Positions 1 through 64,000 of a stretch of DNA of 64,000 bases are shown here, piece by piece. Location: contig NZ_PWAA01000007.1 of NCBI RefSeq assembly GCF_003031585.1, forward strand, positions 1-64,000, given 5' to 3'. The stretch's first letter is position 1, and the number at the start of each line of letters is the position of its first letter. Source of the stretch: Thalassobius sp. I31.1 (GTDB taxonomy: Bacteria > Pseudomonadota > Alphaproteobacteria > Rhodobacterales > Rhodobacteraceae). The position numbers were made by a program, and so were the translations under genes. A model generated the notes under the pieces. That model was given only the letters and a program-made list of their open reading frames with translations, searched no databases and had not been told where the DNA came from.

Positions 1-237
1 GATGGAATGGCGGGTGACAGACCCGCCGCGATTGTTCGCCCAATCCACCAGACCTTCTGCCGACAGGCGTTTCAGGGCTTCGCGGATTGGCATGCGAGAC
101 ACGTCATATTCCGCCGCCAGGGCTTCCTGACGGATCGCTTCGCCTTCCTCAAGCTCACCGGAAAGAATGCGTTCGCGCAGATCATTTGCGATGATTTCCG
201 GCAGGCTTTGTTTCGCCACCGCCCGTTTGCCTGCCAT
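1..237 (-). CDS. GntR/FCD-family transcriptional regulator, C-terminus cut by window edge
   Basis: About 79 N-terminal residues are visible, read leftwards from an ATG at 235-237. They form a GntR-type winged helix: an IIANDLRERILSGELEEGE helix, then SRMPIREALKRLSAEGLV, the recognition-helix and wing signature. The effector domain lies beyond the left edge; this type of N-terminus usually precedes an FCD domain. The gene follows the hydroxyproline enzymes in the same direction, 124 bases after the dehydratase gene, and the gap carries inverted TTGGATACA boxes and a stem-loop. It is therefore the likely regulator of the operon and probably autoregulates; that role is inferred from position. 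Confidence 0.85.
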   Translation of the reverse strand, partial: MAGKRAVAKQSLPEIIANDLRERILSGELEEGEAIRQEALAAEYDVSRMPIREALKRLSAEGLVDWANNRGGSVTRHSI

Positions 238-258
238 ATTCAACCCCGGTTCTGCACT

Positions 259-267
259 TTGGATACA
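259..267. promoter_or_regulatory. candidate GntR operator half TTGGATACA
   Basis: TTGGATACA lies just upstream of the gntR start codon. Its exact reverse complement TGTATCCAA is at 347-355. A related inverted repeat precedes the first gene of the operon at 4652-4670. The shared motif around a GntR gene suggests a binding site; no binding evidence is available. Confidence 0.45.
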
Positions 268-271
268 TTTT

Positions 272-301
272 CGCTTTCCCTGCATATTAACAGGGAAAGC
301 G
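272..301. other. perfect 11-bp stem-loop between dehydratase gene and gntR
   Basis: CGCTTTCCCTG (272-282) and CAGGGAAAGCG (291-301) are perfect inverted repeats around an 8-base loop. There is no T-run on the minus-strand exit side, so it is not a classical terminator. It could stabilise or process the operon mRNA ahead of the regulator gene. Confidence 0.5.
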
Positions 302-346
302 GGAATTTGAACGGGTAATTTATACGGGCAGGGCGTAAAGGATGAT

Positions 347-355
347 TGTATCCAA
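347..355. promoter_or_regulatory. candidate GntR operator half TGTATCCAA
   Basis: This is the exact reverse complement of the box at 259-267. It sits inside ATTGTATCCAAT (345-356), whose outer ATTG/CAAT arms are themselves inverted. It lies a few bases past the dehydratase stop codon, a sensible place to control gntR transcription separately. Confidence 0.45.
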
Positions 356-361
356 TATGCT

Positions 362-1384
362 TTATGCGCCCCAGGTGTCGCTGAGGCGATACCCACCGGG
401 CCATGGGTCAGACGGATCAAGCATGTGCTGGTGAATGCCGGTGATCCAGCCACGGCCTGAGATTTCAGGTGTGATTGCCGGGCGCCCGTTCAGATCGAAC
501 TGTTCCGTAATCCGGCAACGGAATTCACTGTCGATGATGGAACGTGCGTAATAACGATCTGTCGCAGCCATCTGACCTTTCGCCAGCAGCATCGCCATAC
601 GGGCAGAGGCCCCGGTGCCACAGGGGGACCGATCGAGTTTGCCCGGTTTAATGGCAACGACGTTCTTACCTGTCAAAAGATCGCCTTCGCGGGTCAGCGG
701 GCCTGCGATCTGACAGAATGAAATGTGGTTCCAGTCACCATCAGGGTGGTTAAAGCCCAGCTGTTCATTGGTCGCGTCGGTAATGCGCGCGCCCATACGG
801 GCAAGGTCGCCAGCCTCATCCGGAGTGATGGAAAATCCCAGATCCTGCGCATCAACAATCACAAAGCTATCGCCACCAAAGGCTGTGTCGACACGCAGGG
901 AACCGACGCCTTCGACCTCAATCATCGCGTCCAGTTTATCCGCGAAAGAAGGCACGTTCTGCACGGTGATGCGCTCGGCTTTGCCGTCTTTGCAATCTGC
1001 TTTCACACGAACAAGGCCGCCGGGCGCTTCCAATGTCATATGTGTGACGGGTTCCTGCATTGGGATAATGCCGCCATCCAACAGAACAGTCGACACACAC
1101 ATGGAATTTGACCCGGACATGGGTGGGGTGTCTTCCGGTTCCATGATGATCCAGGCGGCGTCCGCTTCGGGGTTTTTCGGCGGCACCAGAAGGTTCACAT
1201 GGCGAAAGACACCACCACGCGGTTCATTCAGCACGAAATTGCGCAGGGTCTGGTCTTCGGCGATGAAGGTTCGCTGATCCCAGACGGTGTCACCCGGTGG
1301 CGGGGCGACGCCGCCGACGATAACGTCGCCAACTTCGCCTTCGGCATGGGCGGAAATCACGTGGATGGTTTTGCTGCTGCGCAT
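362..1384 (-). CDS. proline racemase family protein, probable trans-3-hydroxy-L-proline dehydratase (Ser/Cys type)
   Basis: 340 residues, the normal length for the proline racemase superfamily. The first catalytic position, Cys in racemases and epimerases (MCGHG), is Ser here (MSGSN, Ser90). The second is Cys255 in [10 protein letters not shown]. Superfamily members without the two-cysteine pair include trans-3-hydroxyproline dehydratases, which form 1-pyrroline-2-carboxylate, so dehydration is the favoured call; Ser/Cys members may keep some epimerase activity. It is the fourth gene of the hydroxyproline operon, 13 bases after the D-amino acid dehydrogenase. The Ldh2-type reductase at 10182-11210 could reduce its product to proline. 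Cytoplasmic. Family is sure, exact reaction is inferred. Confidence 0.75.
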
Positions 1385-1397
1385 GTCTCTCTCCCGT

Positions 1398-2642
1398 TCA
1401 GAAACGTGTGGGTCGATAGGGGTTTGTGTCGATGGGGGCGGGTTTGCCCTGCACCATAGTCTTGACGATTTCGGCGGTGGCGGCGGCCTGGGTCAGGCCC
1501 AGATGGCCGTGCCCAAAGGCGTAAATCACGTGCTGCGCCTGCGGGGCGGTGCCGATCACTGGCAGCGTATCTGGCAAGGACGGGCGGAAGCCCATCCATT
1601 GCGTGCCGCCTTCTGTGTTCAGGCCAGGCAGGAAGGTTACGGCTTTCTTCAGCAGGATGTCAGCGCGTTTGTAATTTGGCGGCAGGTCTAGTCCACCAAG
1701 TTCCACGGCACCACCAACCCGCGCGCCGCCGTTGATCGGCGTTACAACGAAACCATGCCCGCTGAAGGTCAGATGGGTGCGCACATCAAACGCGCCTTTG
1801 GGCAGGGTGGTGTTATAGCCGCGTTCCGTTTCCAGCGGGATTTTATCCCCAAGGGTTTTCGCCAGATGATGGGACCAGGCCCCGGCAGCGACAATGGCTT
1901 TGGCAGCAAAGATTTCACCCGCGTTGTGGGTCAGGCGCACGCCATCTCCGGTATGGCTGAGGCTGTGAATATCGCATTTCTCGATCACACCGCCAAGGGC
2001 TGTGAAGCGACTGGCCAGGTGTTCCACCCAGGTTTTCGGGTCAACGGTGTTGATCCAGTCCGGCGTATAGCCCGCATGGGTGAAACGCGGGTCAAGGCCG
2101 GGTTGGATCCTGGCGATGTCTTCCGGGGTTTCGAACAGTTCATAGCGAATGCCTTGCTTGCGGCGAAGCTCCCACTGGGGCAGGCTTTCGCGAAATTCCT
2201 TTTCGCCCTCATACAGCTGCATCTGCCCCTGGCGCAGGATCAGGCTTTCGCCGTCAGTGCTGGCGATCTGTCGTTCCAGCGCGTCTTTTGCCAGAGACAT
2301 CAGCGCAGTCTGCGCCTTAACCGAATGGAGATAGCGATCCTTCCAGCTGGCGCGCCAGAACCGCAGCATCCATGGCGCAATTTTCAGGGCATAGCGCAGT
2401 GGGATCGACAGGGGGCCAAGTGGATCAAGCAGCCATTTCGGGGCTTTGCGCATGATGCCAGGCGTGGCCAGCGGCACAATATCCGTGAAGGCAAAGGCCC
2501 CCGCGTTGCCCTGGGACGCCCCCGCCGCCAGACCTTCACGGTCCAGCACACGCACCGGAAAACCGGCACGCACAAGTTCCAGCCCGATTGAGATACCGAT
2601 CACACCGGCACCAATCACTACGATTTCATCCGTCTTGCTCAC
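1398..2642 (-). CDS. FAD-dependent D-amino acid dehydrogenase, probable D-hydroxyproline dehydrogenase
   Basis: 414 residues of the DadA/DAO oxidoreductase family. The N-terminus carries the FAD-binding [12 protein letters not shown] motif (about residues 9-20), then GNAGAFAF typical of DadA proteins; the C-terminal part has [15 protein letters not shown] and [10 protein letters not shown]. The start codon is GTG at 2640-2642, 9 bases from the epimerase stop. It lies between a 4-hydroxyproline epimerase gene and a Ser/Cys dehydratase gene, so the expected reaction is oxidation of cis-4-hydroxy-D-proline to 1-pyrroline-4-hydroxy-2-carboxylate, with electrons going to a membrane acceptor. Single-chain type rather than the multi-subunit LhpBEF form. 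Substrate is inferred from the operon. Confidence 0.82.
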
Positions 2643-2651
2643 TGCATGTTC

Positions 2652-3590
2652 CTACAGATAAATCCCGTCTTTGAACGGGTCAGTTGTGTCAAAGAACAGC
2701 GTCCCTTCGTTCATGATCCAGGCCTGACCTGTCAGGGTCGGGATCACGCCGTTTTGGGTCGGCTGGTATGAGACACGGTAGGAACTTCCGATCACGCTTT
2801 CCAGTACAATTTCGCTCCCTGGCGCAAGTCTTTCGCTTGCTGCAAGACAGGCCATATATGCGGAACTGCCAGTGCCACAGGGCGAACGGTCATATTCATC
2901 ATCCGGGCATAGAACAAAGTTACGACTGTGCGCGCCTGTGTCCGGGGTGGGACCGCGTAGAATGACGTGATCAATCGGCTGTCCCTCCGGCCCGCCGATG
3001 CCATTTGCATTGCAGACCTCGCGTATGGAAACTGCAAGTTCTGTCAGGGCAGGGATGTTCGTCGTGGTGACGGGCAGGGGGCTGGGATCTACAATAAAGA
3101 ACCAGTTGCCGCCATAGGCGACGTCCCCAGATACGGGCCCTGAAACCGGGCCGGAGGGTAGGGTGATTTCAGCGCCAGCCTGGATCAGGCAGCTTTCAAT
3201 ATTGGTGACGGAAACGGTGTTCGCATCATGCAATTCGACAGTGACGACGCCAGCGGGTGTTTCAAACTTATGCGTGCCAATGCCAATGCGCCCCATGTGA
3301 TGCAGGGTCACGGCAAGGCCAATGGTGCCATGGCCACACATGCCAAGCACGGCTTCCGCATCGAAGTAAATCACACCGGTGACGCAATCCGGGTCCACAG
3401 ATTTAACCAGCAGAGCACCAACCATTCCGGGTTGCCCGCGAGGTTCCAGCATGACCGATTTGTAGAACGCTTCGTGATCCTTTGCGAGACGCCGCGCGCG
3501 CACGTCAAGCGATCCGGACCCAAGATCCGGGCCGCCTTGCGGGATAACCCTGGTGGGCATCCCGCCGGTGTGGCTGTCGATTACATGCAT
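2652..3590 (-). CDS. 4-hydroxyproline 2-epimerase (proline racemase family, Cys/Cys)
   Basis: 312 residues. Both catalytic cysteines of the proline racemase family are present: Cys85 in MCGHGTIG and Cys238 in [10 protein letters not shown]. In a hydroxyproline operon this pair points to 4-hydroxyproline 2-epimerase, which converts trans-4-hydroxy-L-proline to cis-4-hydroxy-D-proline. The start overlaps the end of the upstream deaminase gene by 10 bases, so the two are translationally coupled. Plain proline racemase is the alternative, but the deaminase and dehydrogenase neighbours favour hydroxyproline. Confidence 0.88.
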   Translation of the reverse strand: MHVIDSHTGGMPTRVIPQGGPDLGSGSLDVRARRLAKDHEAFYKSVMLEPRGQPGMVGALLVKSVDPDCVTGVIYFDAEAVLGMCGHGTIGLAVTLHHMGRIGIGTHKFETPAGVVTVELHDANTVSVTNIESCLIQAGAEITLPSGPVSGPVSGDVAYGGNWFFIVDPSPLPVTTTNIPALTELAVSIREVCNANGIGGPEGQPIDHVILRGPTPDTGAHSRNFVLCPDDEYDRSPCGTGSSAYMACLAASERLAPGSEIVLESVIGSSYRVSYQPTQNGVIPTLTGQAWIMNEGTLFFDTTDPFKDGIYL

Positions 3591-4540
3591 TCAGCGATGA
3601 TCCCGCCCTGCTTTGACCAATCTGCGAACCAGGAGTTGAACAGCGCGTATTGCGTTTCACAATAGTTACGCTGCGCGTCGGACAATTCGTCAGTTTCGTA
3701 GAAATGCAGGCGGTATTCGTCTTCGCCATTCAGAACCAGCAGGTGCTTGTAATACAGAACCAGATCTGTGCCTTCGTCAAAGCTGGCGATAACGCCGAAA
3801 GCTTCTTCCAGTTCCAGCGCACGGCGGCGGGCTTCTGCGTTGCCTTCAGCGGCTTTCTTGGACAGGGCTGCCAGCAGCAGGGCTTCTTTTGGCAGGGCGG
3901 TGCCGATGCCTGTGATGGAACCTGTCGCGCCGCAGTTGACGAAACCGTGGTACACTTCGGTATCAACGCCAACCATCAGGGTGACGTCATCGTCCTGGCT
4001 TGTGATATGTTCAGCGGCGTAACGCAGGTCATCTTTGCCGCCGAATTCCTTAAACCCGATCAGGTTCTTATGTTCCGCACGCAGGGCGAAGAACAGATCT
4101 GCTTTGGTCGCGAAACCATAGACCGGGCTGTTGTAAATGATTGCAGGCACATCTGGCGCGGCTTCAAGGATCGCTTTGAAGTGGTTCTTTTGTGCCGCCG
4201 GGGATGACCCACGGGACAGAACGCGCGGGATGACCATCAGACCAACAGCGCCAACTTTCTGGGCGTGGGCGGCGTGGGCCACAGCGGATTTTGAATTGAT
4301 TGCGCCGGTGCCAACAACGACAGGGATACCTGCGTCAACCAGGCGTTCAACGCCGGTCATGCGCTCTGCGTCAGACAGCAGCGGCCAGTCCCCCATGGAA
4401 CCACAGTAAACCACCGCGGACATGCCAGCCTTGATCATTTCGTGGCCCTTTTTCACCAGCGCATCGTAGTCTGGCGTGCGATCAGCTTTGCAGGGGGTCA
4501 TGAGGGCGGGCATGGTGCCCTGGAAAACATTTTCAGACAT
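3581..4540 (-). CDS. DapA-family protein, probable 1-pyrroline-4-hydroxy-2-carboxylate deaminase
   Basis: 319 residues of the dihydrodipicolinate synthase/N-acetylneuraminate lyase superfamily. The Schiff-base lysine is Lys164 in IGFKEFGG and the conserved tyrosine is Tyr136 in IIYNSPVYGF. Beside a hydroxyproline epimerase and a D-amino acid dehydrogenase, the expected reaction is deamination of 1-pyrroline-4-hydroxy-2-carboxylate to 2-oxoglutarate semialdehyde plus ammonia. It is the first gene of the operon, with a good ribosome site (GGGAAGATCCC before ATG) and a candidate operator about 110 bases upstream. The 2-oxoglutarate semialdehyde dehydrogenase that would finish the pathway is not in the window. 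Confidence 0.85.
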   Translation of the reverse strand: MSENVFQGTMPALMTPCKADRTPDYDALVKKGHEMIKAGMSAVVYCGSMGDWPLLSDAERMTGVERLVDAGIPVVVGTGAINSKSAVAHAAHAQKVGAVGLMVIPRVLSRGSSPAAQKNHFKAILEAAPDVPAIIYNSPVYGFATKADLFFALRAEHKNLIGFKEFGGKDDLRYAAEHITSQDDDVTLMVGVDTEVYHGFVNCGATGSITGIGTALPKEALLLAALSKKAAEGNAEARRRALELEEAFGVIASFDEGTDLVLYYKHLLVLNGEDEYRLHFYETDELSDAQRNYCETQYALFNSWFADWSKQGGIIAECM

Positions 4541-4651
4541 GGGATCTTCCCTTGTTACGTGTCAGTTGGCGCATCTGCGGGGCAGTTGCGGTTCATCCAT
4601 CTTCCGGGTGATTCATCCCGGGGAAATCAGTTGTAAATTCTGATTACAGTA

Positions 4652-4670
4652 ATTGGATCCAAAATCCAAT
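4652..4670. promoter_or_regulatory. candidate operator/promoter site of the hydroxyproline operon
   Basis: ATTGGAT (4652-4658) and ATCCAAT (4664-4670) form a 7-5-7 inverted repeat; the left part also contains the perfect palindrome TTGGATCCAA. It resembles the TTGGATACA boxes around gntR at 259-355 and sits upstream of the first operon gene. Probable binding site of that GntR protein (inference). Confidence 0.5.
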
Positions 4671-4687
4671 ATTTTTCTGAACCGTAC

Positions 4688-4717
4688 AAAAAAAGCCGCC
4701 ACGGATGACCGGGCGAC
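4688..4717 (-). terminator. rho-independent terminator of the 61-residue gene
   Basis: On the minus strand GTCGCC and GGCGGC pair with one G-U, followed directly by seven T (bases 4694-4688). It follows the small gene at 4741-4926. Confidence 0.6.
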
Positions 4718-4740
4718 TTAAATACATAGATGAAACTATA

Positions 4741-4926
4741 TCAGTTCGGTTCAGATTTCAGGTCATCGGGCCCCACACGATCCAGGACGAAAAGCATCAG
4801 CTCAAGTGTCTTCTTTTCATTCGTGGTGATGACGGGCTTATCAATCAACCGCACGATTCTATTACGTTCGGATTGCCAGTGATCAAAAAAATCCACTAAA
4901 TCTCTGACGGGTTCTTGTTGTGGCAT
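4741..4926 (-). CDS. hypothetical 61-residue protein
   Basis: I do not recognise this small protein. It is charged and soluble, with no membrane segment or signal peptide; the central part (NRIVRLIDKPVITTNEKK) looks helical. Reasons to believe it is real: a ribosome site GGTGGAGA stands 6 bases before the ATG, and a rho-independent terminator follows 24 bases after the stop. It is a monocistronic unit between the hydroxyproline operon promoter and the divergent regulator gene at 5060. A small regulatory protein is possible, but nothing in the sequence shows it. Confidence 0.5.
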   Translation of the reverse strand: MPQQEPVRDLVDFFDHWQSERNRIVRLIDKPVITTNEKKTLELMLFVLDRVGPDDLKSEPN

Positions 4927-5059
4927 AATGTCTCCACCTCAGCTTCGGGTGGAACAAAATTACACCTGATACCCGGTTCCGGGGCTGTGAAAATACTGTG
5001 AAGTACTTGGTATGAGCAAATTTCTGGTGCTAAGATTTATTGACTGGGGAGTAAAATAA

Positions 5060-6700
5060 ATGGGTGTTTGCCTGGAGGTTTCTCTTTTTGGCACATGCGC
5101 TGTGTGTTTGCAGGACCGTCCGCCGCGTGAAATTCGTGGGGCGAAACACAGGGCGTTGATTGCGATCCTTGCGACGGCGCCCTTGGGGCGGCGGACGCGG
5201 ACCTATCTTCAGAATACATTGTGGGGGTATGCGGGCTATGACAGCGGCCATCAGAACCTGCGCCGGGCTCTGTCTGATCTGCGCAAACTATTTGGTGATC
5301 ATTTTGATACGCTGTTTCGCACCACAAATACCGACATTGAGCTTGATCTGGCTCAGGTGCGGTTCACCGGGGATCCGGGGCAAGGGCTGTTTCTGGAAGA
5401 TCTGAACGTGCGGGAAGCCCCATTTCAGGAATGGGTCGACAGCATTCGCACGAACCCGGATCAGATCTTTGCGCTGTATCGCCATGCACCTGTGTCCAGC
5501 CTGCGCCGCCCGCGCCCCTGTGTGACCATGCTGCCTCTGCGTCAGATGGGCAATGATCCTGGGCTTGCGGCGCTGGGGGACTGGATCAGTGAACATTGCT
5601 GCCGCATCCTGTCGCGGTCGCGCTTTATCAATGTGATTTCACATCTGTCGGGTCGTGCTGCCGGGGCGGCCGGAACGCCAATCACCACGTTAAGCGAAAC
5701 TCTGGGGGTGGATTATCTGACCACCGGTTTTCTGCGTCCCTCGCGTCAGGGATTTATCTGTGATGTGGATTTCATCGAAGCGGCCAGCGGCCAGATCATC
5801 TGGAGCCGCAGTTTTGAGGCCCGCAGTTTTGCCGATCTGACGGAAACCGCGCTTGAGATTGATAAAATTGCCAGGGGCGTTGCCCGCTCTATCGCGGATT
5901 CAGCGATTGAAACTGTGCGCAGTCAGCGCATTGATGAGATTTCTGATCACAATCTGATTGTTGCCGGGGTATCGATGATGCACCGGGCAACTATGCGTGA
6001 TTTCCTGAAGTCGCGGGAATATCTGCTGGAGGCCAGCGAACGCCTGTCCCATTCCGCAGATGCCCATGCCTGGCTGGGGAAATGGTATGTTCTCAATGTG
6101 ATGAAAGGCTATTCCATTGATCTGGCCCATGACACCCAGCGAGCAGTTGATTGCACGGCGCGGGCACTGGATACAGACCCGGAAGCAAGCCTTGGCCTGA
6201 CCATTGATGGCTTTGCCAATAACAACCTGCTGAATGACTTTGAGACCGCAGAAAAGCGGTTTGATGCGGCGCTCGATATCAATCCGAATGAAAGCCTGGC
6301 CTGGCTTTTGCGGGGGTCGCTGAAAGCTTTTGCGGATGATGGTGAAGAAGCGGTGCGTTCAAATGAACAGGCCCGCCGCCTGTCCCCGATTGATCCGTTT
6401 CTTTATTATTACGACAGCCTGGCCAGCACCGCCTATATTGCGGCGGATCAGTTTGAAGAGGCTCTGAAACATGCGGAACAGTCGCTGGCTGTGAACAACC
6501 GACATCTGTCGACGCATCGAGCGCGCATTACCGCGTTGCATTTTCTGGATCGCCCGGAAGAAGCAAAGGCCGCCGCGCAGGAGCTTCTGCGCTATTGGCC
6601 AGGATATGGTTTATCAAAATACCGGAGCAACCATCCGGTGTCTCAACACAAATTGGGGCGGCGTGCGCTGACGGCCATGTCTGCTTCCGGCATTTCTTAA
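5060..6700 (+). CDS. SARP-like winged-helix regulator with TolB/FlgO-like and TPR regions
   Basis: 546 residues. Residues 5-100 resemble a SARP/BTAD-type winged helix (LFGTCAV, then RGAKHRALIAILA, NLRRALSDLRKLFGD). Residues 150-290 resemble the TolB/FlgO-like domain of CadC/adenylate-cyclase-associated regulators (VTMLPLRQMG, LGVDYLTTGFLR, SGQIIWSRSFEA). Residues 310-530 are TPR-like helices (ETAEKRFDAALDINPNE, FEEALKHAEQSLAVN). No cyclase catalytic domain, signal peptide or membrane span is seen, so it is probably a cytoplasmic DNA-binding protein with a protein- or ligand-sensing C-terminal half. Start chosen for GGGGAG about 9 bases upstream. It heads a cassette: 30 bases on is a PAP2-fold enzyme, then a protease. 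Ligand and target unknown. Confidence 0.75.
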   Translation: MGVCLEVSLFGTCAVCLQDRPPREIRGAKHRALIAILATAPLGRRTRTYLQNTLWGYAGYDSGHQNLRRALSDLRKLFGDHFDTLFRTTNTDIELDLAQVRFTGDPGQGLFLEDLNVREAPFQEWVDSIRTNPDQIFALYRHAPVSSLRRPRPCVTMLPLRQMGNDPGLAALGDWISEHCCRILSRSRFINVISHLSGRAAGAAGTPITTLSETLGVDYLTTGFLRPSRQGFICDVDFIEAASGQIIWSRSFEARSFADLTETALEIDKIARGVARSIADSAIETVRSQRIDEISDHNLIVAGVSMMHRATMRDFLKSREYLLEASERLSHSADAHAWLGKWYVLNVMKGYSIDLAHDTQRAVDCTARALDTDPEASLGLTIDGFANNNLLNDFETAEKRFDAALDINPNESLAWLLRGSLKAFADDGEEAVRSNEQARRLSPIDPFLYYYDSLASTAYIAADQFEEALKHAEQSLAVNNRHLSTHRARITALHFLDRPEEAKAAAQELLRYWPGYGLSKYRSNHPVSQHKLGRRALTAMSASGIS

Positions 6701-6730
6701 AACAACAATCTAACTATAGGGGAAAAGATT

Positions 6731-7795
6731 ATGGCACAGTCAGGTGGTATTGGCGGAATCGGCGGCATTGGTGGCATCGGAGGTATCGGTGGAATAGGGG
6801 GCATCGGTGGAATGACCGGCCTGGGTGGTTTCCTGGGGGCTGGCGACACTGGCGGTCTGCAAGGCACTGCGGAAAGCCTTCTGCATCGCGTTGGAAATGG
6901 CGTTGTGCCAGCAGGGGATGCGCTGGATTATAATCAGACAGTGAATAATGATCGCTGGGCTGCCTGGGTGCGCGGGTCTCTTTATCTCAGCGAATTTCTG
7001 TCCCAGGTCGGCTATTCTGCCGGGTCGGACACTGCACCTGCGATAACGTTGTCTTTTGCCGGGAATGATCTGGTGACGCTGGATCGGCCATCAGATGCGC
7101 TTCTGGCAGATCAATGCGTGCTTGTGCAGAATTACGCGGATCTGCGGGCAGATCGCACGGCTGAGATTATCTCGCAACTGGGCTTTCCAACCGAATATTT
7201 CGCCATGATTCTGGGGCTGCACGCGGGGCAACATGCAAAGACCTTTGAACTGATCACAGTCACCCAGGTGATGGCTGCGCATATGGCGATGATTGCGAAA
7301 CATGCGTTGGCAATCCGCCGCCCGGACCAGCTTGACGGGCGCATTCAGCCGATGATCCCGACGCCAGGCCACGGCAGTTTCCCATCCGCCCATGCGACTG
7401 AAGCCTATGCCGTGATGACCGTGATGGAAGGGCTGACCGGCAGCTGGGGCAGTTTTAAGGACCAGGCCGATCGCATGAAGATGCTGCGCGGCCTGGCGGA
7501 ACGGATTGCGGTGAATCGCACAGTCGCCGGTGTGCATTTCCCGATCGACAGCTGGGCCGGGGCTGCGCTTGGCACAGCTTTGGGGCAGGTTGTGCTGCAG
7601 CTTTGCGGTCAGGCCGGTGCAAGCGCGGTACAGGCACTACAATACACCCCGGGCAATGATGATTTCAGCGATTATCAGTTCACGCAGCAGGCGGCCGCGC
7701 ATGGTCTGCAACAAGGCGCGACGTTTAGTGTTTCGGCAACAGATCACTTCAGCTGGATCTGGGAAAAGGCCCTGGCTGAAACTCAGAAAGTCTGA
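6731..7795 (+). CDS. PAP2/vanadium-haloperoxidase-fold protein with N-terminal Gly-Gly-Ile repeat
   Basis: 354 residues. The three-part anion-binding motif of the PAP2 and vanadium haloperoxidase superfamily is complete: Lys190 with six residues to Arg197-Pro198, PSAH at 218-221 (His221), and Arg263-x5-His269-x3-Asp273. This supports phosphatase or haloperoxidase chemistry but does not separate them. Residues 5-28 are seven Gly-Gly-Ile triplets and a Gly-Gly-Met, followed by a Gly-rich linker; no signal peptide or membrane helices are seen, unlike membrane PAP2 lipid phosphatases. The ribosome site is GGGGAAAAG. It lies 30 bases after the regulator gene and 8 before the protease gene, so all three are probably co-transcribed. 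The role of the Gly-rich start is unknown; protease processing is one idea. Confidence 0.78.
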   Translation: MAQSGGIGGIGGIGGIGGIGGIGGIGGMTGLGGFLGAGDTGGLQGTAESLLHRVGNGVVPAGDALDYNQTVNNDRWAAWVRGSLYLSEFLSQVGYSAGSDTAPAITLSFAGNDLVTLDRPSDALLADQCVLVQNYADLRADRTAEIISQLGFPTEYFAMILGLHAGQHAKTFELITVTQVMAAHMAMIAKHALAIRRPDQLDGRIQPMIPTPGHGSFPSAHATEAYAVMTVMEGLTGSWGSFKDQADRMKMLRGLAERIAVNRTVAGVHFPIDSWAGAALGTALGQVVLQLCGQAGASAVQALQYTPGNDDFSDYQFTQQAAAHGLQQGATFSVSATDHFSWIWEKALAETQKV

Positions 7796-7803
7796 GGTGT
7801 ATC

Positions 7804-9804
7804 ATGTCTGTTTTATCTGACCATGGCCCGACAGAGGGGCCATATGAACGCTGGGTTTTTTCCGAAACCCATGGGCGGCCTTATGCTTTCCCGTCGATTG
7901 CGGCGGGGGGCACGGGAATTTATTCAGCCCTGATGGAAGAGGGGGGCAACCCTGCCGATCTGAATTACGCAAATCTGCGGATCCCGCCGCTTTGGAACCC
8001 TGGCAGTGTGCAGCCAGAAATCACGCCTTTTGCTTTTCGCGATGCCGTAACACCCGCCACCCCCGGTGCTGGTCTGCGCTATCGCCTGAACTTTCCGGTG
8101 CCGGTAGATACCTGGACCGGGGATTACCAGAAGGCGGATGATCCCGCCGGTTGGGCGCCGCCTGCGGTTCAACCAAGTGCAATTGTTGCGGTGATTGATG
8201 ATGCCATCCCCTTTGCCAACCGGGCATTCCTGGGCAGTGACGGCAAAACGCGGATCAGCCATTGCTGGCTGCAGGCTGGAATTGCTGTGGATCGTGCGCC
8301 GGTGCCTTTAGGCCGGGAATATACCAATGGTGCGATTGATCAGCTGCGGCAGGATACTCCGTCTGATGAAAACCGTCTGTACCAGCAGGCCGGTGCGGTT
8401 GATCCAGATATGGTCGAGCTTGGCGGTCATCTGAAACGGCACGGCACCCATGGCAGTCATATTCTGGGGCTTGCGGCGGGGAATACGTCGCTGTTCACCG
8501 GAGATTCCCAGGGCGATGACATTCAGATTATCGCCGTGCAGATGCCCAACACCATCGCCTGGGATACATCCGGGTTTGGTAAGGAAATGTATATGCTGTC
8601 GGCGCTGCATTACGTTTTTGAACGGGCGCGGCGGATTGCGGATCACTTTGGCGTTGATGAACTGCCGCTGATTGTGAATTTGTCTTATGGCTGGGGTGCG
8701 GGGCGTCATGACGGACAATCGCCAATGGAAATCGCGATTGAAGATCTGCTTGAAAAACGTCAGGCTGTGCAGCCCAAAACTGCGATTGTCATGCCTATGG
8801 GCAATGGCTTTACTGATAAGATGCACGCGCGGATCAGTGAGACGGATTTTGGCGGTAAGAAATACAACATCGGCTGGCAGGTGCAGCCGGATGACAATAC
8901 GTCAAGCTACCTGGAACTTTGGTTTCCCGAAGGATTTGATCCTGCAAAATACAGGCTGACCCTGAAACCACCGCCCGGCTACAGCCTGGATCAGAAGGCT
9001 GTGCTGAAGATCCGGGGCAGTGATTCCGTTCAGTTTAGGGACGTTCATATGGGTGGCGAGGTGGTCGGGCAGATGTCTGCGGATCACAGCCGGGGCAATC
9101 GCTGGCGTTTTATGCTGGCTCTGATCCCGTCGACCTATTGTGCGGATCAGTCCCGTAGCGCCCCTGCCGGGCGCTGGACGGTGAAACTGCGCCGCAAAGG
9201 CAATGCGCCGGATATCCCAAAAGGGGATGACCTGCTGATCTGGGTACAGCGCGATGATGATCCGGCGATGTTGCAGAGCCGCGGACGGCAGAGCTATCTG
9301 GTCAAACCGCGCAAACAGGGTTCAGAGATCACACAACCGCCGTACCAGAAGTATAAAGATGAGATCCCGGGGATTTCCGGTTTTGGGTCTATGAACGCTG
9401 TGGCGTCCTCTTCGCGGACCACGCGGGTCAGTGGCTATGTGCAACATAATAAGCGGCCTGCCGACTATGCGGGCAGTGGTCGCCTGCATGTGCAGGAGAA
9501 ACAGGATCCGGCACCTGTGGGTGCGCAAACCCTGATCGTCGCCTGTTCTGATCAAAGCCCATCCAGTCCCGGCATTCCGTCAACCGGTGTTCTGTCGGGG
9601 TCGCGCACGCGGCTTGTGGGCACAAGTGCTGCGGCCCCAGCGGTGGCGCGGCTGATGGTGCTGAATGCGGCGGCGGGGCGTGATCTGACTGATGGGCTCA
9701 ATAGCACTGCCGCGCTTTACAGGTCGGAAAAAGACAATGGAAATACCCAGGCGCAACACAAAGCCCGGATGGGGGATTTCACGGCGTCACCTGTCACGCG
9801 GTGA
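7804..9804 (+). CDS. subtilisin-like (S8) serine protease
   Basis: 666 residues. The S8 catalytic triad is readable: Asp132 in VAVIDDA, His213 in RHGTHGSH, and Ser608 in GTSAAAPAVARL; MPMGNGF is a likely oxyanion-hole region. Between His and Ser lies an insert of several hundred residues, partly beta-rich (about 360-500), much longer than in plain subtilisins. No signal peptide or pro-peptide is evident, so it acts in the cytosol or leaves by a non-Sec route. It starts 8 bases after the PAP2-fold gene and is followed by a strong terminator. The natural substrate is unknown; the neighbouring Gly-rich protein or the TPR regulator are candidates because of linkage only. Confidence 0.82.
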   Translation: MSVLSDHGPTEGPYERWVFSETHGRPYAFPSIAAGGTGIYSALMEEGGNPADLNYANLRIPPLWNPGSVQPEITPFAFRDAVTPATPGAGLRYRLNFPVPVDTWTGDYQKADDPAGWAPPAVQPSAIVAVIDDAIPFANRAFLGSDGKTRISHCWLQAGIAVDRAPVPLGREYTNGAIDQLRQDTPSDENRLYQQAGAVDPDMVELGGHLKRHGTHGSHILGLAAGNTSLFTGDSQGDDIQIIAVQMPNTIAWDTSGFGKEMYMLSALHYVFERARRIADHFGVDELPLIVNLSYGWGAGRHDGQSPMEIAIEDLLEKRQAVQPKTAIVMPMGNGFTDKMHARISETDFGGKKYNIGWQVQPDDNTSSYLELWFPEGFDPAKYRLTLKPPPGYSLDQKAVLKIRGSDSVQFRDVHMGGEVVGQMSADHSRGNRWRFMLALIPSTYCADQSRSAPAGRWTVKLRRKGNAPDIPKGDDLLIWVQRDDDPAMLQSRGRQSYLVKPRKQGSEITQPPYQKYKDEIPGISGFGSMNAVASSSRTTRVSGYVQHNKRPADYAGSGRLHVQEKQDPAPVGAQTLIVACSDQSPSSPGIPSTGVLSGSRTRLVGTSAAAPAVARLMVLNAAAGRDLTDGLNSTAALYRSEKDNGNTQAQHKARMGDFTASPVTR

Positions 9805-9826
9805 TGAAATAATTTCCATATATTAA

Positions 9827-9854
9827 GGGCCCGTCAACATGTTGGCGGGCCTTT
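9827..9854 (+). terminator. terminator of the regulator-PAP2-protease cassette
   Basis: GGCCCGTCAAC and GTTGGCGGGCC form an 11-bp stem with one G-T pair, followed by TTTG. It starts 23 bases after the protease stop codon. Confidence 0.75.
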
Positions 9855-9876
9855 GTGCGTCCACTCGGTTTAGCGG

Positions 9877-9912
9877 GAATTACCTGTGAAAAAGAAATTT
9901 CACAGGTAATTC
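9877..9912. repeat. perfect 15-bp inverted repeat
   Basis: GAATTACCTGTGAAA (9877-9891) and its exact reverse complement TTTCACAGGTAATTC (9898-9912) flank a six-base loop, AAGAAA. There is no T-run after it on either strand, so it is not a standard terminator. The AT-rich perfect arms could be a protein-binding palindrome or an RNA hairpin. Confidence 0.7.
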
Positions 9913-9977
9913 ACTCTCAGTCTGTGCTGGGGTGACGTATGGTTAACTCAGATCCGAAGTGTTGATCTCTTCCTCTT

Positions 9978-10016
9978 CACCCGGGTTCGTCGGCCAGATT
10001 ATTTACTGTCCGGGTG
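9978..10016. other. 7-bp inverted repeat with 25-base loop
   Basis: CACCCGG (9978-9984) and CCGGGTG (10010-10016) are exact complements. It is the weakest of the four hairpins in this gap and is listed because of the company it keeps. Confidence 0.35.
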
Positions 10017-10113
10017 CTATTTAAATTCACCATGCGTGGTGCTTTTCATCATCTGCCTGCTTGTTGGGGCGCATATATAGATCGAAGTGTTTGGCACAAA
10101 TTTATTATATCTC

Positions 10114-10151
10114 CTGGTGGCTGCTCCATCCCATACTCCGGCAGCCACCAG
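10114..10151. other. perfect 11-bp inverted repeat (hairpin)
   Basis: CTGGTGGCTGC (10114-10124) and GCAGCCACCAG (10141-10151) form an 11-bp perfect stem around 16 bases. No T-run follows. Confidence 0.6.
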
Positions 10152-10170
10152 TCAGTTCCGTCACGAGTGA

Positions 10171-10197
10171 GACCGCAGGTTCTATGATCCTGCGGTC
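10171..10197 (+). terminator. 9-bp stem-loop with short T-run, overlaps end of Ldh2-type gene
   Basis: GACCGCAGG (10171-10179) and CCTGCGGTC (10189-10197) form a perfect stem followed by TTT on the plus strand. It overlaps the last codons of the minus-strand gene ending at 10182, so it would stop plus-strand transcripts leaving the hairpin region. Confidence 0.5.
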
Positions 10198-11210
10198 TTT
10201 ATCACGTCGCGGATCTGATCCAGCACGTCTGTTGCGGCATTCACCCCGTCCTGCATCGCGCGCGCGCGCATTTTCAGGCGGCCATCGCCGGGAATGCGTG
10301 CGTCACCATTGTCGATAATCTCGGCACTGATGCGGTTGATGTATTCATTGAACATCGGGTTGCCGAAGCGGTTGGGATCAATCGCGATTACGGTGGAACC
10401 GCCTTTGATGTTCAGCGCGCCATGGGCTTCGCGATCCTGGTTATCAACGGAAAGCGTGCCACCCGCCAGCGCCGCCCCCAGGACTTCAACAAGGAAAGCA
10501 ATCGCCGCGCCCTTATGTTCGCCGAAAGGCAGCAGGCTGCGGGTATCAAGGATTGCGTCGGGATCGGTGGTTTTGCTGCCATCGGGGGCAAGTCCTGCGG
10601 GGTAGGGCAGGTGATGACCTTCGGCGGCGGCCATGCGGATATCCATCAGCGCGACCATGGAAGATGCCTGATCCCAGACGATTGGTGCCTGGCCTTCACG
10701 CGGGCAGGCAAAGGCCATGGGGTTTGTGCCGAAAACCGGACGCGTGCCGCCCTGGGGCACCACCATGGACAGTGAGTTGATCACGCCAATAGCTACAAGA
10801 CCGGCTTCGGCCAGGGGTTCCACATCAAAGCGAAGCCCGGCCAGGTGGTGACAGTTTTTGCAGGAAAAGGCGGCGATACCATTTGTCCGCGCCATTTCAA
10901 TCAGCTGATCATGGGCAAGACTGGCGGCGTGCTGGTAATACCCATTGTCCGCGTCCCCCTGCAAAGCCCCAGCCGCTGTACGGGTGACCACAGGTTTTGC
11001 ATCAGGGTTGGCATAGCCAGAGGTAAAGCTTTGCGCATAAACCGGCAGCATCCGCAAACCATGGCTGCGGGGGCCGTCGCGTTCAGACCGGGTGACGATG
11101 GCGGCAAGAACCATACGTGCTTCGTCACTGACACCGCAGGCGCGGAAGGTTTCATTCGCAAGGTCGCGCACCTGATCCAGGGAAAGATTTTCTGTGGCCT
11201 GATCGCCCAT
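10182..11210 (-). CDS. Ldh2-family reductase, probable 1-pyrroline-2-carboxylate/1-piperideine-2-carboxylate reductase
   Basis: 342 residues of the malate/L-lactate dehydrogenase type 2 (DpkA-like) family. The family SHG motif is present at about His50 (GPRSHGLRMLP), followed by MVVPQGGTRPVFGTNPMAFACP and FGEHKGAAIAFLVEVL. Members reduce cyclic imino acids (to L-proline or L-pipecolate) or 2-oxoacids with NAD(P)H. The imino-acid role is favoured because the dehydratase at 362-1384 would make 1-pyrroline-2-carboxylate. It is the last gene of a three-gene operon, 17 bases after the MttB-like gene. Malate, lactate or ureidoglycolate dehydrogenase activity cannot be excluded. Confidence 0.75.
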   Translation of the reverse strand: MGDQATENLSLDQVRDLANETFRACGVSDEARMVLAAIVTRSERDGPRSHGLRMLPVYAQSFTSGYANPDAKPVVTRTAAGALQGDADNGYYQHAASLAHDQLIEMARTNGIAAFSCKNCHHLAGLRFDVEPLAEAGLVAIGVINSLSMVVPQGGTRPVFGTNPMAFACPREGQAPIVWDQASSMVALMDIRMAAAEGHHLPYPAGLAPDGSKTTDPDAILDTRSLLPFGEHKGAAIAFLVEVLGAALAGGTLSVDNQDREAHGALNIKGGSTVIAIDPNRFGNPMFNEYINRISAEIIDNGDARIPGDGRLKMRARAMQDGVNAATDVLDQIRDVIKTAGS

Positions 11211-11227
11211 TCTGACACCTTTGGGTT

Positions 11228-12736
11228 TTACGTGCTGTATTCAGCCCGTTTCTTGGCGACAAATTCATCCAAAGCGCCGCGCTGGTCAACGGGCATTGGG
11301 GGCTGGATGTAATTATCAAGGATACGTTTTGCCTCGATATTGCCCACGACCTCGGCGGTTTTGGCGCCTTCGGCTTCCCATTGCTCAAAACTGTCGTTGT
11401 TTTGCAGCATGTTCATATGCAGCGGATGTTCGCGGGTGTGGTCGGTACCAAGGAAGTGGCCGCCGGGACCGACCTCTGCGATATCCCCCAGAAGCGCATC
11501 CAGGTTTTCTTCCTGAAGGCCCGTGAAGAAGCGATGGAAGTTCTCCAGTTGTTGGGAATCCTGCACCCATTTGGAATAGCTGACGCCAAGCGCGCCTTCG
11601 AGGAAACCGGCGGAATGCACGATGTAATTACAGCCCCCCAGCAGCACGGGCCACATGGTGTTGGCGGTGTCATATCCGGCTTGAAGATCGGGGGATTTGG
11701 AACCCGTCCACATGGTGCAGCTACGCCATGGCACGCGGTAAAATCGCGCCATTTGACCCACGAGCAGGTTCATGAGGCCGGGTTCCGGCGACCCCATCAT
11801 CGGCGCACCGGTTTTCATAGAAACACCCATGATCGCCACACCCAGAACCATCGGACAGCCTTTGCGGATGATCTGGCTGTATGCCATGCCAGCCAGGCTT
11901 TCCGCGATCAGAAGCGCAACGCCACCTTGCGGTGAAGCGGGTGTGCTGGCACCCGCTAGAACGAAGGGCGACAAAAGGCAGGGCTGGTTTGCGGCTGCAT
12001 AGACACGCAAACTTTCCAGCATGGTTTCATCCCAGACCAGCGGGGTGTTGCAGTTGAGAAGGGACGTCAGAACGACGTTCTGATCAACGAAATCCTCACC
12101 AAAAACGATCTGTGCCATCTTCACGGTATCCCGCGCGGCGGTTTCGGACAGAACGGACCCTTTTATTGGTTTGTCTGTCAGGGTCAGCGCGGCGTGGACC
12201 AGTTCCAGGTGACGTTCCGGTACGGGAACATCCTGGGGTTCAACAGGCAGGATGCCGGGCACATGCATGGCCTGGCTCATCTGCCCAAGTTTGAAGAAAT
12301 TATGGGCATCCGCCAGTTGTGACGGGCGGCGGGTGCCGTCCAGATCATAAACAAAGGGCGCGCCGTAAGCATTGGCGAAGATCGACTTCTTGCCGCCGAC
12401 GTCCACCGTGCGATCACCATTGCGGGCGTGCAATGTGTAGCTTTCCGGCACGGTGGAAATCAGATCCATCAGCATATCGCGGCCAATGCGCACCCGTTCG
12501 CCCTGCACGTCGGCCCCGGCGCGTTTCCAGTCGGCCAGAGCTATTGGGTCGCGGAATTCGATGCCTGTGGTTTCCAGGATCGTCATGGCAGCGTTGTGGA
12601 TTTTTTCCACACCTTCGGGGCCAAGCAGATCGATCGGACCAACGGCACGATTCAGGGTTGGCAGATATACCGGTGCGGGATTGGTGCGGGCAGCGACCCG
12701 GCTGGCGCGGCCACCGCGTTTACGAGGTTCAGACAT
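11228..12736 (-). CDS. MttB-family (non-pyrrolysine) trimethylamine/betaine methyltransferase homologue
   Basis: 502 residues, matching the MttB superfamily (IHNAAMTILETTGIEFRDP near the start; GCPMVLGVAIMGVSMKTGAP and YRVPWRSCTMWTGSKSPD further on). There is no in-frame amber codon, so it belongs to the non-pyrrolysine group. Known members of that group demethylate quaternary amines such as glycine betaine and proline betaine and pass the methyl to a corrinoid protein. No corrinoid protein is encoded in this window; the partner is instead a DMGDH-like protein with a folate-binding GcvT domain, 23 bases upstream. Good ribosome site (AGGAG). Substrate by context: a proline-type betaine (inference). 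Confidence 0.8.
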   Translation of the reverse strand: MSEPRKRGGRASRVAARTNPAPVYLPTLNRAVGPIDLLGPEGVEKIHNAAMTILETTGIEFRDPIALADWKRAGADVQGERVRIGRDMLMDLISTVPESYTLHARNGDRTVDVGGKKSIFANAYGAPFVYDLDGTRRPSQLADAHNFFKLGQMSQAMHVPGILPVEPQDVPVPERHLELVHAALTLTDKPIKGSVLSETAARDTVKMAQIVFGEDFVDQNVVLTSLLNCNTPLVWDETMLESLRVYAAANQPCLLSPFVLAGASTPASPQGGVALLIAESLAGMAYSQIIRKGCPMVLGVAIMGVSMKTGAPMMGSPEPGLMNLLVGQMARFYRVPWRSCTMWTGSKSPDLQAGYDTANTMWPVLLGGCNYIVHSAGFLEGALGVSYSKWVQDSQQLENFHRFFTGLQEENLDALLGDIAEVGPGGHFLGTDHTREHPLHMNMLQNNDSFEQWEAEGAKTAEVVGNIEAKRILDNYIQPPMPVDQRGALDEFVAKKRAEYST

Positions 12737-12759
12737 GGTTTTCTCCTGAAGGCAGCTGG

Positions 12760-15189
12760 TTACGCGCGCGCACAGGCGCTGGAAGGATCATGGGCGCAGA
12801 TGTCGATGACTTCGGCCGCGCGCATTTCATTGTGCACAAGCACCTGCATTTTCGTGCCAGGCGCAGTCATATCCTGCGGAACAAGCGCCATGGCGATGTC
12901 GTGATTGCAGTAATAGGAAAACCCGCCAGAGGTCACACGACCGATCAGTGTCCCGTCGCTGTAAACGCCTTCGTCAAACATCACCGATGTATCGCAAAAG
13001 GGCAGCTTCAGGGTGACAAGAACCGGGTGATCACCTGCTTCTTTCTGGGCAATCAGGGCACCTTTACCGATGAAATCGCGGCCTTCCAGGGCAACAAAAC
13101 GGCCAAGGTCCGCCTCATAAGGTGTCAGATCCTTGCAGATTTCGCGATTGATCGCGCGGTAGGATTTTTCCAGACGCATGGATTCCAGCGCCTCAAGTCC
13201 AAAGGGCTTCACGCCAGCTTTCAGCAGCAGATCAACCAGATGGCGGTTGTAACCGACAGGGTGGTGGATTTCCCAGCCAAGTTCGCCTGTATAGCTGACG
13301 CGCAGCAGATGCACGCCTTTGGCATAGCCGACCTCGCCCATCTGGGCGGACAGCCATGGGAAGGCGGCGTTGGACAGATCATTGTCGGTCAACGGTTGCA
13401 GGATCTCGCGGATTTTTGGGCCGGCAAGTGCAATGACGCCCATGTTTTCGGAAATATCCTCAAGGATCACAGACCCATCGCGTGGCAGAAGCCGTTGCAA
13501 CTGATCCCAGTTATAAGACCGCCAGTTCGGGGTTGAGATCAGGTAGAAATCATTTTCGCCGTAGCGCACCACGGTATATTCCGCATCCATCCCGCCGTTG
13601 TCATTCAGCAGCAAAGTCAGTGTCATACGCCCGGTTTTCGGCAATTTATTCGCCATGATCCCATCCAGCCAGGCGGCGGCACCGGGGCCACGCACGGTGA
13701 ATTTCGTCATGGGCGACATTTCGATGAACCCGGCTTCTTCGCGGGTGCGACGGACTTCTTCCTGCACAAGTTCCATGTGGTCCGTGCGGCGGAAGCTGTG
13801 TTCGGGGATGGCTTCTTCCGACGTTTTCGCGAACCAGCGCGGGAATTCATACCCATTGAAGCTGGTCCAGACCGCACCCTGGGCGGTCAACAGATCATAG
13901 CTGCCGACGGTTTTCATTGGGCGGGCAGCGGGGAAATCTTCGCCGGGCACATGGGCGTCCATATGGGTGCCCCAGGTTTCGCGCACTTTATCCATCGTCC
14001 AGCGTTTGGACGCGTAATCAGAAAAACGGCGCGGGTCGAGTTCGGACATATCCATGCCGGGATCACCATTGATAATCCATTTCGCCAGCCGGTTCCCGAC
14101 CGTACCACCCCAGAGGATCCCGCCGGGCATGCCTTCGGCAAGCCACAGGTTGTCATGCCCGGGCGCGGGACCGGCCAGCGGCAGTTCATCCGGGGTCATC
14201 TGGAAGGGGCCGCGTGTGTTGGCTTTGATCCCGACTTCGCCAAGCGTTGGCACCCGTTCAATGGCGCGTTCCCACTGGGTTTCCACGGCGTCGAAATCTT
14301 CCGGCAGCAGGTCAGCACCGAAATCCGGCGGTACGCGATCTTCGGCAAAAAGTTTCAAATCTTTGGTGAATTCATAAGGGCCGAACTGAATGCCGCCCAC
14401 ATCTTCACGCAGATAAGCACCGTAATCCTCATCGCGCAGAATTGGGAATTCCGGAAGGCCTTCGGCCTTGCGCTCCTTCAGCAGGGGCACGGTTTCTGTT
14501 GTCCAGTACTGGTGCACAATCGGGATACAGGGCAGATCCAGACCCACGCGCCGGGCGTTTTCGCGAGCATAGTTTCCAGTGGCGAAAACCAGATGTTCAC
14601 AGGTGATTTCACCCTGATTGGTCACAACTTTCCAATGGCCGTTGTCCAGCTTCTCATAGCTCTGGGCTTCGGTGTTCTGATAGATTTTCGCACCCGCGTC
14701 ACGGGCAAGCTTTGCAAGCCCCATGGTGATATCAGCAGGGTTCACATAACCATCTTCGGTATGAAGAATGCCGCCGCGGATATCATCGCTTTGGTTCAGA
14801 AGGGGATAAATTTCGGCGATTTCTTCGGGCGTTACCAGTTTGCAGGGCACGCCCGCGGCCTCGGCAATCGAAATATAAGACTGGAATTCATCCCAGCGTT
14901 TTTCTGTGTTGGCGACACGCAGCTGACCGACTTTGCGCAGACCAACGGAGGCCCCCAGCTTTTCCTCAACCTCGCCGTAAATCCGGATGGTTTCCATCGT
15001 CATTTTGGAAATATTGTGCGAGCGCACGAAAGTCACCAAAAGCCCCGCTGCGTGCCAGGTAGAACCGGATGTCAGCGTGGTGCGTTCCAGCATCACCGCA
15101 TCCGAACAGCCGTGCTGCGTCAGCCCATACAGGATCGAAGCCCCAACACAGCCCCCGCCAACAACAACGGTTTTTGCATGTGATTTCAT
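12760..15189 (-). CDS. FAD-dependent dimethylglycine/sarcosine dehydrogenase-like protein with GcvT domain
   Basis: 809 residues. The N-terminal half is a DAO-type FAD domain (VVVGGGCVGASILYGL) with the SGSTWHAAG motif, whose His46 normally carries FAD covalently in dimethylglycine and sarcosine dehydrogenases. The C-terminal half from about residue 430 is a GcvT/aminomethyltransferase fold (MSPMTKFTVRGPGAAAWL, LRVSYTGELGWEIH, AINREICKDLTPYEADLGRFV), expected to bind tetrahydrofolate and capture the one-carbon unit. It is the first gene of the operon with the MttB homologue and the Ldh2 reductase and is transcribed away from the LysR gene. It may oxidise an N-methyl amino acid such as N-methylproline; the exact amine is unknown. 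Confidence 0.85.
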   Translation of the reverse strand: MKSHAKTVVVGGGCVGASILYGLTQHGCSDAVMLERTTLTSGSTWHAAGLLVTFVRSHNISKMTMETIRIYGEVEEKLGASVGLRKVGQLRVANTEKRWDEFQSYISIAEAAGVPCKLVTPEEIAEIYPLLNQSDDIRGGILHTEDGYVNPADITMGLAKLARDAGAKIYQNTEAQSYEKLDNGHWKVVTNQGEITCEHLVFATGNYARENARRVGLDLPCIPIVHQYWTTETVPLLKERKAEGLPEFPILRDEDYGAYLREDVGGIQFGPYEFTKDLKLFAEDRVPPDFGADLLPEDFDAVETQWERAIERVPTLGEVGIKANTRGPFQMTPDELPLAGPAPGHDNLWLAEGMPGGILWGGTVGNRLAKWIINGDPGMDMSELDPRRFSDYASKRWTMDKVRETWGTHMDAHVPGEDFPAARPMKTVGSYDLLTAQGAVWTSFNGYEFPRWFAKTSEEAIPEHSFRRTDHMELVQEEVRRTREEAGFIEMSPMTKFTVRGPGAAAWLDGIMANKLPKTGRMTLTLLLNDNGGMDAEYTVVRYGENDFYLISTPNWRSYNWDQLQRLLPRDGSVILEDISENMGVIALAGPKIREILQPLTDNDLSNAAFPWLSAQMGEVGYAKGVHLLRVSYTGELGWEIHHPVGYNRHLVDLLLKAGVKPFGLEALESMRLEKSYRAINREICKDLTPYEADLGRFVALEGRDFIGKGALIAQKEAGDHPVLVTLKLPFCDTSVMFDEGVYSDGTLIGRVTSGGFSYYCNHDIAMALVPQDMTAPGTKMQVLVHNEMRAAEVIDICAHDPSSACARA

Positions 15190-15371
15190 GTTCCGGTTCC
15201 TTTTGCCTGGCCGCGCACAGCCTTAAAATCAGGTGAAGTTAATCCCGCGTCCCACAGGCGGGCGTGGTCTGGCAATTGCAAAAAAAATCACCCAGAGTTA
15301 GAAAAACTAATCTGGATGGTGGTTGTGACTTCATTCAGGTTGGACCTAATCAAACCCGGGATCAGAACAAC

Positions 15372-16265
15372 TTGCCCAAACGCCCTTATGATCTGCCGCC
15401 CCTGAACGCGCTTGCCAGCTTTGAAGCGGCAGCACGTCATGTCAGTTTTAAAGCCGCCGCACGGGAGCTGAACGTGACACCAGCGGCTGTCAGCCATCAG
15501 GTGAAAGCGCTTGAGGCAGAACTTAACTGTGTGTTGTTCTATCGCGCCCACAAAGGGGTGGAACTGACAGAAACCGGGGCCTATCTGCTGGTGGCGCTTC
15601 AGAAAGGGTTTGAGGAAATCAGTGAAACGATTGGGCAATTGCGTGCGCGGCGTGCCCGATCTGCGGTAACGATCCGGTCCTCCACCGCTGTCAGTTCCTT
15701 CTGGCTGACGCCGAAACTTGCGCAGTTCTGGCAGAAATACGGGCATATACAGGTGGCTCAGGTGGTGGATGATTTCGCGACGGCAGCCTCGGATGTGGAT
15801 CTGAGCATTCATTACGGTGACCTCACGCAAGAATCCGGCCCCTGCCAGGCATTGTTTCATGACCGGATCACCGCCCTTGGCAGCCCGCGTTTTGCAGAAC
15901 GACATCAGATTACATCTGTTGAGGATCTGGCGCGGGTGCCGCTGATCCATCTGGATGCACCTGAAACAGGCTGGACGGACTGGACAGAATGGATGGCAGC
16001 GCTTGGGTGTTCTGCAGAAATGAACGCGGCCCACCGTGTAAACAATTACGTCATCGCACTGCAGGCGGCGCAGGATGATATGGGTGCAGTTCTGGGTTGG
16101 GGCGGGCTGATTTCCGATCTGGTGGAACGTGGCAAACTGGTGGAATTGGTGCCTGATACCATGTCTTCACCCCAGGATTTCTATATCAAGCTACACAATC
16201 AATCCTCTGACCGGGCGCGACTGGTTTTCAACTGGCTTGCACGGGAAGGGGCAGATCGAGGTTGA
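15372..16265 (+). CDS. LysR-family regulator (GcvA-like)
   Basis: About 297 residues if translation starts at the TTG at 15372 (LPKRPYDLPPLNALASFEAAARH), the usual GcvA-type beginning. The longer frame from 15264 would add 36 unlikely residues. Residues 12-70 are the LysR winged helix (VSFKAAARELNVTPAAVSHQVKALE); the rest is the substrate-binding fold. It is divergent from the DMGDH-MttB-Ldh2 operon with about 180 bases between them and is the likely activator of that operon, with an amine or imino acid as effector (inference). Confidence 0.83.
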   Translation: MPKRPYDLPPLNALASFEAAARHVSFKAAARELNVTPAAVSHQVKALEAELNCVLFYRAHKGVELTETGAYLLVALQKGFEEISETIGQLRARRARSAVTIRSSTAVSSFWLTPKLAQFWQKYGHIQVAQVVDDFATAASDVDLSIHYGDLTQESGPCQALFHDRITALGSPRFAERHQITSVEDLARVPLIHLDAPETGWTDWTEWMAALGCSAEMNAAHRVNNYVIALQAAQDDMGAVLGWGGLISDLVERGKLVELVPDTMSSPQDFYIKLHNQSSDRARLVFNWLAREGADRG

Positions 16266-16282
16266 GAAAGCCAGCCCTGAAA

Positions 16283-16294
16283 AATTGTATACAG
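16283..16294. promoter_or_regulatory. candidate GntR operator AATTGTATACAG
   Basis: AATTGTATACAG contains the perfect palindrome TGTATACA. The identical 12-mer occurs at 18731-18742 before the ThDP enzyme gene, and the following bases are also similar (GCGCACGA against GCACACGA). A second palindrome, CATACCGTATG, is at 16312-16322. Probable site of the GntR protein encoded at 17941-18639. Confidence 0.55.
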
Positions 16295-16361
16295 CCTTGC
16301 GCACGATAATTCATACCGTATGATGCCCGGGAATTTTCGTGGCAACAAAGGGGAGGTTGTG

Positions 16362-17117
16362 ATGCAGACCGAATATGGCGGCAAGACGGTTTATGGGGCA
16401 AATCTGGGTATTCTGATGCTGGAAACACAGTTTCCGCGTATTCCTGGCGATATTGGCAATGCCACGACCTGGCCCTTCCCGGTGCAATATCGTGTGGTGC
16501 GCGGCGCGAATCCTGAAAATGTGGTGCGGGGCGATGCGCGGCTTCTGGTGGATAAATTCATTGAAGCGGCGAAAGATCTGGTCGCCAGCGGCTGTGACGG
16601 GATCACGACGAACTGCGGGTTTCTGGCGATTGTCCAGGATCAGCTGACCGAAGCCGTGCCCGTGCCGGTTGCCACATCTTCCCTGATGCAACAGCCCATG
16701 GTGCAGGCCACCCTGCCGCCGGGCAAACGTGCGGGCATTCTGACGATCTCAAAAGAAACCCTGACAGACCGCCATCTTGAGGCCGCTGGCGTGCCGCTTG
16801 ATACGCCGGTCTGGGGCACCGAGGGTGGCAATGTCTTTACCCGCGATATCCTTGGTGATGCGCCGCAGATTGATTTCGCCGCCTGTCGCGAAGACATGAT
16901 CAAAGCAGCCACAGATTTTGTGAAAGCCCACCCTGATCTGGGCGCGATCGTTCTGGAATGCACCAATATGACGCCATACGCGGCGGATGTGCGGCGGATG
17001 ACGGGCCTGCCTGTCTATTCCATCTACACGCTGCTGAAATGGTTCCACGAAAGCCTTGTGCCGGATCGGTTTGCACAGGGGCTGGATGATCCGAAACCTG
17101 GTCTGGCCTGGAGATAA
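16362..17117 (+). CDS. aspartate/glutamate racemase superfamily protein
   Basis: 251 residues from the ATG at 16362, chosen because GGGAGG stands 5 bases before it; an upstream in-frame ATG at 16320 overlaps a palindrome. The two catalytic cysteines of the superfamily are in TTNCGFLA and LECTNMTPYA, one per lobe. The superfamily contains amino acid racemases, hydantoin racemases and maleate isomerases, so the substrate cannot be fixed. It is followed 4 bases later by proC and preceded by a candidate GntR operator, so it probably belongs to an amino or imino acid catabolic unit. Cytoplasmic. Confidence 0.72.
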   Translation: MQTEYGGKTVYGANLGILMLETQFPRIPGDIGNATTWPFPVQYRVVRGANPENVVRGDARLLVDKFIEAAKDLVASGCDGITTNCGFLAIVQDQLTEAVPVPVATSSLMQQPMVQATLPPGKRAGILTISKETLTDRHLEAAGVPLDTPVWGTEGGNVFTRDILGDAPQIDFAACREDMIKAATDFVKAHPDLGAIVLECTNMTPYAADVRRMTGLPVYSIYTLLKWFHESLVPDRFAQGLDDPKPGLAWR

Positions 17118-17121
17118 GTAC

Positions 17122-17940
17122 ATGAGTTTGCAAAAGGTGAATGAAGGCGGGCTGGTTCTGCTGGGCTGTGGCCGTATGGGATCTGCCCTGTTGAAAGGCT
17201 GGCTTGAAGCCGGTGTTGATCCGAAAGCCGTGACCGTGCTGGATCCACATCCGGGGGACTGGCTGAAGATGCTGGAAGACAAAGGGCTGCGCCTGAATGC
17301 GCCAGTTGAACGCGCGGCGGTTTGCGTTCTGGCGGTGAAGCCGCAGCTGATTGAAGCGGCGGGTGATCTGAAAGCGCTTGGCGGTGGCGATACGCTGTTT
17401 GTATCGGTTGGGGCGGGCAGCACGCTGGCGGTACTGGAAGCTATCCTTGGTGCGGGTACGCCTGTCGTGCGTTCCATGCCAAACACGCCCGCAGCCATTG
17501 GTCAGGGGATCACGGCGCTGGTGGGGAATGCCCATTGCGAGGCCTCTGATCTGGATCTTGCGGATCAGATGTTGCGGGCCGTCGGGCAGACAGTGCGAGT
17601 GGAATCCGAGGCACAGATGGACGCTGTTACAGGCGTTTCCGGTTCCGGCCCTGCCTATGTGTTTCATCTGATCGAAAGCCTTGCGGCGGCGGGTGAAGTT
17701 CAGGGGTTGAAACCGGACGTGGCGATGAAACTGGCCGTGGCGACTGTGGCAGGTGCAGGGGCATTGGCGCAAAGTTCCACGGAAAGCGCTGCGGAATTGC
17801 GCCGGAATGTGACCTCACCCAACGGTACGACGGAAGCCGGACTTCAGGTTCTGATGGATGATGAAAACGGCCTGCCAGTTCTGATGCGTCAGACCGTGCG
17901 CGCAGCAACGGAACGCAGCAAAGAGTTTGCGAAAAGCTGA
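17122..17940 (+). CDS. proC: pyrroline-5-carboxylate reductase
   Basis: 272 residues from the ATG at 17122, 4 bases after the racemase-like gene. The N-terminus is the NAD(P) fold (LVLLGCGRMGSALLKGW); then SMPNTPAAIGQG, and the ProC signature VTGVSGSGPAYVF with LRRNVTSPNGTTEAGL near the end. It reduces 1-pyrroline-5-carboxylate to L-proline in the cytoplasm. Its place with a racemase-like gene and beside a GntR gene, rather than with housekeeping genes, suggests a catabolic variant that may act on a related imino acid. The stop codon abuts the stop of the convergent GntR gene with no base between. Confidence 0.9.
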   Translation: MSLQKVNEGGLVLLGCGRMGSALLKGWLEAGVDPKAVTVLDPHPGDWLKMLEDKGLRLNAPVERAAVCVLAVKPQLIEAAGDLKALGGGDTLFVSVGAGSTLAVLEAILGAGTPVVRSMPNTPAAIGQGITALVGNAHCEASDLDLADQMLRAVGQTVRVESEAQMDAVTGVSGSGPAYVFHLIESLAAAGEVQGLKPDVAMKLAVATVAGAGALAQSSTESAAELRRNVTSPNGTTEAGLQVLMDDENGLPVLMRQTVRAATERSKEFAKS

Positions 17941-18639
17941 TTACATCGCTGGAACGTACAGCTGGGAATAGGCGAGGCGTACAAGCTCAATCGTCTGTTC
18001 CCGGCGGCGTTCAATATGGGCGCGCAGGGCGGTAACAGCGGCTTCTGTATCGCGTGCGCGGACTGCATCTGCGACCACCCGATGGGCTGACAGATAGGTG
18101 TTTTCTCCCGCGGCCCCTGGCCCGTTTTCCCGCAGCTGGCGCAGGTTCACCAGGCGCACATAACGAATGCGTTCATTGACGTTTTTCAGCATCCGGCAAA
18201 GTTCGCCATTGCCAGACAATCCCGCCATGCGCATGTGAAATTCTTCGTCCATATTCAGAAGCTCTGACAGATCTTCGCAGGTGCCATAGGTTTTTTCGGT
18301 TTCACCCAGATAGGCGCAGAAATCCGCGATATTTTCGTCACTGGCGGTGCTGATGCCGATGCGCAGGGCTTCTGTCTCAAGCGCACAGCGCAACTGATAC
18401 AGTTCAAGAATCTGTTCGGGGCTGAGGGCGCGGCAGAAGAAACCCTGACCTTTCGCAAGGGTCAGAAAGCCTTCGGCCACCAGGCGGTTCAGGGCTTCGC
18501 GCAGGGGGGTGCGGCTGACGTTCAGTTTTGAGGTCAGATGGGTTTCATTCAGGCGTTCGCCCGGCTTGAAATCAAAATTGATCGCCATATCCCGCAGGGT
18601 TTCATAGACGCGATCAACGCTGCTGCCCTTATCTGCCAT
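17941..18639 (-). CDS. GntR/FCD-family transcriptional regulator
   Basis: 232 residues from the ATG at 18637-18639, chosen because AGGGGAC lies just upstream; an open frame reaches 18879 but would add an unlikely 80-residue leader. The winged helix (GERLNETHLTSKLNVSRTPLREALNRLVAEGFL) is followed by a helical FCD domain with conserved acidic and His residues (NMDEEFHMRMA). It is divergent from the ThDP enzyme gene and convergent with proC. The twin AATTGTATACAG motifs before the racemase and ThDP genes are its probable sites. Effector unknown. Confidence 0.87.
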   Translation of the reverse strand: MADKGSSVDRVYETLRDMAINFDFKPGERLNETHLTSKLNVSRTPLREALNRLVAEGFLTLAKGQGFFCRALSPEQILELYQLRCALETEALRIGISTASDENIADFCAYLGETEKTYGTCEDLSELLNMDEEFHMRMAGLSGNGELCRMLKNVNERIRYVRLVNLRQLRENGPGAAGENTYLSAHRVVADAVRARDTEAAVTALRAHIERRREQTIELVRLAYSQLYVPAM

Positions 18640-18730
18640 ATCTTTTTGTCCCCTGTTTTTATGGTTTTTTACACGTCCGGGCCGGGCGTGAAAAGGAAAA
18701 TAAAAATATGTCTTCACAATTGACCACAGA

Positions 18731-18742
18731 ATTGTATACAGT
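18731..18742. promoter_or_regulatory. candidate GntR operator AATTGTATACAG (second copy)
   Basis: Identical to the 12-mer at 16283-16294 and located in the divergent promoter between the GntR gene (start 18639) and the ThDP enzyme gene (start about 18812). Position and repetition argue for shared control of both transcripts and autoregulation. Confidence 0.55.
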
Positions 18743-18811
18743 TCCGCACACGAAATGGATTTACCCCGGTACGCCGGGAAGAACAGTTGAAAAACGTTGG
18801 GGGATGATACC

Positions 18812-20503
18812 TTGAAGAACACGATGAATGGCGCAGAAGCGATGGTGCGTTCACTTGAAGCACATGGGGTGAAACACATCTTCGGTCTTTGCGGCGATAC
18901 GACCCTGCCGTTTTATGACGCGATGCATAACCTGGATCACAACATCACCCATATTCTGACCCGCGACGAACGCTCTGCGACCTATATGGCGGATGCTTAT
19001 TCCCGTGTAACCGGGCGTGTTGGCGTGTGCGAAGGTCCATCCGGTGGCGGCGCGACCTATATTCTGCCTGGCCTGATTGAAGCGAACGAAAGCTCTTACG
19101 CGGTTCTGGCGATCACCACCGATATTTCTGTGGGGTCCTACGGAAAATACCCGCTAACCGAGGTGAACCAGGAAGTTCTGATGTCACCGCTGACCAAGTT
19201 CAACACCGTGATCAAGCGCGCAGACCACATCCCACGTATGGTGCGTCAGGCGTTCCGCGCCATGACCACAGGCCGTTCCGGTTCTGCACATCTGGGTCTG
19301 CCGTATGACATCCAATATGATGATGTGCCGACGGATGACATCTGGGGCGATGAAAAGCACCAATCCTATCCGGCGTATCGTGCGGCGCCTGAACCAGGTG
19401 CGGCTGCTGCGGCGGTTGAAGCGCTTTTGACTGCGAAGAAACCACTGATTGTTTGTGGTGGCGGCGTTGTGATTGCAGGCGCAATGGATGAGCTGGCCAA
19501 ATTGGCAGAGCGTCTTGATATTGCGGTTGCGACCTCGATTTCTGGCAAAGGGTCTTTGGCGGATGCGCATCCGCAGTCTCTGGGTGTTGTTGGTTCAAAC
19601 GGTGGCACAGATGAGACCTGGGAAATGATGGAAGCTGCTGATCTTGTTATCTTTATGGGTGCGCGTGCAGGTTCTACCACGACATCCCGCTGGGAAGCAC
19701 CAAAGCCCGGTCAGCGGATCGTACATTTCGACAATGACCCAATGGTGATTGGCGCGAATTACCCGACTGAAGTTGGCGTGGTTGCAGATTTGCAGCTGTC
19801 CCTGGCAGCGGTGAACGAATATCTGGACGCACGCGACGGCGATGCACCGCAGTTTGGCGCAGCCGCCCAGATCGCGGACATCAAAGAACGCAAATTCGCG
19901 AAATTCAACGCGCTTGCAGCCAGCGAAACCGATATGATTATCCCGGAACAGATCATCACGGCGCTGAATGCGAACCTGCCGGATGACGGGATTGTGGTGT
20001 CTGACCCCGGCACAAGCTGCCCCTACTACAACGCCTATTCCGAACAGAAATTCCCGGGTCGTCAGTATATCACCAACCGTGCCCATGGTGCGCTGGGGTA
20101 TTCCCTGTCTGCCGCTGCTGGTGCCTGGTTTGGTGCGCAGGACAAAAAGGTTGTCGCCATGATGGGCGACGGATCTTTCGCCTTTGCCTGTGGTGAACTT
20201 GAAACCATCGTGCGCCACAATGTGCCTGTGACCTACATCGTGTTCTCAAACGCAAGCTTTGGCTGGATCAAAGCCAGCCAGCGTGATGATTGCGACAAGC
20301 GGTATTACAATGTGGACTTCAACCGCACCAATCAGGCGGCTGTGGCCGAGGCCTTTGGTGTGAAATCCTGGCGCGTTGAGAAAGCGGAAGATCTGGACGG
20401 GGTGATGAAAGAAGCCTTCGCCCACGACGGACCAACCCTGATCGACGTGATCTGTCAGCCGCTGGAAGATGCCGCCGCCCCCGTGCGTCGCTGGATGGGC
20501 TGA
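18812..20503 (+). CDS. thiamine diphosphate-dependent enzyme (acetolactate synthase-like)
   Basis: About 563 residues. The start is taken as TTG at 18812, with GGGGGA 7 bases upstream; ATG at 18824 or TTG at 18797 are alternatives. The N-terminal Pyr domain has the catalytic glutamate in TRDERSATYMADAYSR; the middle domain is acetolactate-synthase-like; the C-terminal PP domain has the ThDP motif beginning GDGSFAF and ending in SNASFG. Expected chemistry is decarboxylation or ligation of a 2-oxoacid. No regulatory subunit gene lies nearby, so it is probably not the biosynthetic IlvB. The neighbours suggest catabolism of an amino-acid-derived oxoacid. Substrate unknown. Confidence 0.8.
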   Translation: MKNTMNGAEAMVRSLEAHGVKHIFGLCGDTTLPFYDAMHNLDHNITHILTRDERSATYMADAYSRVTGRVGVCEGPSGGGATYILPGLIEANESSYAVLAITTDISVGSYGKYPLTEVNQEVLMSPLTKFNTVIKRADHIPRMVRQAFRAMTTGRSGSAHLGLPYDIQYDDVPTDDIWGDEKHQSYPAYRAAPEPGAAAAAVEALLTAKKPLIVCGGGVVIAGAMDELAKLAERLDIAVATSISGKGSLADAHPQSLGVVGSNGGTDETWEMMEAADLVIFMGARAGSTTTSRWEAPKPGQRIVHFDNDPMVIGANYPTEVGVVADLQLSLAAVNEYLDARDGDAPQFGAAAQIADIKERKFAKFNALAASETDMIIPEQIITALNANLPDDGIVVSDPGTSCPYYNAYSEQKFPGRQYITNRAHGALGYSLSAAAGAWFGAQDKKVVAMMGDGSFAFACGELETIVRHNVPVTYIVFSNASFGWIKASQRDDCDKRYYNVDFNRTNQAAVAEAFGVKSWRVEKAEDLDGVMKEAFAHDGPTLIDVICQPLEDAAAPVRRWMG

Positions 20504-21397
20504 TCACATTTTATAGGCGGATAGCTCTGCTGAAAGGATCTTACGAAAATCCCGCCCGATCGCCGAAAGCGGTCGGGCTTTTGATGTGATGATCGCCATT
20601 TCAATCGTCACGGCCGGACGGAAGGGACGCGTGATAAAGCCGCCTTCGCGGTCAAATTTCACGACAAACGGATCAAGGATGGTAACGCCCATACCTTCTT
20701 TGACAAAACTCAGATTGTTCTTAAACAGATGCGAATGCACCCGCGGGCGCCAGCGTTTGCCCGCATTGTGAAAGGCTTCGCGCGTGCGCCGATGGGTCAT
20801 ATGTTCCGGGCCCATCACGATGAAGGGTTCATCTTCCAGGATCTCTGGCGTCAGCACGTCATATTTCGCAAGCGGGCTGCCTTCAGGCAGGGCACAAAGG
20901 GTTTCGAACTGAAACATTTCGGTTTCAAAGGAATCGTAAAGCAGCGGCAATTCGCAAATTCCGACCTCAAACAGGCCTGCCAGCACCCATTCCTGGACTT
21001 TGGTGGAATAGTTGGACTGGAAGGCAATCGACATATCGGGTTTGTTGGCGGAAAATTCGGCGATCAGTTTCGGCATCATCCCGAAGGACAGGGAATGCGG
21101 CGAGGCCACTTGCAACTGCCCGGCTTGTTTGTTTTGCAGATCTGTCACCGCCTGCGCCACGTGATCCAACCCGCGCACCACCGTATCAATCTCCTGGTAC
21201 AGAACGCCCGCTTCTGGTGTGGGAATCAGCCTTCCTTTGCTGCGTTCAAACAGTTTCAGGCGGGTGTGACGTTCCAGCTGCGCCAGAAGATTTGAGATCC
21301 CAGGTTGCGAAATGCCCAATTGATCCGCCGCACCGGTGACGGTGCCGGTTTCTACAATGGCATGAAAGGCCTGAAGTTGACGAAAACGCAGTGACAT
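20504..21397 (-). CDS. LysR-family regulator
   Basis: 297 residues from the ATG at 21395-21397 (MSLRFRQLQAFHAIVETG), the usual LysR beginning; the open frame reaches 21436. The HTH is GAADQLGISQPGISNLLAQLE; the rest is a substrate-binding domain (VASPHSLSFGMMPKLIAEF). It is divergent from the D-amino acid dehydrogenase gene at 21543 and likely controls that transcript with the TRAP genes behind it. Its stop codon abuts that of the ThDP gene, forming TGATCA, and its coding sequence carries that gene's terminator. Confidence 0.87.
   Translation of the reverse strand: MSLRFRQLQAFHAIVETGTVTGAADQLGISQPGISNLLAQLERHTRLKLFERSKGRLIPTPEAGVLYQEIDTVVRGLDHVAQAVTDLQNKQAGQLQVASPHSLSFGMMPKLIAEFSANKPDMSIAFQSNYSTKVQEWVLAGLFEVGICELPLLYDSFETEMFQFETLCALPEGSPLAKYDVLTPEILEDEPFIVMGPEHMTHRRTREAFHNAGKRWRPRVHSHLFKNNLSFVKEGMGVTILDPFVVKFDREGGFITRPFRPAVTIEMAIITSKARPLSAIGRDFRKILSAELSAYKM
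20554..20583 (+). terminator. terminator of the ThDP enzyme gene, inside the convergent lysR
   Basis: GCCCGATCGC (20554-20563) pairs with GCGGTCGGGC (20569-20578) around CGAAA with one G-T pair, and is followed by TTTT. It lies about 50 bases past the ThDP gene stop and within the 3' coding part of the lysR gene. Confidence 0.7.
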
Positions 21398-21542
21398 GGG
21401 AACAATATATAACATTAAGTGATGACATTGCCACAAATTAATATTTGAAATGATACTGTGGGATTGGCAACCTCAGGGTTCAGAAGTGAAATTTGTCAGC
21501 TTTCACACGCGAAACGCAGGCTGACCCGGGGGGATAGATAGA

Positions 21543-22790
21543 ATGACGGAGCAACAATCAGTTGTTGTGATTGGCGCGGGCATTGTCGGCGTTTCTGCTG
21601 CGATCTGGCTGCGACGGGCCGGGGCGGATGTGACTGTGATTGACCGGGCAAAGCCAGGCGACCGCAGCGCAACCTCCTTTGGCAATGCCGGTGTGTTGGC
21701 GGCCTGCTCCGTGGCACCCGTAACCTATCCGGGCATGATCCCCAAAGCGCCGAAGCTGTTGTTTGACCGCGAATTTCCCTTGTTCCTGCGCTGGTCTTAC
21801 CTGCCGAAACTGACGCCCTGGCTTTTGAAATATCTGTCACATGCCAATGACAAAGACACCCGCCGCATTGCCCAGGGCCTGACACCGATCACCCATGACA
21901 CGGTGGATCAGCATGTGGCGCTGACCAAAGGCACGGAGGCTGAAAGCTGGGTCAATAAGTCGGACTACAGCTTTGTTTACAAAGACTGTGCGGCCTTTGA
22001 GGCGGACAGCTACACTTGGGAGCTGCGCAAAATCGCGGGGTTTGAACCCGAGATTATCGAAGGCGATGCGGTGCATGAAATGGAACCGATGCTGGCGAAG
22101 AACCTGAACTGTCTCGCGCTGATGCGCGATCACGGGCACATGCGTGATCCTGGCGGTTATGTGGCTGCACTTGCGAAGGTGGCCGAACAGGAAGGCGCGA
22201 AGTTTGTGCAGGGGGATGTAAAAGACGTTACCCTGACAGATGGCAAAGTCAGCGCTGTGCAGACGGATCAGGGGGATATTGCCTGCGATAAAGTTGTTCT
22301 GGCCACTGGCACCTGGTCCAAAGCCCTGACAGACAAGCTGGGTCTGAAAGTGCCGCTGGAAAGCGAACGTGGCTACCACATCATGTTCAAAGACCCCAAT
22401 CAGATGCCAAATATCCCGCTGATGATGACCATGGGAAAATTTGTAGCCACACCAATGGATGGTGGGTTACGCTGTGCGGGTACCGTCGAATTTGGCGGAT
22501 TAAATGATGAGATTTCGCAAAGCCCGCTGGATTTCCTGCGCCGCAAGGTGAAGGAATATTTCCCGGACTTTGAATATAGTGAAGAAGTTCCCTGGATGGG
22601 TCACCGCCCAGCCACCAGCGACAGCCTGCCCCTGATTGGCGAAGTCGGAAATACCGGCGTCTTTGCGGGCTTTGGCCACCATCATATCGGTCTGACCGCA
22701 GGGCCGAAAACCGGCAGAATAATCGCCGGTATGATCAGCGGGAAACGCGAGAATATCGATTTGTCGGTCTATGACCCGCAAAGATTCTGA
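21543..22790 (+). CDS. FAD-dependent D-amino acid dehydrogenase (DadA family)
   Basis: 415 residues. N-terminal FAD motif VVVIGAGIVGVSAAIWL, then SFGNAGVLA; C-terminal part with PWMGHRPATSDSLPLIGEV and GFGHHHIGLTAGP. Start supported by GGGGGATAG before the ATG. It oxidises a D-amino acid to an imino or oxo acid and feeds electrons to the respiratory chain. It shares the family but is clearly distinct in sequence from the copy at 1398-2642. It heads a transcript with a TRAP transporter and probably the enolase-superfamily gene at 25821, suggesting uptake, epimerisation and oxidation of one substrate (inference). Confidence 0.83.
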   Translation: MTEQQSVVVIGAGIVGVSAAIWLRRAGADVTVIDRAKPGDRSATSFGNAGVLAACSVAPVTYPGMIPKAPKLLFDREFPLFLRWSYLPKLTPWLLKYLSHANDKDTRRIAQGLTPITHDTVDQHVALTKGTEAESWVNKSDYSFVYKDCAAFEADSYTWELRKIAGFEPEIIEGDAVHEMEPMLAKNLNCLALMRDHGHMRDPGGYVAALAKVAEQEGAKFVQGDVKDVTLTDGKVSAVQTDQGDIACDKVVLATGTWSKALTDKLGLKVPLESERGYHIMFKDPNQMPNIPLMMTMGKFVATPMDGGLRCAGTVEFGGLNDEISQSPLDFLRRKVKEYFPDFEYSEEVPWMGHRPATSDSLPLIGEVGNTGVFAGFGHHHIGLTAGPKTGRIIAGMISGKRENIDLSVYDPQRF

Positions 22791-22860
22791 AACGATATAA
22801 CGACCACGAAATGACCGGGAAACACCGGCAAACAGAAGAAAACCAAAGGGAGAACTACAA

Positions 22861-23838
22861 ATGTCCAAAGTAACCAAAACCATCGCTGCTGGTCTTGCAG
22901 CAACAGCGCTGACCGCCATCGGCGCAACGGCTGAAACCTGGGATATGCCAATGGCCTATTCCGCAACCAACTTCCATTCCGCAACCGGCGCTGAATTTGC
23001 GGCCTGTGTGACTGCGGGCACCGGTGGTGCGCTGGAAATCCAGACACACCCGGGCGGATCGCTGTATGCGGGCGCTGAAATCAAACGTGCGATCCAGACC
23101 GGTCAGGTCAACATCGGTGAACGCCTGCTGTCTGGTCACCAGAATGAAAACGCCCTGTTTGGCTTTGATTCCGTGCCATTCCTTGCGACATCCTTTGAGG
23201 CGTCTGAGAAACTGTTTGAAGCCGCAAAAGAGCCTTTGACAGCACTCCTCGAAGAGCAAAACCTGCATATGCTGTATTCCGTGCCATGGCCGGCGCAGGG
23301 TCTGTATTTTGACCGCGAAGTGAATTCACTTGCGGACATGGAAGGCCTGAAATTCCGCGCTTATAACGCCGCATCTGCGCGTATGGCGGAACTGGCTGGC
23401 ATGTTGCCGGTACAGATCGAAGCTGCTGAAATCTCACAGGCTTTTGCAACTGGTGTTGCACAGGGCATGGTGTCCTCCGGGTCCACTGGTTATGACCGCA
23501 AAGTGTGGGAAAGCCTGTCACACTTCTATTCCGTAGATGCCTGGCTGCCGCGCAACTATGTGCTGGTGAACCTGGACGCATGGAACGGCCTGGATGAAGC
23601 CACACAAAACGTGATCAATGGTTGTTCCATCGTTGCGGAATACGCAGGCGACTGGCGTTCCATTCAGTACACTGAATTCACTGTGGGTCAGCTGGCTGCA
23701 AACGGTATGACAACTGGTCCGGTGAACGACGACCTGGCTGGTGAATTGCGCGAAATCGGCGCGACCATGACCGCTGAATGGCTGGAAACAGCAGGCGATC
23801 AGGGTGCAGCCCTGGTTGACGCGTTCAAAGCTGAATAA
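22861..23838 (+). CDS. TRAP transporter substrate-binding protein (DctP type)
   Basis: 325 residues with a Sec signal peptide (about residues 1-24, hydrophobic core then ATA before ETWDMP). The mature part is a DctP-type periplasmic binding protein: GGSLYAGAEIKRAIQTGQV early, and GLKFRAYNAASARMAELAGMLPV, the region holding the conserved Arg that binds a carboxylate. It captures an organic acid or amino acid in the periplasm and hands it to the membrane subunits that follow. An intercistronic hairpin separates it from dctQ, which usually raises binding-protein expression. Ligand unknown; an imino acid or betaine fits the neighbours. Confidence 0.88.
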   Translation: MSKVTKTIAAGLAATALTAIGATAETWDMPMAYSATNFHSATGAEFAACVTAGTGGALEIQTHPGGSLYAGAEIKRAIQTGQVNIGERLLSGHQNENALFGFDSVPFLATSFEASEKLFEAAKEPLTALLEEQNLHMLYSVPWPAQGLYFDREVNSLADMEGLKFRAYNAASARMAELAGMLPVQIEAAEISQAFATGVAQGMVSSGSTGYDRKVWESLSHFYSVDAWLPRNYVLVNLDAWNGLDEATQNVINGCSIVAEYAGDWRSIQYTEFTVGQLAANGMTTGPVNDDLAGELREIGATMTAEWLETAGDQGAALVDAFKAE

Positions 23839-23861
23839 TCCGCTTCTGGAACAGAAACAAA

Positions 23862-23883
23862 CCCGGCGGCTCTGGTCGCCGGG
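23862..23883. other. intercistronic hairpin between dctP and dctQ
   Basis: CCCGGCG (23862-23868) and CGCCGGG (23877-23883) form a 7-bp GC-rich stem with an 8-base loop. No T-run follows, so it is more likely an mRNA-stabilising or partial attenuation element. The other TRAP operon has an equivalent at 28906-28930. Confidence 0.5.
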
Positions 23884-23907
23884 CATTCTATCGAAGGGGG
23901 GATTAGA

Positions 23908-24435
23908 ATGACTTTGTTAAGATTTCTGCGCGTGCTTCTCGATGCGCTTTATCGTTATGCCGGCTATGTGGCTGCGGTGTTCCTGATCCTGATCCTGTGC
24001 TTTGTCTCTATGCAGATGATGGCGCGCTGGATCGGCGAAATTATGACGGGTGCGCCCGAATTTACAGGGTACTGCATGGCGGCAGCGTCATTCTTAGCCC
24101 TTCCTTATGCGTTGAACAGCGGCAGCCACATTCGTGTGAATCTGCTGTTGGGCGCACTTGGGAAATTCCGCAAATTTGGCGAGATCTGGTGTTGGGCCGT
24201 TGCCAGCTTTTTCACCTATATCTTCGCGAAATACGCGGTCAAGCTGACTTATGAAAGTTACAAGTTCAATGACATCAGCCAGGGTCAGGACGCATGGCCG
24301 ATCTGGATACCGCAGGTGTCTATGGTGATCGGGACTGTGCTTTTGGCGGTCTGTGCTTTTGATAATCTGATCAGCACGCTGTTTACCGGCAAAGATAACA
24401 TCCGGCACGACGTGACCGATCTGCAGGGAGAGTAA
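23908..24435 (+). CDS. TRAP transporter small membrane subunit (DctQ type)
   Basis: 175 residues with four hydrophobic segments, about 17-40, 52-70, 88-110 and 130-155, as in DctQ proteins. Residues such as MARWIGEIMTGAPEFTGYCMAAASFLALPYALNSGSHIRV match the family pattern. GGGGGATTAG precedes the ATG. It is placed between the binding protein and the large permease, 3 bases before the latter. Confidence 0.87.
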   Translation: MTLLRFLRVLLDALYRYAGYVAAVFLILILCFVSMQMMARWIGEIMTGAPEFTGYCMAAASFLALPYALNSGSHIRVNLLLGALGKFRKFGEIWCWAVASFFTYIFAKYAVKLTYESYKFNDISQGQDAWPIWIPQVSMVIGTVLLAVCAFDNLISTLFTGKDNIRHDVTDLQGE

Positions 24436-24438
24436 ATC

Positions 24439-25746
24439 ATGGAAGAGTTTTATCTTGTTTCGATCTTCCTTTTCATCTTGTTCCTGTTTCTCGGAACTGG
24501 TGTCTGGGTAGGTCTGGCACTGTTCGGGGTTGCCTATATCGGCCTTGAAATGTTCACCACACGCCCGGCGGGTGATGCGATGCTGACGCGGATCTGGACG
24601 GGTTCTTCCAGCTGGACCTTAACCGCTTTGCCGCTGTTCATATGGATGGGCGAAATACTATTCCGAAGTCGATTATCACAAGACATGTTCCGCGGCCTTG
24701 CGCCCTGGATGCAAGGCCTGCCAGGCGGGCTTGTGCATGTGAATATTGTTGGCTGTACGATTTTTGCCGCTGTGTCCGGGTCATCTGCTGCGACGCTGAC
24801 CACCGTTGGCAAAATGTCGATCCCTGAGCTGCGCAAACGCGGATATCCTGAATATATGATCATCGGCACGCTGACCGGGGCTGCGACTCTTGGCCTGATG
24901 ATCCCGCCGTCCCTGACGTTGATTGTTTATGGTGTTGCGGTTGAACAAAGTATCTCAAAGTTGTTCATGGCGGGGATCATTCCGGGCATTGTTCTGGCGG
25001 GTCTGTTCATGATGTATGTCGCGGGCTGGTCTTTGTTCCGCCCGGCCGAAGTGCCAAAAATTGCGGATAAAATGAGCTTTGGCGCCAAGCTGTATGAAAG
25101 CCGCTTCCTGATCCCGATTATCCTGCTGATCCTGGTTGTGATCGGGTCGATGTATGGTGGTTGGGCCACAGCAACCGAAGCAGCATCCATCGGTGTGATC
25201 GGGTCTTTCCTGCTGGCGGTTGCACAGGGATCGATGAGCAAAGAAGCGTTCATCGAAAGCCTTTTGGGCGCAACCCGCACCTCTGCCATGATCGCGTTTA
25301 TCCTGATGGGGGCGATTGCTTTGACCCTGGCGATGGGCTTCACCGGGCTGCCGCGCGCCCTGGCGGAATATATTGATGGCCTGCAATTGTCGAAGTTCTC
25401 TCTGCTGATGGCGCTGATGTTCTTCTACATCCTACTGGGCATGTTCCTGGATGGTATTTCATCGGTGGTTTTGACCATGGCGATTGTGCAGCCGATGGTG
25501 ATCAACGCCGGGATAGACCTGATCTGGTTCGGTATTTTCATCGTGATCGTGGTTGAAATGGCCCAGATCACACCGCCGATCGGGTTCAACCTGTTTGTGA
25601 TGCAGGGCATTACCAAGCATGACATGGGTTACATTGCGAAAACGGCGATCCCACTGTTCCTGATCATGGTTGTGATGGTGTTCATCATGATCAGCTTCCC
25701 GGAACTGGCCACATGGTTACCGGAAAGCATGCGACCAGCGCGTTAG
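24439..25746 (+). CDS. TRAP transporter large permease (DctM type)
   Basis: 435 residues, about 12 membrane segments. Family motifs seen: TGSSSWTLTALPLFIWMGEILFRS and the Gly/Ser-rich GCTIFAAVSGSSAATLTTVGKMSIPEL, then ITPPIGFNLFVMQGI. It is the sodium-coupled transport subunit in the inner membrane. Ribosome site AGGGAGAG; only 3 bases separate it from dctQ. A stem-loop with T-run follows the stop. Confidence 0.9.
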   Translation: MEEFYLVSIFLFILFLFLGTGVWVGLALFGVAYIGLEMFTTRPAGDAMLTRIWTGSSSWTLTALPLFIWMGEILFRSRLSQDMFRGLAPWMQGLPGGLVHVNIVGCTIFAAVSGSSAATLTTVGKMSIPELRKRGYPEYMIIGTLTGAATLGLMIPPSLTLIVYGVAVEQSISKLFMAGIIPGIVLAGLFMMYVAGWSLFRPAEVPKIADKMSFGAKLYESRFLIPIILLILVVIGSMYGGWATATEAASIGVIGSFLLAVAQGSMSKEAFIESLLGATRTSAMIAFILMGAIALTLAMGFTGLPRALAEYIDGLQLSKFSLLMALMFFYILLGMFLDGISSVVLTMAIVQPMVINAGIDLIWFGIFIVIVVEMAQITPPIGFNLFVMQGITKHDMGYIAKTAIPLFLIMVVMVFIMISFPELATWLPESMRPAR

Positions 25747-25751
25747 ATATC

Positions 25752-25787
25752 AAAGCCCGCGCCTGATTGGTGCGAGCTTTTCTTTTA
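25752..25787 (+). terminator. probable terminator after dctM
   Basis: AAAGC...GCGCC and GGTGCG.GCTTT pair (one mismatch, one G-T) around TGATT, followed by TTTTCTTTT. It separates dctM from the enolase-superfamily gene, which may be expressed by readthrough. Confidence 0.5.
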
Positions 25788-25820
25788 CCTTTCTGTCAAC
25801 AACCTCTGCGGAGCCTCGCC

Positions 25821-26945
25821 ATGAGCGACCATAAAATCGAAACCATCCGGGTACACCGGATCCTTATTCCTGCCAAAGCGGTCCATTCCCACGGCAGCGG
25901 CGATGTTGCTGGCATCCATTCGGTGATTGTGGAAATCACAACGGATACCGGAATTACCGGTTGGGGGGAGGCATCGCCCTGGCCTGTGTTCACCGGCACC
26001 GCAGAAGGAGCGGCGGCCGCGCTGCATGTGCATCTGCGCCCGCATCTGATCGGGGAAGATCCGGTGCAGGTAGAAAAACACATGGCCATGGCCGACCGGA
26101 TGCTGATCGCCAATTCAGAAGCCAAAGCTGCGCTTGAAATGGCTTTGCTCGACATCACGGGCAAGATCACCGGGTTGCAGGTTTGCGAATTGGTCGGTGG
26201 GCGGATGCGCGATGACATGGGCATGAGCTTTTCCGTCGCCAACCCGGATTTTGACGCAGATCTGGAAGACATCGCCAAGATGTGGGAAGACGGGGTGCGG
26301 ATCTTTAAATTTAAGACCGGCTTTGCGGATCACAGCTTTGATGTCATGCGTGCTGCGAAACTGCGTGAAGTCTACGGTGACGCGATCGACATTCGCATTG
26401 ATTATAACCAGGGCCTGCGCGCCTATGATGCGGTGCGGTGTATTCGCGATCTGGAACAGTTCCGCCCGACATTTATTGAACAGCCCGTGAAAATGCATGA
26501 ACGCGAAGCGCTGGCCCATATCACCCATGTGATCGACACACCGATCATGGCCGATGAAAGCGTGTTTGACCCCAAAGGCGCGCTGTATGGGGCGCAGATC
26601 CGCATTGCGGATATTTTCTCACTGAAGATCATGAAATCGGGTGGCATCCGCCGCGCGTTGGAAGTCGCCGCCATTGCACGGGCCGCCGGCATTGAGGTAT
26701 ATGGCGGCTGCATGTTTGAAACCGGTCTGGCCCATGCCGCCGGTACTCACCTGATGGCCGCAGTACCCGACCTGCACCTGCAGGCGGAATTCTACATGGC
26801 GACTTACTATGCCTCAGACGACATCCTGGTCGATCCGTTCCCGGTTAAAAACGGCCGAATCCATGTGCCGACCAGCCCGGGCCTTGGCGTTGATGTGAAC
26901 CCGGATAAGCTTGCGAAATATGCAGTGGCTGAGGTTCTGGGGTAA
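25821..26945 (+). CDS. enolase-superfamily (MR/MLE) epimerase or dehydratase
   Basis: 374 residues from the ATG at 25821 (GGAG upstream; the frame from 25767 runs through the terminator and is rejected). Muconate-lactonizing-enzyme-type features: KxK in RIFKFKTG, metal ligands in the IRIDYNQG, FIEQP and MADESVF strands, and a second lysine in LKIMKSGG. The lysine pair fits amino acid epimerases, hydroxyproline-betaine 2-epimerase and cis-3-hydroxy-L-proline dehydratase, all of this superfamily. Its place after a D-amino acid dehydrogenase and TRAP genes fits imino acid or betaine use; I cannot choose between epimerase and dehydratase. Confidence 0.8.
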   Translation: MSDHKIETIRVHRILIPAKAVHSHGSGDVAGIHSVIVEITTDTGITGWGEASPWPVFTGTAEGAAAALHVHLRPHLIGEDPVQVEKHMAMADRMLIANSEAKAALEMALLDITGKITGLQVCELVGGRMRDDMGMSFSVANPDFDADLEDIAKMWEDGVRIFKFKTGFADHSFDVMRAAKLREVYGDAIDIRIDYNQGLRAYDAVRCIRDLEQFRPTFIEQPVKMHEREALAHITHVIDTPIMADESVFDPKGALYGAQIRIADIFSLKIMKSGGIRRALEVAAIARAAGIEVYGGCMFETGLAHAAGTHLMAAVPDLHLQAEFYMATYYASDDILVDPFPVKNGRIHVPTSPGLGVDVNPDKLAKYAVAEVLG

Positions 26946-26964
26946 TCCGGACAGAAATAGAAAC

Positions 26965-26999
26965 AAAAAAGGCGCCCGGGGAAGGGCGCCTTTTCTTTT
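26965..26999. terminator. bidirectional terminator between convergent transcripts
   Basis: GGCGCCC (26971-26977) and GGGCGCC (26984-26990) form a perfect stem with AAAAAA before and TTTTCTTTT after, so it can act in both directions. It serves the enolase-superfamily gene and the opposing dctM at 27014. Confidence 0.85.
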
Positions 27000-27013
27000 G
27001 GGGTTGTCCCGGA

Positions 27014-28306
27014 TTACTTGCTGAGCAGCAGGTCTGGCAGGAAGAGTGCCAATTCAGGGATGAATGTGGTCAGCATCAGGGTTGGCAGCCATGCGAAGAT
27101 GATAAAGACCAGAGTTGGCCAGAGCATCTTAGCAACAGAGGTTTCACAAACCTGCGCACCCAGATAGAGCAGAGGTGCGGTTGGTGGTGTGATGTTTGCC
27201 ATACCCAGGTTCACGCCGATAACAGCTGCGAAGTGGATCGGGTCCATACCGGTGCTTTGTGCGATAGGCAGCAGAATTGGTGTCGCCAGCAGCAGACCGG
27301 AGATGTCATCCATCAGCATACCGATCAGGATCATCACAACGTTGATCATCAGAAGAATGACGATCGGGTTGTCAGATACAGAATACACCATGTCTTTTGC
27401 CAGTTGCGGCGCACCCTGGGCTGTCAATTCTTTTGAAACGATCAGCACCATAAAGATCATGACCATCACCACACCAATTGTCACGCCGGAACGCTGAATT
27501 GTTTGGGCCAGGGTTTTCCACGTCAGACCTTTGTAGAAATAGATCGCAACAGGGATCGCATAGACCACAGCAATACCAGCGGCTTCGGTTGGCGTCATAA
27601 CGCCACCATAGATGCCACCCAGAATGATCACAGGCATAAGCAGTGCAAGGCTTGCAAGCTTAGACTGTTGCCAAAGAACGGGCATAAACGGCGAAGGTTT
27701 GTCACTGACAATGATATCGTCATATTTACGCAGCATGAACCGGTTGGTGACGATCAGCAGGGTGATCAGGATCATCGCCGGGAAGACGGTCGACAGGAAG
27801 CATTTCAGCACGTGTTGCTGTGCAACCCAACCATAAAGGATGTGCGACGAACTTGGCGGGATCAAAAGACCAAGGGGACTGGCTGATACGATCAGTGCCG
27901 CGGATTGACCCGCAGGATAGTTCGCCTTTTTCAGATGCGGCATCATGATGCCACCGATACAGGTCAGGGTCGCGTTTGCAGAACCAGAGATGGATCCGAA
28001 CACGCCACAAGCCAGAACAGCCGCCGCGGACAGACCACCTTTGATATGACCGATAAACATCTCGGCCATGGCCACAAGGGGGGCTGCGATCCGGCCTTTT
28101 TCCATGATGCCACCGGCAATCATAAACAGAGGAATCGCCAGCAGAACCAGCGAACGGATGCCCGTTTCACCAGTCCCGAGGTAACCGTCAATTGCGCGGT
28201 CCCCGACCATTGCGATGAACATCAGTACTGCGCCAAAGGCGACATAGACGCTGACACCAAGCAGCAGCATCACACAGACGATAATCAGACTTCCGGTAAT
28301 AATCAT
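27014..28306 (-). CDS. TRAP transporter large permease (DctM type), second system
   Basis: 430 residues with about 12 membrane segments. It shows IRSLVLLAIPLFMIAGGIMEKGRIAAPL, the GVFGSISGSANATLTCIGGIMMPHLKK stretch and ITPPTAPLLYLGAQV, all DctM features. The start overlaps the stop of dctQ by 4 bases (ATGA). It is the last gene of a dctPQM operon on the minus strand, opposite in direction to the first TRAP system. Confidence 0.9.
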   Translation of the reverse strand: MIITGSLIIVCVMLLLGVSVYVAFGAVLMFIAMVGDRAIDGYLGTGETGIRSLVLLAIPLFMIAGGIMEKGRIAAPLVAMAEMFIGHIKGGLSAAAVLACGVFGSISGSANATLTCIGGIMMPHLKKANYPAGQSAALIVSASPLGLLIPPSSSHILYGWVAQQHVLKCFLSTVFPAMILITLLIVTNRFMLRKYDDIIVSDKPSPFMPVLWQQSKLASLALLMPVIILGGIYGGVMTPTEAAGIAVVYAIPVAIYFYKGLTWKTLAQTIQRSGVTIGVVMVMIFMVLIVSKELTAQGAPQLAKDMVYSVSDNPIVILLMINVVMILIGMLMDDISGLLLATPILLPIAQSTGMDPIHFAAVIGVNLGMANITPPTAPLLYLGAQVCETSVAKMLWPTLVFIIFAWLPTLMLTTFIPELALFLPDLLLSK

Positions 28307-28863
28307 TCTGCGGCCTCCTCAAGGGTGTCGGCTTTCAGGGGCAAGCCAAGGCCCTTGCGGATATGAACGTAAAGATAGGCTGCGGAATAGGTCGCCATAA
28401 AGCCAAATGCGACCATGATTGCGATCCGCCATGTGACGAAAGGAATACGCAGAACCGGCGTGCCACGCAGGCGTGGGCGGCTCAGGTCATATTCAATTGC
28501 AAGGTAGGATGCGTAGATAATAAACAGGATCACAACCAGTTCGATCACCAGGATGACCAGACTGCGCCACCAGATCAGGCGCGGGTTGTGAATGATAATG
28601 CCGAGAATATCCGCATTGATGTGTAACTTGCGCTCGGACGCCAGAACGGCCCCTGCGAAAAAGCCCACGATGCTGATGCCCAAAAGCCATTCTTCATATG
28701 CAAAAAGGTCGCCGCCAAATCCGTAACGGATGATAACAACCGCCCCAAATGTGAAAGCCATCAGAAAGCCTGAAAATGTTGCGATGATCTTCATGACCAC
28801 CAAGGCCCAGTCCATGGGCTTGCCAATAAAGGCCGGCAGTTCATCTGTAATTTTATACGCCAT
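28303..28863 (-). CDS. TRAP transporter small membrane subunit (DctQ type), second system
   Basis: 186 residues with four hydrophobic segments, about 22-45, 55-75, 97-118 and 140-165. The region FAYEEWLLGISIVGFFAGAVLASERKLHINADIL is typical of DctQ proteins. It overlaps dctM by 4 bases and is separated from dctP by 80 bases holding a hairpin. Confidence 0.86.
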   Translation of the reverse strand: MAYKITDELPAFIGKPMDWALVVMKIIATFSGFLMAFTFGAVVIIRYGFGGDLFAYEEWLLGISIVGFFAGAVLASERKLHINADILGIIIHNPRLIWWRSLVILVIELVVILFIIYASYLAIEYDLSRPRLRGTPVLRIPFVTWRIAIMVAFGFMATYSAAYLYVHIRKGLGLPLKADTLEEAAE

Positions 28864-28905
28864 GTCCCCCCCTCTTAACTTTGATTACGTGTCAGAACGT
28901 AGAAA

Positions 28906-28930
28906 AAGGGCCGGCGCTTGGCCGGCCCTT
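28906..28930 (-). other. intercistronic hairpin between dctP and dctQ (second TRAP operon)
   Basis: AAGGGCCGG (28906-28914) and CCGGCCCTT (28922-28930) are perfect arms; on the minus strand the stem is followed by TTTTTC, so it may partly terminate after dctP and set a high binding-protein to permease ratio. Confidence 0.6.
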
Positions 28931-28943
28931 CTAATCTATCTGA

Positions 28944-29954
28944 TTAGTTAGCTGCTTTTGCAGCCAGCAGGCGGTCGATAACGTCCTGGCCAACGCTCTC
29001 AGCCATCAGGGGCCAGATGTTTTCCTGTACGTGTGCAGCCATTGCAGCCTGCTCTTCGTCGTTCAGGCTCAGGATGGTGTAGCCAGCTTCAACCAGTTTC
29101 TCACCGAAGACTGCGTCGTTTTCACGGTTGTAAGCAAAGAAGTCGTCAGACGCTTTGGTCATAGCAGCCTGCAGAGCAGCTTTCTGCTCGTCGTTCAGCT
29201 TGTCCATGGAACGCTCAGACGCGTAGAATGTTGTCAGCTCAGAGATTGAGTTATACTCAATGAAGTGAGACCCAACATCAGACTGTGCGAAGATAGAGTA
29301 AGTCGCAGTCTTGGTACAGCAGATCGCACCGTCAACGATGCCGGACTGGATCGCTGGGAAGATGTCGCCCCAAGCCATTGTTGTCGCCTGGAAACCCAGT
29401 GATTCAACCATGGATTTCACAACATTGGATGACCATACGCGGATGTTCATGCCTTTGTCGTCGAATGTGTTCCAGTTGGTCGGCTCTTGGGTTGCCACGA
29501 TACCAACAAAACCTTCAGGGTTCTGTGCCAGAACCTGCACGCCGTAGTCGCCTACGATTTCCTGCAGAATGGTGTTATATTCGGAATCCAGGTTACGCAT
29601 GATGTTATCCATGTCATCCCAGCCGCCAACGAGGAACGGCATAGACAGGAATTCAAGGCGTGAGTCGGTGTCAGCGTAGATGAACGCCGCTGCCAGATCG
29701 ATGTTGCCACGGCCAACTTCTTCGAACAGTGCTTCGCCGGAACCCAGCTGGTTCGCAGGGAAAACTTCGATGGACAGACCAACGCCAGCTGCAGCAACGT
29801 CAGCAGCAACCTGTTCCATCATTTTTGTGCCCTGGTGATCGATCGGGAACACACCTGCGAAACGCAGGCTGATGTCTTCCGCGATTGCCGCTGTGGACAT
29901 CAGTGCGCCAAGTGCGCCGGCAGCAAGGCCTTTGGTCAGTTTAGTGAATGTCAT
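28944..29954 (-). CDS. TRAP transporter substrate-binding protein (DctP type), second system
   Basis: 336 residues from the ATG at 29952-29954, chosen for GGGAGAAAACT upstream and because it starts the signal peptide (MTFTKLTKGLAAGALGAL, cleavage near AIA-E). The mature protein has DctP features: EVFPANQLGSGEALFEEVGRGNIDLAAA and KGMNIRVWSSNVVKSMVESLGFQ with the ligand-binding Arg. The periplasmic protein feeds the downstream permease. Ligand unknown. The upstream 387-base region carries an imperfectly explained palindrome. Confidence 0.88.
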   Translation of the reverse strand: MTFTKLTKGLAAGALGALMSTAAIAEDISLRFAGVFPIDHQGTKMMEQVAADVAAAGVGLSIEVFPANQLGSGEALFEEVGRGNIDLAAAFIYADTDSRLEFLSMPFLVGGWDDMDNIMRNLDSEYNTILQEIVGDYGVQVLAQNPEGFVGIVATQEPTNWNTFDDKGMNIRVWSSNVVKSMVESLGFQATTMAWGDIFPAIQSGIVDGAICCTKTATYSIFAQSDVGSHFIEYNSISELTTFYASERSMDKLNDEQKAALQAAMTKASDDFFAYNRENDAVFGEKLVEAGYTILSLNDEEQAAMAAHVQENIWPLMAESVGQDVIDRLLAAKAAN

Positions 29955-30341
29955 AGTTTTCTCCCTATAGACTGGTTTATTCGATATGGGCGTGGTTTCT
30001 TTTTTGGCGACGTCCCGGTTGTTAGTCAGGCACATTATGCAAAAGTTTTAACATTCGCAATTTATTTTGTGCTTTTTTGTCATTTGAAACATTTTCCGGC
30101 ATTCCGCCCGGACCCGCAGCACAATATCTGGCCGTTGCAGCAGGCATTTGGGAAGGTTTGCGCAAAGGGCCGCAGGTCACATGAAATGTGACAGACTGAA
30201 TTGCAACTAATCCGGTTTCTCTGATCATGCCCTCTTGATATACTGGAGTAGCGTGGGTGGCCAGAGTGCGGGATGGAATATTATTAATCCGGACATTTTC
30301 CCGTATGTTTCAGGTATCGTATCTCCTTTTCTGATGACATT
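29955..30341. other. intergenic region upstream of the second TRAP operon
   Basis: 387 bases without a convincing gene; open frames here lack ribosome sites and family signatures. It should hold the dctP promoter. The only structure seen is the palindrome at 30176-30192. Confidence 0.5.
30176..30192. promoter_or_regulatory. palindrome GTCACAT-GAA-ATGTGAC
   Basis: Seven-base perfect arms around three bases, about 220 bases before the dctP start. It has the look of a regulator-binding site, but the regulator is unknown and CRP/FNR-type spacing does not fit. Confidence 0.35.
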
Positions 30342-30773
30342 TCATAACTGAATTTCCAGGAACGCATCACGCCAGTTCTGTGGAAAAGACACTGGCCGAC
30401 GGCTGACTCTGTCCACGTAAACATGCGTGAACCTGCCTTGTGCAGCGGCCGTTTCGCCTTGCCCGAACAAAGCGATCCGATAGGTGACAGAAGAGTTCCC
30501 GATCTTTTCAACGGCGATCCCGGCGGTGATTTCCTGTGGGAAGGCCAGTTCTGCGAAATAGCTGCACCCGGTCTCGACAACCAGGCCGACGATTTCACCC
30601 TGACGAAAATCCAGCAGGCCTTGTTCCATCAGCCAGTGATTAATAGCCGTGTCAAACAGCTGATAATGCACCGTATTATTCATATGCCCATAGGCATCAT
30701 TATCGGACCAGCGGGTCTGAAGCCTGCGGTGTACCGGGAAGTCACCGCGTGACATAGGTGTGGGGCGGGACAT
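30342..30773 (-). CDS. acyl-CoA thioesterase, 4HBT hotdog fold
   Basis: 143 residues from the ATG at 30771-30773. It shows the 4HBT-type start: RLQTRWSDNDAYGHMNN, with the catalytic Asp in WSDNDAYGH. Such proteins hydrolyse acyl-CoA thioesters in the cytoplasm. It is the last gene of a six-gene operon and overlaps the alcohol dehydrogenase stop by one base (TGATG). A second hotdog protein is two genes upstream, so two acyl-CoA intermediates or one hetero-system may be involved. Substrate unknown. Confidence 0.8.
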   Translation of the reverse strand: MSRPTPMSRGDFPVHRRLQTRWSDNDAYGHMNNTVHYQLFDTAINHWLMEQGLLDFRQGEIVGLVVETGCSYFAELAFPQEITAGIAVEKIGNSSVTYRIALFGQGETAAAQGRFTHVYVDRVSRRPVSFPQNWRDAFLEIQL

Positions 30774-31945
30774 CACCAGGCCTCCGTATAAATCGCCAGC
30801 GCATCTTTTTCCGCCAGCACGCGCGGATTGTTGACCAGCAGGCGGGTCTGGATCATGGCATCGCGCGCCATGCCGGGCAGGGCTTCTTCACCAATCCCCA
30901 CATCTCGCAGGCGTTGCGGCAGGCCCAGCCTTGCAGAAAGTGCGCTGAGGCGATCAATGAAAGTCGTACAGATTTCCTGCGGACCGCAGTCCGTGTTGAT
31001 GTCGGGAAACAGATGCGGCGCAAGGGCGGCATAGTGCCGGTAAGATCCGTTTTCAACCTCTGCTGCGTTAAAACGCAGGACCTGGGACAGAATCAGCGCA
31101 TTCGACAACCCGTGCGGAATATGGAAGGTGCCACCAATCGGATAGGCCAGCGCATGCACAGCGGCGACCGGGGAATTGGCAAAAGCCATGCCCGCAAGAC
31201 AGGATCCCAGCAACATATTGCTACGGGCTTCGGTGTTGGCCGGGTCTGTGACGACGGTTTCAATGTTCGCGCCCAGCAGTTCCAGCGCCTGCACAGCCAG
31301 CATCCGTGACATCGGATTGTTGTTGACGTTGACCGATGTGTAAGCCTCAATCGCGTGCACCATGGCGTCAATGCCTGTGGCGGCGGTGACAGGGCCCGGC
31401 AGGCTGAGGGTCAGGTTTGCATCCAAAACCGCAACATCTGGCAGAATGACCGGCGAAGACACACCACGTTTTTCATTTTCGCCCACGGTGATGATCGACA
31501 CGGGCGTAACCTCAGACCCGGTGCCGGCGGTGGTTGGGATCAGAACCAGCGGCAGTCGTGGGCCTTTGGCATTGCCAACGCCCCAGGCGCCGTCAATGTC
31601 TTCACCAGAGCCAGCCAGAAGCGCGACCAGTTTCGCCACATCCAGCGAAGATCCCCCGCCAAGGGCAACCACAGCTGTTGCGTTGCAATCCTGTGCGGCG
31701 CGGGTCGCGGTCAGAACTGTATCCAGGCTGGGGTCGGCCTCAACCGCGTCAAACATGGTGACAGCCAACCCAGCGTTTTCCAGGCTTGTGACGGCTTCGC
31801 GTTCCAGGCCCAGATTGCGAATGCCTTTATCGGTGACAAAAAGGATCTTATCGCCGGTCTTTCCACTGATCGTCGTCGCCAGTTCCGCAGCAGCCCCCGG
31901 GCGACAGATAATCTGCGCGGTGGTGTTGAAGGTAAAGCCGCTCAT
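30773..31945 (-). CDS. iron-containing alcohol dehydrogenase
   Basis: 390 residues of the Fe-ADH family: GGGSSLDVAK (NAD-binding), IPTTAGTGSEVTP, then the metal-ligand stretch ATGIDAMVHAIEAY with a later HGLSNA. It interconverts an alcohol and an aldehyde or ketone with NAD(P). It overlaps the upstream thioesterase gene by 4 bases and the next thioesterase by 1, so it is part of the same operon. In the operon it could oxidise a hydroxy acid to the beta-keto acid that BKACE cleaves, or handle the amino-aldehyde from the aminotransferase (both inference). Confidence 0.87.
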   Translation of the reverse strand: MSGFTFNTTAQIICRPGAAAELATTISGKTGDKILFVTDKGIRNLGLEREAVTSLENAGLAVTMFDAVEADPSLDTVLTATRAAQDCNATAVVALGGGSSLDVAKLVALLAGSGEDIDGAWGVGNAKGPRLPLVLIPTTAGTGSEVTPVSIITVGENEKRGVSSPVILPDVAVLDANLTLSLPGPVTAATGIDAMVHAIEAYTSVNVNNNPMSRMLAVQALELLGANIETVVTDPANTEARSNMLLGSCLAGMAFANSPVAAVHALAYPIGGTFHIPHGLSNALILSQVLRFNAAEVENGSYRHYAALAPHLFPDINTDCGPQEICTTFIDRLSALSARLGLPQRLRDVGIGEEALPGMARDAMIQTRLLVNNPRVLAEKDALAIYTEAW

Positions 31946-32421
31946 GTACGCTTTAACCCAATGGGCCGCCCGATCTGGGGCGGGCGTTCAATTTCAGCAT
32001 GGGCGGCTACCATGGCGCTGATCCGGTCCTGAATGTCCTGCGGATAGGGGGCAGAGCGGCGGCTTTCGTGATCTACGTTGATCAGAACCTGTTCCATCAC
32101 ACAGACAGGCGCATCATCGGATGCCCGATGCATAGATCCGGCGATATGCACACGTTTCGCATCACCATCAAGCATCAGGAATTTGCAATAAAACGCTTCG
32201 CCCTGCAAAAGCTCATCCAGGTAGTGCACATGGTTTTGCAGCGCAAATGGCCCCTGATTGTGGCTTTTACTGAAGGTTGGCCCAGCGCCGATTTCACGAT
32301 CCAGAAGATCATCCAGATCGTGATCAAAAGCCATGACATAATAGGCCAGGTTCATGTGCCCGTTGTAATCAATCCAGTCCTCAGGAACGGATCGCACGGG
32401 TGATCTGACCCAGTCACTCAT
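31942..32421 (-). CDS. thioesterase-family protein (hotdog; CdhB/betainyl-CoA thioesterase-like)
   Basis: 159 residues with an early hotdog signature (WIDYNGHMNLAYYVMAFDHDLDDLL) and VHYLDELLQGEAFYC further on. This resembles the thioesterase that accompanies BKACE proteins in carnitine use, where it splits betainyl-CoA. The BKACE gene lies two genes upstream. It overlaps the alcohol dehydrogenase gene by 4 bases and the amidohydrolase-like gene by 4 bases. No carnitine dehydrogenase is present, so the true acyl-CoA is probably different. Confidence 0.72.
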   Translation of the reverse strand: MSDWVRSPVRSVPEDWIDYNGHMNLAYYVMAFDHDLDDLLDREIGAGPTFSKSHNQGPFALQNHVHYLDELLQGEAFYCKFLMLDGDAKRVHIAGSMHRASDDAPVCVMEQVLINVDHESRRSAPYPQDIQDRISAMVAAHAEIERPPQIGRPIGLKRT

Positions 32422-33449
32422 GCGCGTGCCTCTTCAAAACCGGTCAGGAAGGAATGCAGGTTATCGCCCAACTCATCACACAGATACCCACCTTCTTGCA
32501 CGATCACTGTTGGCAGGCCCAGATCCGCCAACATCTTTGCCATCACAGCAAAACCAGGCGTTGAAACGGACAATCCGCCGAAAGGATCGTTTTCATAGGC
32601 ATCAAGCCCAAGGGCAATCACGACCGCGCCGGGGGCAAATGCCTTGATGTCCTCAAGACCACCCGCCAGACCTTTCATAAACCCATCATCCGCCGTGCCA
32701 CGGGGCAGGGGGATATTCAGGTTGTAGCCATGGCCCGCACCTTCACCGACCTCATGCGCATGCCCCCAGAAGAAGGGGTAAAACCGATCCGGATCGGCGT
32801 GGATGGACATCGTGTAAACGTCAGAACGTTCATAAAAGATGCCCTGCGTGCCGTTGCCGTGGTGCAGATCGACGTCGATGATGGCCACACGATCATGGGT
32901 TTTGCGCAGGTATTGCGCGGCGATGGCGCTGTTGTTGAGGTAACAGAACCCGCCAGCCAGATCACTGAAACAATGGTGGCCTGGCGGACGACACAGGGCG
33001 TAGGCCATGGGATCACCGGCCTCAACCGCCTGCGCGGCAGAGACCGCGCAATTGGCCGACCAACGCGCGGAATCCCAGGTGTGTTCGCCAATCGGGCAAG
33101 ACATATCCGCCACGTGAAAACCCGTCTGGGCAATCGCAGATGTCGGATAGCTTGCGGTGCGGCGATCCGGGTGGATGTTGGGGAAAATCTCTGGCGCGGT
33201 TGCGGGATTGCGCGACCAGCGTTTGTGGATGGTGGACAGGAACTTAATATAGGCAGGCGAGTGCACCGCAGCCAGGGGCGCAAGCCCGTGATCAGCGGGC
33301 GCGATCACCTCATGCCCACCGGCGGCAACACCCGCCAGCAGGCGTTCCATGCGTTCCGGCTGTTCCGGGTTGGGCTGCATAACGCCATCCACCAGATAGC
33401 CGCTGGGATCGTGCAGGGCCTGATGTGCCTGATCAGCAAAAACTTTCAT
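32418..33449 (-). CDS. histone-deacetylase-fold protein, probable acetylpolyamine amidohydrolase
   Basis: 343 residues of the arginase/deacetylase fold. Catalytic His pair in RPPGHH (His158-His159), metal ligands in IDVDLHHGNG (Asp194, His196) and a later Asp in LGLDAYENDP, plus EGGY with the transition-state Tyr. This pattern fits zinc-dependent acetylpolyamine amidohydrolases, which remove acetyl groups from acetylputrescine or longer polyamines. It sits 3 bases after the BKACE gene and overlaps the thioesterase gene, suggesting that the operon substrate is acetylated on an amine. Cytoplasmic. Confidence 0.85.
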   Translation of the reverse strand: MKVFADQAHQALHDPSGYLVDGVMQPNPEQPERMERLLAGVAAGGHEVIAPADHGLAPLAAVHSPAYIKFLSTIHKRWSRNPATAPEIFPNIHPDRRTASYPTSAIAQTGFHVADMSCPIGEHTWDSARWSANCAVSAAQAVEAGDPMAYALCRPPGHHCFSDLAGGFCYLNNSAIAAQYLRKTHDRVAIIDVDLHHGNGTQGIFYERSDVYTMSIHADPDRFYPFFWGHAHEVGEGAGHGYNLNIPLPRGTADDGFMKGLAGGLEDIKAFAPGAVVIALGLDAYENDPFGGLSVSTPGFAVMAKMLADLGLPTVIVQEGGYLCDELGDNLHSFLTGFEEARA

Positions 33450-33452
33450 CGC

Positions 33453-34382
33453 TTAAAACCCCACCTTATCTGCGCCCTTCAGCTGCAGCATTTCACGTGC
33501 CTCATCCGGCGTTGCGATTTCATAGCCAAGTTCTTCCAGCACGGTACGGATTTTGGTCACCTGCTGCGCATTGCTGACGGCCAGTTCACCACGCCCGATC
33601 ATCAGGCTGTCTTCCAGTCCCACGCGTACGTTGCCGCCCAGGATCACAGCCATAGTCCCCAGGGTCATCTGTTGACGCCCCGCCGCGAGGACTGAGAATT
33701 CATACTGATCGCCCAGCAGACGATCCGCAGTTTCCTTCATCATCATCAGGCTTTGCGGGCTGGTATCAATGCCCCCCAGAACGCCCATAACAAACTGCAG
33801 GAACACAGGCGCTTTGATGCGGTTCTGTTTCAGATAGAAGGCGACAGACTGAATGTGGCCAACGTCATAACATTCGAATTCAAACTTCGCGCCGCCGGCA
33901 TCACCCAGCATGCTGAACACCGCTTCGATATCCTGAAACGTATTCTTGAAAACCACGTCACGGGTGTTTTCCAGGAAGGGTTCTTCCCAGTCGTGTTTCC
34001 AGTCGGTGTAACGGTCTTTCATCGGGAACAGGCCAAAGTTAATCGATCCCATGTTCAGCGAACACATTTCCGGCGCAAGTTCCGCAGGCGCGGACAGACG
34101 CTGTTCCACGGTCATCTGCGAACTGCCCCCGGTCGTCAGGTTGATCACCGCATCGGTCGCATCTTTGATACGCGGCAGGAACTGACGGAAGACCTCAATA
34201 TCAGAGCTTGGTTTGCCGTTTTCCGGATCACGCGCGTGCAGGTGCAAAACAGATGCACCGGCCTCTGCAGCCTCAATCGCGGATGTGGCGATTTCATCAG
34301 GGGTGACGGGCAGATAGGGGCTCATGCTTGGGGTGTGGATGGAACCGGTCACCGCACAGGTGAGGATAATTTTACGTGGCAT
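33453..34382 (-). CDS. BKACE (DUF849) beta-keto acid cleavage enzyme
   Basis: 309 residues. Zinc ligands His47 and His49 in VLHLHARD and Glu257 in VGLEDSL follow the 3-keto-5-aminohexanoate cleavage enzyme pattern. Family members cleave a beta-keto acid with acetyl-CoA to acetoacetate and an acyl-CoA ester; the substrate differs by clade (3-keto-5-aminohexanoate, dehydrocarnitine and others). It lies 2 bases after the aminotransferase and 3 bases before the deacetylase-fold gene. With those neighbours an amino or acetamido beta-keto acid is a fair guess. Confidence 0.85.
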   Translation of the reverse strand: MPRKIILTCAVTGSIHTPSMSPYLPVTPDEIATSAIEAAEAGASVLHLHARDPENGKPSSDIEVFRQFLPRIKDATDAVINLTTGGSSQMTVEQRLSAPAELAPEMCSLNMGSINFGLFPMKDRYTDWKHDWEEPFLENTRDVVFKNTFQDIEAVFSMLGDAGGAKFEFECYDVGHIQSVAFYLKQNRIKAPVFLQFVMGVLGGIDTSPQSLMMMKETADRLLGDQYEFSVLAAGRQQMTLGTMAVILGGNVRVGLEDSLMIGRGELAVSNAQQVTKIRTVLEELGYEIATPDEAREMLQLKGADKVGF

Positions 34383-34384
34383 AA

Positions 34385-35764
34385 TCAGGCCTCCAGCCCG
34401 CTTTCCCGGGCGAACACACCCAGGCTGTCATCAAGAATATTCAGGATGTCGCTGACCTGCTTTTCGGTCACGATCATCGGAGGGCAAATCAGGAAGTGAT
34501 CGCCGTCAATGCCCCCACGGGTGCGGCGGGAATAGGTGATCAAGTTGCGTTCATAACAGATATCAACAAAGCGATCATAGGCGTACAGATCTTTTGGCAG
34601 CGGGGCCATGGTTTCGCGATCCGACACCATTTCAAACGCAGTCAGCAGACCTTTACCGCGCACATCCCCAATGAAAGAATAGCGATCCATCAGATCCGTC
34701 AGGCCGTTCATCAGATGGTCGCCCATCGCGCGGGTATTTGCCATCAGATCCAGACGGTCAATTTCCGCCAGAACCGCCAGCCCGGCAGAACAGGCCAGAG
34801 GATTACCCGCATAAGTGTGCCCATGGGAAAAACCACCTGCATCCAGCACAGTTTCAACCATGCCCTCATCCGCAATCATTGCGCCAAGCGGCGCATAACC
34901 TGCGGCAAAGCCTTTGGACACAGCCACAAGATCGGGCCGCACGTTCCAGTGTTCAGACGCCATGAATGTGCCGGTACGACCAACGCCGGACATGACTTCA
35001 TCCATGATCAGAAGCACGCCGAATTCGTCGCAGATTTCGCGGATGCGGGTGTAATAGCTGTCCGGTGCCACAAGCGCCCCGGTGGATGCACCGCCGACAG
35101 GTTCCATCGCAAAAGCCAGCACAGTTTCCGGCCCCTGCGCAATGATCTCATCGCGCAGCATTTCCGCATATTTCAACCCGCGCTGCTCATCACTCAGATT
35201 GTCCTGATCCTGATAACAGGTCGGCGCAGGGATCTTGGGCATGTCTTTGAACAGAGGCGCAAAAGCATCTTTCAGCGGGCCATAACCTGTCAGCGCCAGC
35301 GCACCCAGGGTGGAACCGTGATAAGACGGAAAACGTGAAATCACCTTCCAGCGTTTGTCCTGCCCGGCGGCCACGGCCCATTGGCGCGCGAATTTCACGC
35401 AGCTTTCAACCGCTTCAGATCCGCCAGAGACAAAGAACACTTTGTTCAGCCCTTCGGGCATCCGGTTGGCAATTTCTGTCGCCAGGTTTTCCGCAGGGGC
35501 GTTTTCGAAATGTAGACGATAGGCGAATGTCGCGCTGTCCATCTGGGCTTTCATTGCTTTCAACACATTCGGGTTGGAATGGCCAATGTTAGACACCATC
35601 GCACCGGAAGAACCGTCAATATAACGTTCGCCGTTTTTCCCGTGGATATAGATGCCTTCCGCACGTTCCACTTCGGGGCGGCGGGCGCGGGATTGATAAA
35701 ACAGGTTTGATTTCTTCACTGCCGTTCTCTCTGCAATGTCCGCCGGGAATTGTCGGGGACTCAT
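34385..35764 (-). CDS. class III aminotransferase (omega-amino acid/polyamine type)
   Basis: 459 residues of the PLP-dependent fold-type I, class III family. PLP Lys284 is in AVSKGFAAGYAPLGA, with Asp255 in LLIMDEVMSGVGRTG. Family enzymes move a terminal amino group from omega-amino acids, polyamines or amino ketones to pyruvate or 2-oxoglutarate. A GTG at 35717-35719 with GAGAG upstream is an alternative start giving VKKSNLFYQS. It is the first gene of the six-gene operon, which is divergent from the LysR gene at 35843. It may deliver an amino-aldehyde or keto acid to the pathway. Confidence 0.86.
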   Translation of the reverse strand: MSPRQFPADIAERTAVKKSNLFYQSRARRPEVERAEGIYIHGKNGERYIDGSSGAMVSNIGHSNPNVLKAMKAQMDSATFAYRLHFENAPAENLATEIANRMPEGLNKVFFVSGGSEAVESCVKFARQWAVAAGQDKRWKVISRFPSYHGSTLGALALTGYGPLKDAFAPLFKDMPKIPAPTCYQDQDNLSDEQRGLKYAEMLRDEIIAQGPETVLAFAMEPVGGASTGALVAPDSYYTRIREICDEFGVLLIMDEVMSGVGRTGTFMASEHWNVRPDLVAVSKGFAAGYAPLGAMIADEGMVETVLDAGGFSHGHTYAGNPLACSAGLAVLAEIDRLDLMANTRAMGDHLMNGLTDLMDRYSFIGDVRGKGLLTAFEMVSDRETMAPLPKDLYAYDRFVDICYERNLITYSRRTRGGIDGDHFLICPPMIVTEKQVSDILNILDDSLGVFARESGLEA

Positions 35765-35842
35765 GTGATGTTTTCAGCAGGTTGCTTTTGTTTTCATCAT
35801 AGCGCAAATAGATATGGTCAATGAATGACATAGGTGAAATCG

Positions 35843-36811
35843 ATGTCTGAGCCGACTGACCCCGATAAACTGATCCGCGAGCTGGACTGGAACCTTCTGC
35901 GCACCTTCATGTTTATCGTGCAGGAAGGCAGCATAACCCTGGCTGCGCGCCGCATGCTGTTGCAGCAACCTTCTGTCAGCCAGGCGCTGAAACGGCTTGA
36001 GGCGCGGCTTGAAACGCCTCTGATTGATCGCGGTCCCTCGCATTTCCGCGTCACCCCTGCGGGGGAGATGTTGTATCAGGAATGTCTGGATATTTTTGGC
36101 TCTCTTTCCCGCACCATTCAGGCGACACAGGGCGCCGAAGATGTGGTGACGGGCAAGGTACGACTGGCGTTTCTCAGCCGGGTGGAAAGCCCGTTTTTCG
36201 ATCAGCTTTTGTCTGATTTTCACGCGGCGCATCCCGAGGTCAGCTTTGATCTGGAAGTCATGTCCAGCAAATCTGTGCAACAGGCGGTGCTTGAAAAATC
36301 CGCAAGCCTTGGGATTTGCCTGGTACATGAACAGCACCCTTCACTGATGTATCAGACATTATACCGGTCATATTTCGGATTTTACTGCGGCCCAAGCCAT
36401 CCACTGTTCGGGTGCGAATATCTGCGCATGGAAGATCTGGCAGGCCATTCTTCGATCTCCTTCCGCACCGATCAGCTTTGGGATGCGTTGCGCCCGATTG
36501 CACTTTTGCGGGCGCAACACCGGCTGGATGACCGGGTGATCGGATATACCTCACATCTGGGCGAAGCCTTGCGGATGATCATCGCCGGCCTGGGATTCGG
36601 CCCGCTGCCAGTGCATGTGGCGCAGAGATTTGTGGAACGGGGCGAGCTTTGGCGTCTGCCGCCCTATGGCAATGCGCTGGAAATTGATGTGCATGTGCTG
36701 CGCCACAAATCCGCGCGCCTGAACCGGGCGGAACTGGCGTTTGCGGAAATGCTGGATGCGCGGCTTGCAACGGCGCCCCTGTCAGAACGTACTTATTCCG
36801 ACGGATCCTGA
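35843..36811 (+). CDS. LysR-family regulator
   Basis: 322 residues from the ATG at 35843, chosen for AGGTGA upstream (an earlier GTG at 35834 is in frame). HTH: GSITLAARRMLLQQPSVSQALKRLEARL, followed by a substrate-binding domain (VTGKVRLAFLSRVESPFFDQLLSDF). It is divergent from the aminotransferase-BKACE operon with 78 bases between them, so it is the likely regulator. Its 3' end overlaps the convergent GlxA-type gene by 19 bases. Confidence 0.86.
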   Translation: MSEPTDPDKLIRELDWNLLRTFMFIVQEGSITLAARRMLLQQPSVSQALKRLEARLETPLIDRGPSHFRVTPAGEMLYQECLDIFGSLSRTIQATQGAEDVVTGKVRLAFLSRVESPFFDQLLSDFHAAHPEVSFDLEVMSSKSVQQAVLEKSASLGICLVHEQHPSLMYQTLYRSYFGFYCGPSHPLFGCEYLRMEDLAGHSSISFRTDQLWDALRPIALLRAQHRLDDRVIGYTSHLGEALRMIIAGLGFGPLPVHVAQRFVERGELWRLPPYGNALEIDVHVLRHKSARLNRAELAFAEMLDARLATAPLSERTYSDGS

Positions 36812-37821
36812 TCCTTCGCAGCCCAGCTTTTGCGAAACGCACCGGGGGATTGCCCGTATCTTTTGCGAAACCGCAGGGCCAGTTGTGTCGCGCTGTTGAA
36901 CCCTGTGGCTGCCGCAATCTCAGTGACCGACAGGCTGGTTTCGTTCAGCAGCGCATGGGCGCGGGCGACACGCAGATCAATGTAATATTGCACCGGCGAT
37001 GTGCCGACATAGGACTTAAACAGGCGTTCCAGCTGTCGCCGGGAAATTCCAACATGATCGGCAATTCCGGCGATGTCTTCCGGTTCTTCCACCGTGGCCT
37101 GCATAAACTGCATAGCCTGAATCAGATGCGGGTTCCGGCTGCCAAGCGCTACGGCATAGGCAGATTTCTGAACACCCTGACGACTGCCGGAACGGGAATG
37201 AATGCACATGTCAGACACGATCACCGCCAGATCCTGCCCGTGATCCCGTTCGATCATTTCTAGCATCATATCAGTCGCCGCATGGCCCCCACCGCATGTC
37301 ATCAGTCCCCGGTCAACTTCATAAAGGTTTGCGGTCGGCACAAGATCCGGGAATATTTCACAGAAAGCGGGCTGATTTTCCCAATGCAGCGTGAATTTCT
37401 GTTTGCGGATGATCCCGGCGCGGGCCAGGGCAAAAGCACCCGTGCAGACAGATCCGATTGTCACGCCAAACGCATTGTGTTTGCGCAGCCAGGCCAGGAC
37501 TTTGTTAGAAAAGCTGTCCGCAGGTTCCGTGCCCGCACAAACAAAAGCCAGGGCGGAGGATGGCAATGTTTCAAGCCCAGAATCCGGCATCAGCATAATG
37601 CCGTTAGAACACCGCACAGGTTCCCCGTCTTCCGTCATCAGAAACCAGCGATACAACTCCCGCCCGGTGACCTGATTGGCAAGGCGCAAAGGTTCGACCG
37701 CGGCGCTGAACGCCAGCATGGTCATCTTTGGCAAAAGCAGAAAGTGGATATCCGTTACCGGCCCGTCGTAATCAATGCGAAAACTGGCGGCCCCTTTGGG
37801 TATGAAACTGTTTGAGGTCAT
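36793..37821 (-). CDS. GlxA-type AraC-family regulator (DJ-1/PfpI plus AraC domain)
   Basis: 342 residues. The N-terminal part is a class I glutamine amidotransferase-like domain (IHFLLLPKMTMLAFSAAVEPLRLANQVTG, GSVCTGAFALARAGII), the C-terminal part two AraC helix-turn-helix units (VGISRRQLERLFKSYVGTSP; AAATGFNSATQLALRFRKRYGQSPGAFRKSW). Proteins of this architecture include regulators of glycine betaine, carnitine and arginine metabolism, so a quaternary amine or amino acid effector is plausible. It is not obviously part of an operon; the target is unknown. Confidence 0.85.
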   Translation of the reverse strand: MTSNSFIPKGAASFRIDYDGPVTDIHFLLLPKMTMLAFSAAVEPLRLANQVTGRELYRWFLMTEDGEPVRCSNGIMLMPDSGLETLPSSALAFVCAGTEPADSFSNKVLAWLRKHNAFGVTIGSVCTGAFALARAGIIRKQKFTLHWENQPAFCEIFPDLVPTANLYEVDRGLMTCGGGHAATDMMLEMIERDHGQDLAVIVSDMCIHSRSGSRQGVQKSAYAVALGSRNPHLIQAMQFMQATVEEPEDIAGIADHVGISRRQLERLFKSYVGTSPVQYYIDLRVARAHALLNETSLSVTEIAAATGFNSATQLALRFRKRYGQSPGAFRKSWAAKDQDPSE

Positions 37822-37970
37822 AGGATTTCATATCATGGACGTCCCGGATTGACGATAGGGACGGACGTGGGATCGGGGCACTTATAGCAAATGAGAAATT
37901 TCCCGGCGTTTATTGCACAAACGCTAATTTTTCGATAATCTGACTGACAAGTCTGGGGGGATGAAAGAAC

Positions 37971-38852
37971 ATGGGCGACTATCTGAAGATGAATGAGCAA
38001 CTCAGGGATATGTTCCCTGATCTGCCGCGCGCGCTTCGTGTGGTTGCCACCTATCTCATGGAACATCCCGGCGATATTGCAACCCTTTCCATGCGTCAGG
38101 TTGCATCAAATGCCGGCGTTTCCCTGCCAAATTTTTCCCGACTGGCTAAGTTGCTGGGCTATGAAACCTATGGCGAACTGCGCGAAATCTATCGTCGTCA
38201 GGTGCAACAGCATGACGTCAGTTATTATCAGTTGCGTGCGGAAAACCTGCAGAAATCCAATAAAGATAACGACAATACGCGGTTTTGGGGCGATCTTCAG
38301 AATGCGGTCACAGACAATGTCACAGCACTGTTTGAAACCATGGATGCGGATTATCTGGCCGATGTGGCGCGTGTGGTTGCCGAAAGCGAACACGTCTATT
38401 TGATCGGCATGCAGGCGTCGCATAGTTTTGCCCAATATCTGAATTACCTGGGTGGTATGACCAGCGATAAATTCCGTCTGGTCCGGTCAGAAGGCGGAAT
38501 TTATGCCGATACCATCACCGATGTCAGCGAACGCGACGCTGTGATCGCTGTAAGTCAGCAACCCTGTGCAGGTGCAACTGTGCGTCTGGCAAAAGTGGCC
38601 CAGGACCGGAAGGCAAAGATCATCGCGATCAGTGACAGCCCGGCGTCGCCATTGGCGATGTGTGCGGATCACGTCTTGCTGACACCCAACCAAAGCCCGC
38701 TGTTTTTTGAATCTTATGTCTCTGCCACCATCATGATTGAGGCGCTGATTGGATTCTACACATTGAACAATACACCCGAAGTGATTGGCCGGATCGAAAA
38801 GATCGAAGCAGACCGGATCCTTCTGGGCGAATACTGGAAAGATGAGGACTGA
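37971..38852 (+). CDS. MurR/RpiR-family regulator (HTH plus SIS domain)
   Basis: 293 residues. N-terminal HTH (LSMRQVASNAGVSLPNFSRLAKLLGYETYGELREIYR) of the RpiR type, then a SIS sugar-phosphate-binding-like domain (VYLIGMQASHSFAQYLNYLGG, AVIAVSQQPCAGATVRLAK). GGGGGATGAAAG precedes the ATG. Two bases separate it from the nitrilase gene, so the two form an operon and the regulator probably controls it. Members lacking sugar pathways often control amino acid or amide catabolism. Confidence 0.86.
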   Translation: MGDYLKMNEQLRDMFPDLPRALRVVATYLMEHPGDIATLSMRQVASNAGVSLPNFSRLAKLLGYETYGELREIYRRQVQQHDVSYYQLRAENLQKSNKDNDNTRFWGDLQNAVTDNVTALFETMDADYLADVARVVAESEHVYLIGMQASHSFAQYLNYLGGMTSDKFRLVRSEGGIYADTITDVSERDAVIAVSQQPCAGATVRLAKVAQDRKAKIIAISDSPASPLAMCADHVLLTPNQSPLFFESYVSATIMIEALIGFYTLNNTPEVIGRIEKIEADRILLGEYWKDED

Positions 38853-38854
38853 AT

Positions 38855-39685
38855 ATGTCATCCACTGACGCACTGACGCTGCTGGCCTGTCAGATCGAAA
38901 TCCCTGCCATGACAACAGCGTCCGAACGCGATGCGCATCTGGCGACATCGGTTGCGAAAGTGCGCGCGGAACTGTCTGGCGCAAAGGCTGATCTGGTGGT
39001 TCTGCCGGAACTGTCCAGCATTGATTATTCCCGTGAAGCCTTTGAATGCCTGGATGAAATCGCAGAAGATGTCGAAGGCGCGTCTTTCCAGGCCTGGCGT
39101 GTTCTGGCGCAGGAATTTGGCGTCTTTATTTCATACAGCTTCGCGCGACGTGACGCGACGGGCACCTATATCTCCATCGCCGTTGCCGGGCCTGACGGGG
39201 AACTGGTCGGGCATTATGACAAACTGCATATGTGTCAGTATGGCGCGTCGATGGAGAAAGAATACTTTGACCGCGGCGATCATATTTTTACCTTTCAAGT
39301 CAAGGGTTTTACCCTGTCACCGATCATCTGCTACGACATCCGCATTCCGGAACTTTGCCGCACATTGACTCTGCAACATGACGTGGATCTGATCCTGCAT
39401 TGCGGGGCCTATTTCCGGGATGAATCCTTTGCCACCTGGCATCACTTTTCCACCACACGCGCGCTGGAAAACCAGGTATTTTTCCTGTCCCTGAACCGGG
39501 CGGGTGCAAATTGGGGCAATTCCCGTTTCTGCTGGCCCTGGATGGATGAAAACACCCATCCGATCCGCTTTAAAGGCACGGATGAGGATTTCCGTTTTAT
39601 CACCATCAGCCGTGATCAGCTGAATAAGGTGCGCGAAGGTTACACTTTCCTGAAGGATCGTCTGGAAGATTACAGCGCGCTTTAA
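38855..39685 (+). CDS. nitrilase-superfamily carbon-nitrogen hydrolase
   Basis: 276 residues. The Glu-Lys-Cys triad is visible: Glu52 in VLPELSS, Lys123 in HYDKLHM and Cys159 in IICYDIRIPEL. This family hydrolyses amides, N-carbamoyl groups or nitriles; the cysteine motif CYDIRIPEL is of the amidase (aliphatic or omega-amidase-like) type rather than a true nitrilase. It is 2 bases after the RpiR regulator gene, whose product probably controls it. Substrate unknown. Confidence 0.82.
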   Translation: MSSTDALTLLACQIEIPAMTTASERDAHLATSVAKVRAELSGAKADLVVLPELSSIDYSREAFECLDEIAEDVEGASFQAWRVLAQEFGVFISYSFARRDATGTYISIAVAGPDGELVGHYDKLHMCQYGASMEKEYFDRGDHIFTFQVKGFTLSPIICYDIRIPELCRTLTLQHDVDLILHCGAYFRDESFATWHHFSTTRALENQVFFLSLNRAGANWGNSRFCWPWMDENTHPIRFKGTDEDFRFITISRDQLNKVREGYTFLKDRLEDYSAL

Positions 39686-39692
39686 AGCAAAA

Positions 39693-39728
39693 CGCGGGCT
39701 TAATCGCCCGCGCCCTGTTTATTTTTTC
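39693..39728. terminator. terminator between nitrilase and tex genes
   Basis: CGCGGGC (39693-39699) and GCCCGCG (39706-39712) form a perfect stem, followed by a T-rich run (GTTTATTTTTTC). It ends the nitrilase transcript and the tail overlaps the tex stop region. Confidence 0.8.
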
Positions 39729-42070
39729 TTATTCATCGCAGAGAGCAGGGCATCACCAAACCCGCCGGTTTGCTGTTTGCCACCGGATTTGCCGCGCGGG
39801 CTGCTCTGGTTATTCTGCCGTCCCTGATTGCGCGGCGCGGTGTTGCGTTCTTTCGGTCCGTCATTGCCACCGGGCTTTGCATCTTTGCGCATCGAAAGCG
39901 CAATGCGTTTGCGGGCGACTTCCACCTCGGTCACCATCACACGCACCACATCCCCGGCCTTCACCACGTCATGCGGGTCTTTGACAAAACGATCCGCCAG
40001 CTGACTGATATGCACAAGCCCATCCTGATGCACGCCGATATCCACAAAGGCCCCGAAAGCGGCGACGTTGGTCACAGTGCCTTCCAGGCGCATGCCTGGT
40101 TTCAGATCGGTGATCGCTTCAACACCATCTGTGAAGGTTGCGGTCTTAAACTCCGGGCGTGGGTCACGGCCGGGTTTTTCCAACTCGGTAAAGATATCGC
40201 GCACCGTGGGAAGGCCGAAATTATCGGTGACAAAGTTTTCCGGCTTTAGGGTTTTCAGCGCGTGGCTCTGGCCCATGATTTCCACCATATTACGTCCGCT
40301 GGCTGTCACAATTTTCTGCGCAACATCATACGCTTCCGGGTGAACAGATGACGCATCAAGCGGCTCTACCCCATCCCGGATACGCAGGAACCCTGCCGCC
40401 TGTTCAAAGGCTTTGGGGCCGAGACCGGATACTTTTAACAGGGATTTTCGTGATGGGAAAGCGCCGTACATATCCCGGTGAAACACAATTGCGCCCGCCA
40501 GTGAACGGCCAAGCCCCGCGACCTGCGCAAGCAGTGGCGCAGACGCCGTGTTCAGATCAACACCAACCGCGTTCACCGCGTCTTCGACCACGGCCTCAAG
40601 CGCATTGCCAAGGCGGCGCTGATCGACATCATGCTGATATTGCCCGACGCCGATGCTTTTCGGGGTGATCTTTACCAGCTCTGCCAGGGGATCCTGCAAG
40701 CGCCGCGCAATCGACACCGCCCCACGCAAGGACACGTCCAGATCAGGGAATTCCTCAGACGCCAGTTCAGACGCGGAATAAACCGATGCGCCCGCCTCTG
40801 ACACCACAACTTTCATCGGCGCTTTTACGGATTTCGGCAGCAATTTCAGGGTTTCCGCCACCAGTTTTTCCGTCTCACGACTGCCCGTACCGTTGCCCAC
40901 AGCGATCAGTTCGATCCCGTGTTTTGTGATCAGCTCCAGCAGTTTCGCCTCGGACCCACGCACATCCATGCGGGGCTGAAATGGGTAGATCGTGGCGGTG
41001 TCCAGAACCTTACCGGTGTCATCAATCGCCGCGACTTTCACCCCGGTGCGAATGCCCGGATCAAGCCCCAGTGTGGCGCGACGACCAGCAGGGGCGGCCA
41101 GAAGCAAATCTTTGAGATTGCGGGAAAAAACCAGGATGGCTTCTTCATGGGCACGCTGGCGCAGATCGCTGAGAAGATCGACATAAAGCGACATGGAAAA
41201 CTTGATCCGCCAGGCCCAGCCCGCCACCGCGCGCAGCCATTTATCGCCCGGCGCGTCACCAGATGTATCAAGATGCGCCGCAACCATGCTGATCGCGCGT
41301 GGCACACCTTCTTCCGCATCCGGGGTGATTTCCATGATCACCACTTCTTCCTTGGCCGCCCTCAGAATGGCCAGGGCTCGGTGCGCAGCAATATCCGCCC
41401 ATTTTTCGCGATGCGCGAAGTAATCGGAAAACTTCGCCCCGTCTTTTTCCTTACCCTCAATGACGCGGGAGGAAATGAAGGCTTCACGCTGCATAAAGTC
41501 GCGCAGGCGTCCCAGAAGATCCGCGTTTTCCGAGAGTTCCTCTGTCAGAATATCCCGCGCCCCGTTCAGGGCATCTTTCACTGTTGCAACAGTTTCCGTC
41601 ACATAAACCGCCGCCAGACCTTCCGGATCCGCTGCACGGTTTTCCTGAATGGCGCGCAACAGCGGTTCCAGCCCGTTTTCACGCGCAATCATCGCCTTTG
41701 TGCGGCGCTTGGGTTTATAGGGCAAATAGATGTCTTCCAGGGTTGCCTTATTGTCTGCCCCGGCAATCGCGCGGGCCAGATCATCCGTCAGCTTGCCCTG
41801 ATCTTTGATGGAATTCAGGATCGTATCGCGCCGCGCTTCCATATCGCGCAGATAGGTCAGGCGGTCTGCCAGCGTACGAAGCTGAATATCATCCAGTCCT
41901 CCGGTGACTTCCTTCCGGTAACGCGCAACAAACGGTACAGTGGCGCCTTCGTCCAGCAACGCGACAGCAGATTTAACCTGTTGAGATGAGGCAGAAATAT
42001 CCTCGGAAATTCTACGAAAGATCCGGTCTTCAACGGCTTGTGCGGCGGGTTTTGTCAAAGGAAGCTCCAT
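39719..42070 (-). CDS. tex: Tex, S1-domain transcription accessory protein
   Basis: About 783 residues from the ATG at 42068-42070 (MELPLTKPAAQAVEDRIFRRIS); the open frame extends to 42157 but the family usually begins near MELPL. Features in order: N-terminal helical region (QQVKSAVALLDEGATVPFVARYRKEVTGGLDD), YqgF-like core (LGLDPGIRTGVKVAAID), HhH region (ISVGQYQHDV-like GVGQYQHDVD; VGVDLNTASAPLL), then an S1 domain (GTVTNVAAFGAFVDIGVHQDGLVHISQL) and a basic tail. It binds nucleic acids and affects transcription and translation. Housekeeping gene, divergent from the PhnD-like gene. Confidence 0.95.
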   Translation of the reverse strand: MELPLTKPAAQAVEDRIFRRISEDISASSQQVKSAVALLDEGATVPFVARYRKEVTGGLDDIQLRTLADRLTYLRDMEARRDTILNSIKDQGKLTDDLARAIAGADNKATLEDIYLPYKPKRRTKAMIARENGLEPLLRAIQENRAADPEGLAAVYVTETVATVKDALNGARDILTEELSENADLLGRLRDFMQREAFISSRVIEGKEKDGAKFSDYFAHREKWADIAAHRALAILRAAKEEVVIMEITPDAEEGVPRAISMVAAHLDTSGDAPGDKWLRAVAGWAWRIKFSMSLYVDLLSDLRQRAHEEAILVFSRNLKDLLLAAPAGRRATLGLDPGIRTGVKVAAIDDTGKVLDTATIYPFQPRMDVRGSEAKLLELITKHGIELIAVGNGTGSRETEKLVAETLKLLPKSVKAPMKVVVSEAGASVYSASELASEEFPDLDVSLRGAVSIARRLQDPLAELVKITPKSIGVGQYQHDVDQRRLGNALEAVVEDAVNAVGVDLNTASAPLLAQVAGLGRSLAGAIVFHRDMYGAFPSRKSLLKVSGLGPKAFEQAAGFLRIRDGVEPLDASSVHPEAYDVAQKIVTASGRNMVEIMGQSHALKTLKPENFVTDNFGLPTVRDIFTELEKPGRDPRPEFKTATFTDGVEAITDLKPGMRLEGTVTNVAAFGAFVDIGVHQDGLVHISQLADRFVKDPHDVVKAGDVVRVMVTEVEVARKRIALSMRKDAKPGGNDGPKERNTAPRNQGRQNNQSSPRGKSGGKQQTGGFGDALLSAMNKKK

Positions 42071-42211
42071 CCTGAATGAACCGTCATTTCTAGCTATAAT
42101 CTTCGGGCAGGCCAAGGCCGCTGTGATGGCATCCGGCGAAAAATCGCGGGCTTGCATTGATGTCGCGATCTATGTGTTATGTGCAGACATAATAATGCCC
42201 CGGAGGATATG

Positions 42212-42961
42212 ATGATTGCCAGCCTGATGATGTATGCCCGTTCGCAACTTGATGCGGCCCACGCGCGGTTCTGGCAGTTGATCCGGGAAAACCTGGCACA
42301 GGCGGGCATTGATGCCCCGGAAGAACTTTCCCAAACAGCAGAAGAGTTTTCCGTCTGGAAAGACCCTGACCTTGTGCTCAGCCAGACCTGTGGCATGCCT
42401 TATCGCACTTGGCTGCATGATCAGGTGAACCTTGTGGGTACGCCTGATTATGGTCTGGACGGTTGTCCCCCCGGTTATTATCGCAGCGCGCTTATGGTAC
42501 GGGCGGATGCGCAATCATCTGATATTGCTGACTTTAAAAGCAAAACTTTTGCCTATAATCAGACTTTTTCGCAGTCCGGCTATGCGGCGCCTTACTGGCA
42601 CCTGAAATCACGCGGCATCTGGTTCCAAAACTCGTGGCAAAGCGAAGGCCATCTGAATTCTGCCCGTTCGGTGGTTGAGGGGCTGGCAGATATTGCGTCA
42701 CTGGACGCCGTGTCCTGGCGGTTGATGCGGGAATATGAAGAATTTGCGCAGGACCTGCGGGTTCTGGAGTGGACCAACCCAACGCCTGGCCTACCGCTGA
42801 TCACATCCACAAAACATGATCCAGAGGTGGTGTTTGATGCTGTCAGCGCCGCAATCACACAGCTGACCCCGGATGATCAGACGGCCCTTGGCATTAAGGG
42901 CCTTGTGCGTATTCCGAAGGAAGATTACCTCGCCATTCCCAACCCGCCTGGTTCTGTCTGA
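42212..42961 (+). CDS. PhnD-like phosphate/phosphonate-type binding protein without signal peptide
   Basis: 249 residues from the ATG at 42212 (GGAGG 5 bases upstream; ATG at 42209 is also possible). The fold resembles the PhnD/SsuA-type periplasmic solute-binding family: TCGMPYRTWL, then NTSWQSEGH-like NSWQSEGHLNSARSVVEGLADIASLDAVSW, the usual helix with conserved Ser/Asp. No signal peptide is present, which is odd for a binding protein; it could be a cytoplasmic sensor-like protein or use a missed upstream start. It stands alone, without ABC genes. Confidence 0.6.
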   Translation: MIASLMMYARSQLDAAHARFWQLIRENLAQAGIDAPEELSQTAEEFSVWKDPDLVLSQTCGMPYRTWLHDQVNLVGTPDYGLDGCPPGYYRSALMVRADAQSSDIADFKSKTFAYNQTFSQSGYAAPYWHLKSRGIWFQNSWQSEGHLNSARSVVEGLADIASLDAVSWRLMREYEEFAQDLRVLEWTNPTPGLPLITSTKHDPEVVFDAVSAAITQLTPDDQTALGIKGLVRIPKEDYLAIPNPPGSV

Positions 42962-42993
42962 AAAATCGGGCTTGTGCCGGGGCCGGTGAGAAA

Positions 42994-43003
42994 TTATCTA
43001 TAA
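42994..43003. promoter_or_regulatory. BioR box TTATCTATAA before bioR
   Basis: TTATCTATAA, the palindromic BioR operator of Alphaproteobacteria, ends 3 bases before the bioR ATG. The same 17-base stretch (AAATTATCTATAAATAA) occurs before bioB at 49200-49216. This position implies autoregulation. Confidence 0.88.
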
Positions 43004-43006
43004 ATA

Positions 43007-43618
43007 ATGAGCGATACCCCCGGCGACACCATTTCAGAGATCATCCGCAAAAGCCTGACGGATCAGATTATCCGGGGCGAATTAAAGCCGGATGAAAAGC
43101 TGCGTCAGGATCATATCGCGAAGGAATTCAACACAAGCCATGTGCCCGTGCGCGAAGCCCTGCTGCGGCTGGAAGCCCGCGGTCTGGCGATCAGTGAACC
43201 GCGCCGGGGCGTGCGGGTTGCACCTTTTAGCCCGGAAGATATTTTCGAGATCCGCGCCATGCGGCTGGCCCTTGAACCGCTCGCGCTGCGTCAGGCAGTG
43301 CCCAATGCCACACGTGCCGATCTGAAACGCATTCGAGAAGCCCAGGAAGCCTGCGATGCGGCCGAAGACCTGCTGACCTGGGAACAGGCGAACCGCGCCT
43401 TTCACCGTGAAATTCTGGCCCCGTCCGAAATGCCGCGCCTGCTGGCGACGATTGAAACGCTGGAAGTTCTCAGCGCCCGGCATTTCCTGCGCACCTGGCG
43501 GCTGCGTTTTGTGCAGCGCAAAGACCGCGATCATGCGGCGATCGTCACGGCCATGGTCCGGAAAGAGGCGGATACGGCGGTTCTGGTGCTACAACGTCAC
43601 CTACAGCGCATGGGCTGA
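43007..43618 (+). CDS. bioR: BioR, GntR-family repressor of biotin genes
   Basis: 203 residues: a GntR winged helix (EKLRQDHIAKEFNTSHVPVREALLRLEARGLAI) followed by an FCD domain. The identity rests on context: a TTATCTATAA box at its own start, the same box before bioB, and a convergent complete biotin operon. BioR represses bio genes in response to biotin-related status in Alphaproteobacteria. Its stop codon abuts that of bioC, forming TGATCA. Confidence 0.9.
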   Translation: MSDTPGDTISEIIRKSLTDQIIRGELKPDEKLRQDHIAKEFNTSHVPVREALLRLEARGLAISEPRRGVRVAPFSPEDIFEIRAMRLALEPLALRQAVPNATRADLKRIREAQEACDAAEDLLTWEQANRAFHREILAPSEMPRLLATIETLEVLSARHFLRTWRLRFVQRKDRDHAAIVTAMVRKEADTAVLVLQRHLQRMG

Positions 43619-44392
43619 TCACGCTTTCTGCGCAATTACATAAACAGGCACCCAGGTCAGTGGCACATCGCCATTTTCTGCCCCGTATTGCCGCTTATAA
43701 TCCTGACTGAACCGCATCAGATCCCGACGTGACCATTGTTGTCTGGCATTCCCGTTCACCCCGGTTTTGCGCAGATGTTTTAGCAGATCCAGCGGACGTT
43801 CAAACCAATCCGTGTGGTGATCCTGTGCGATGTGACAGGCCTTCATGCCTTCGGGCAACATGGCCTGCCACTCTCCGGGGTTGAAATAGGCCATATCACA
43901 GGGTTGGTCATGAAACGCCCTGAGTTCACGGAAATGATCAGAGCCAAAGCTGCTGATCGCCAGCCACCCGCCGGGATTCAGATGATCACACAGACGCTGC
44001 AACAAGGCAGGCGTATCGTTGACCCATTGCAGGGCGGATGCTGAAGTGATCAGATCGAATTGCCCGGGCAGGGGGGTCGCTTCAACCGACCCTGGCAGAA
44101 AATCCCAACGCCCCAGATCCGGCAGACGATCCAGGTATTCACGGCTTTCCGGTACAAGGTCATTCAGAACCCGATGATCTGCGGACAGGCTTTGTGCAAA
44201 TGTCCGCGTCAGAAACCCGGTGCCACAGCCAATTTCCAGCAGGTTTTCAACGGCAATCACCCCGCTGTTTTGCACAAAAAGCGCTGCCAGTTTTGACGCG
44301 ATCTCTTTCTGGCAACTGGCATGACTGTCATAACTGGCAAAGCCACGACGGAAGCTTTGTTCAACCCGGGAAGCGTGCAAAGGGATGGTCAT
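43619..44392 (-). CDS. bioC: malonyl-ACP O-methyltransferase
   Basis: 257 residues from the ATG at 44390-44392 (MTIPLHASRVEQSFRRGFASYDSHA), which overlaps the bioG stop by 4 bases; the open frame to 44479 is rejected. SAM-binding motif LLEIGCGTGFLTRTF at about residues 53-67. It methylates malonyl-ACP so that the chain can enter fatty acid elongation toward pimelate. Last gene of the bio operon. Confidence 0.88.
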   Translation of the reverse strand: MTIPLHASRVEQSFRRGFASYDSHASCQKEIASKLAALFVQNSGVIAVENLLEIGCGTGFLTRTFAQSLSADHRVLNDLVPESREYLDRLPDLGRWDFLPGSVEATPLPGQFDLITSASALQWVNDTPALLQRLCDHLNPGGWLAISSFGSDHFRELRAFHDQPCDMAYFNPGEWQAMLPEGMKACHIAQDHHTDWFERPLDLLKHLRKTGVNGNARQQWSRRDLMRFSQDYKRQYGAENGDVPLTWVPVYVIAQKA

Positions 44393-45018
44393 GCCAGAAC
44401 CTCCGCCCAGGTTTTCCAGGCATTGAAAGGCACATGGGGTGCATCTGTTTCCACAACGTCTGTTGCATTGCCACCCCATGCGGCGCGCAGGTTTTTCACA
44501 GGAAAAATCTTATCCGCTCGGCTGATCACGGCTTTGTCCCAGTTCTGTTGCACCCGGCTGTAATCCCGCGCCTGCACAGCCAGAAGTTCAGCTTTCAGGG
44601 CAGTAATATTCACGGGCTCATATGAAACAGCACGTCCGTAACAGCGCCGCAGAAAGATCTGAAAACTGGTGACCGACAATGTGCCGATGGTTTTTTGCAT
44701 GGCAACGGGCAGAATTCCAAGATCACGATCCACCGGGCACATACCGCCGCAAAGCGCGACTTTGCGATCAAACGGATCGACGCGGTTCTGTTGCCAGAGT
44801 GCGTAAGCAGCCACACCAAAGGACCAGGCAATAAGGTTGCGGGTTTCATATCCAGAGAGATCCGGCAGATCGGTGGTCAGGTCACGATAATCCGAGACAC
44901 ACAGAATGTCGGCATCAGTTGTCAGATGCGCAAAAGCCTCTGGCCCGATGCCCCAGCCGGAGAAAATCACCAGGACCTCATGTGCACCCTCGCGTTTCTG
45001 AAGCCACTGCATCTGCAT
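44389..45018 (-). CDS. bioG: BioG-type pimeloyl-ACP methyl ester esterase
   Basis: 209 residues of the BioG (DUF452) alpha/beta hydrolase family: VLVIFSGWGIGPEAF near the start and the serine motif NLIAWSFGVAAYAL. It removes the methyl group that BioC added, releasing pimeloyl-ACP, the role BioH has in enterobacteria. It follows bioA with no spacing and overlaps bioC by 4 bases. Confidence 0.85.
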   Translation of the reverse strand: MQMQWLQKREGAHEVLVIFSGWGIGPEAFAHLTTDADILCVSDYRDLTTDLPDLSGYETRNLIAWSFGVAAYALWQQNRVDPFDRKVALCGGMCPVDRDLGILPVAMQKTIGTLSVTSFQIFLRRCYGRAVSYEPVNITALKAELLAVQARDYSRVQQNWDKAVISRADKIFPVKNLRAAWGGNATDVVETDAPHVPFNAWKTWAEVLA

Positions 45019-46299
45019 CTAAAGAACCTCGGCCAGATGACCCATGGCGGCACAGATCTGCGCAAGGTCTTCATCGGAGGTAACAAAAGGCGGCATGCAA
45101 TAGATGTGACGACCAAAAGGACGCAGCCAGACGCCAAGGTCTTTACAGATCGGATGGGCCTGATCGGCGCTGACATTGTGATCCATTTCAACCACGCCAA
45201 TCGCACCCAAGACCCGCACATCCGCAACGCCGGGCAGATCCCGCAGAGGGGTGAGGTGGGACTTCAGAGCATCTTCGATCCGTGCGACATTTGCCTGCCA
45301 TGCCCCATCTGCCAGCAGATCAAGACTGGCGCAGGCAGCGGCACAGGCCAGCGGATTGCCCATAAATGTCGGCCCATGCATGAACAATCCGGGCGATCCA
45401 TTGCCGATAACTTCCGCCACATGATCCGTGGCCATGGTAGCGGCGAAGGACAGGGTGCCACCGGTCAAAGCCTTGCCCATGCAAAGAATGTCCGGGGTGA
45501 TATCGGTGAATTCTGTGGCGAACATCATGCCGGTGCGGCCAAAGCCCGTGGCGATTTCGTCAAAGATCAGCAGGATGTTGAATTCATCACAAAGCGCGCG
45601 CAGTTCGTTCAGATATTGCGGGTGATAAAAATACATACCGCCCGCCCCCTGAACGAGGGGTTCGATGATGAAAGCTGCGATCTCTTCATGGTTTTCGGCC
45701 AGAAGCTTACGCAACGCGCCCACACTATTTTCTGCAGGATCCGGGTTCCACACCTCACCAAGCCGGATCGGCGGTTTCGGGGCGAAATGCTGGGCGCTCA
45801 GGGCTTTGGAAAACAGATAGTGCATGCCTGTTACGGGATCGCAAACGCTCATCGCCTTCCAGGTGTCGCCGTGATAACCGGAACGCACCGTGGCAAAGCC
45901 GGTTTTGCCAGGCCGACCGGCAGCATGTTGATATTGCACGGCCATTTTCAGGGCGACTTCGACGGAAACAGAACCGGAATCGCAATAGAAAATCCGTTGC
46001 AGATCGGGCGGCGTAACAGCCAACAGTTTTTTCGCAAGCTCAATCGCGGTGTCATGGGTCAGACCGCCGAACATCACATGCCCCATTTTACCGGCCTGAT
46101 CTTTGATCGCTTTTGTGATGTTGGGCTGGCAATACCCGTGGATCGTGCTCCACCAGGACGACATGGCATCAATCATCTCTGTACCATCATCCAGCGTCAG
46201 ACGTACGCCACTGGCAGAGGTGACTTTATGAGTCGGACCAGGGTGGGTGACATTCGTGTAGGGGTGCCAGAGGTGGCGGGCGTCGAATGCGTCAGACAT
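45019..46299 (-). CDS. bioA: adenosylmethionine-8-amino-7-oxononanoate aminotransferase
   Basis: 426 residues from the ATG at 46297-46299 ([15 protein letters not shown]), chosen for the perfect GGAGGTCTT site; it overlaps the bioD end by 8 bases. PLP lysine in [17 protein letters not shown]. It transfers an amino group from SAM to KAPA to make DAPA. Second half of the biotin operon. Confidence 0.94.
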
Positions 46300-46909
46300 G
46301 GAAGACCTCCGATGGGAAGGCGCGCGCAAAGGCAGTTTGCAACGCGGCAGATGTCAGTTCAGGCAGCATCGGCAGACGACCCAGGCGACGGGTCTGCCCG
46401 AAGTCGACAATCGTTTGTTCCACCTCGGGTTCTGGATCCCCAATGAAGGCGACGCCATGAACGTCACAGCTCGCAGTACGCAAAGCCTGCAGCGACAACA
46501 GCGTGTGATTGATTGTGCCAAGCTGTGTGCGGGCGCAGAGGATCACGGGCTTTTGCCAGCGGGCAAAGACATCAATGTAGAGGGTCTGACGATTGACCGG
46601 CACCATCAACCCGCCCGCACCTTCCACCACCAGCGGGCCGGTAACATCGGGCAGGGTCAATGCGTTGGGATCGATGGTTGCGCCTTCGGCTTCTGCCGAT
46701 AAGTGGGGGGAGGCAGGCATGTTAAGTCGGTGGGCCTCTGGCAAAACTGTCTGGCCCGACAGCCGCCCGACAAATTCACTGTCGGTTTCTTCCTCAAGCC
46801 CGGCTTGCACAGGCTTCCAATACGTCGCCTGCAAGGCCTGGGTCAGCCCGGCGGAAAACACGGTTTTGCCGATGCCAGTGTCGGTGCCGGTCACGATAAA
46901 TGTGGTCAT
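46292..46909 (-). CDS. bioD: dethiobiotin synthetase
   Basis: 205 residues with the P-loop start [19 protein letters not shown] and [12 protein letters not shown] in the middle. It closes the ureido ring of DAPA with CO2 and ATP. The bioF stop overlaps its start by 4 bases (ATGA), and its end overlaps bioA. Confidence 0.93.
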
Positions 46910-48036
46910 GATGCGTGCCTTTCCAGTTCCTCTGCCAGAGATGCAAACATGTTGCGCAGGGCAGTGTCGGATGGGTTCAGGGTGATCGAGACCCGCAGGC
47001 GCGATGTGCCACGCGGCACCGTTGGCGGGCGGATGCCGCGTATATCAAAACCGCGGGTCTGCAGATCGGCCGCGATCTGCATGGTGGCTTTGTCATCGCC
47101 AATGATCACCGGAATGATCTGGGACATAGGGCGGGGCAGGGCACAAAGGGTTTCTGCCAGATCTGCGGCCTCTGCCATGCGCTTTTGCAGGCGTTCTGCC
47201 CGTGTCGGGAGTTCCTGCAAAGCCACCCGCAACAAAGCCGCATTCAGAGGCGTCGGTGCGGTGGAAAAGATGAACCCGCGCGCCTTATTGATCAGGGTTT
47301 CAACTAAAACCCGCGCCCCGCAAATCAGGGCGCCGGATACGCCCATTGCTTTGCCGCAGGTGTGCAAGGTGATGATATCGGCCTGGCCCTCGAAAAGGGC
47401 CATCAACCCGCGCCCGCCGGGGCCAAAGACACCGCCAGAGTGGGCTTCATCCGCGACCAACACCAGATCATGCGCCTGCGCCAGGGCCACAAATTCCGCA
47501 ACCGGGGCAAGATCGCCATCCATGCTATACAGCGTTTCAAACGCCAGCCAGATCCGGCCTGCCCCGCCATTTGAACGCCATTCGCGGATGATCTCTTCCG
47601 CATGGGTGGCGTCATTGTGACGAAAGGCCTGTGTTTGCGCCCGTGAAAGGCGCATTCCGTCGTGGACACTTGCATGAATCAATGTGTCGTACAGGATCAG
47701 ATCGTCATGGCGGGGCAAGGTGCTGAAGAGCGCTGTATTCGCGGTAAATCCGCAATTGAGAAACAGCGCAGCTTCAGTCTTAAAAAATGCGGTGGCCTCG
47801 GCTTCAAGCGCCTCATGTTCCGCATGGTTTCCACGCAAAAGCCGCGATGCGCCCGCCCCCAGGGGCACACCACGGTAAAGCGCATCACCGGCGGCATGAC
47901 GCAGCACATCTGATGCGGCCAGGCCCAGGTAATCATTGGATGCAAAATCATGGCCGCTGGCCGGGATCAGACTGCGATAGCGCCCTCGGGTTTTCAGCTG
48001 CGTCAATGACGCTTCATGGTGGGAAAAACCTGCCAT
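46906..48036 (-). CDS. bioF: 8-amino-7-oxononanoate synthase
   Basis: 376 residues of the alpha-oxoamine synthase family; PLP lysine in [18 protein letters not shown], with YLGLAAS near the start. It condenses pimeloyl-ACP and alanine to KAPA. Overlaps bioD by 4 bases; 8 bases separate it from bioB. Confidence 0.92.
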
Positions 48037-48044
48037 TGCGGTGC

Positions 48045-49118
48045 TTATACGGCAGAGCGTGTCAGGTTCGGGATCGGCGGATTCTTCTGCGCTACGGCCT
48101 GGGACAGGTCACGCGCCGTATCCGAAACCAGTTTCTTTTCGCAGATGGATCCATCTTCACCCACACCCATCGCGATCAGGCCCAGCTTGTTAAACAGGGC
48201 ACTGTCTTTGTCTTCTTCCGGATTGTCCGCGGTCAACAAAGTTTCCCCGACAAAGATCGAATTGGCCCCGGCAAAGAAGCACATGGCCTGCAGTTCATCC
48301 GACATATCGGTGCGGCCGGCGGACAGGCGCACATGGGATTTTGGCATCAGGATACGGGCAAGCGCAACGGTGCGGACAAATTCGATCGGATCCAGCGGTT
48401 CCACATCCGCAAGCGGCGTGTCCGGGATCGGGATCAGCATGTTCACCGGCACTGAATCCGGGTGGCCTTCCAGCGTGGCCAGCGTCACCAGCATGTCGAT
48501 CCGGTCCATCTGCTGTTCACCCATACCAACGATGCCACCGGCGCAGACTTTGATCCCGGATTCGCGCACACGGTTCAGCGTGTCGATGCGATCCGCAAAG
48601 GTGCGGGTGGTGATGATTTCGGAATAGTACCGTTCAGACGTGTCGATGTTGTGGTTGTAATAATCCAGCCCGGCGTCACGCAGGCGGATCACCTGATCAT
48701 CTTCCAGCATACCAAGGGTCATGCAGGCTTCCATGCCGAGGTCTTTCACGCCCTCAACCATCGCCGTCAACGCCGCCATGTCGCGTTCTTTCGGGCTGGT
48801 CCAGGCGGCCCCCATGCAATAGCGGGTCGCGCCGCCTTCTTTGGCTTTGCGGGCCTGGGCAATGACACGCTGCACTTCGATCATCTTGCTGGCGGACAGT
48901 TTTGAACCGTTGCGCGCAGACTGGGAACAATAGGCGCAATCTTCTGCACAGCCGCCGGTTTTAATCGACAAAAGCTTGCTGCGCTGCACCTGATTTGGAT
49001 CAAAATAGGTGCGATGCACGGTCTGCGCCTGAAAGAGAAGATCCATGAAGGGCAGATTATAGATTTTTTCCGCTTCTTCCCGCGTCCAGTTCGTCCGGAT
49101 GTTTGGATCTGTGGTCAT
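48045..49118 (-). CDS. bioB: biotin synthase
   Basis: 357 residues from the ATG at 49116-49118 ([24 protein letters not shown]). Radical-SAM cluster motif [12 protein letters not shown] and the family stretches [15 protein letters not shown] and [16 protein letters not shown]. It inserts sulfur into dethiobiotin. First gene of bioBFDAGC; BioR boxes lie at 49162-49171 and 49203-49212 upstream. Confidence 0.95.
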
Positions 49119-49161
49119 GATCTGCGCCCTGCCTGCATTGCTCTGGTGGTGGGAACCTTCA

Positions 49162-49171
49162 GTATAGATAA
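49162..49171. promoter_or_regulatory. near-consensus BioR box in bioB leader
   Basis: On the minus strand this reads TTATCTATAC, 9 of 10 matches to the BioR operator, about 44 bases before the bioB start and 31 bases from the perfect box. Confidence 0.6.
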
Positions 49172-49202
49172 AAGTTTGATCAGGCAAATCACACATTAAA
49201 AA

Positions 49203-49212
49203 TTATCTATAA
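49203..49212. promoter_or_regulatory. BioR box TTATCTATAA upstream of bioB
   Basis: A perfect TTATCTATAA; the surrounding 17 bases (49200-49216) are identical to those at the bioR start (42991-43007). It should be the repressor site for the bioBFDAGC promoter. Confidence 0.88.
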
Positions 49213-49242
49213 ATAAAGAACCACTCATGCGCACAAAGTAAA

Positions 49243-49270
49243 AGGCCCTCCGCATCACTACGGAAGGCCT
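49243..49270 (-). terminator. terminator downstream of fcl
   Basis: AGGCC.TCCG and CGGA.GGCCT arms pair with one mismatch around about 8 bases; on the minus strand TTTTA follows. It ends the gmd-fcl transcript. Confidence 0.7.
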
Positions 49271-49293
49271 GGGAAATAAACAGTTTCTCTGGA

Positions 49294-50253
49294 TCAGATG
49301 CGAATGTCATCCTGATGTTCAAGGAACCAGTCATAGGTTTGCTGCAGGCCATCGGGCAGAGAAATCCCTGCACGCCACCCCATATCCGCCAGACGACTGA
49401 CATCCATCAGTTTACACATCGTGCCGTCGGGTTTGCTGGGGTCGGTCGTGATTTTGCCTTTGAATCCGACAACATCCGCAACCATCTGTGCCAGCTCGTA
49501 AATTGACACATCGGCCCCGGTGCCCACATTGATATGGCTGCGCATCGGTTCTGTGTTTGCCTCATATTCCGGCCTGGGCAGGTCCAGCACATAAAGCGAA
49601 GCTTCGGCCATATCATCTACATGCAGGAATTCCCGGCGCGGCTTGCCAGACCCCCAGATCTGCACCTCTTCCATGCCATCTTTCGCAGCGTGGTGAAAAC
49701 GACGGATCAGTGCAGGCAGCACATGACTGTTTTCCGGATGGAAGTTGTCACCCGGCCCGTAAAGATTGGCAGGCATCACGCTGCGATAATCTACCCCGTG
49801 CTGGCGGTTGTAGCTTTCGCACAGTTTGATCCCCGCAATCTTCGCAATCGCATAGGGTTCATTTGTTGGTTCCAGGATCCCGGTCAGCAGGGCGCTTTCT
49901 GCCATGGGCTGTGGAACGTCGCGCGGATAACTGCAGGACGACCCCAATTGCAGAAGCTTCTGCACACCGGCGGCAAAGGCCTGGTGGATGACGTTACATT
50001 CAATCATCAGATTGTCGTAAATGAAATCTGCCGGATAGGTGTTGTTGGCATGAATGCCACCCACACGGGCCGCTGCCAGAACCACTACATCCGGACGCTC
50101 TGCCTGCATGAAATCACGCACATCTGCCTGGCTGGTCAGATCCAGTTCCGCATGGGTGCGGGTGATAATTTTCACATCCCCGCGCGCTTCAAGGCGACGC
50201 CTGATCGCGCCTCCGACCATGCCACGATACCCGGCAACAAAAACCTTTTGCAT
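49294..50253 (-). CDS. fcl: GDP-L-fucose synthase
   Basis: 319 residues from the ATG at 50251-50253 ([21 protein letters not shown]). SDR fold with GYRGMVG nucleotide motif, LGSSCSYP, the YxxxK pair in [10 protein letters not shown] and the epimerase stretch [13 protein letters not shown]. It turns GDP-4-keto-6-deoxymannose into GDP-L-fucose. It follows gmd by 4 bases and works with manC and gmd in making fucose for surface glycans. Confidence 0.93.
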
Positions 50254-50257
50254 CGGC

Positions 50258-51393
50258 TTACCCCTGATCTTCGACCGCAACAGGCAGCTCCAGCCCATGC
50301 GCCCTCAACAACGCATGGCGGCGGGCTGTCACAAGGTCGCCAGACACCATTTCAGCACACATCTGCTGGGCGGTAAATTCAGGCACCCAGCCCAATTTTT
50401 CTTTGGCCTTGGACGAGTCCCCCAACAGGGTTTCCACTTCGGCCGGCCGGAAGTAACGCGGATCAATGCGCATCACAACATCACCCACTTTCAGGGCAGG
50501 GGCATTCCCCCCGGTGATAGCCGCAACTTTTGCAACTTCATCCGTGCCGTCACCGTTGAATTCCAGCTCAATCCCAAGTTCCCGCGCGGACCAGGAGATA
50601 AAGTCACGCACACTGTATTGCTTGCCAGTCGCAATCACAAAATCCTCCGGTTCGTCCTGTTGCAGCATCATCCACTGCATGCGCACGTAATCCTTTGCAT
50701 GACCCCAGTCACGCAGCGCGTCGATGTTACCCATATAAAGACAATCTTCCAGGCCCTGCGCGATATTGGCCAGGCCACGTGTGATTTTACGGGTTACAAA
50801 GGTTTCACCGCGGCGCGGGCTTTCGTGGTTAAACAGGATGCCGTTACAGGCATACATACCGTAAGCTTCACGATAGTTCACAGCGATCCAATAGCTGTAA
50901 AGTTTCGCCACAGCATAGGGTGAACACGGATGGAACGGTGTGGTTTCGCGCTGCGGTGTTTCCTGCACCAGACCATATAGCTCAGACGTGGACGCCTGGA
51001 AAAAATGCGTTTTCTTTTCAAACCCCAGGAAACGAATTGCCTCCAGCAAGCGCAGCGTGCCCATCGCATCCACATCCGTAGTATATTCCGGACTGTCAAA
51101 ACTAACCGCGACATGGGATTGTGCACCGAGATTATAGATCTCGTCAGGCTCCACCTCAGCAATGACCCGTGTCAGATTGGACGCGTCTGTCAGATCACCA
51201 TAGTGCAACTTGAAGCGCGCACCATCAATGTGTGGATCTTCGTAGATATGGTCGATCCTCTGGGTGTTGAAAGAAGATGCACGACGCTTAACCCCACGCA
51301 CCTCATAGCCCTTTTCAAGCAAAAATTCGGCAAGATATGACCCATCCTGCCCGTAATTCCGGTAATGAGAGCACGTTTTATTGTTTCAGGCAT
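50258..51393 (-). pseudogene. gmd: GDP-mannose 4,6-dehydratase interrupted by a one-base frameshift
   Basis: The reading frame from ATG at 51391-51393 gives [15 protein letters not shown], the expected GMD nucleotide-binding start, but then continues out of frame. One frame over, from about 51349 downward, the sequence resumes [17 protein letters not shown] and the full catalytic part ([33 protein letters not shown]). A single missing base near 51350, within ACGGGC where ACGGGCC would be in frame, explains it. Either the gene is truly inactivated or this is a one-base assembly error in a short C run. If intact, it converts GDP-mannose to GDP-4-keto-6-deoxymannose for fcl. Confidence 0.85.
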
Positions 51394-51678
51394 CTGCACC
51401 GCTTCATATTTAAGTTTACAAACCAGTGTGCGCCCACCGGCTTCAGGTTTATGCAATCATCTCTCTACGAAATAAATATATGTAGCCCGAGACAATTTCT
51501 TCTGACATGCGTTGCACGGAACCTTCCGAAAACGCAAGCTTACCCGCAGCCTGTTTGGGTCAGACTATAGCCCCTCGCCGAAATTTCCGCTATGATCCCA
51601 TGACACAAACAGAAAGATGTGTATATTTGACCGTACGTTTTACGAAATGGTAACAGCAAGCAACAAAACAGGCAAAGT

Positions 51679-53100
51679 ATGATTACGCCAGTTCTGCTTT
51701 GTGGCGGGTCGGGAACAAGACTCTGGCCACTGTCGCGCAAAAGCTATCCCAAGCAATTTTCACCGCTGATCGGACAGGAAAGTCTGTTTCAGGCTTCAGC
51801 GAAACGCCTGCATGGCGACGCATACACGAACCCGCTGGTTGTCACGGCGAATGATTTCCGCTTCATCGTGACAGAACAACTTGCAGACACAGGAATTGAT
51901 CCGGGTGCGATCCTGATTGAACCTTCGCCACGTGATACCGGCCCTGCGGTGCTTGCAGCCGCGGTTCACCTGGCACAAAAAGATACGGATACACTGATGC
52001 TTGTGGCGCCCTCTGATCACGTGGTTCCGGATACCGCTGCATTCCAGACCGCTGTGGATGCGGCCGTGCCTGCCGCCAGAAGTGGCCAGCTTGTGACATT
52101 TGGCATTACCCCTGATCGCCCCGAAACCGGTTATGGATACCTGGAACTTGCACAAGAGCCAGGGGACGGAAGCGGCCCCGTGGCACTGTCCGGCTTTATC
52201 GAAAAACCCAATGTCGAACGCGCCACAGAAATGATGGCAGAAGGCCGTTTCCTCTGGAATGCTGGAATCTTCTTGTTTTCAGTTAAGTCGATCCTCAGCG
52301 CATTTGCCGAATATCAACCCGAAATGCTTGCAGCTGTGCAGAATGCTGTCGCGGGCGCACACCCCGATCTGGGCTTCGTGCGTCTTGCACAGGATGCGTG
52401 GGAACAATCCCCGAAAATTTCCATAGACTACGCCGTTATGGAAAAGGCGAAAAACCTGTCCGTTGTGCCCTTTGGCGCAGGCTGGTCTGACCTGGGGGAC
52501 TGGGCCTCTGTCTGGCGCGAAACGGCTGAAAACGGGCTGTCCCTAACCGGGGCTGCAACCGCGATCGACTGTGAAAACTCTATGCTGCGATCCGAAACGG
52601 AAGGCCAGGCTATTGTCGGCATTGGTCTGGAAGACATTATCGCCGTCGCCATGCCAGACGCTGTTCTGGTTGCCCATAAGGATCGCGCACAAGACGTCAA
52701 AAAGGCCGTGGATGAACTTAAGGGCAAAGACGCACCCCAGGCGCAGGCCTTTCCGAAAGCCCACAGACCCTGGGGATGGTATGAAAGCCTGGCGATTGGC
52801 GATCGCTTCCAGGTAAAACGCATCGTTGTCCATCCGGGGGCCGCCCTGTCATTGCAAAGCCACCACCACCGGGCAGAACACTGGATCGTTGTCGAAGGCA
52901 CCGCGAAGGTCACGATTGATGAAGAAGTGCAGCTCGTTTCTGAGAACCAGTCGGTCTACATTCCTCTCGGCGCTGTCCACCGGATGGAAAACCCCGGCAA
53001 AGTCGCAATGGTTCTGATTGAAGTCCAGACGGGCTCTTACCTGGGCGAAGACGACATCATACGTTATGAAGATGTCTATGCACGCGACCAGGTGACTTAA
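51679..53100 (+). CDS. manC: mannose-1-phosphate guanylyltransferase/mannose-6-phosphate isomerase
   Basis: 473 residues. The N-terminal nucleotidyltransferase domain starts PVLLCGGSGTRLWPLSRKSYPKQF and includes GFIEKPNVERA and FLWNAGIF; the C-terminal cupin is LSLQSHHHRAEHWIVVEGTAKV. This is the bifunctional type II PMI-GMP layout. It makes GDP-mannose, the substrate of gmd, and is divergent from gmd with 285 bases between. Surface polysaccharide supply. Confidence 0.93.
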   Translation: MITPVLLCGGSGTRLWPLSRKSYPKQFSPLIGQESLFQASAKRLHGDAYTNPLVVTANDFRFIVTEQLADTGIDPGAILIEPSPRDTGPAVLAAAVHLAQKDTDTLMLVAPSDHVVPDTAAFQTAVDAAVPAARSGQLVTFGITPDRPETGYGYLELAQEPGDGSGPVALSGFIEKPNVERATEMMAEGRFLWNAGIFLFSVKSILSAFAEYQPEMLAAVQNAVAGAHPDLGFVRLAQDAWEQSPKISIDYAVMEKAKNLSVVPFGAGWSDLGDWASVWRETAENGLSLTGAATAIDCENSMLRSETEGQAIVGIGLEDIIAVAMPDAVLVAHKDRAQDVKKAVDELKGKDAPQAQAFPKAHRPWGWYESLAIGDRFQVKRIVVHPGAALSLQSHHHRAEHWIVVEGTAKVTIDEEVQLVSENQSVYIPLGAVHRMENPGKVAMVLIEVQTGSYLGEDDIIRYEDVYARDQVT

Positions 53101-53142
53101 CTAACGCCAGACCGACCACATGTAGAAAGCCGGTGGACAACC

Positions 53143-53646
53143 TCAATACACAAAAGGTTCCACCCGATCAGCGGATAAAGCATAGCCAATCTCCGCCCCC
53201 TGCGCGCGCATCGATGATACGCCGAACATTCCGGTGACATTAACGGCCTCAAACAGGCCTTTGCTGGGGTAGGGGATGGCACTGGTCACAAAGACCAGCT
53301 GGTTCGCCGGGGGCGGGGGCACATGCACGCAGGCCCCGACAAACGGCACCAGCAGGAAGGCGGTCACGCCATCTGCGCTTTGGTCAATCGGCACGATATA
53401 ACCGGGCAGACGCACGACCATGCCATTCCAGTCGCTGCGCACACCGGAAGACGCAGGCTGTTCGCTGGAAAGCGGAACATCGTCATGATTGATGATCCCC
53501 TGAAAGGCCGCCGCCACATCATCATCGCCAGGCAGCAGATCTTTCCAGTTCAGATCAATGAATTTCTCTTCTGCGCGCAGGCCAGATGTCAGCCCGGAAA
53601 AAGCAAGACCAGCCAGCATAAAGCGCCGCGAGAGGGTGTTCACCAT
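53143..53646 (-). CDS. DUF3299 periplasmic lipoprotein-like protein, zinc-operon member
   Basis: 167 residues with a twin-arginine-like signal (LSRRFMLAGLAFSG). The mature part follows the DUF3299 pattern (GYIVPIDQ, FLLVPFVGACVHVPPPPANQLVF), a Cys- and Pro-rich box that may bind metal. It overlaps the next DUF3299 gene by 7 bases. In Vibrio zinc uptake clusters (Zrg) such proteins accompany an ABC transporter and a DUF2796 protein. Function in detail unknown. Confidence 0.75.
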   Translation of the reverse strand: MVNTLSRRFMLAGLAFSGLTSGLRAEEKFIDLNWKDLLPGDDDVAAAFQGIINHDDVPLSSEQPASSGVRSDWNGMVVRLPGYIVPIDQSADGVTAFLLVPFVGACVHVPPPPANQLVFVTSAIPYPSKGLFEAVNVTGMFGVSSMRAQGAEIGYALSADRVEPFVY

Positions 53647-54158
53647 ACATAGACCTCCATTTCATCCACTTGGATGAAATAGCCGGTCTGGCCCAGTTCC
53701 GTATCCTGCAACTGCGTCTGCATCGTGCCCGTCACCCAGACAGGATTCCATAGCTCGTCCGACGGCCAGGGGGTTGCCGCCGTCGCCATCACCAGCTGAT
53801 TGGCGGGCGGGGGCGGCGTGTGAATGCAGGCACCAACATAGGGCACCAGCATAAATTCGGTAACGCCCTCTGCATCCATTTCAAAGGGAATGACAAAGCC
53901 CGGCATCCGGATATACGCGCCGCTGAGGGTTTCATTCAGCTTGATGCCATTTTCATCATAAATCGGGGCCCAGAAATCTGTTGCCTCATCCATTTCGCCT
54001 TCACCGATAATTTCGGAATAGGGTGTGCCCGGCGGGATGAGATCATCCCAGGTGATTTCCCGCGCGTCCTGCGCAAAGGCCGCAGAAGGCATGATCACTC
54101 CAGATCCCATAAGGGTCAGCGCCTGCCTGCGACTGAGGGTCAGTTTCTGATCTGCCAT
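53640..54158 (-). CDS. DUF3299 periplasmic protein, second copy
   Basis: 172 residues with a twin-arginine-like leader (LSRRQALTLMG) and cleavage near AFA. DUF3299 features: GFVIPFEMDAEGVTEFMLVPYVGACIHTPPPPANQLVM. It overlaps the upstream permease stop by one base (TAATG) and the paralogue start. The paired copies differ in the acidic central region. Probable periplasmic helper of metal uptake. Confidence 0.78.
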   Translation of the reverse strand: MADQKLTLSRRQALTLMGSGVIMPSAAFAQDAREITWDDLIPPGTPYSEIIGEGEMDEATDFWAPIYDENGIKLNETLSGAYIRMPGFVIPFEMDAEGVTEFMLVPYVGACIHTPPPPANQLVMATAATPWPSDELWNPVWVTGTMQTQLQDTELGQTGYFIQVDEMEVYVW

Positions 54159-55408
54159 TATGTTTTCACCATCATTCCATCCGCAAGGGATATTCTATAG
54201 GCCCGTATGGCCGGGATCAGGCTGACAATTGCGCCTGCCAGAACCATCGCCAACAAGACCAGCATATCACGCAATCCCGGTGCCTCAATCGGCAGCCACA
54301 GGCCAAAAGCCGCATCGACCACCGGCTGTGCAACCACAAGCCCGAGATAAAGCAAGCCAAGCCCAAGGATTGCGCCAACCGCTGCGGTCACCATAGCTTC
54401 CAGCACCAGAAGCGAAAGCACTGTCACCGGTGTCGCCCCCATGGCGCGGAAAATTGCCATTTCGCGGCGGCGTTCTGACAGGCTGGAAAACAGTGTTGCC
54501 ATCATGCCGATCAGCGCCGTGACCACTACCATCGCGGACACCGCCAGCAGGGCCGTTTCCGCGATACCAACGATGCCCCAGAGTTCCTGCAAGGCCACGC
54601 CCGGCAGGATCGCAAGCAAGGGTTCCTGACGATATTCATTGATCGCGCGCTGCAGGGCAAAGGTCTGCAGCGGGCTTTTCACACCGATCAGCGCTGCTGT
54701 GATCGCACCGGGTTCCAGATCCATCTGCCGGATTTCATCAATTGGCGTGCTTTGCCCCTGGGTTTTCGCACCGTTGCCCCAATCTACATGGATCGCCTCA
54801 ATCGCTTCCAGGCTGACAATCACTGTACGGTCGACAGGCGTGCCGGTGCGTTCAAGAATCCCCGCAACGCGAAATGGCTGATCCTCATGTTCTGTGAAAG
54901 AGGCCAGGCCATGGGCAACAACAATCGGATCATCCTCGCTGTAACCCAGGGTCGCCGCAACATCCGCACCGATCACCGCATCAAACAGGTCATCCATCAC
55001 AACGCCCTGCGCCACTTCAAGCGCACGGCCCCGGCGGTATTTGTAGTGCTCAAAGAAAGCCGCGGTCGTGCCCATCACCCGGAACTGTCGGTGGCTGTCG
55101 CCCAGTGAAATCGGCACGATCCAGTCAACTTCAGGCCGCGCAGCAATATCCTGATAGCTTTCCCAGGTGACGTTATTCGTGGCATTGCCAATGCGGAAAA
55201 CGGAATAAAGCAGTAGCTGAACAGACCCGGACCGCGCGCCCACAATCAGGCTGGTGCCCGAAATCGTATCCGCGAAACTGGCCTTTGCGCCGGTGCGTAC
55301 TTTTTCAACGCCAAGAAACAGTGCGACCGACAGGGCAATCGCCAGCATGGTCATGCCCACGGTCAGGGCTCGGGCGCGTAATGACGCTAAGGCAAGCCGG
55401 AAAATCAT
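54158..55408 (-). CDS. ABC transporter permease (FtsX/LolCE-type)
   Basis: 416 residues with one N-terminal membrane helix (about 15-38), a large periplasmic domain, and three C-terminal helices from about residue 275 on, the MacB/LolC topology. The stretch FSSLSERRREMAIFRAMGATPVTVLSLLVLEA is the cytoplasmic coupling region. It overlaps the ATPase stop by 4 bases. With a DUF2796 protein and DUF3299 proteins it fits a Zrg-like zinc transporter rather than lipoprotein export. Confidence 0.8.
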   Translation of the reverse strand: MIFRLALASLRARALTVGMTMLAIALSVALFLGVEKVRTGAKASFADTISGTSLIVGARSGSVQLLLYSVFRIGNATNNVTWESYQDIAARPEVDWIVPISLGDSHRQFRVMGTTAAFFEHYKYRRGRALEVAQGVVMDDLFDAVIGADVAATLGYSEDDPIVVAHGLASFTEHEDQPFRVAGILERTGTPVDRTVIVSLEAIEAIHVDWGNGAKTQGQSTPIDEIRQMDLEPGAITAALIGVKSPLQTFALQRAINEYRQEPLLAILPGVALQELWGIVGIAETALLAVSAMVVVTALIGMMATLFSSLSERRREMAIFRAMGATPVTVLSLLVLEAMVTAAVGAILGLGLLYLGLVVAQPVVDAAFGLWLPIEAPGLRDMLVLLAMVLAGAIVSLIPAIRAYRISLADGMMVKT

Positions 55409-56100
55409 GCTGCCCCCCTTGTGATATCTGCAACGTCTGAAAGATCCACAACCCGATCAAAGCGATCGCCAAGACGCGGATCATGGCTGACCATCAGAAG
55501 GGCCGATTTCTGCGCCTCTGATTGCTGAAACAACAAATCAAGAAACGCCGCCTGGCTGTTGGCATCCAGTGCTGAGGTTGGCTCATCCGCGACAATCAAC
55601 GGCGGCTGGCCGATCAGAGCCCGCGCGACCGCAACCCGTTGCTGCTGCCCGACACTCAGCATCCCTGCTTTCGCCTGAAACAGCGCATCCGGCAGGCCAA
55701 GCGCTTGGCACAGCCCCCGCGCCGCCTCCTTCGCCACACCCGCCCGTTTACGCCGTTCGGGGGCAAACCGTAGGGGCAGCAGGATATTATCCGCGACACT
55801 GCCAAAAGGCAGCAGGTTAAACTGCTGAAAGATCACGCCGATCTGCTCGGCCCGGAAACGATCCCGCCCGCTGCCCGACAGCGCCGCCAGATCCTGCCCC
55901 GACACCTGAACCAGGCCTCTATCGGCCTTCACCGTGCCACAAATCAGGGACAAAAGCGTCGATTTGCCCGACCCGCTTTCCCCAAGCAGTAAAACGCTTT
56001 CCCCCGCAACCACAGAAAAGCCCGGCACAGAAAGGGCGAAACCTTCCCGACCGGGCCAGCGATAGTGCAGGCCTGTCAGTTGCAGAACAGGTTGTGTCAC
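55405..56100 (-). CDS. ABC transporter ATP-binding protein
   Basis: 231 residues. Walker A GESGSGKST, signature LSVGQQQRVAVARAL, Walker B LIVADEPTSALD, and a Q-loop in VIFQQFNLLPF. LolD-like size. It lies 2 bases after the DUF2796 gene and overlaps the permease gene, forming the energising subunit. Confidence 0.88.
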   Translation of the reverse strand: MTQPVLQLTGLHYRWPGREGFALSVPGFSVVAGESVLLLGESGSGKSTLLSLICGTVKADRGLVQVSGQDLAALSGSGRDRFRAEQIGVIFQQFNLLPFGSVADNILLPLRFAPERRKRAGVAKEAARGLCQALGLPDALFQAKAGMLSVGQQQRVAVARALIGQPPLIVADEPTSALDANSQAAFLDLLFQQSEAQKSALLMVSHDPRLGDRFDRVVDLSDVADITRGAA

Positions 56101-56102
56101 CT

Positions 56103-56756
56103 TCAGAACAATCCTTCCAGGGCCAGCAGCGGCGCATCGCGCGTCACTTCAAAGGCCTGTGCCCCAGAGGCTGTCACAACCTGAACCTCAAGTTCAAGAG
56201 CGTTTTCAAACTGCGCAAAGTAAGCAAACTCAATCCTGGTCAGCGCAGAAGGGTTTTCGCAGGTCAGGCTGTATTCTGCTTGAAACCCTGAATGGCCGGC
56301 CTCTGCAGCGTGATCATCGTGATCTTCCTCATGATCGTGACTGTCATGATCCCCATGGTCATCGTGATCATCATGGCCTTCTTCGTGGTCATGTTCTTCT
56401 TCATGCGCCTCATGTTCGTCATGGCCCTCATGCACATCTTCGCCTTCTAGTTCCAGCGCGGCATGGGTTTCTGTCACGCGACACCCGGCAGCCTCCGGCA
56501 GAATGAACAGATCAAGTGGCGCTTCCAGGGCCTCAACAGCTGCAGCAACTTTCGCCTGATCCGCATCACTTTCCGGCGCATATTCAAACCCAACAATATC
56601 TGCGCCTGGCGCATGCAGTTCCATCGCGACTGTATTACCTTCAACAGCAATATTCAGGCGACCTGTGCCATGTTCATGCGCTTCCATCTGGCGGGTTTCT
56701 TGTGCGAAAGCTGGGGTGGCGGCCAGGGCGATGATAAGAGGAAAAGTCTGTCTCAT
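56103..56756 (-). CDS. DUF2796/ZrgA-like periplasmic His-rich metal-binding protein
   Basis: 217 residues with a Sec signal (cleavage about residue 18, AFA-QE). Residues 109-155 are packed with His, Asp and Glu, a likely zinc-binding loop; HEHG near residue 27 is a further His cluster. DUF2796 proteins include ZrgA of Vibrio, a Zur-regulated zinc uptake protein. First gene of the operon; a Zur-like palindrome lies about 45 bases upstream. Confidence 0.85.
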   Translation of the reverse strand: MRQTFPLIIALAATPAFAQETRQMEAHEHGTGRLNIAVEGNTVAMELHAPGADIVGFEYAPESDADQAKVAAAVEALEAPLDLFILPEAAGCRVTETHAALELEGEDVHEGHDEHEAHEEEHDHEEGHDDHDDHGDHDSHDHEEDHDDHAAEAGHSGFQAEYSLTCENPSALTRIEFAYFAQFENALELEVQVVTASGAQAFEVTRDAPLLALEGLF

Positions 56757-56799
56757 GTCAGATCCATTCGGAGTTGTTGTACTTTGCCGTTAGACTATT

Positions 56800-56814
56800 T
56801 GTTATTTTATAACA
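56800..56814. promoter_or_regulatory. candidate Zur box before the zinc-uptake operon
   Basis: TGTTATTTTATAACA is an inverted repeat with core GTTAT-TTT-ATAAC; the known Zur core is GTTATANTATAAC, so one base differs. It sits in the promoter of the ZrgA-like operon. A wider repeat TTGTTAT/ATAACAA (56799-56820) overlaps it. Confidence 0.65.
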
Positions 56815-56932
56815 TAACAAGAAAATACAAAACACCGAACATTCTGCGCGGTTTTCCCCACTCATTACCTCTGCTTAACAACCAATGCCTGACCGACACA
56901 CAAAGAACCAACATCGGCATTTGAGATTGCCC

Positions 56933-57691
56933 TTACGATCCATCCATCACAATTCCCCACTTACTGTGAAAGTAAGCACCGACTTGCTCGATATCCGGGG
57001 ATGAAAGAGGCGTTGAAAACGCCAGCACTTCACAGATCGGCCCATTCCAGGATCGGGAAAGCGATGAAACCTCTTTACGTCCGAAACTTGAAACGCTGAA
57101 ATCAGTCAGTCCCTGGTTGGCCGCGGAAAAACGAAGCACAGACAGTGGCAATGGCAGCAGCGAAGCCGAAAACGAAGCCCCGTTTTTTGAAGCACGCTGC
57201 AATGTACTTGTCGCGCGGATCCCGTTGCTGCCCGGCTGCCCCTGGCAAATAGTATGATCCGCGGCATCCGCGATCAGCCTTGTGTAACCATCAAAATCTG
57301 CATCCACGCCTTCCTTGTAGGCACACACAATAAACATGTCGGCCACCGGTGTCTCTACCGCCTGATCCAGGACAGGGTGGTACAATTCAAGCCCACACTC
57401 TTCACCCGAAGCCCAGAGCAATGCAGGGTTTCCACCCGCAAGCGTATTCGCAGGGTCATAGACGGGTGCACTTGTCCCATGCGTCCCCAGAGATTTCAGT
57501 GGTAAACCGCCAGAAACACGATTGCTGATTGCGGTCACACGCCCATTATCGACTGTCAGGCTATTATAGTCAGAAGCATCATACCAACCAATCAATCCGG
57601 ATATTGCCAAAGGCGAGAACACTGATGATCCGCCAGAACGCTTCCGCATTGCTGATTTTGTAAGTCCTATTCCCAATCCAGGCATGGTCAT
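56933..57691 (-). CDS. hypothetical LamG-like protein
   Basis: 252 residues from the ATG at 57689-57691. Not recognised with certainty. From about residue 30 the sequence (AISGLIGWYDASDYNSLTVDNGRVTAISNRVSGG) resembles concanavalin A-like, phage-structural-type or LamG-like proteins that begin with an LxxWYDA motif. No signal peptide. It is coupled by ATGA to a 67-residue gene just upstream. Surface or particle-related function possible but not shown. Confidence 0.6.
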   Translation of the reverse strand: MTMPGLGIGLTKSAMRKRSGGSSVFSPLAISGLIGWYDASDYNSLTVDNGRVTAISNRVSGGLPLKSLGTHGTSAPVYDPANTLAGGNPALLWASGEECGLELYHPVLDQAVETPVADMFIVCAYKEGVDADFDGYTRLIADAADHTICQGQPGSNGIRATSTLQRASKNGASFSASLLPLPLSVLRFSAANQGLTDFSVSSFGRKEVSSLSRSWNGPICEVLAFSTPLSSPDIEQVGAYFHSKWGIVMDGS

Positions 57692-57891
57692 ACTCCACAC
57701 GAATTGACGCTGACCGCCATTTCGGCAGTCCGGGCACATGTCTTCTGCTCAACAGCCCGAAACCCTACATCCACAATGCAGACGTCATCGGATGGAAAGT
57801 TGTCCATATTCTTGTGTTGTGTATTGCCCGACATTTCCGCCGGGGCCGCGTTGCTTGCCTGAAACGGCTGACATACCACTGATTGCTTCAT
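57688..57891 (-). CDS. hypothetical 67-residue protein, coupled to LamG-like gene
   Basis: Not recognised. Four cysteines (residues 7, 38, 52 and 65), no signal peptide or membrane segment. AAGGAAAA stands upstream of the ATG at 57889-57891, and its stop overlaps the next start as ATGA, the usual sign of coupled translation. Both points argue for a real small gene. Confidence 0.45.
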   Translation of the reverse strand: MKQSVVCQPFQASNAAPAEMSGNTQHKNMDNFPSDDVCIVDVGFRAVEQKTCARTAEMAVSVNSCGV

Positions 57892-58189
57892 TCCGGTTTT
57901 CCTTCTGACATTCGCTTACAGATGCCGCGCTGAATTTCTGAACACCCAACAAGGAACAACCCCCACCCCATGGTGCAGCTGACCGCCAGGTAATCAGTAC
58001 TTCAGCTACAACATCGGGCGCTCACAGCTCTGCGCTGAAAAGCTCGCCAATGAAAATCCCGAATAAAATTTGCAATATTCTTAATCGTGCGCACGCCAGT
58101 GAGACCAGCTCGACGACCTGCGACAGCAAGGCCAACATATCCGCTGCCTGCGCGCGCAACGGATCAGGAATTTCAAAATTGGAAGAAGC

Positions 58190-59041
58190 TTAGTGCTTCC
58201 CTTCCACAAGGCGCTCCAGGCGCTCAATAGAAGGAAGTGTCGCAGCTTCTGCATCCATCAACTTATTTTCCACATGCTGACAGAAAGTACGCAGATCTTT
58301 GCGACGTTGTTTCCAGGTGGCGACACGCAGGCGAAATTTCTTCAGGCGCGCAACACGTTCATCCGCCGCCCGCTGCCAGGATATACCACCTTTTTGATAC
58401 GTCACCAGGGGTTCAGGGACATGCAGAAAACGCCCTGCCAGCTTTGCCCGAAAATAAAATACCGCGTCTTCATAGGTTCCGGGTTCTGTGATCGGGCCAT
58501 ACAGATCATACATCTCTTTGCTCCAGGCAGCCGAAGCACCAATGACAGATCGCATCGTATGAGCCGCCTTTTCGGTCGTATGCCCGGCAACCTCGGCGGC
58601 CCGACTGTGAACGCCCCCCACAATGTTACCTTCCTGATCCATTTGAAAAATAGGCGTGTCCATCATAAATGGCCGGTCTTTCTCAAATGCCTCGTACAGG
58701 ATTTTTGCCCGGTCAGGCATGGAAAGATCATCACCGGCAGCAGGAATGATCAACGTCCCTTCCGCCAGCTCAAACAACAGGTTCACGTGGCCAATCAGCC
58801 CAAGGTTTTTTTCATTCCGGTTCAGACGGATCTTATGGGGGCCCTGATATGCAGCAACCATTTCTTCCATGATTTCAAACGTCCGGTCACCAGAACAATC
58901 ATCTGACAAGATAATTTCCAGTGGGGAATGCGTTTGATCAAATGCAGCCTGAATCGCGCCCCTGACAGAGTCTTCCTGCATGTAAGCGATCACCGCAAAT
59001 GACACGACTTCCGGATTATTTTCGGTATCTTTATCTGACAT
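58190..59041 (-). CDS. glycosyltransferase family 2
   Basis: 283 residues of the GT-A fold: SFAVIAYMQEDSVRGAIQAAFDQTHSPLEIILSDDCSGD at the start, and the AAGDDLSMPDRA region with the DxD-like metal site. It probably adds a sugar to a surface polysaccharide. It stands alone on the minus strand, divergent from the dTDP-sugar genes. Acceptor and donor unknown. Confidence 0.85.
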   Translation of the reverse strand: MSDKDTENNPEVVSFAVIAYMQEDSVRGAIQAAFDQTHSPLEIILSDDCSGDRTFEIMEEMVAAYQGPHKIRLNRNEKNLGLIGHVNLLFELAEGTLIIPAAGDDLSMPDRAKILYEAFEKDRPFMMDTPIFQMDQEGNIVGGVHSRAAEVAGHTTEKAAHTMRSVIGASAAWSKEMYDLYGPITEPGTYEDAVFYFRAKLAGRFLHVPEPLVTYQKGGISWQRAADERVARLKKFRLRVATWKQRRKDLRTFCQHVENKLMDAEAATLPSIERLERLVEGKH

Positions 59042-59198
59042 GCTATGGCCTGATTGTACTAGTTCTTATTAAACTACAGTCTTCATCTAATCTGCGGTTT
59101 GAGTTCCAGATGAAAATCATACATAGATCCAAAGGGGCATGAAGTAAATCACCCGCACCAAGTGACAATATAAACGAGTGAAGCACAAAGGGTACAGT

Positions 59199-59594
59199 AT
59201 GCGAAGATCGATTGAAGAATGCAGACTTATCGATCTGCCGAAATTCTCAGATCCTCGCGGAAGCCTGTCCTTTGTACAAAAAGGTGAACATCTGCCTTTT
59301 GACATTCAGCGTGTCTATTATCTCTACGACGCGCCGGACGATGTCAGCCGCGGCCTCCATGCTCACAAAGAACTGGAACAACTGATCATTGCAATTTCCG
59401 GATCTTTCACCATCACGATTAATGACGGAAATGCGAAAAAGAAAATTCGCCTGGCTCGTCCCGATCAGGGTCTGTATATGTGCCCCAGAATTTGGCGGGA
59501 ACTGACTGAATTTTCGTCAGATGCCGTTTGCCTTGTGCTGGCATCTCACCCCTATGATCCCGATGACTATATCTTTGATATCGAAGAACTCTGA
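59199..59594 (+). CDS. dTDP-sugar 3,4-ketoisomerase (FdtA/QdtA-type cupin)
   Basis: 131 residues from the ATG at 59199 (the GTG at 59178 is in frame but earlier). A small cupin of the WxcM/FdtA family: LPKFSDPRGSLSFVQKGEHLPFDIQRVYYLYDAP and the His motif RGLHAHKELEQ. It isomerises dTDP-4-keto-6-deoxyglucose to a 3-keto sugar. The aminotransferase that follows would then make dTDP-3-amino-3,6-dideoxy-hexose (Fuc3N or Qui3N). The transferase side is inferred. Confidence 0.85.
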   Translation: MRRSIEECRLIDLPKFSDPRGSLSFVQKGEHLPFDIQRVYYLYDAPDDVSRGLHAHKELEQLIIAISGSFTITINDGNAKKKIRLARPDQGLYMCPRIWRELTEFSSDAVCLVLASHPYDPDDYIFDIEEL

Positions 59595-59606
59595 GGTTTA
59601 TTACTT

Positions 59607-60719
59607 ATGATCCCTTTTTTGAATGTTGGCGCCGGAACGCTGGAACTGGAAGCTGAACTACAGGCGGCAATGACACGTGTCTTGCATTCAGGCCAATATA
59701 TTGGCGGCCCGGAAGTGACTGAATTCGAAAACCGGTTTGCGGCATATTGCGACGCGAAATTTGCAGTCGGGGTGGGAAACGGCCTGGAAGCATTGCGCTT
59801 TGCCTTGCTGGCCATGGATGTCGGCCCCGGAGACGAAGTCATCGTCCCCTCACATACCTATATTGCCACATGGCTTGCTGTCTCTCAGACAGGTGCCACA
59901 CCGGTTCCGGTAGAACCCGCGCCAGGGCTGTTCAACATTGATCCGGCACAAATCGAAGCTGCGATCACCGATAAAACCAAAGTCATCATTCCTGTACATC
60001 TGTACGGCCAGCCCGCAGATATGGGGCCCATTATGGAAGTCGCCCGTAAGCACGGGCTGAAAGTTCTGGAAGATGCTGCTCAGGCACAGGGTGCCCGCTA
60101 TAAAAGGCAGCGGATCGGCGCACACGGAGATGTCGTCGCCTGGAGCTTTTATCCCGGGAAAAACCTGGGCGCCCTTGGCGATGGCGGCGGGATCACCACC
60201 AATGATGCAAAACTTGCAGAAAAAATCCGGATGCTGGGAAATTACGGATCGCGTGAAAAATACAATCACGAATTACCGGGCGGAAACTCCCGTCTCGATC
60301 CCCTTCAGGCTGCCGTGCTTTCTGTAAAACTGGGGGTATTGGACGAATGGAACGAACGACGCAAAACCATTGCAGCCGCTTACTCCGACGCCCTTTCTGA
60401 CCTGCCTTTTTCTCTGCCAGCCGTTCCAAATTTTGCTGATCCTGTCTGGCACCTTTATGTCATTCGGACAGAACAACGCCAGGCACTTGCAGATCACCTG
60501 CTTGCCGCCGGGGTGCAGACCGTAACGCATTACCCCCGTGCCTGCTTTGAACAACCTGCATACCAGGAGTTTTCCGATCAGGCATCACGCTTCCCCGATG
60601 CCAGTAAGATCGCCGCAGAGGTACTCTCGCTGCCTATCAGCCCTCATCAGTCAGAAGAAGCTACGGATCATATCGTTAAATCCGTTCGCAACTTCTTCGA
60701 AAAAGGTAACAAATCATGA
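59607..60719 (+). CDS. DegT/DnrJ/EryC1-family sugar aminotransferase (FdtB/QdtB-like)
   Basis: 370 residues. PLP-dependent fold with Lys in [15 protein letters not shown] and Asp in [11 protein letters not shown]; also [12 protein letters not shown] near the start. It transfers an amino group to the 3-keto sugar from the cupin above. It follows the cupin by 12 bases and overlaps rmlB by 4 bases. Confidence 0.87.
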
Positions 60720-61759
60720 AGTTTTTGATCACTGGCGGCGCTGGCTTCATTGGATCTGCTGTTATCCGGCACGCAATTTCTGTCGGACATGAAGTTCTGA
60801 ACCTTGATGCCCTGACTTATGCGGCGTGCCTTGAAAACCTGGCACCTATTGCAGATTCCCCGAATTACAGCTTCCTGCAATGTGACATCCGCGACCGTGC
60901 CGCCCTGGATCAGGCCTTCACAGATTTTTGCCCGGATGTCGTCATGCATCTTGCAGCGGAATCCCATGTAGACCGCTCGATAGATGGCCCCTCGGCCTTT
61001 ATCGAAACGAATATCTCCGGCACCTATAATATGCTGGAAGCTGCCCGCAGTTTCTGGACCAGCCAGGGACAGCCTGACAGCTTCAGATTTCATCATATCT
61101 CTACAGATGAGGTGTTTGGCAGCCTTGGCGCCGAAGGGCTGTTTCACGAAGAAACACCCTACGATCCAAGCAGCCCGTACTCCGCATCAAAAGCCGCCAG
61201 TGACCACCTGGTAAACGCATGGCAGCGCACTTATGGGCTACCGACGGTGCTTAGCAATTGCTCTAATAATTATGGGCCTTATCATTTCCCAGAAAAACTC
61301 ATCCCGGTGGTTATTCTGAATGCGCTCGCCGGCAAAGAGATCCCCATCTATGGTAATGGCGTTAATGTGCGTGACTGGCTGTACGTCGAAGATCACGCCG
61401 AGGCATTGATAAAGGTCGCAACTGAAGGACGTATTGGGCAAAGCTATAATATCGGTGGCAACAACGAAGCTACCAATATTGATCTCGTCCGGATGATCTG
61501 CGCCATACTTGACGATATGCGCCCCGGGCCACATCCTTATGCCGATCTGATTACATTTGTTACAGATCGGCCGGGGCATGACATGCGCTATGCAATTGAT
61601 GCATCAAAGATCATGAATGAACTGAACTGGAAGCCTTCCGTCACACTCGCAGAAGGTCTTGCCAAAACCGTCACCTGGTATCTTGAAAACGAAACCTGGT
61701 GGAAAGCTTTGCAAGACCGGGACGGCGTTGGAAGCCGCCTCGGAACCGCCAGCCAGTAA
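60716..61759 (+). CDS. rmlB: dTDP-glucose 4,6-dehydratase
   Basis: 347 residues of the extended SDR fold: [40 protein letters not shown] with the YxxxK pair, and [14 protein letters not shown]. It makes dTDP-4-keto-6-deoxyglucose. Starts 4 bases before the end of the aminotransferase gene. rmlA, C and D are not in the window. Confidence 0.93.
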
Positions 61760-62107
61760 AACAAAAGCAACAGCTTTGCGCCGCACCGTTAAAATCCCTT
61801 CACATACCCTGTGAGGGGGTAAGTTCTGGCCAGCATTCAGACCAAGGCTGTTCCTTAATATCATAGCGACACAAACTGCCGCCGTTCCTGGCCATTGAAA
61901 GCAGAACACCAGCCAGAGCCAAACACAGCCCATGGCCTGCCGATTGCGGGCGATTTTCTGCAGTTTAACCCAGCTACATCACGCTATCTGTGTACTTCAG
62001 GCATCACTTACAACAGACGCAAAAACACCCTGATTTCGCCATTTGCCTTCACCAACGATCCTATAGTAAGGATAGCCAATCACGATTTTAGCAGAGAGCG
62101 AGTTACA
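61760..62107. other. intergenic region before the fusion glycosyltransferase gene
   Basis: 348 bases. Holds a 9-bp hairpin (61796-61804 with 61810-61818, one G-T pair, no T-run) after rmlB. The open frame from 61895 runs through it but the family sequence begins at 62108. Nothing else was recognised. Confidence 0.5.
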
Positions 62108-63703
62108 ATGGCTTCACTTCCGACAATCTCAGCGCTGTGGATGGAAGGCTCGCTAAGCTTTCTTGAACAGCTTTGCCTGAAGTCCTTTGTAGATGCGGGG
62201 CATGAAGTAATTCTGTACCACTACGGCCCACTACAAAATGTACCAGCCGGAATTGAACTGGCAGACGCCAATACAATTTTGCCACAGAAAAATTTCCTGA
62301 AGCATGAACGCACAGGCAGCCCTGCGCTTCATTCAGACCTTTTCCGCTATAAAATGCTGGAGCAAAGCCAGAATACGATCTGGGCAGATACCGACGCCTA
62401 CTGCATGAAACCCTTTGAAACACCCAACGGGCATTTCTATGGCTGGGAATCCAAAACCCACATCAACGGTGGTGTTCTGGGCCTGCCTGCAGACAGCGAA
62501 ACTCTGCGGGAACTTCTGGAATTTACCAGCGACGAATTCGCGATCCCAAGCTACTATGGGCCAGAATACGAACGCGAACTTCAGGAAAAGAAGGACGTGG
62601 GCAACCCTGTTCACGCAAGCGAACAGCCCTGGGGCGTTTGGGGGCCACATGCGGTAACGCATTTCCTTCACAAAACCGGCGAAGCAAAATTCGCACTACC
62701 TCAGGCCGGCTTGTATCCGTTCACATTCAAAGATCGCCGCATGATGCTGAAGCGGAACTTTGATACGTCTCCTTATATAACCGAAGATACCTATTCAGTT
62801 CACCTTTATGGCCGCCGTATGCGTGCGCGCCTTGTTGAAAAAGAAGGCGGCGCACCACATCGCAAAAGCCTGTTGGGTCAACTTCTGGTGAAACATGACA
62901 TTGATCCGGCTGCTGCCCCACTGCCAATGTCTCGCGCACAGAAAGAGGCCGCTGTCCAGGAAACTGCTCCGGCTCAGGTATCTGCTCCGCTGACCGAACC
63001 AGTACCCGCATCCGAGAAATACGGTCGCGGTCAGGTAAACCTGACTGATCTCGCGGATCAGTACGGCTCTGACAAAGGGTCTAACAAGCACCGTTACACT
63101 GAACTTTATCAGATGCTCTTCCTGCCTTACCGTAAAAGGAAAATTGATTTCCTTGAAATGGGCCTGCAGATCGGTGGTCCGGAACACGGAAACCACGCAG
63201 ATCGTGAAACCACCGACCTGCCTTCAATCCGTATCTGGCTTGAGTATTTTACCAAAGCTCATATCCACGGACTGGATGTATCAGATTTCAGCTGGTTTAA
63301 AGATGACCGGTTTACCTTCCATCGCTGTGACATGGATACCCGCGAAAATATCCGCAATGCCACACAGGAAATGGAAGAATTTGACATCATCATTGATGAT
63401 GCCAGCCATGCCTCACACCACCAGCAAAACGGCTTCCTGGAGCTTTTCCCAAAGATCAAATCCGGTGGCTTGTATGTTATCGAAGATCTTCGCTGGCAAC
63501 CTGACGTGATGGAAAAACCGGGTATCACCAAAACTGCAGACTTCTTCCAAACCTATCTGAAAACAGGCGTCTTCAGCCATTCAGATCCGGAAGTTGCTGC
63601 GGCTTTCAATGCCCATCGTCACGATGTTTCTGGTTGTTTCGTCTATCAGGCGCAGTTTGATAAACGCCGGAAAGACCAGGTTCTGGTCGTGAATAAACGA
63701 TAA
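62108..63703 (+). CDS. fusion of a glycosyltransferase (DxD) and a class I methyltransferase-like domain
   Basis: 531 residues from the ATG at 62108. Residues 1-270 resemble a GT32/capsular-type glycosyltransferase: ALWMEGSLSFLEQLCLKSFVDAGHEVILYHY and WADTDAYC with the DxD metal site. After a linker rich in Ala and Pro (about 285-325) comes a second domain starting VNLTDLADQYGSDKGSNKHRYTELYQ, a form common in polysaccharide methyltransferases; later FDIIIDDASHASHHQ and GGLYVIEDLRW. It may both add and methylate a sugar. Product unknown. Confidence 0.78.
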   Translation: MASLPTISALWMEGSLSFLEQLCLKSFVDAGHEVILYHYGPLQNVPAGIELADANTILPQKNFLKHERTGSPALHSDLFRYKMLEQSQNTIWADTDAYCMKPFETPNGHFYGWESKTHINGGVLGLPADSETLRELLEFTSDEFAIPSYYGPEYERELQEKKDVGNPVHASEQPWGVWGPHAVTHFLHKTGEAKFALPQAGLYPFTFKDRRMMLKRNFDTSPYITEDTYSVHLYGRRMRARLVEKEGGAPHRKSLLGQLLVKHDIDPAAAPLPMSRAQKEAAVQETAPAQVSAPLTEPVPASEKYGRGQVNLTDLADQYGSDKGSNKHRYTELYQMLFLPYRKRKIDFLEMGLQIGGPEHGNHADRETTDLPSIRIWLEYFTKAHIHGLDVSDFSWFKDDRFTFHRCDMDTRENIRNATQEMEEFDIIIDDASHASHHQQNGFLELFPKIKSGGLYVIEDLRWQPDVMEKPGITKTADFFQTYLKTGVFSHSDPEVAAAFNAHRHDVSGCFVYQAQFDKRRKDQVLVVNKR

Positions 63704-63775
63704 CTCTGTAGCGCCGATGATTGGCCGGTTCCTGATGTGAACCGGTCAGAACTCCGTAAAAACAGAAGGTCAGAC

Positions 63776-64000
63776 ATGCACGCCACAACTCTTGTCACTA
63801 TTGCCAAAGATGAAGGGCCATTTTTCTGGGAATGGGTTGCCCATCATCGCCTTGTTGGGTTCGATAATATTATTGTGTATCAGAACGATTCATCCGATCT
63901 GACACATGCTATCCTCAAGGTGCTGGAAAGCATTGGGGCAATCAGATATTTCTACAACGATGCAGACCCGAATATGCATCAGGTCCGCGCCTACAGACGT
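63776..64000 (+). CDS. glycosyltransferase, N-terminus (runs off the window)
   Basis: 75 residues visible from the ATG at 63776 (AGAAGGT upstream), reading LVTIAKDEGPFFWEWVAHHRLVGFDNIIVYQNDSSD. This matches the DUF23/GT92-like or GT2-like start seen in surface polysaccharide clusters. The rest is beyond the right edge. Confidence 0.75.
   Translation, partial: MHATTLVTIAKDEGPFFWEWVAHHRLVGFDNIIVYQNDSSDLTHAILKVLESIGAIRYFYNDADPNMHQVRAYRR

Follow-up and report, generated by a model that had tools for sequence, protein, structure and literature searches.

The window analysed here is a 64,000-nucleotide stretch of Thalassobius sp. I31.1 (contig NZ_PWAA01000007.1), in which three ORFs lie on the + strand with intergenic gaps of 30 and 8 bases and are followed by a 14-bp hairpin and a short T run. 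The locus contains the following features:

4741–4926, − strand: small divergent ORF of 61 aa upstream of the regulator, a fourth conserved component
5060–6700, + strand: regulator P0001 (546 aa) with winged helix, alpha/beta middle domain and TPR helices proposed to read the array
6731–7795, + strand: soluble PAP2-fold enzyme P0002 (354 aa; Pfam PAP2) with an N-terminal peptide array
6743–6811, + strand: the array, 7.7 copies of Gly-Gly-Ile, with seven full units that each use different codons
7804–9804, + strand: leaderless S8 (subtilisin-like) protease P0003 (666 aa; Pfam Peptidase_S8)
9824–9854, + strand: intrinsic-terminator-like hairpin (−21.9 kcal/mol, z −3.2)

The first-pass annotation had described the three genes as one unit with a shared terminator 3′ of the third gene; the gaps and the hairpin confirmed this, and the same set recurs elsewhere. 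The array at residues 5–27 of the PAP2 protein and the 61-codon minus-strand gene had been overlooked.

Co-occurrence of the genes was checked in the best 80 of 585 confirmed candidate loci (the closest loci in named genomes). Of these 80, 77 contained the regulator gene and 79 the protease gene; the loci without one or the other were located at contig ends. A second sample, of 81 PAP2 entries, gave a regulator within 1.5 kb in 77 cases and an adjoining or fused S8 protease in 64, so the gene set recurs in relatives and the objection that its members are almost never adjacent elsewhere does not hold. At three loci the array, PAP2 and S8 parts are merged into a single ORF (confirmed by Pfam for L241). 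These fused forms bear a twin-arginine-like motif, but no membrane segment was seen in their regulators, and a periplasmic TPR domain was therefore rejected for them. ORFs related to the small upstream ORF occupied the equivalent position in 62 of the 78 loci scanned (window included), and searches of its 61-aa product against Pfam, NCBIfam and PADLOC, up to E 1, gave nothing.

The AlphaFold2 model of P0001 (pLDDT 87.7) consists of a winged helix (about residues 1–137), an alpha/beta middle domain (about 153–255) and TPR helices (261–542). The TPRs claimed for the regulator were borne out by these helices and by Foldseek, whose best matches were TPR superhelices, while Pfam gave TPR matches below threshold only. 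The designation of the protein as SARP-like proved only partly right, because the winged helix was modelled but no BTAD domain, the other part of a SARP, was among the Pfam matches up to E 1 and TPR was sub-threshold there. Likewise, the proposed TolB/FlgO-like part was not seen in the window regulator, although such a match was obtained in the relative L049. The TPR part, and this part only, matched the NCBIfam HilA/EilA model below its cut-off (E 3e-6). At least one relative has a nucleotide-cyclase domain in place of the winged helix. No membrane segment was seen in P0001, and a borderline hydrophobic stretch occurred in 5 of the 177 regulators checked.

P0002 matches Pfam PAP2 (E 1.1e-10), and the complete motif reported earlier (Lys190, Arg197, His221, Arg263, His269 and Asp273) proved invariant in 48 aligned PAP2 sequences, so that both the fold and the conserved Lys/Arg, His and Arg/His/Asp set place it in the PAP2 superfamily. 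In agreement with the earlier reading, it is a soluble enzyme without hydrophobic signal or membrane anchor. The metal-site motif is common to PAP2 phosphatases and vanadium haloperoxidases. Foldseek comparison of the structural model (pLDDT 89.1) gave class A acid phosphatases as best matches (from E 3.6e-6; 7f17 and, lower, 1d2t), whereas matches on the haloperoxidase side were weaker (4usz, E 4.8e-3; 4cit, 8.3e-3; 1vni, 0.15). On this comparison, P0002 is closer to class A acid phosphatases than to haloperoxidases. This weakens the vanadium haloperoxidase assignment and also argues against a well-known membrane lipid phosphatase, the match that was to have refuted the cassette.

P0003 matches Pfam Peptidase_S8 (E 4.1e-5). 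Among 46 aligned proteases, His216 (in an HG[ST]H motif), Asn334 and Ser608 were invariant and Asp132 was conserved in at least 90%, which gives the Asp-His-Ser triad and oxyanion Asn of an S8 subtilase; of the catalytic residues named before, Asp132 and Ser608 stand, while His213 has to be replaced by His216. The nearest solved relatives by sequence were the Csp germination proteases, but the similarity was weak (E 0.012), and the NCBIfam CspBA match (E 4.6e-6) lay far below its cut-off. Six proteins encoded downstream at S8-less loci were also inspected, and papain family C1 was matched above cut-off in two and below it in two. The protease partner is therefore drawn from two unrelated families, S8 and, in some relatives, papain-like.

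The N-terminus of the PAP2 protein, rich in Gly, consists of perfect tandem copies of the unit GGI. Such arrays were found in 233 out of the 246 distinct PAP2 relatives; their units, 107 in number and 2–4 residues long, include GGF, NSY, GWT, HAG, SGGY and NR, also EAV and ENW. Among the 13 proteins scored as array-less, the array was absent from L055–L058, L225 and L257 and short or irregular in L205, L219, L224, L240 and L320, while L090 has an array in another frame and L037 an ATM array. The 233 arrays held 2141 perfect versus 17 internal imperfect units, together with 1347 extra synonymous codon variants. Where an array had five or more full units (97 arrays), its neighbouring units resembled each other less at the DNA level than did those of codon-shuffled controls (mean z −1.16; 21 arrays below −2 and 2 above +2), and adjacent-unit DNA identity reached at least 0.95 ("fresh" arrays) in only 6 of 233. 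Perfect peptides with scrambled codons indicate that the peptide itself is under selection. Twelve Phaeobacter arrays differed in copy number and at synonymous sites alone, and units differed within all 22 genomes having two or more scorable arrays. A six-frame scan of the window and of 107 loci revealed no such array in other genes. The GGI array is probably disordered, because its model confidence is low (pLDDT about 31–40). None of the 177 PAP2 entries checked had a hydrophobic segment ahead of the array, and only four had a twin-arginine-like motif, which in L098 precedes the likely start.

A switch of unit between close relatives is accompanied by divergence of the TPR domain, an association that holds in two sets of loci; no comparable excess was seen in the winged helix, the middle domain or the core of PAP2. 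In the first set, TPR minus winged-helix identity was compared in disjoint pairs with PAP2 identity of at least 0.7, and it was −0.087 in 9 unit-different versus +0.042 in 14 unit-same pairs (one-sided p 1.9e-4). Leaving out the Hydrogenophaga loci gave −0.069 in 8 versus +0.042 in 14 pairs (p 9.4e-5), with change ratios of 1.1, 1.4 and 2.7 for residues 1–137, 138–300 and 301–546, respectively. The second set comprised 39 Hydrogenophaga genomes, four of them also in the first set. Here the regression effect was 0.094 and was reached in none of 2000 label shuffles, which ignore relatedness. Strong-excess columns numbered 32 of 244 in the TPR domain, as against 0 of 156 in the winged helix, 0 of 141 in the middle domain, 1 of 332 in PAP2 and 0 of 690 in the protease. 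Two Hydrogenophaga species with the units SGGY and SAGV have enzymes that share 94–95% identity apart from the array. With synonymous divergence matched (0.454 vs 0.461), the TPR amino-acid difference was still higher in unit-different pairs (0.211 vs 0.116). Fewer unit changes were required on the TPR tree than on the others, namely 18 (minimum 15) versus 23–26 on four other trees in Hydrogenophaga and 34 (minimum 22) versus 36–40 in the first set. The disjoint-pair test fixed beforehand was not significant in Hydrogenophaga (13 vs 6 pairs, p 0.36); when winged helix and middle domain were averaged to give the baseline, p was 0.006 at PAP2 identity of at least 0.8 and 0.076 at at least 0.6. 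A sparse third set with other architectures gave no effect (17 vs 7 pairs at 0.5, p 0.57; 4 vs 6 at 0.6, p 0.91; 1 vs 3 at 0.7, p 1). Close pairs were few in that set, and two small genera contributed none.

The first-set effect is not exclusive to the TPR domain, because unit-different pairs show greater divergence of the protease as well (p 0.025 at 0.7 and 0.0016 at 0.5; without Hydrogenophaga, 0.0081 and 0.0011). This effect was clear but smaller than that of the TPR domain, and it was absent from the Hydrogenophaga set. In the closest Hydrogenophaga pairs (PAP2 identity of at least 0.9), TPR synonymous divergence was raised (0.416 vs 0.268) and the winged helix and middle domain differed somewhat too, thus some switches may represent the exchange of one DNA segment spanning the TPR end and the array. 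The residues concerned overlapped between the two sets (12 shared vs 3.2 expected; 8 vs 3.0 without shared genomes, p 0.005), but no excess was found within residues 457–546 when shared genomes were left out (8 vs 7.2, p 0.43). Our conclusion from the co-variation is that the TPR domain is the reader of the array, presumably by binding it.

The cassette was compared with several known systems. RRNPP receptors have a DNA-binding domain different from that of P0001. In the RRNPP/RRNPPA systems (Rap, PlcR, AimR), as in the cassette, a TPR regulator adjoins the gene supplying a short-peptide ligand; the TPR receptors of this family bind short peptides from adjacent genes (PMC10075063), and some propeptides hold several pheromones (PMC11343458). 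However, RRNPP systems belong to Bacillota and the cassette to Pseudomonadota, and its peptide forms an array of 2–4-residue units on a PAP2 enzyme with its own protease. P0001 shares the TPR-containing receptor but at 546 aa exceeds the 250–500 aa given for RRNPP receptors (PMC10075063), and instead of an adjacent small secreted propeptide there is a 354-aa enzyme without hydrophobic signal. P0002 shares fold and active-site set with the class A non-specific acid phosphatases, but it shows no export signal, has the array and an extra N-terminal part, and its gene neighbours that of a TPR regulator and, in most cases, that of a protease. Unlike the Csp proteases, P0003 has a large insertion between His and Ser and an array-bearing enzyme as partner, and no spore context is known for the cassette. 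HilA/CadC-like regulators also combine winged helix and TPR, but P0001 lacks a membrane segment and its TPR domain is tied to a neighbouring peptide array. A literature search, which covered few subscription papers and is weak evidence, found no description of this system. The tag that changes between species and the TPR domain that changes with it suggest a recognition or signalling system that has yet to be described.

We somewhat favour the view that the cassette is an intracellular receptor–ligand system. In this view the enzyme would have a flexible tail made up of one short peptide in many identical copies. The repeated unit would be recognised by the regulator through its TPR superhelix, and the N-terminal winged helix (a nucleotide cyclase in at least one relative) would produce an output according to whether the peptide is bound. 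The protease that accompanies them, of the S8 family here but papain-like in some relatives, probably cleaves the protein with the array, which would release or destroy the ligand. The unit could be almost any 2–4 residues, yet would have to be identical in every copy and matched to the TPR domain, so paralogous systems in one cell could stay insulated. The twin-arginine-like motif of the fused forms is not easily reconciled with an encounter confined to the cytoplasm. The sensor–enzyme–protease pathway first suggested is thereby retained in its general form, without the haloperoxidase and without a PADLOC match to defence.

Alternatively, the array could be a multi-copy pheromone precursor: di- to tetrapeptides cut out of it by the protease would serve as signals specific to the species, exchanged between cells or acting inside one cell, and the TPR regulator would be their receptor. 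The RRNPP precedents, the processing of yeast alpha-factor by the subtilisin-like Kex2, the co-variation of unit and TPR domain, the repeated array and the usually nearby protease all agree with this. Nevertheless, we regard it as unlikely, since the 177 PAP2 entries lack a hydrophobic segment ahead of the array (a twin-arginine-like motif occurring in four), the units are shorter than known pheromones, and an intact enzyme with invariant active site would be superfluous for a mere precursor. A controlled toxin or defence effector, in which the regulator keeps the PAP2 enzyme inactive via the array until a triggered protease cuts the tether, would have array and TPR diversify like a toxin–immunity pair. 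The co-varying partners, proteases of two unrelated families, the different units in 22 of 22 multi-array genomes and the plasmid-borne copies in Phaeobacter speak for it. We consider it quite unlikely: four window proteins gave no PADLOC match up to E 1, which rejects a known anti-phage system or defence island, the sister species has the same flanks around the cassette, PAP2 relatives occur in 52 of the 67 genomes of one genus, and a viral-contig scan yielded just 10 weak relatives.

Perfect periodicity, an arbitrary unit and paralogues with different units would also fit homotypic contact, in which identical repeats make the enzyme molecules stick to their own kind only. This is very improbable, as it leaves the change of the TPR domain with the unit unexplained, units from GGI to EAV, NR and ENW have no obvious common assembly chemistry, and the array is modelled with low confidence and probably disordered. 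Neutral microsatellite expansion by slippage, with recombination of the adjacent TPR end and array mimicking co-variation, could account for the six fresh arrays and for the raised TPR synonymous divergence of the closest Hydrogenophaga pairs. It is already disfavoured and hardly credible, since neighbouring units differ in codons beyond chance, imperfect internal units are so few beside the synonymous variants, the 12 Phaeobacter arrays vary in copy number and synonymous sites only, and the TPR excess remains at equal synonymous divergence.

The receptor–ligand reading can be extended, more tentatively and with rather less than even confidence, to a widespread signalling class of Pseudomonadota, in which an enzyme would carry a "barcode" of about 4–20 identical di- to tetrapeptides, read by a TPR receptor with swappable output (winged helix or nucleotide cyclase) and released or erased by a dedicated protease; barcodes that drift yet stay perfect would give dozens to hundreds of insulated channels. 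That the unit is free between species yet kept exact in every single protein poses an evolutionary puzzle, as selection seems to favour repetition and partner match and not a given sequence. Known signals of Pseudomonadota are typically small molecules (PMC10075063); if the TPR domain reads the array, these bacteria would gain a peptide–receptor system, and the cassettes would provide a large natural set of matched peptide–receptor pairs, usable as a modular peptide-binding code.

The three genes claimed in the first-pass annotation were borne out in position, with gaps of 30 and 8 bases, and a stable hairpin was found 3′ of the third gene, in line with the terminator that they had been said to share. 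A divergent ORF lies upstream of the regulator, and the region is laid out as follows:

4741–4926, minus strand, 61-codon ORF with relatives at the same position
5060–6700, plus strand, regulator (P0001)
6731–7795, plus strand, PAP2-fold enzyme (P0002)
7804–9804, plus strand, S8 protease (P0003)

Since relatives of the 61-codon ORF occupy the same place in 62 of the 78 loci scanned (window counted), the unit includes a fourth, very small member; in Phaeobacter, a 69-codon gene without detectable similarity stands there. The AlphaFold2 model of P0001 (mean pLDDT 87.7) comprises a winged helix (residues ~1–137), an alpha/beta middle domain (~153–255) and a run of TPR helices (261–542), and its Foldseek matches were TPR superhelices; relatives in Phaeobacter bear the annotation winged helix-turn-helix protein. 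P0002 was modelled as a soluble PAP2-fold enzyme (pLDDT 89.1); the PAP2 part of the earlier PAP2/haloperoxidase assignment stood, with class A acid phosphatases as the best structural matches, above the vanadium haloperoxidases. P0003 is an S8 protease without a leader as described, except that its conserved histidine is His216 rather than His213.

Close to its start, P0002 carries an array of 7.7 GGI copies, and its relatives have at the corresponding place perfect repeats of GNA, GNQ, GWT, ATM, NVG, NSY, GQH, DAR, HAG, SGGY, EAV and many other units. Arrays were detected in 233 of 246 distinct PAP2 proteins (255 entries), with 3.7–20.5 copies (median 9) and 107 distinct units, which are 3 residues long in 171 arrays, 4 in 46 and 2 in 16. 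In the window and 107 loci, searched in all six reading frames, every such array detected was either that of the PAP2 protein or in a frame that overlaps it. Among 24 of the 26 same-family genomes listed with at least two PAP2 matches, the units differed within all 22 that had at least two scorable arrays (the other two had one), which is a weak point, as the copies within a genome belong to different subfamilies. In an Aliiruegeria locus (L090), a GGF array is out of frame with the PAP2 body owing to a frameshift or sequencing error.

At the DNA level the repeats are hidden by scrambled codons, including serine TCN/AGY switches. For the 97 arrays of five or more full units, shuffling of synonymous codons inside each array served as the control: neighbouring units were less alike than in the controls (mean z −1.16, with 21 arrays below −2 and 2 arrays above +2), and next-but-one units slightly more alike. 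The 233 arrays contain 2141 perfect versus 17 internal imperfect units, together with 1347 extra synonymous variants, and only six look fresh, with a DNA identity of 0.95 or more between adjacent units. Near-identical DNA units were seen in L112 (HAS, 0.96), L131 (GGMS, 1.00) and L134 (SGGY, 0.95), and these arrays are likely to be newly made. In the 12 Phaeobacter loci read, out of 21 records for that genus, the unit was NSF throughout, in 5–7 copies, and the arrays differed in copy number and synonymous sites only. The unit was switched between two Hydrogenophaga enzymes, SGGY versus SAGV, which are 95% identical apart from the array and show a fourfold-site divergence of 27%. The perfect peptides, scrambled codons and rarity of fresh arrays indicate that selection keeps the exact peptide over long times, yet the unit switches.

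PAP2 relatives were found in 26/101 related genomes (E 1e-3), 131/394 genomes of the same family (E 1e-10), 29/398 across the phylum (E 1e-15) and, inside single genera, 52/67, 30/146 and 7/7 (E 1e-40), counts that take in some PAP2 proteins without the cassette. In the named-genome sample, biased toward close relatives because it holds only the best 80 of 585 confirmed candidates, the regulator was present in 77/80 loci and the protease in 79/80, and the loci lacking a partner stop at a contig border (regulator, L071, L117 and L131; protease, L101). Among 81 further PAP2 entries (L195–L274), 77 had a regulator no more than 1.5 kb away and 64 an adjacent or fused S8 protease; the partners stay together in these loci even though their order and strand vary. 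The first 27 relatives included 23 loci (L032–L054) that all have the array, 22 of them with the regulator, and four (L055–L058; L055 and L057 near contig ends) with neither an array nor a regulator or protease match. In many Phaeobacter strains (L180, L182–L186, L189–L194) the cassette is plasmid-borne, and some of the plasmids are typed as conjugative. In P. inhibens M647 (L185) the regulator is annotated as two pieces and the PAP2 and following genes as short, so the set appears decayed in that record. In L061, the one locus scanned for these domains, the cassette is adjoined by an S8 protease (9385–11553) that includes PatG_D and PatG_C domains, a make-up found in cyanobactin macrocyclases, and it is possibly a RiPP neighbour; the model of this protease also matched in L062–L064.

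A second class has dipeptide arrays (NR, SR, NK) internal to the protein and a different S8 protease branch. In L221, L224 and L241, one long ORF with a twin-arginine-like motif at its start unites array, PAP2 and S8, and in L241 Pfam confirmed the latter two domains. At loci without S8, a scan covered six downstream proteins: papain-family C1 scored above the cut-off in L233 and L235 and below it in L204 and L231, and the remaining two gave one weak C39 match and none. The regulator of L255, the one such locus with a match, has a nucleotide-cyclase domain instead of the winged helix (Guanylate_cyc, E 2.6e-10); those of L265, L267 and L239 are similar by eye, the last giving no cyclase match up to E 0.01. 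Thus, the output domain and the protease type are exchangeable, while the array and the TPRs are kept. Proteins of 936–999 aa facing the array-PAP2 gene (L239:5244–8240, minus strand; L265:1568–4375, plus strand) had no Pfam match up to E 0.1.

Co-variation was examined by comparing loci that share a unit with loci of differing unit, in disjoint nearest pairs by PAP2 identity. In the first set (89 loci), at PAP2 identity of at least 0.7, TPR minus winged-helix identity was −0.087 in nine different-unit pairs versus +0.042 in 14 same-unit pairs (one-sided p 1.9e-4); lowering the threshold to 0.6 left p at 1.9e-4 (13 different, 17 same), and at 0.5 it was 4.3e-4 (16 and 17). No significant effect was seen in this set for the PAP2 core or the middle domain, and that of the protease was smaller than that of the TPRs (p 0.025, 0.0026, 0.0016). 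Per 15 residues of the regulator, the different/same change ratio was 0.6–2.6 up to residue 300 and 1.1–5.1, mostly above 2.5, past it. On trees of 74 loci, 34 unit changes were needed on the TPR tree (minimum 22) versus 36–40 on the others, a small margin.

The Hydrogenophaga set comprised 40 loci, of which 39 were used (L302 lacks its regulator at a contig end). The disjoint-pair test was not significant here (−0.055 in 13 different versus −0.005 in 6 same pairs, p 0.36); when the baseline was the average over winged helix and middle domain, p came to 0.006 for pairs of PAP2 identity 0.8 or more and to 0.076 for those of 0.6 or more. In a regression over all pairs with a PAP2 identity of 0.7 or more, the same-unit effect was 0.094, reached by 0 of 2000 label shuffles that ignore relatedness. 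Columns tracking the unit numbered 32/244 in the TPRs, 0/156 in the winged helix, 0/141 in the middle domain, 1/332 in PAP2 and 0/690 in the protease, and the TPR tree required 18 unit changes (minimum 15) versus 23–26 on four other trees. The two sets share 4 of 39 genomes (L128, L134, L135, L137), and L134/L135 is one of the nine different-unit pairs of the first set. Without the shared genomes, the first set gave −0.069 (8 different) versus +0.042 (14 same) with p 9.4e-5, and 3.5e-4 at 0.6 and 1.4e-3 at 0.5; change ratios were 1.1 (residues 1–137), 1.4 (138–300) and 2.7 (301–546), and the protease effect persisted (p 0.0081, 0.00083, 0.0011). The strongest positions common to both sets fell from 12 (3.2 expected) to 8 (3.0 expected, p 0.005), and inside residues 457–546 the latter overlap was at chance (8 versus 7.2, p 0.43). 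Consequently, the domain-level result holds, while the residue-level result is weak. A set of other architectures with too few close pairs showed no effect (17 different and 7 same, p 0.57; 4 and 6, p 0.91).

As the TPR-coding end adjoins the array in these gene orders, exchange of a single DNA segment could mimic such co-variation. In Hydrogenophaga pairs of PAP2 identity 0.8–0.9 (76 different, 16 same), the TPR amino-acid difference was 0.211 versus 0.116, while fourfold sites of the same region differed equally (0.454 versus 0.461), and the other regions differed little between the two kinds of pairs. Above 0.9 (15 different, 6 same), the fourfold difference was raised in the TPRs (0.416 versus 0.268; winged helix, 0.368 versus 0.287), so exchange may account for part of the closest cases.

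We consider that the array is likely to be recognised by the TPR domain, whose superhelix would read the repeated unit on the probably disordered tail of the enzyme. The protease would act on the array-bearing protein; contact with the array would be consistent with the protease effect of the first set, and this effect is absent in the Hydrogenophaga set. No paper on such a system was found in the open literature searched, and, as far as these searches go, the component families are known, and neither their union nor the array has been described. TPR reading of the array combined with protease action on its carrier is the simplest account, and in the mechanism as a whole we place slightly more belief than doubt; the ligand may be either the uncut tail or, as pheromone systems have it, short peptides released from the tail by cleavage.
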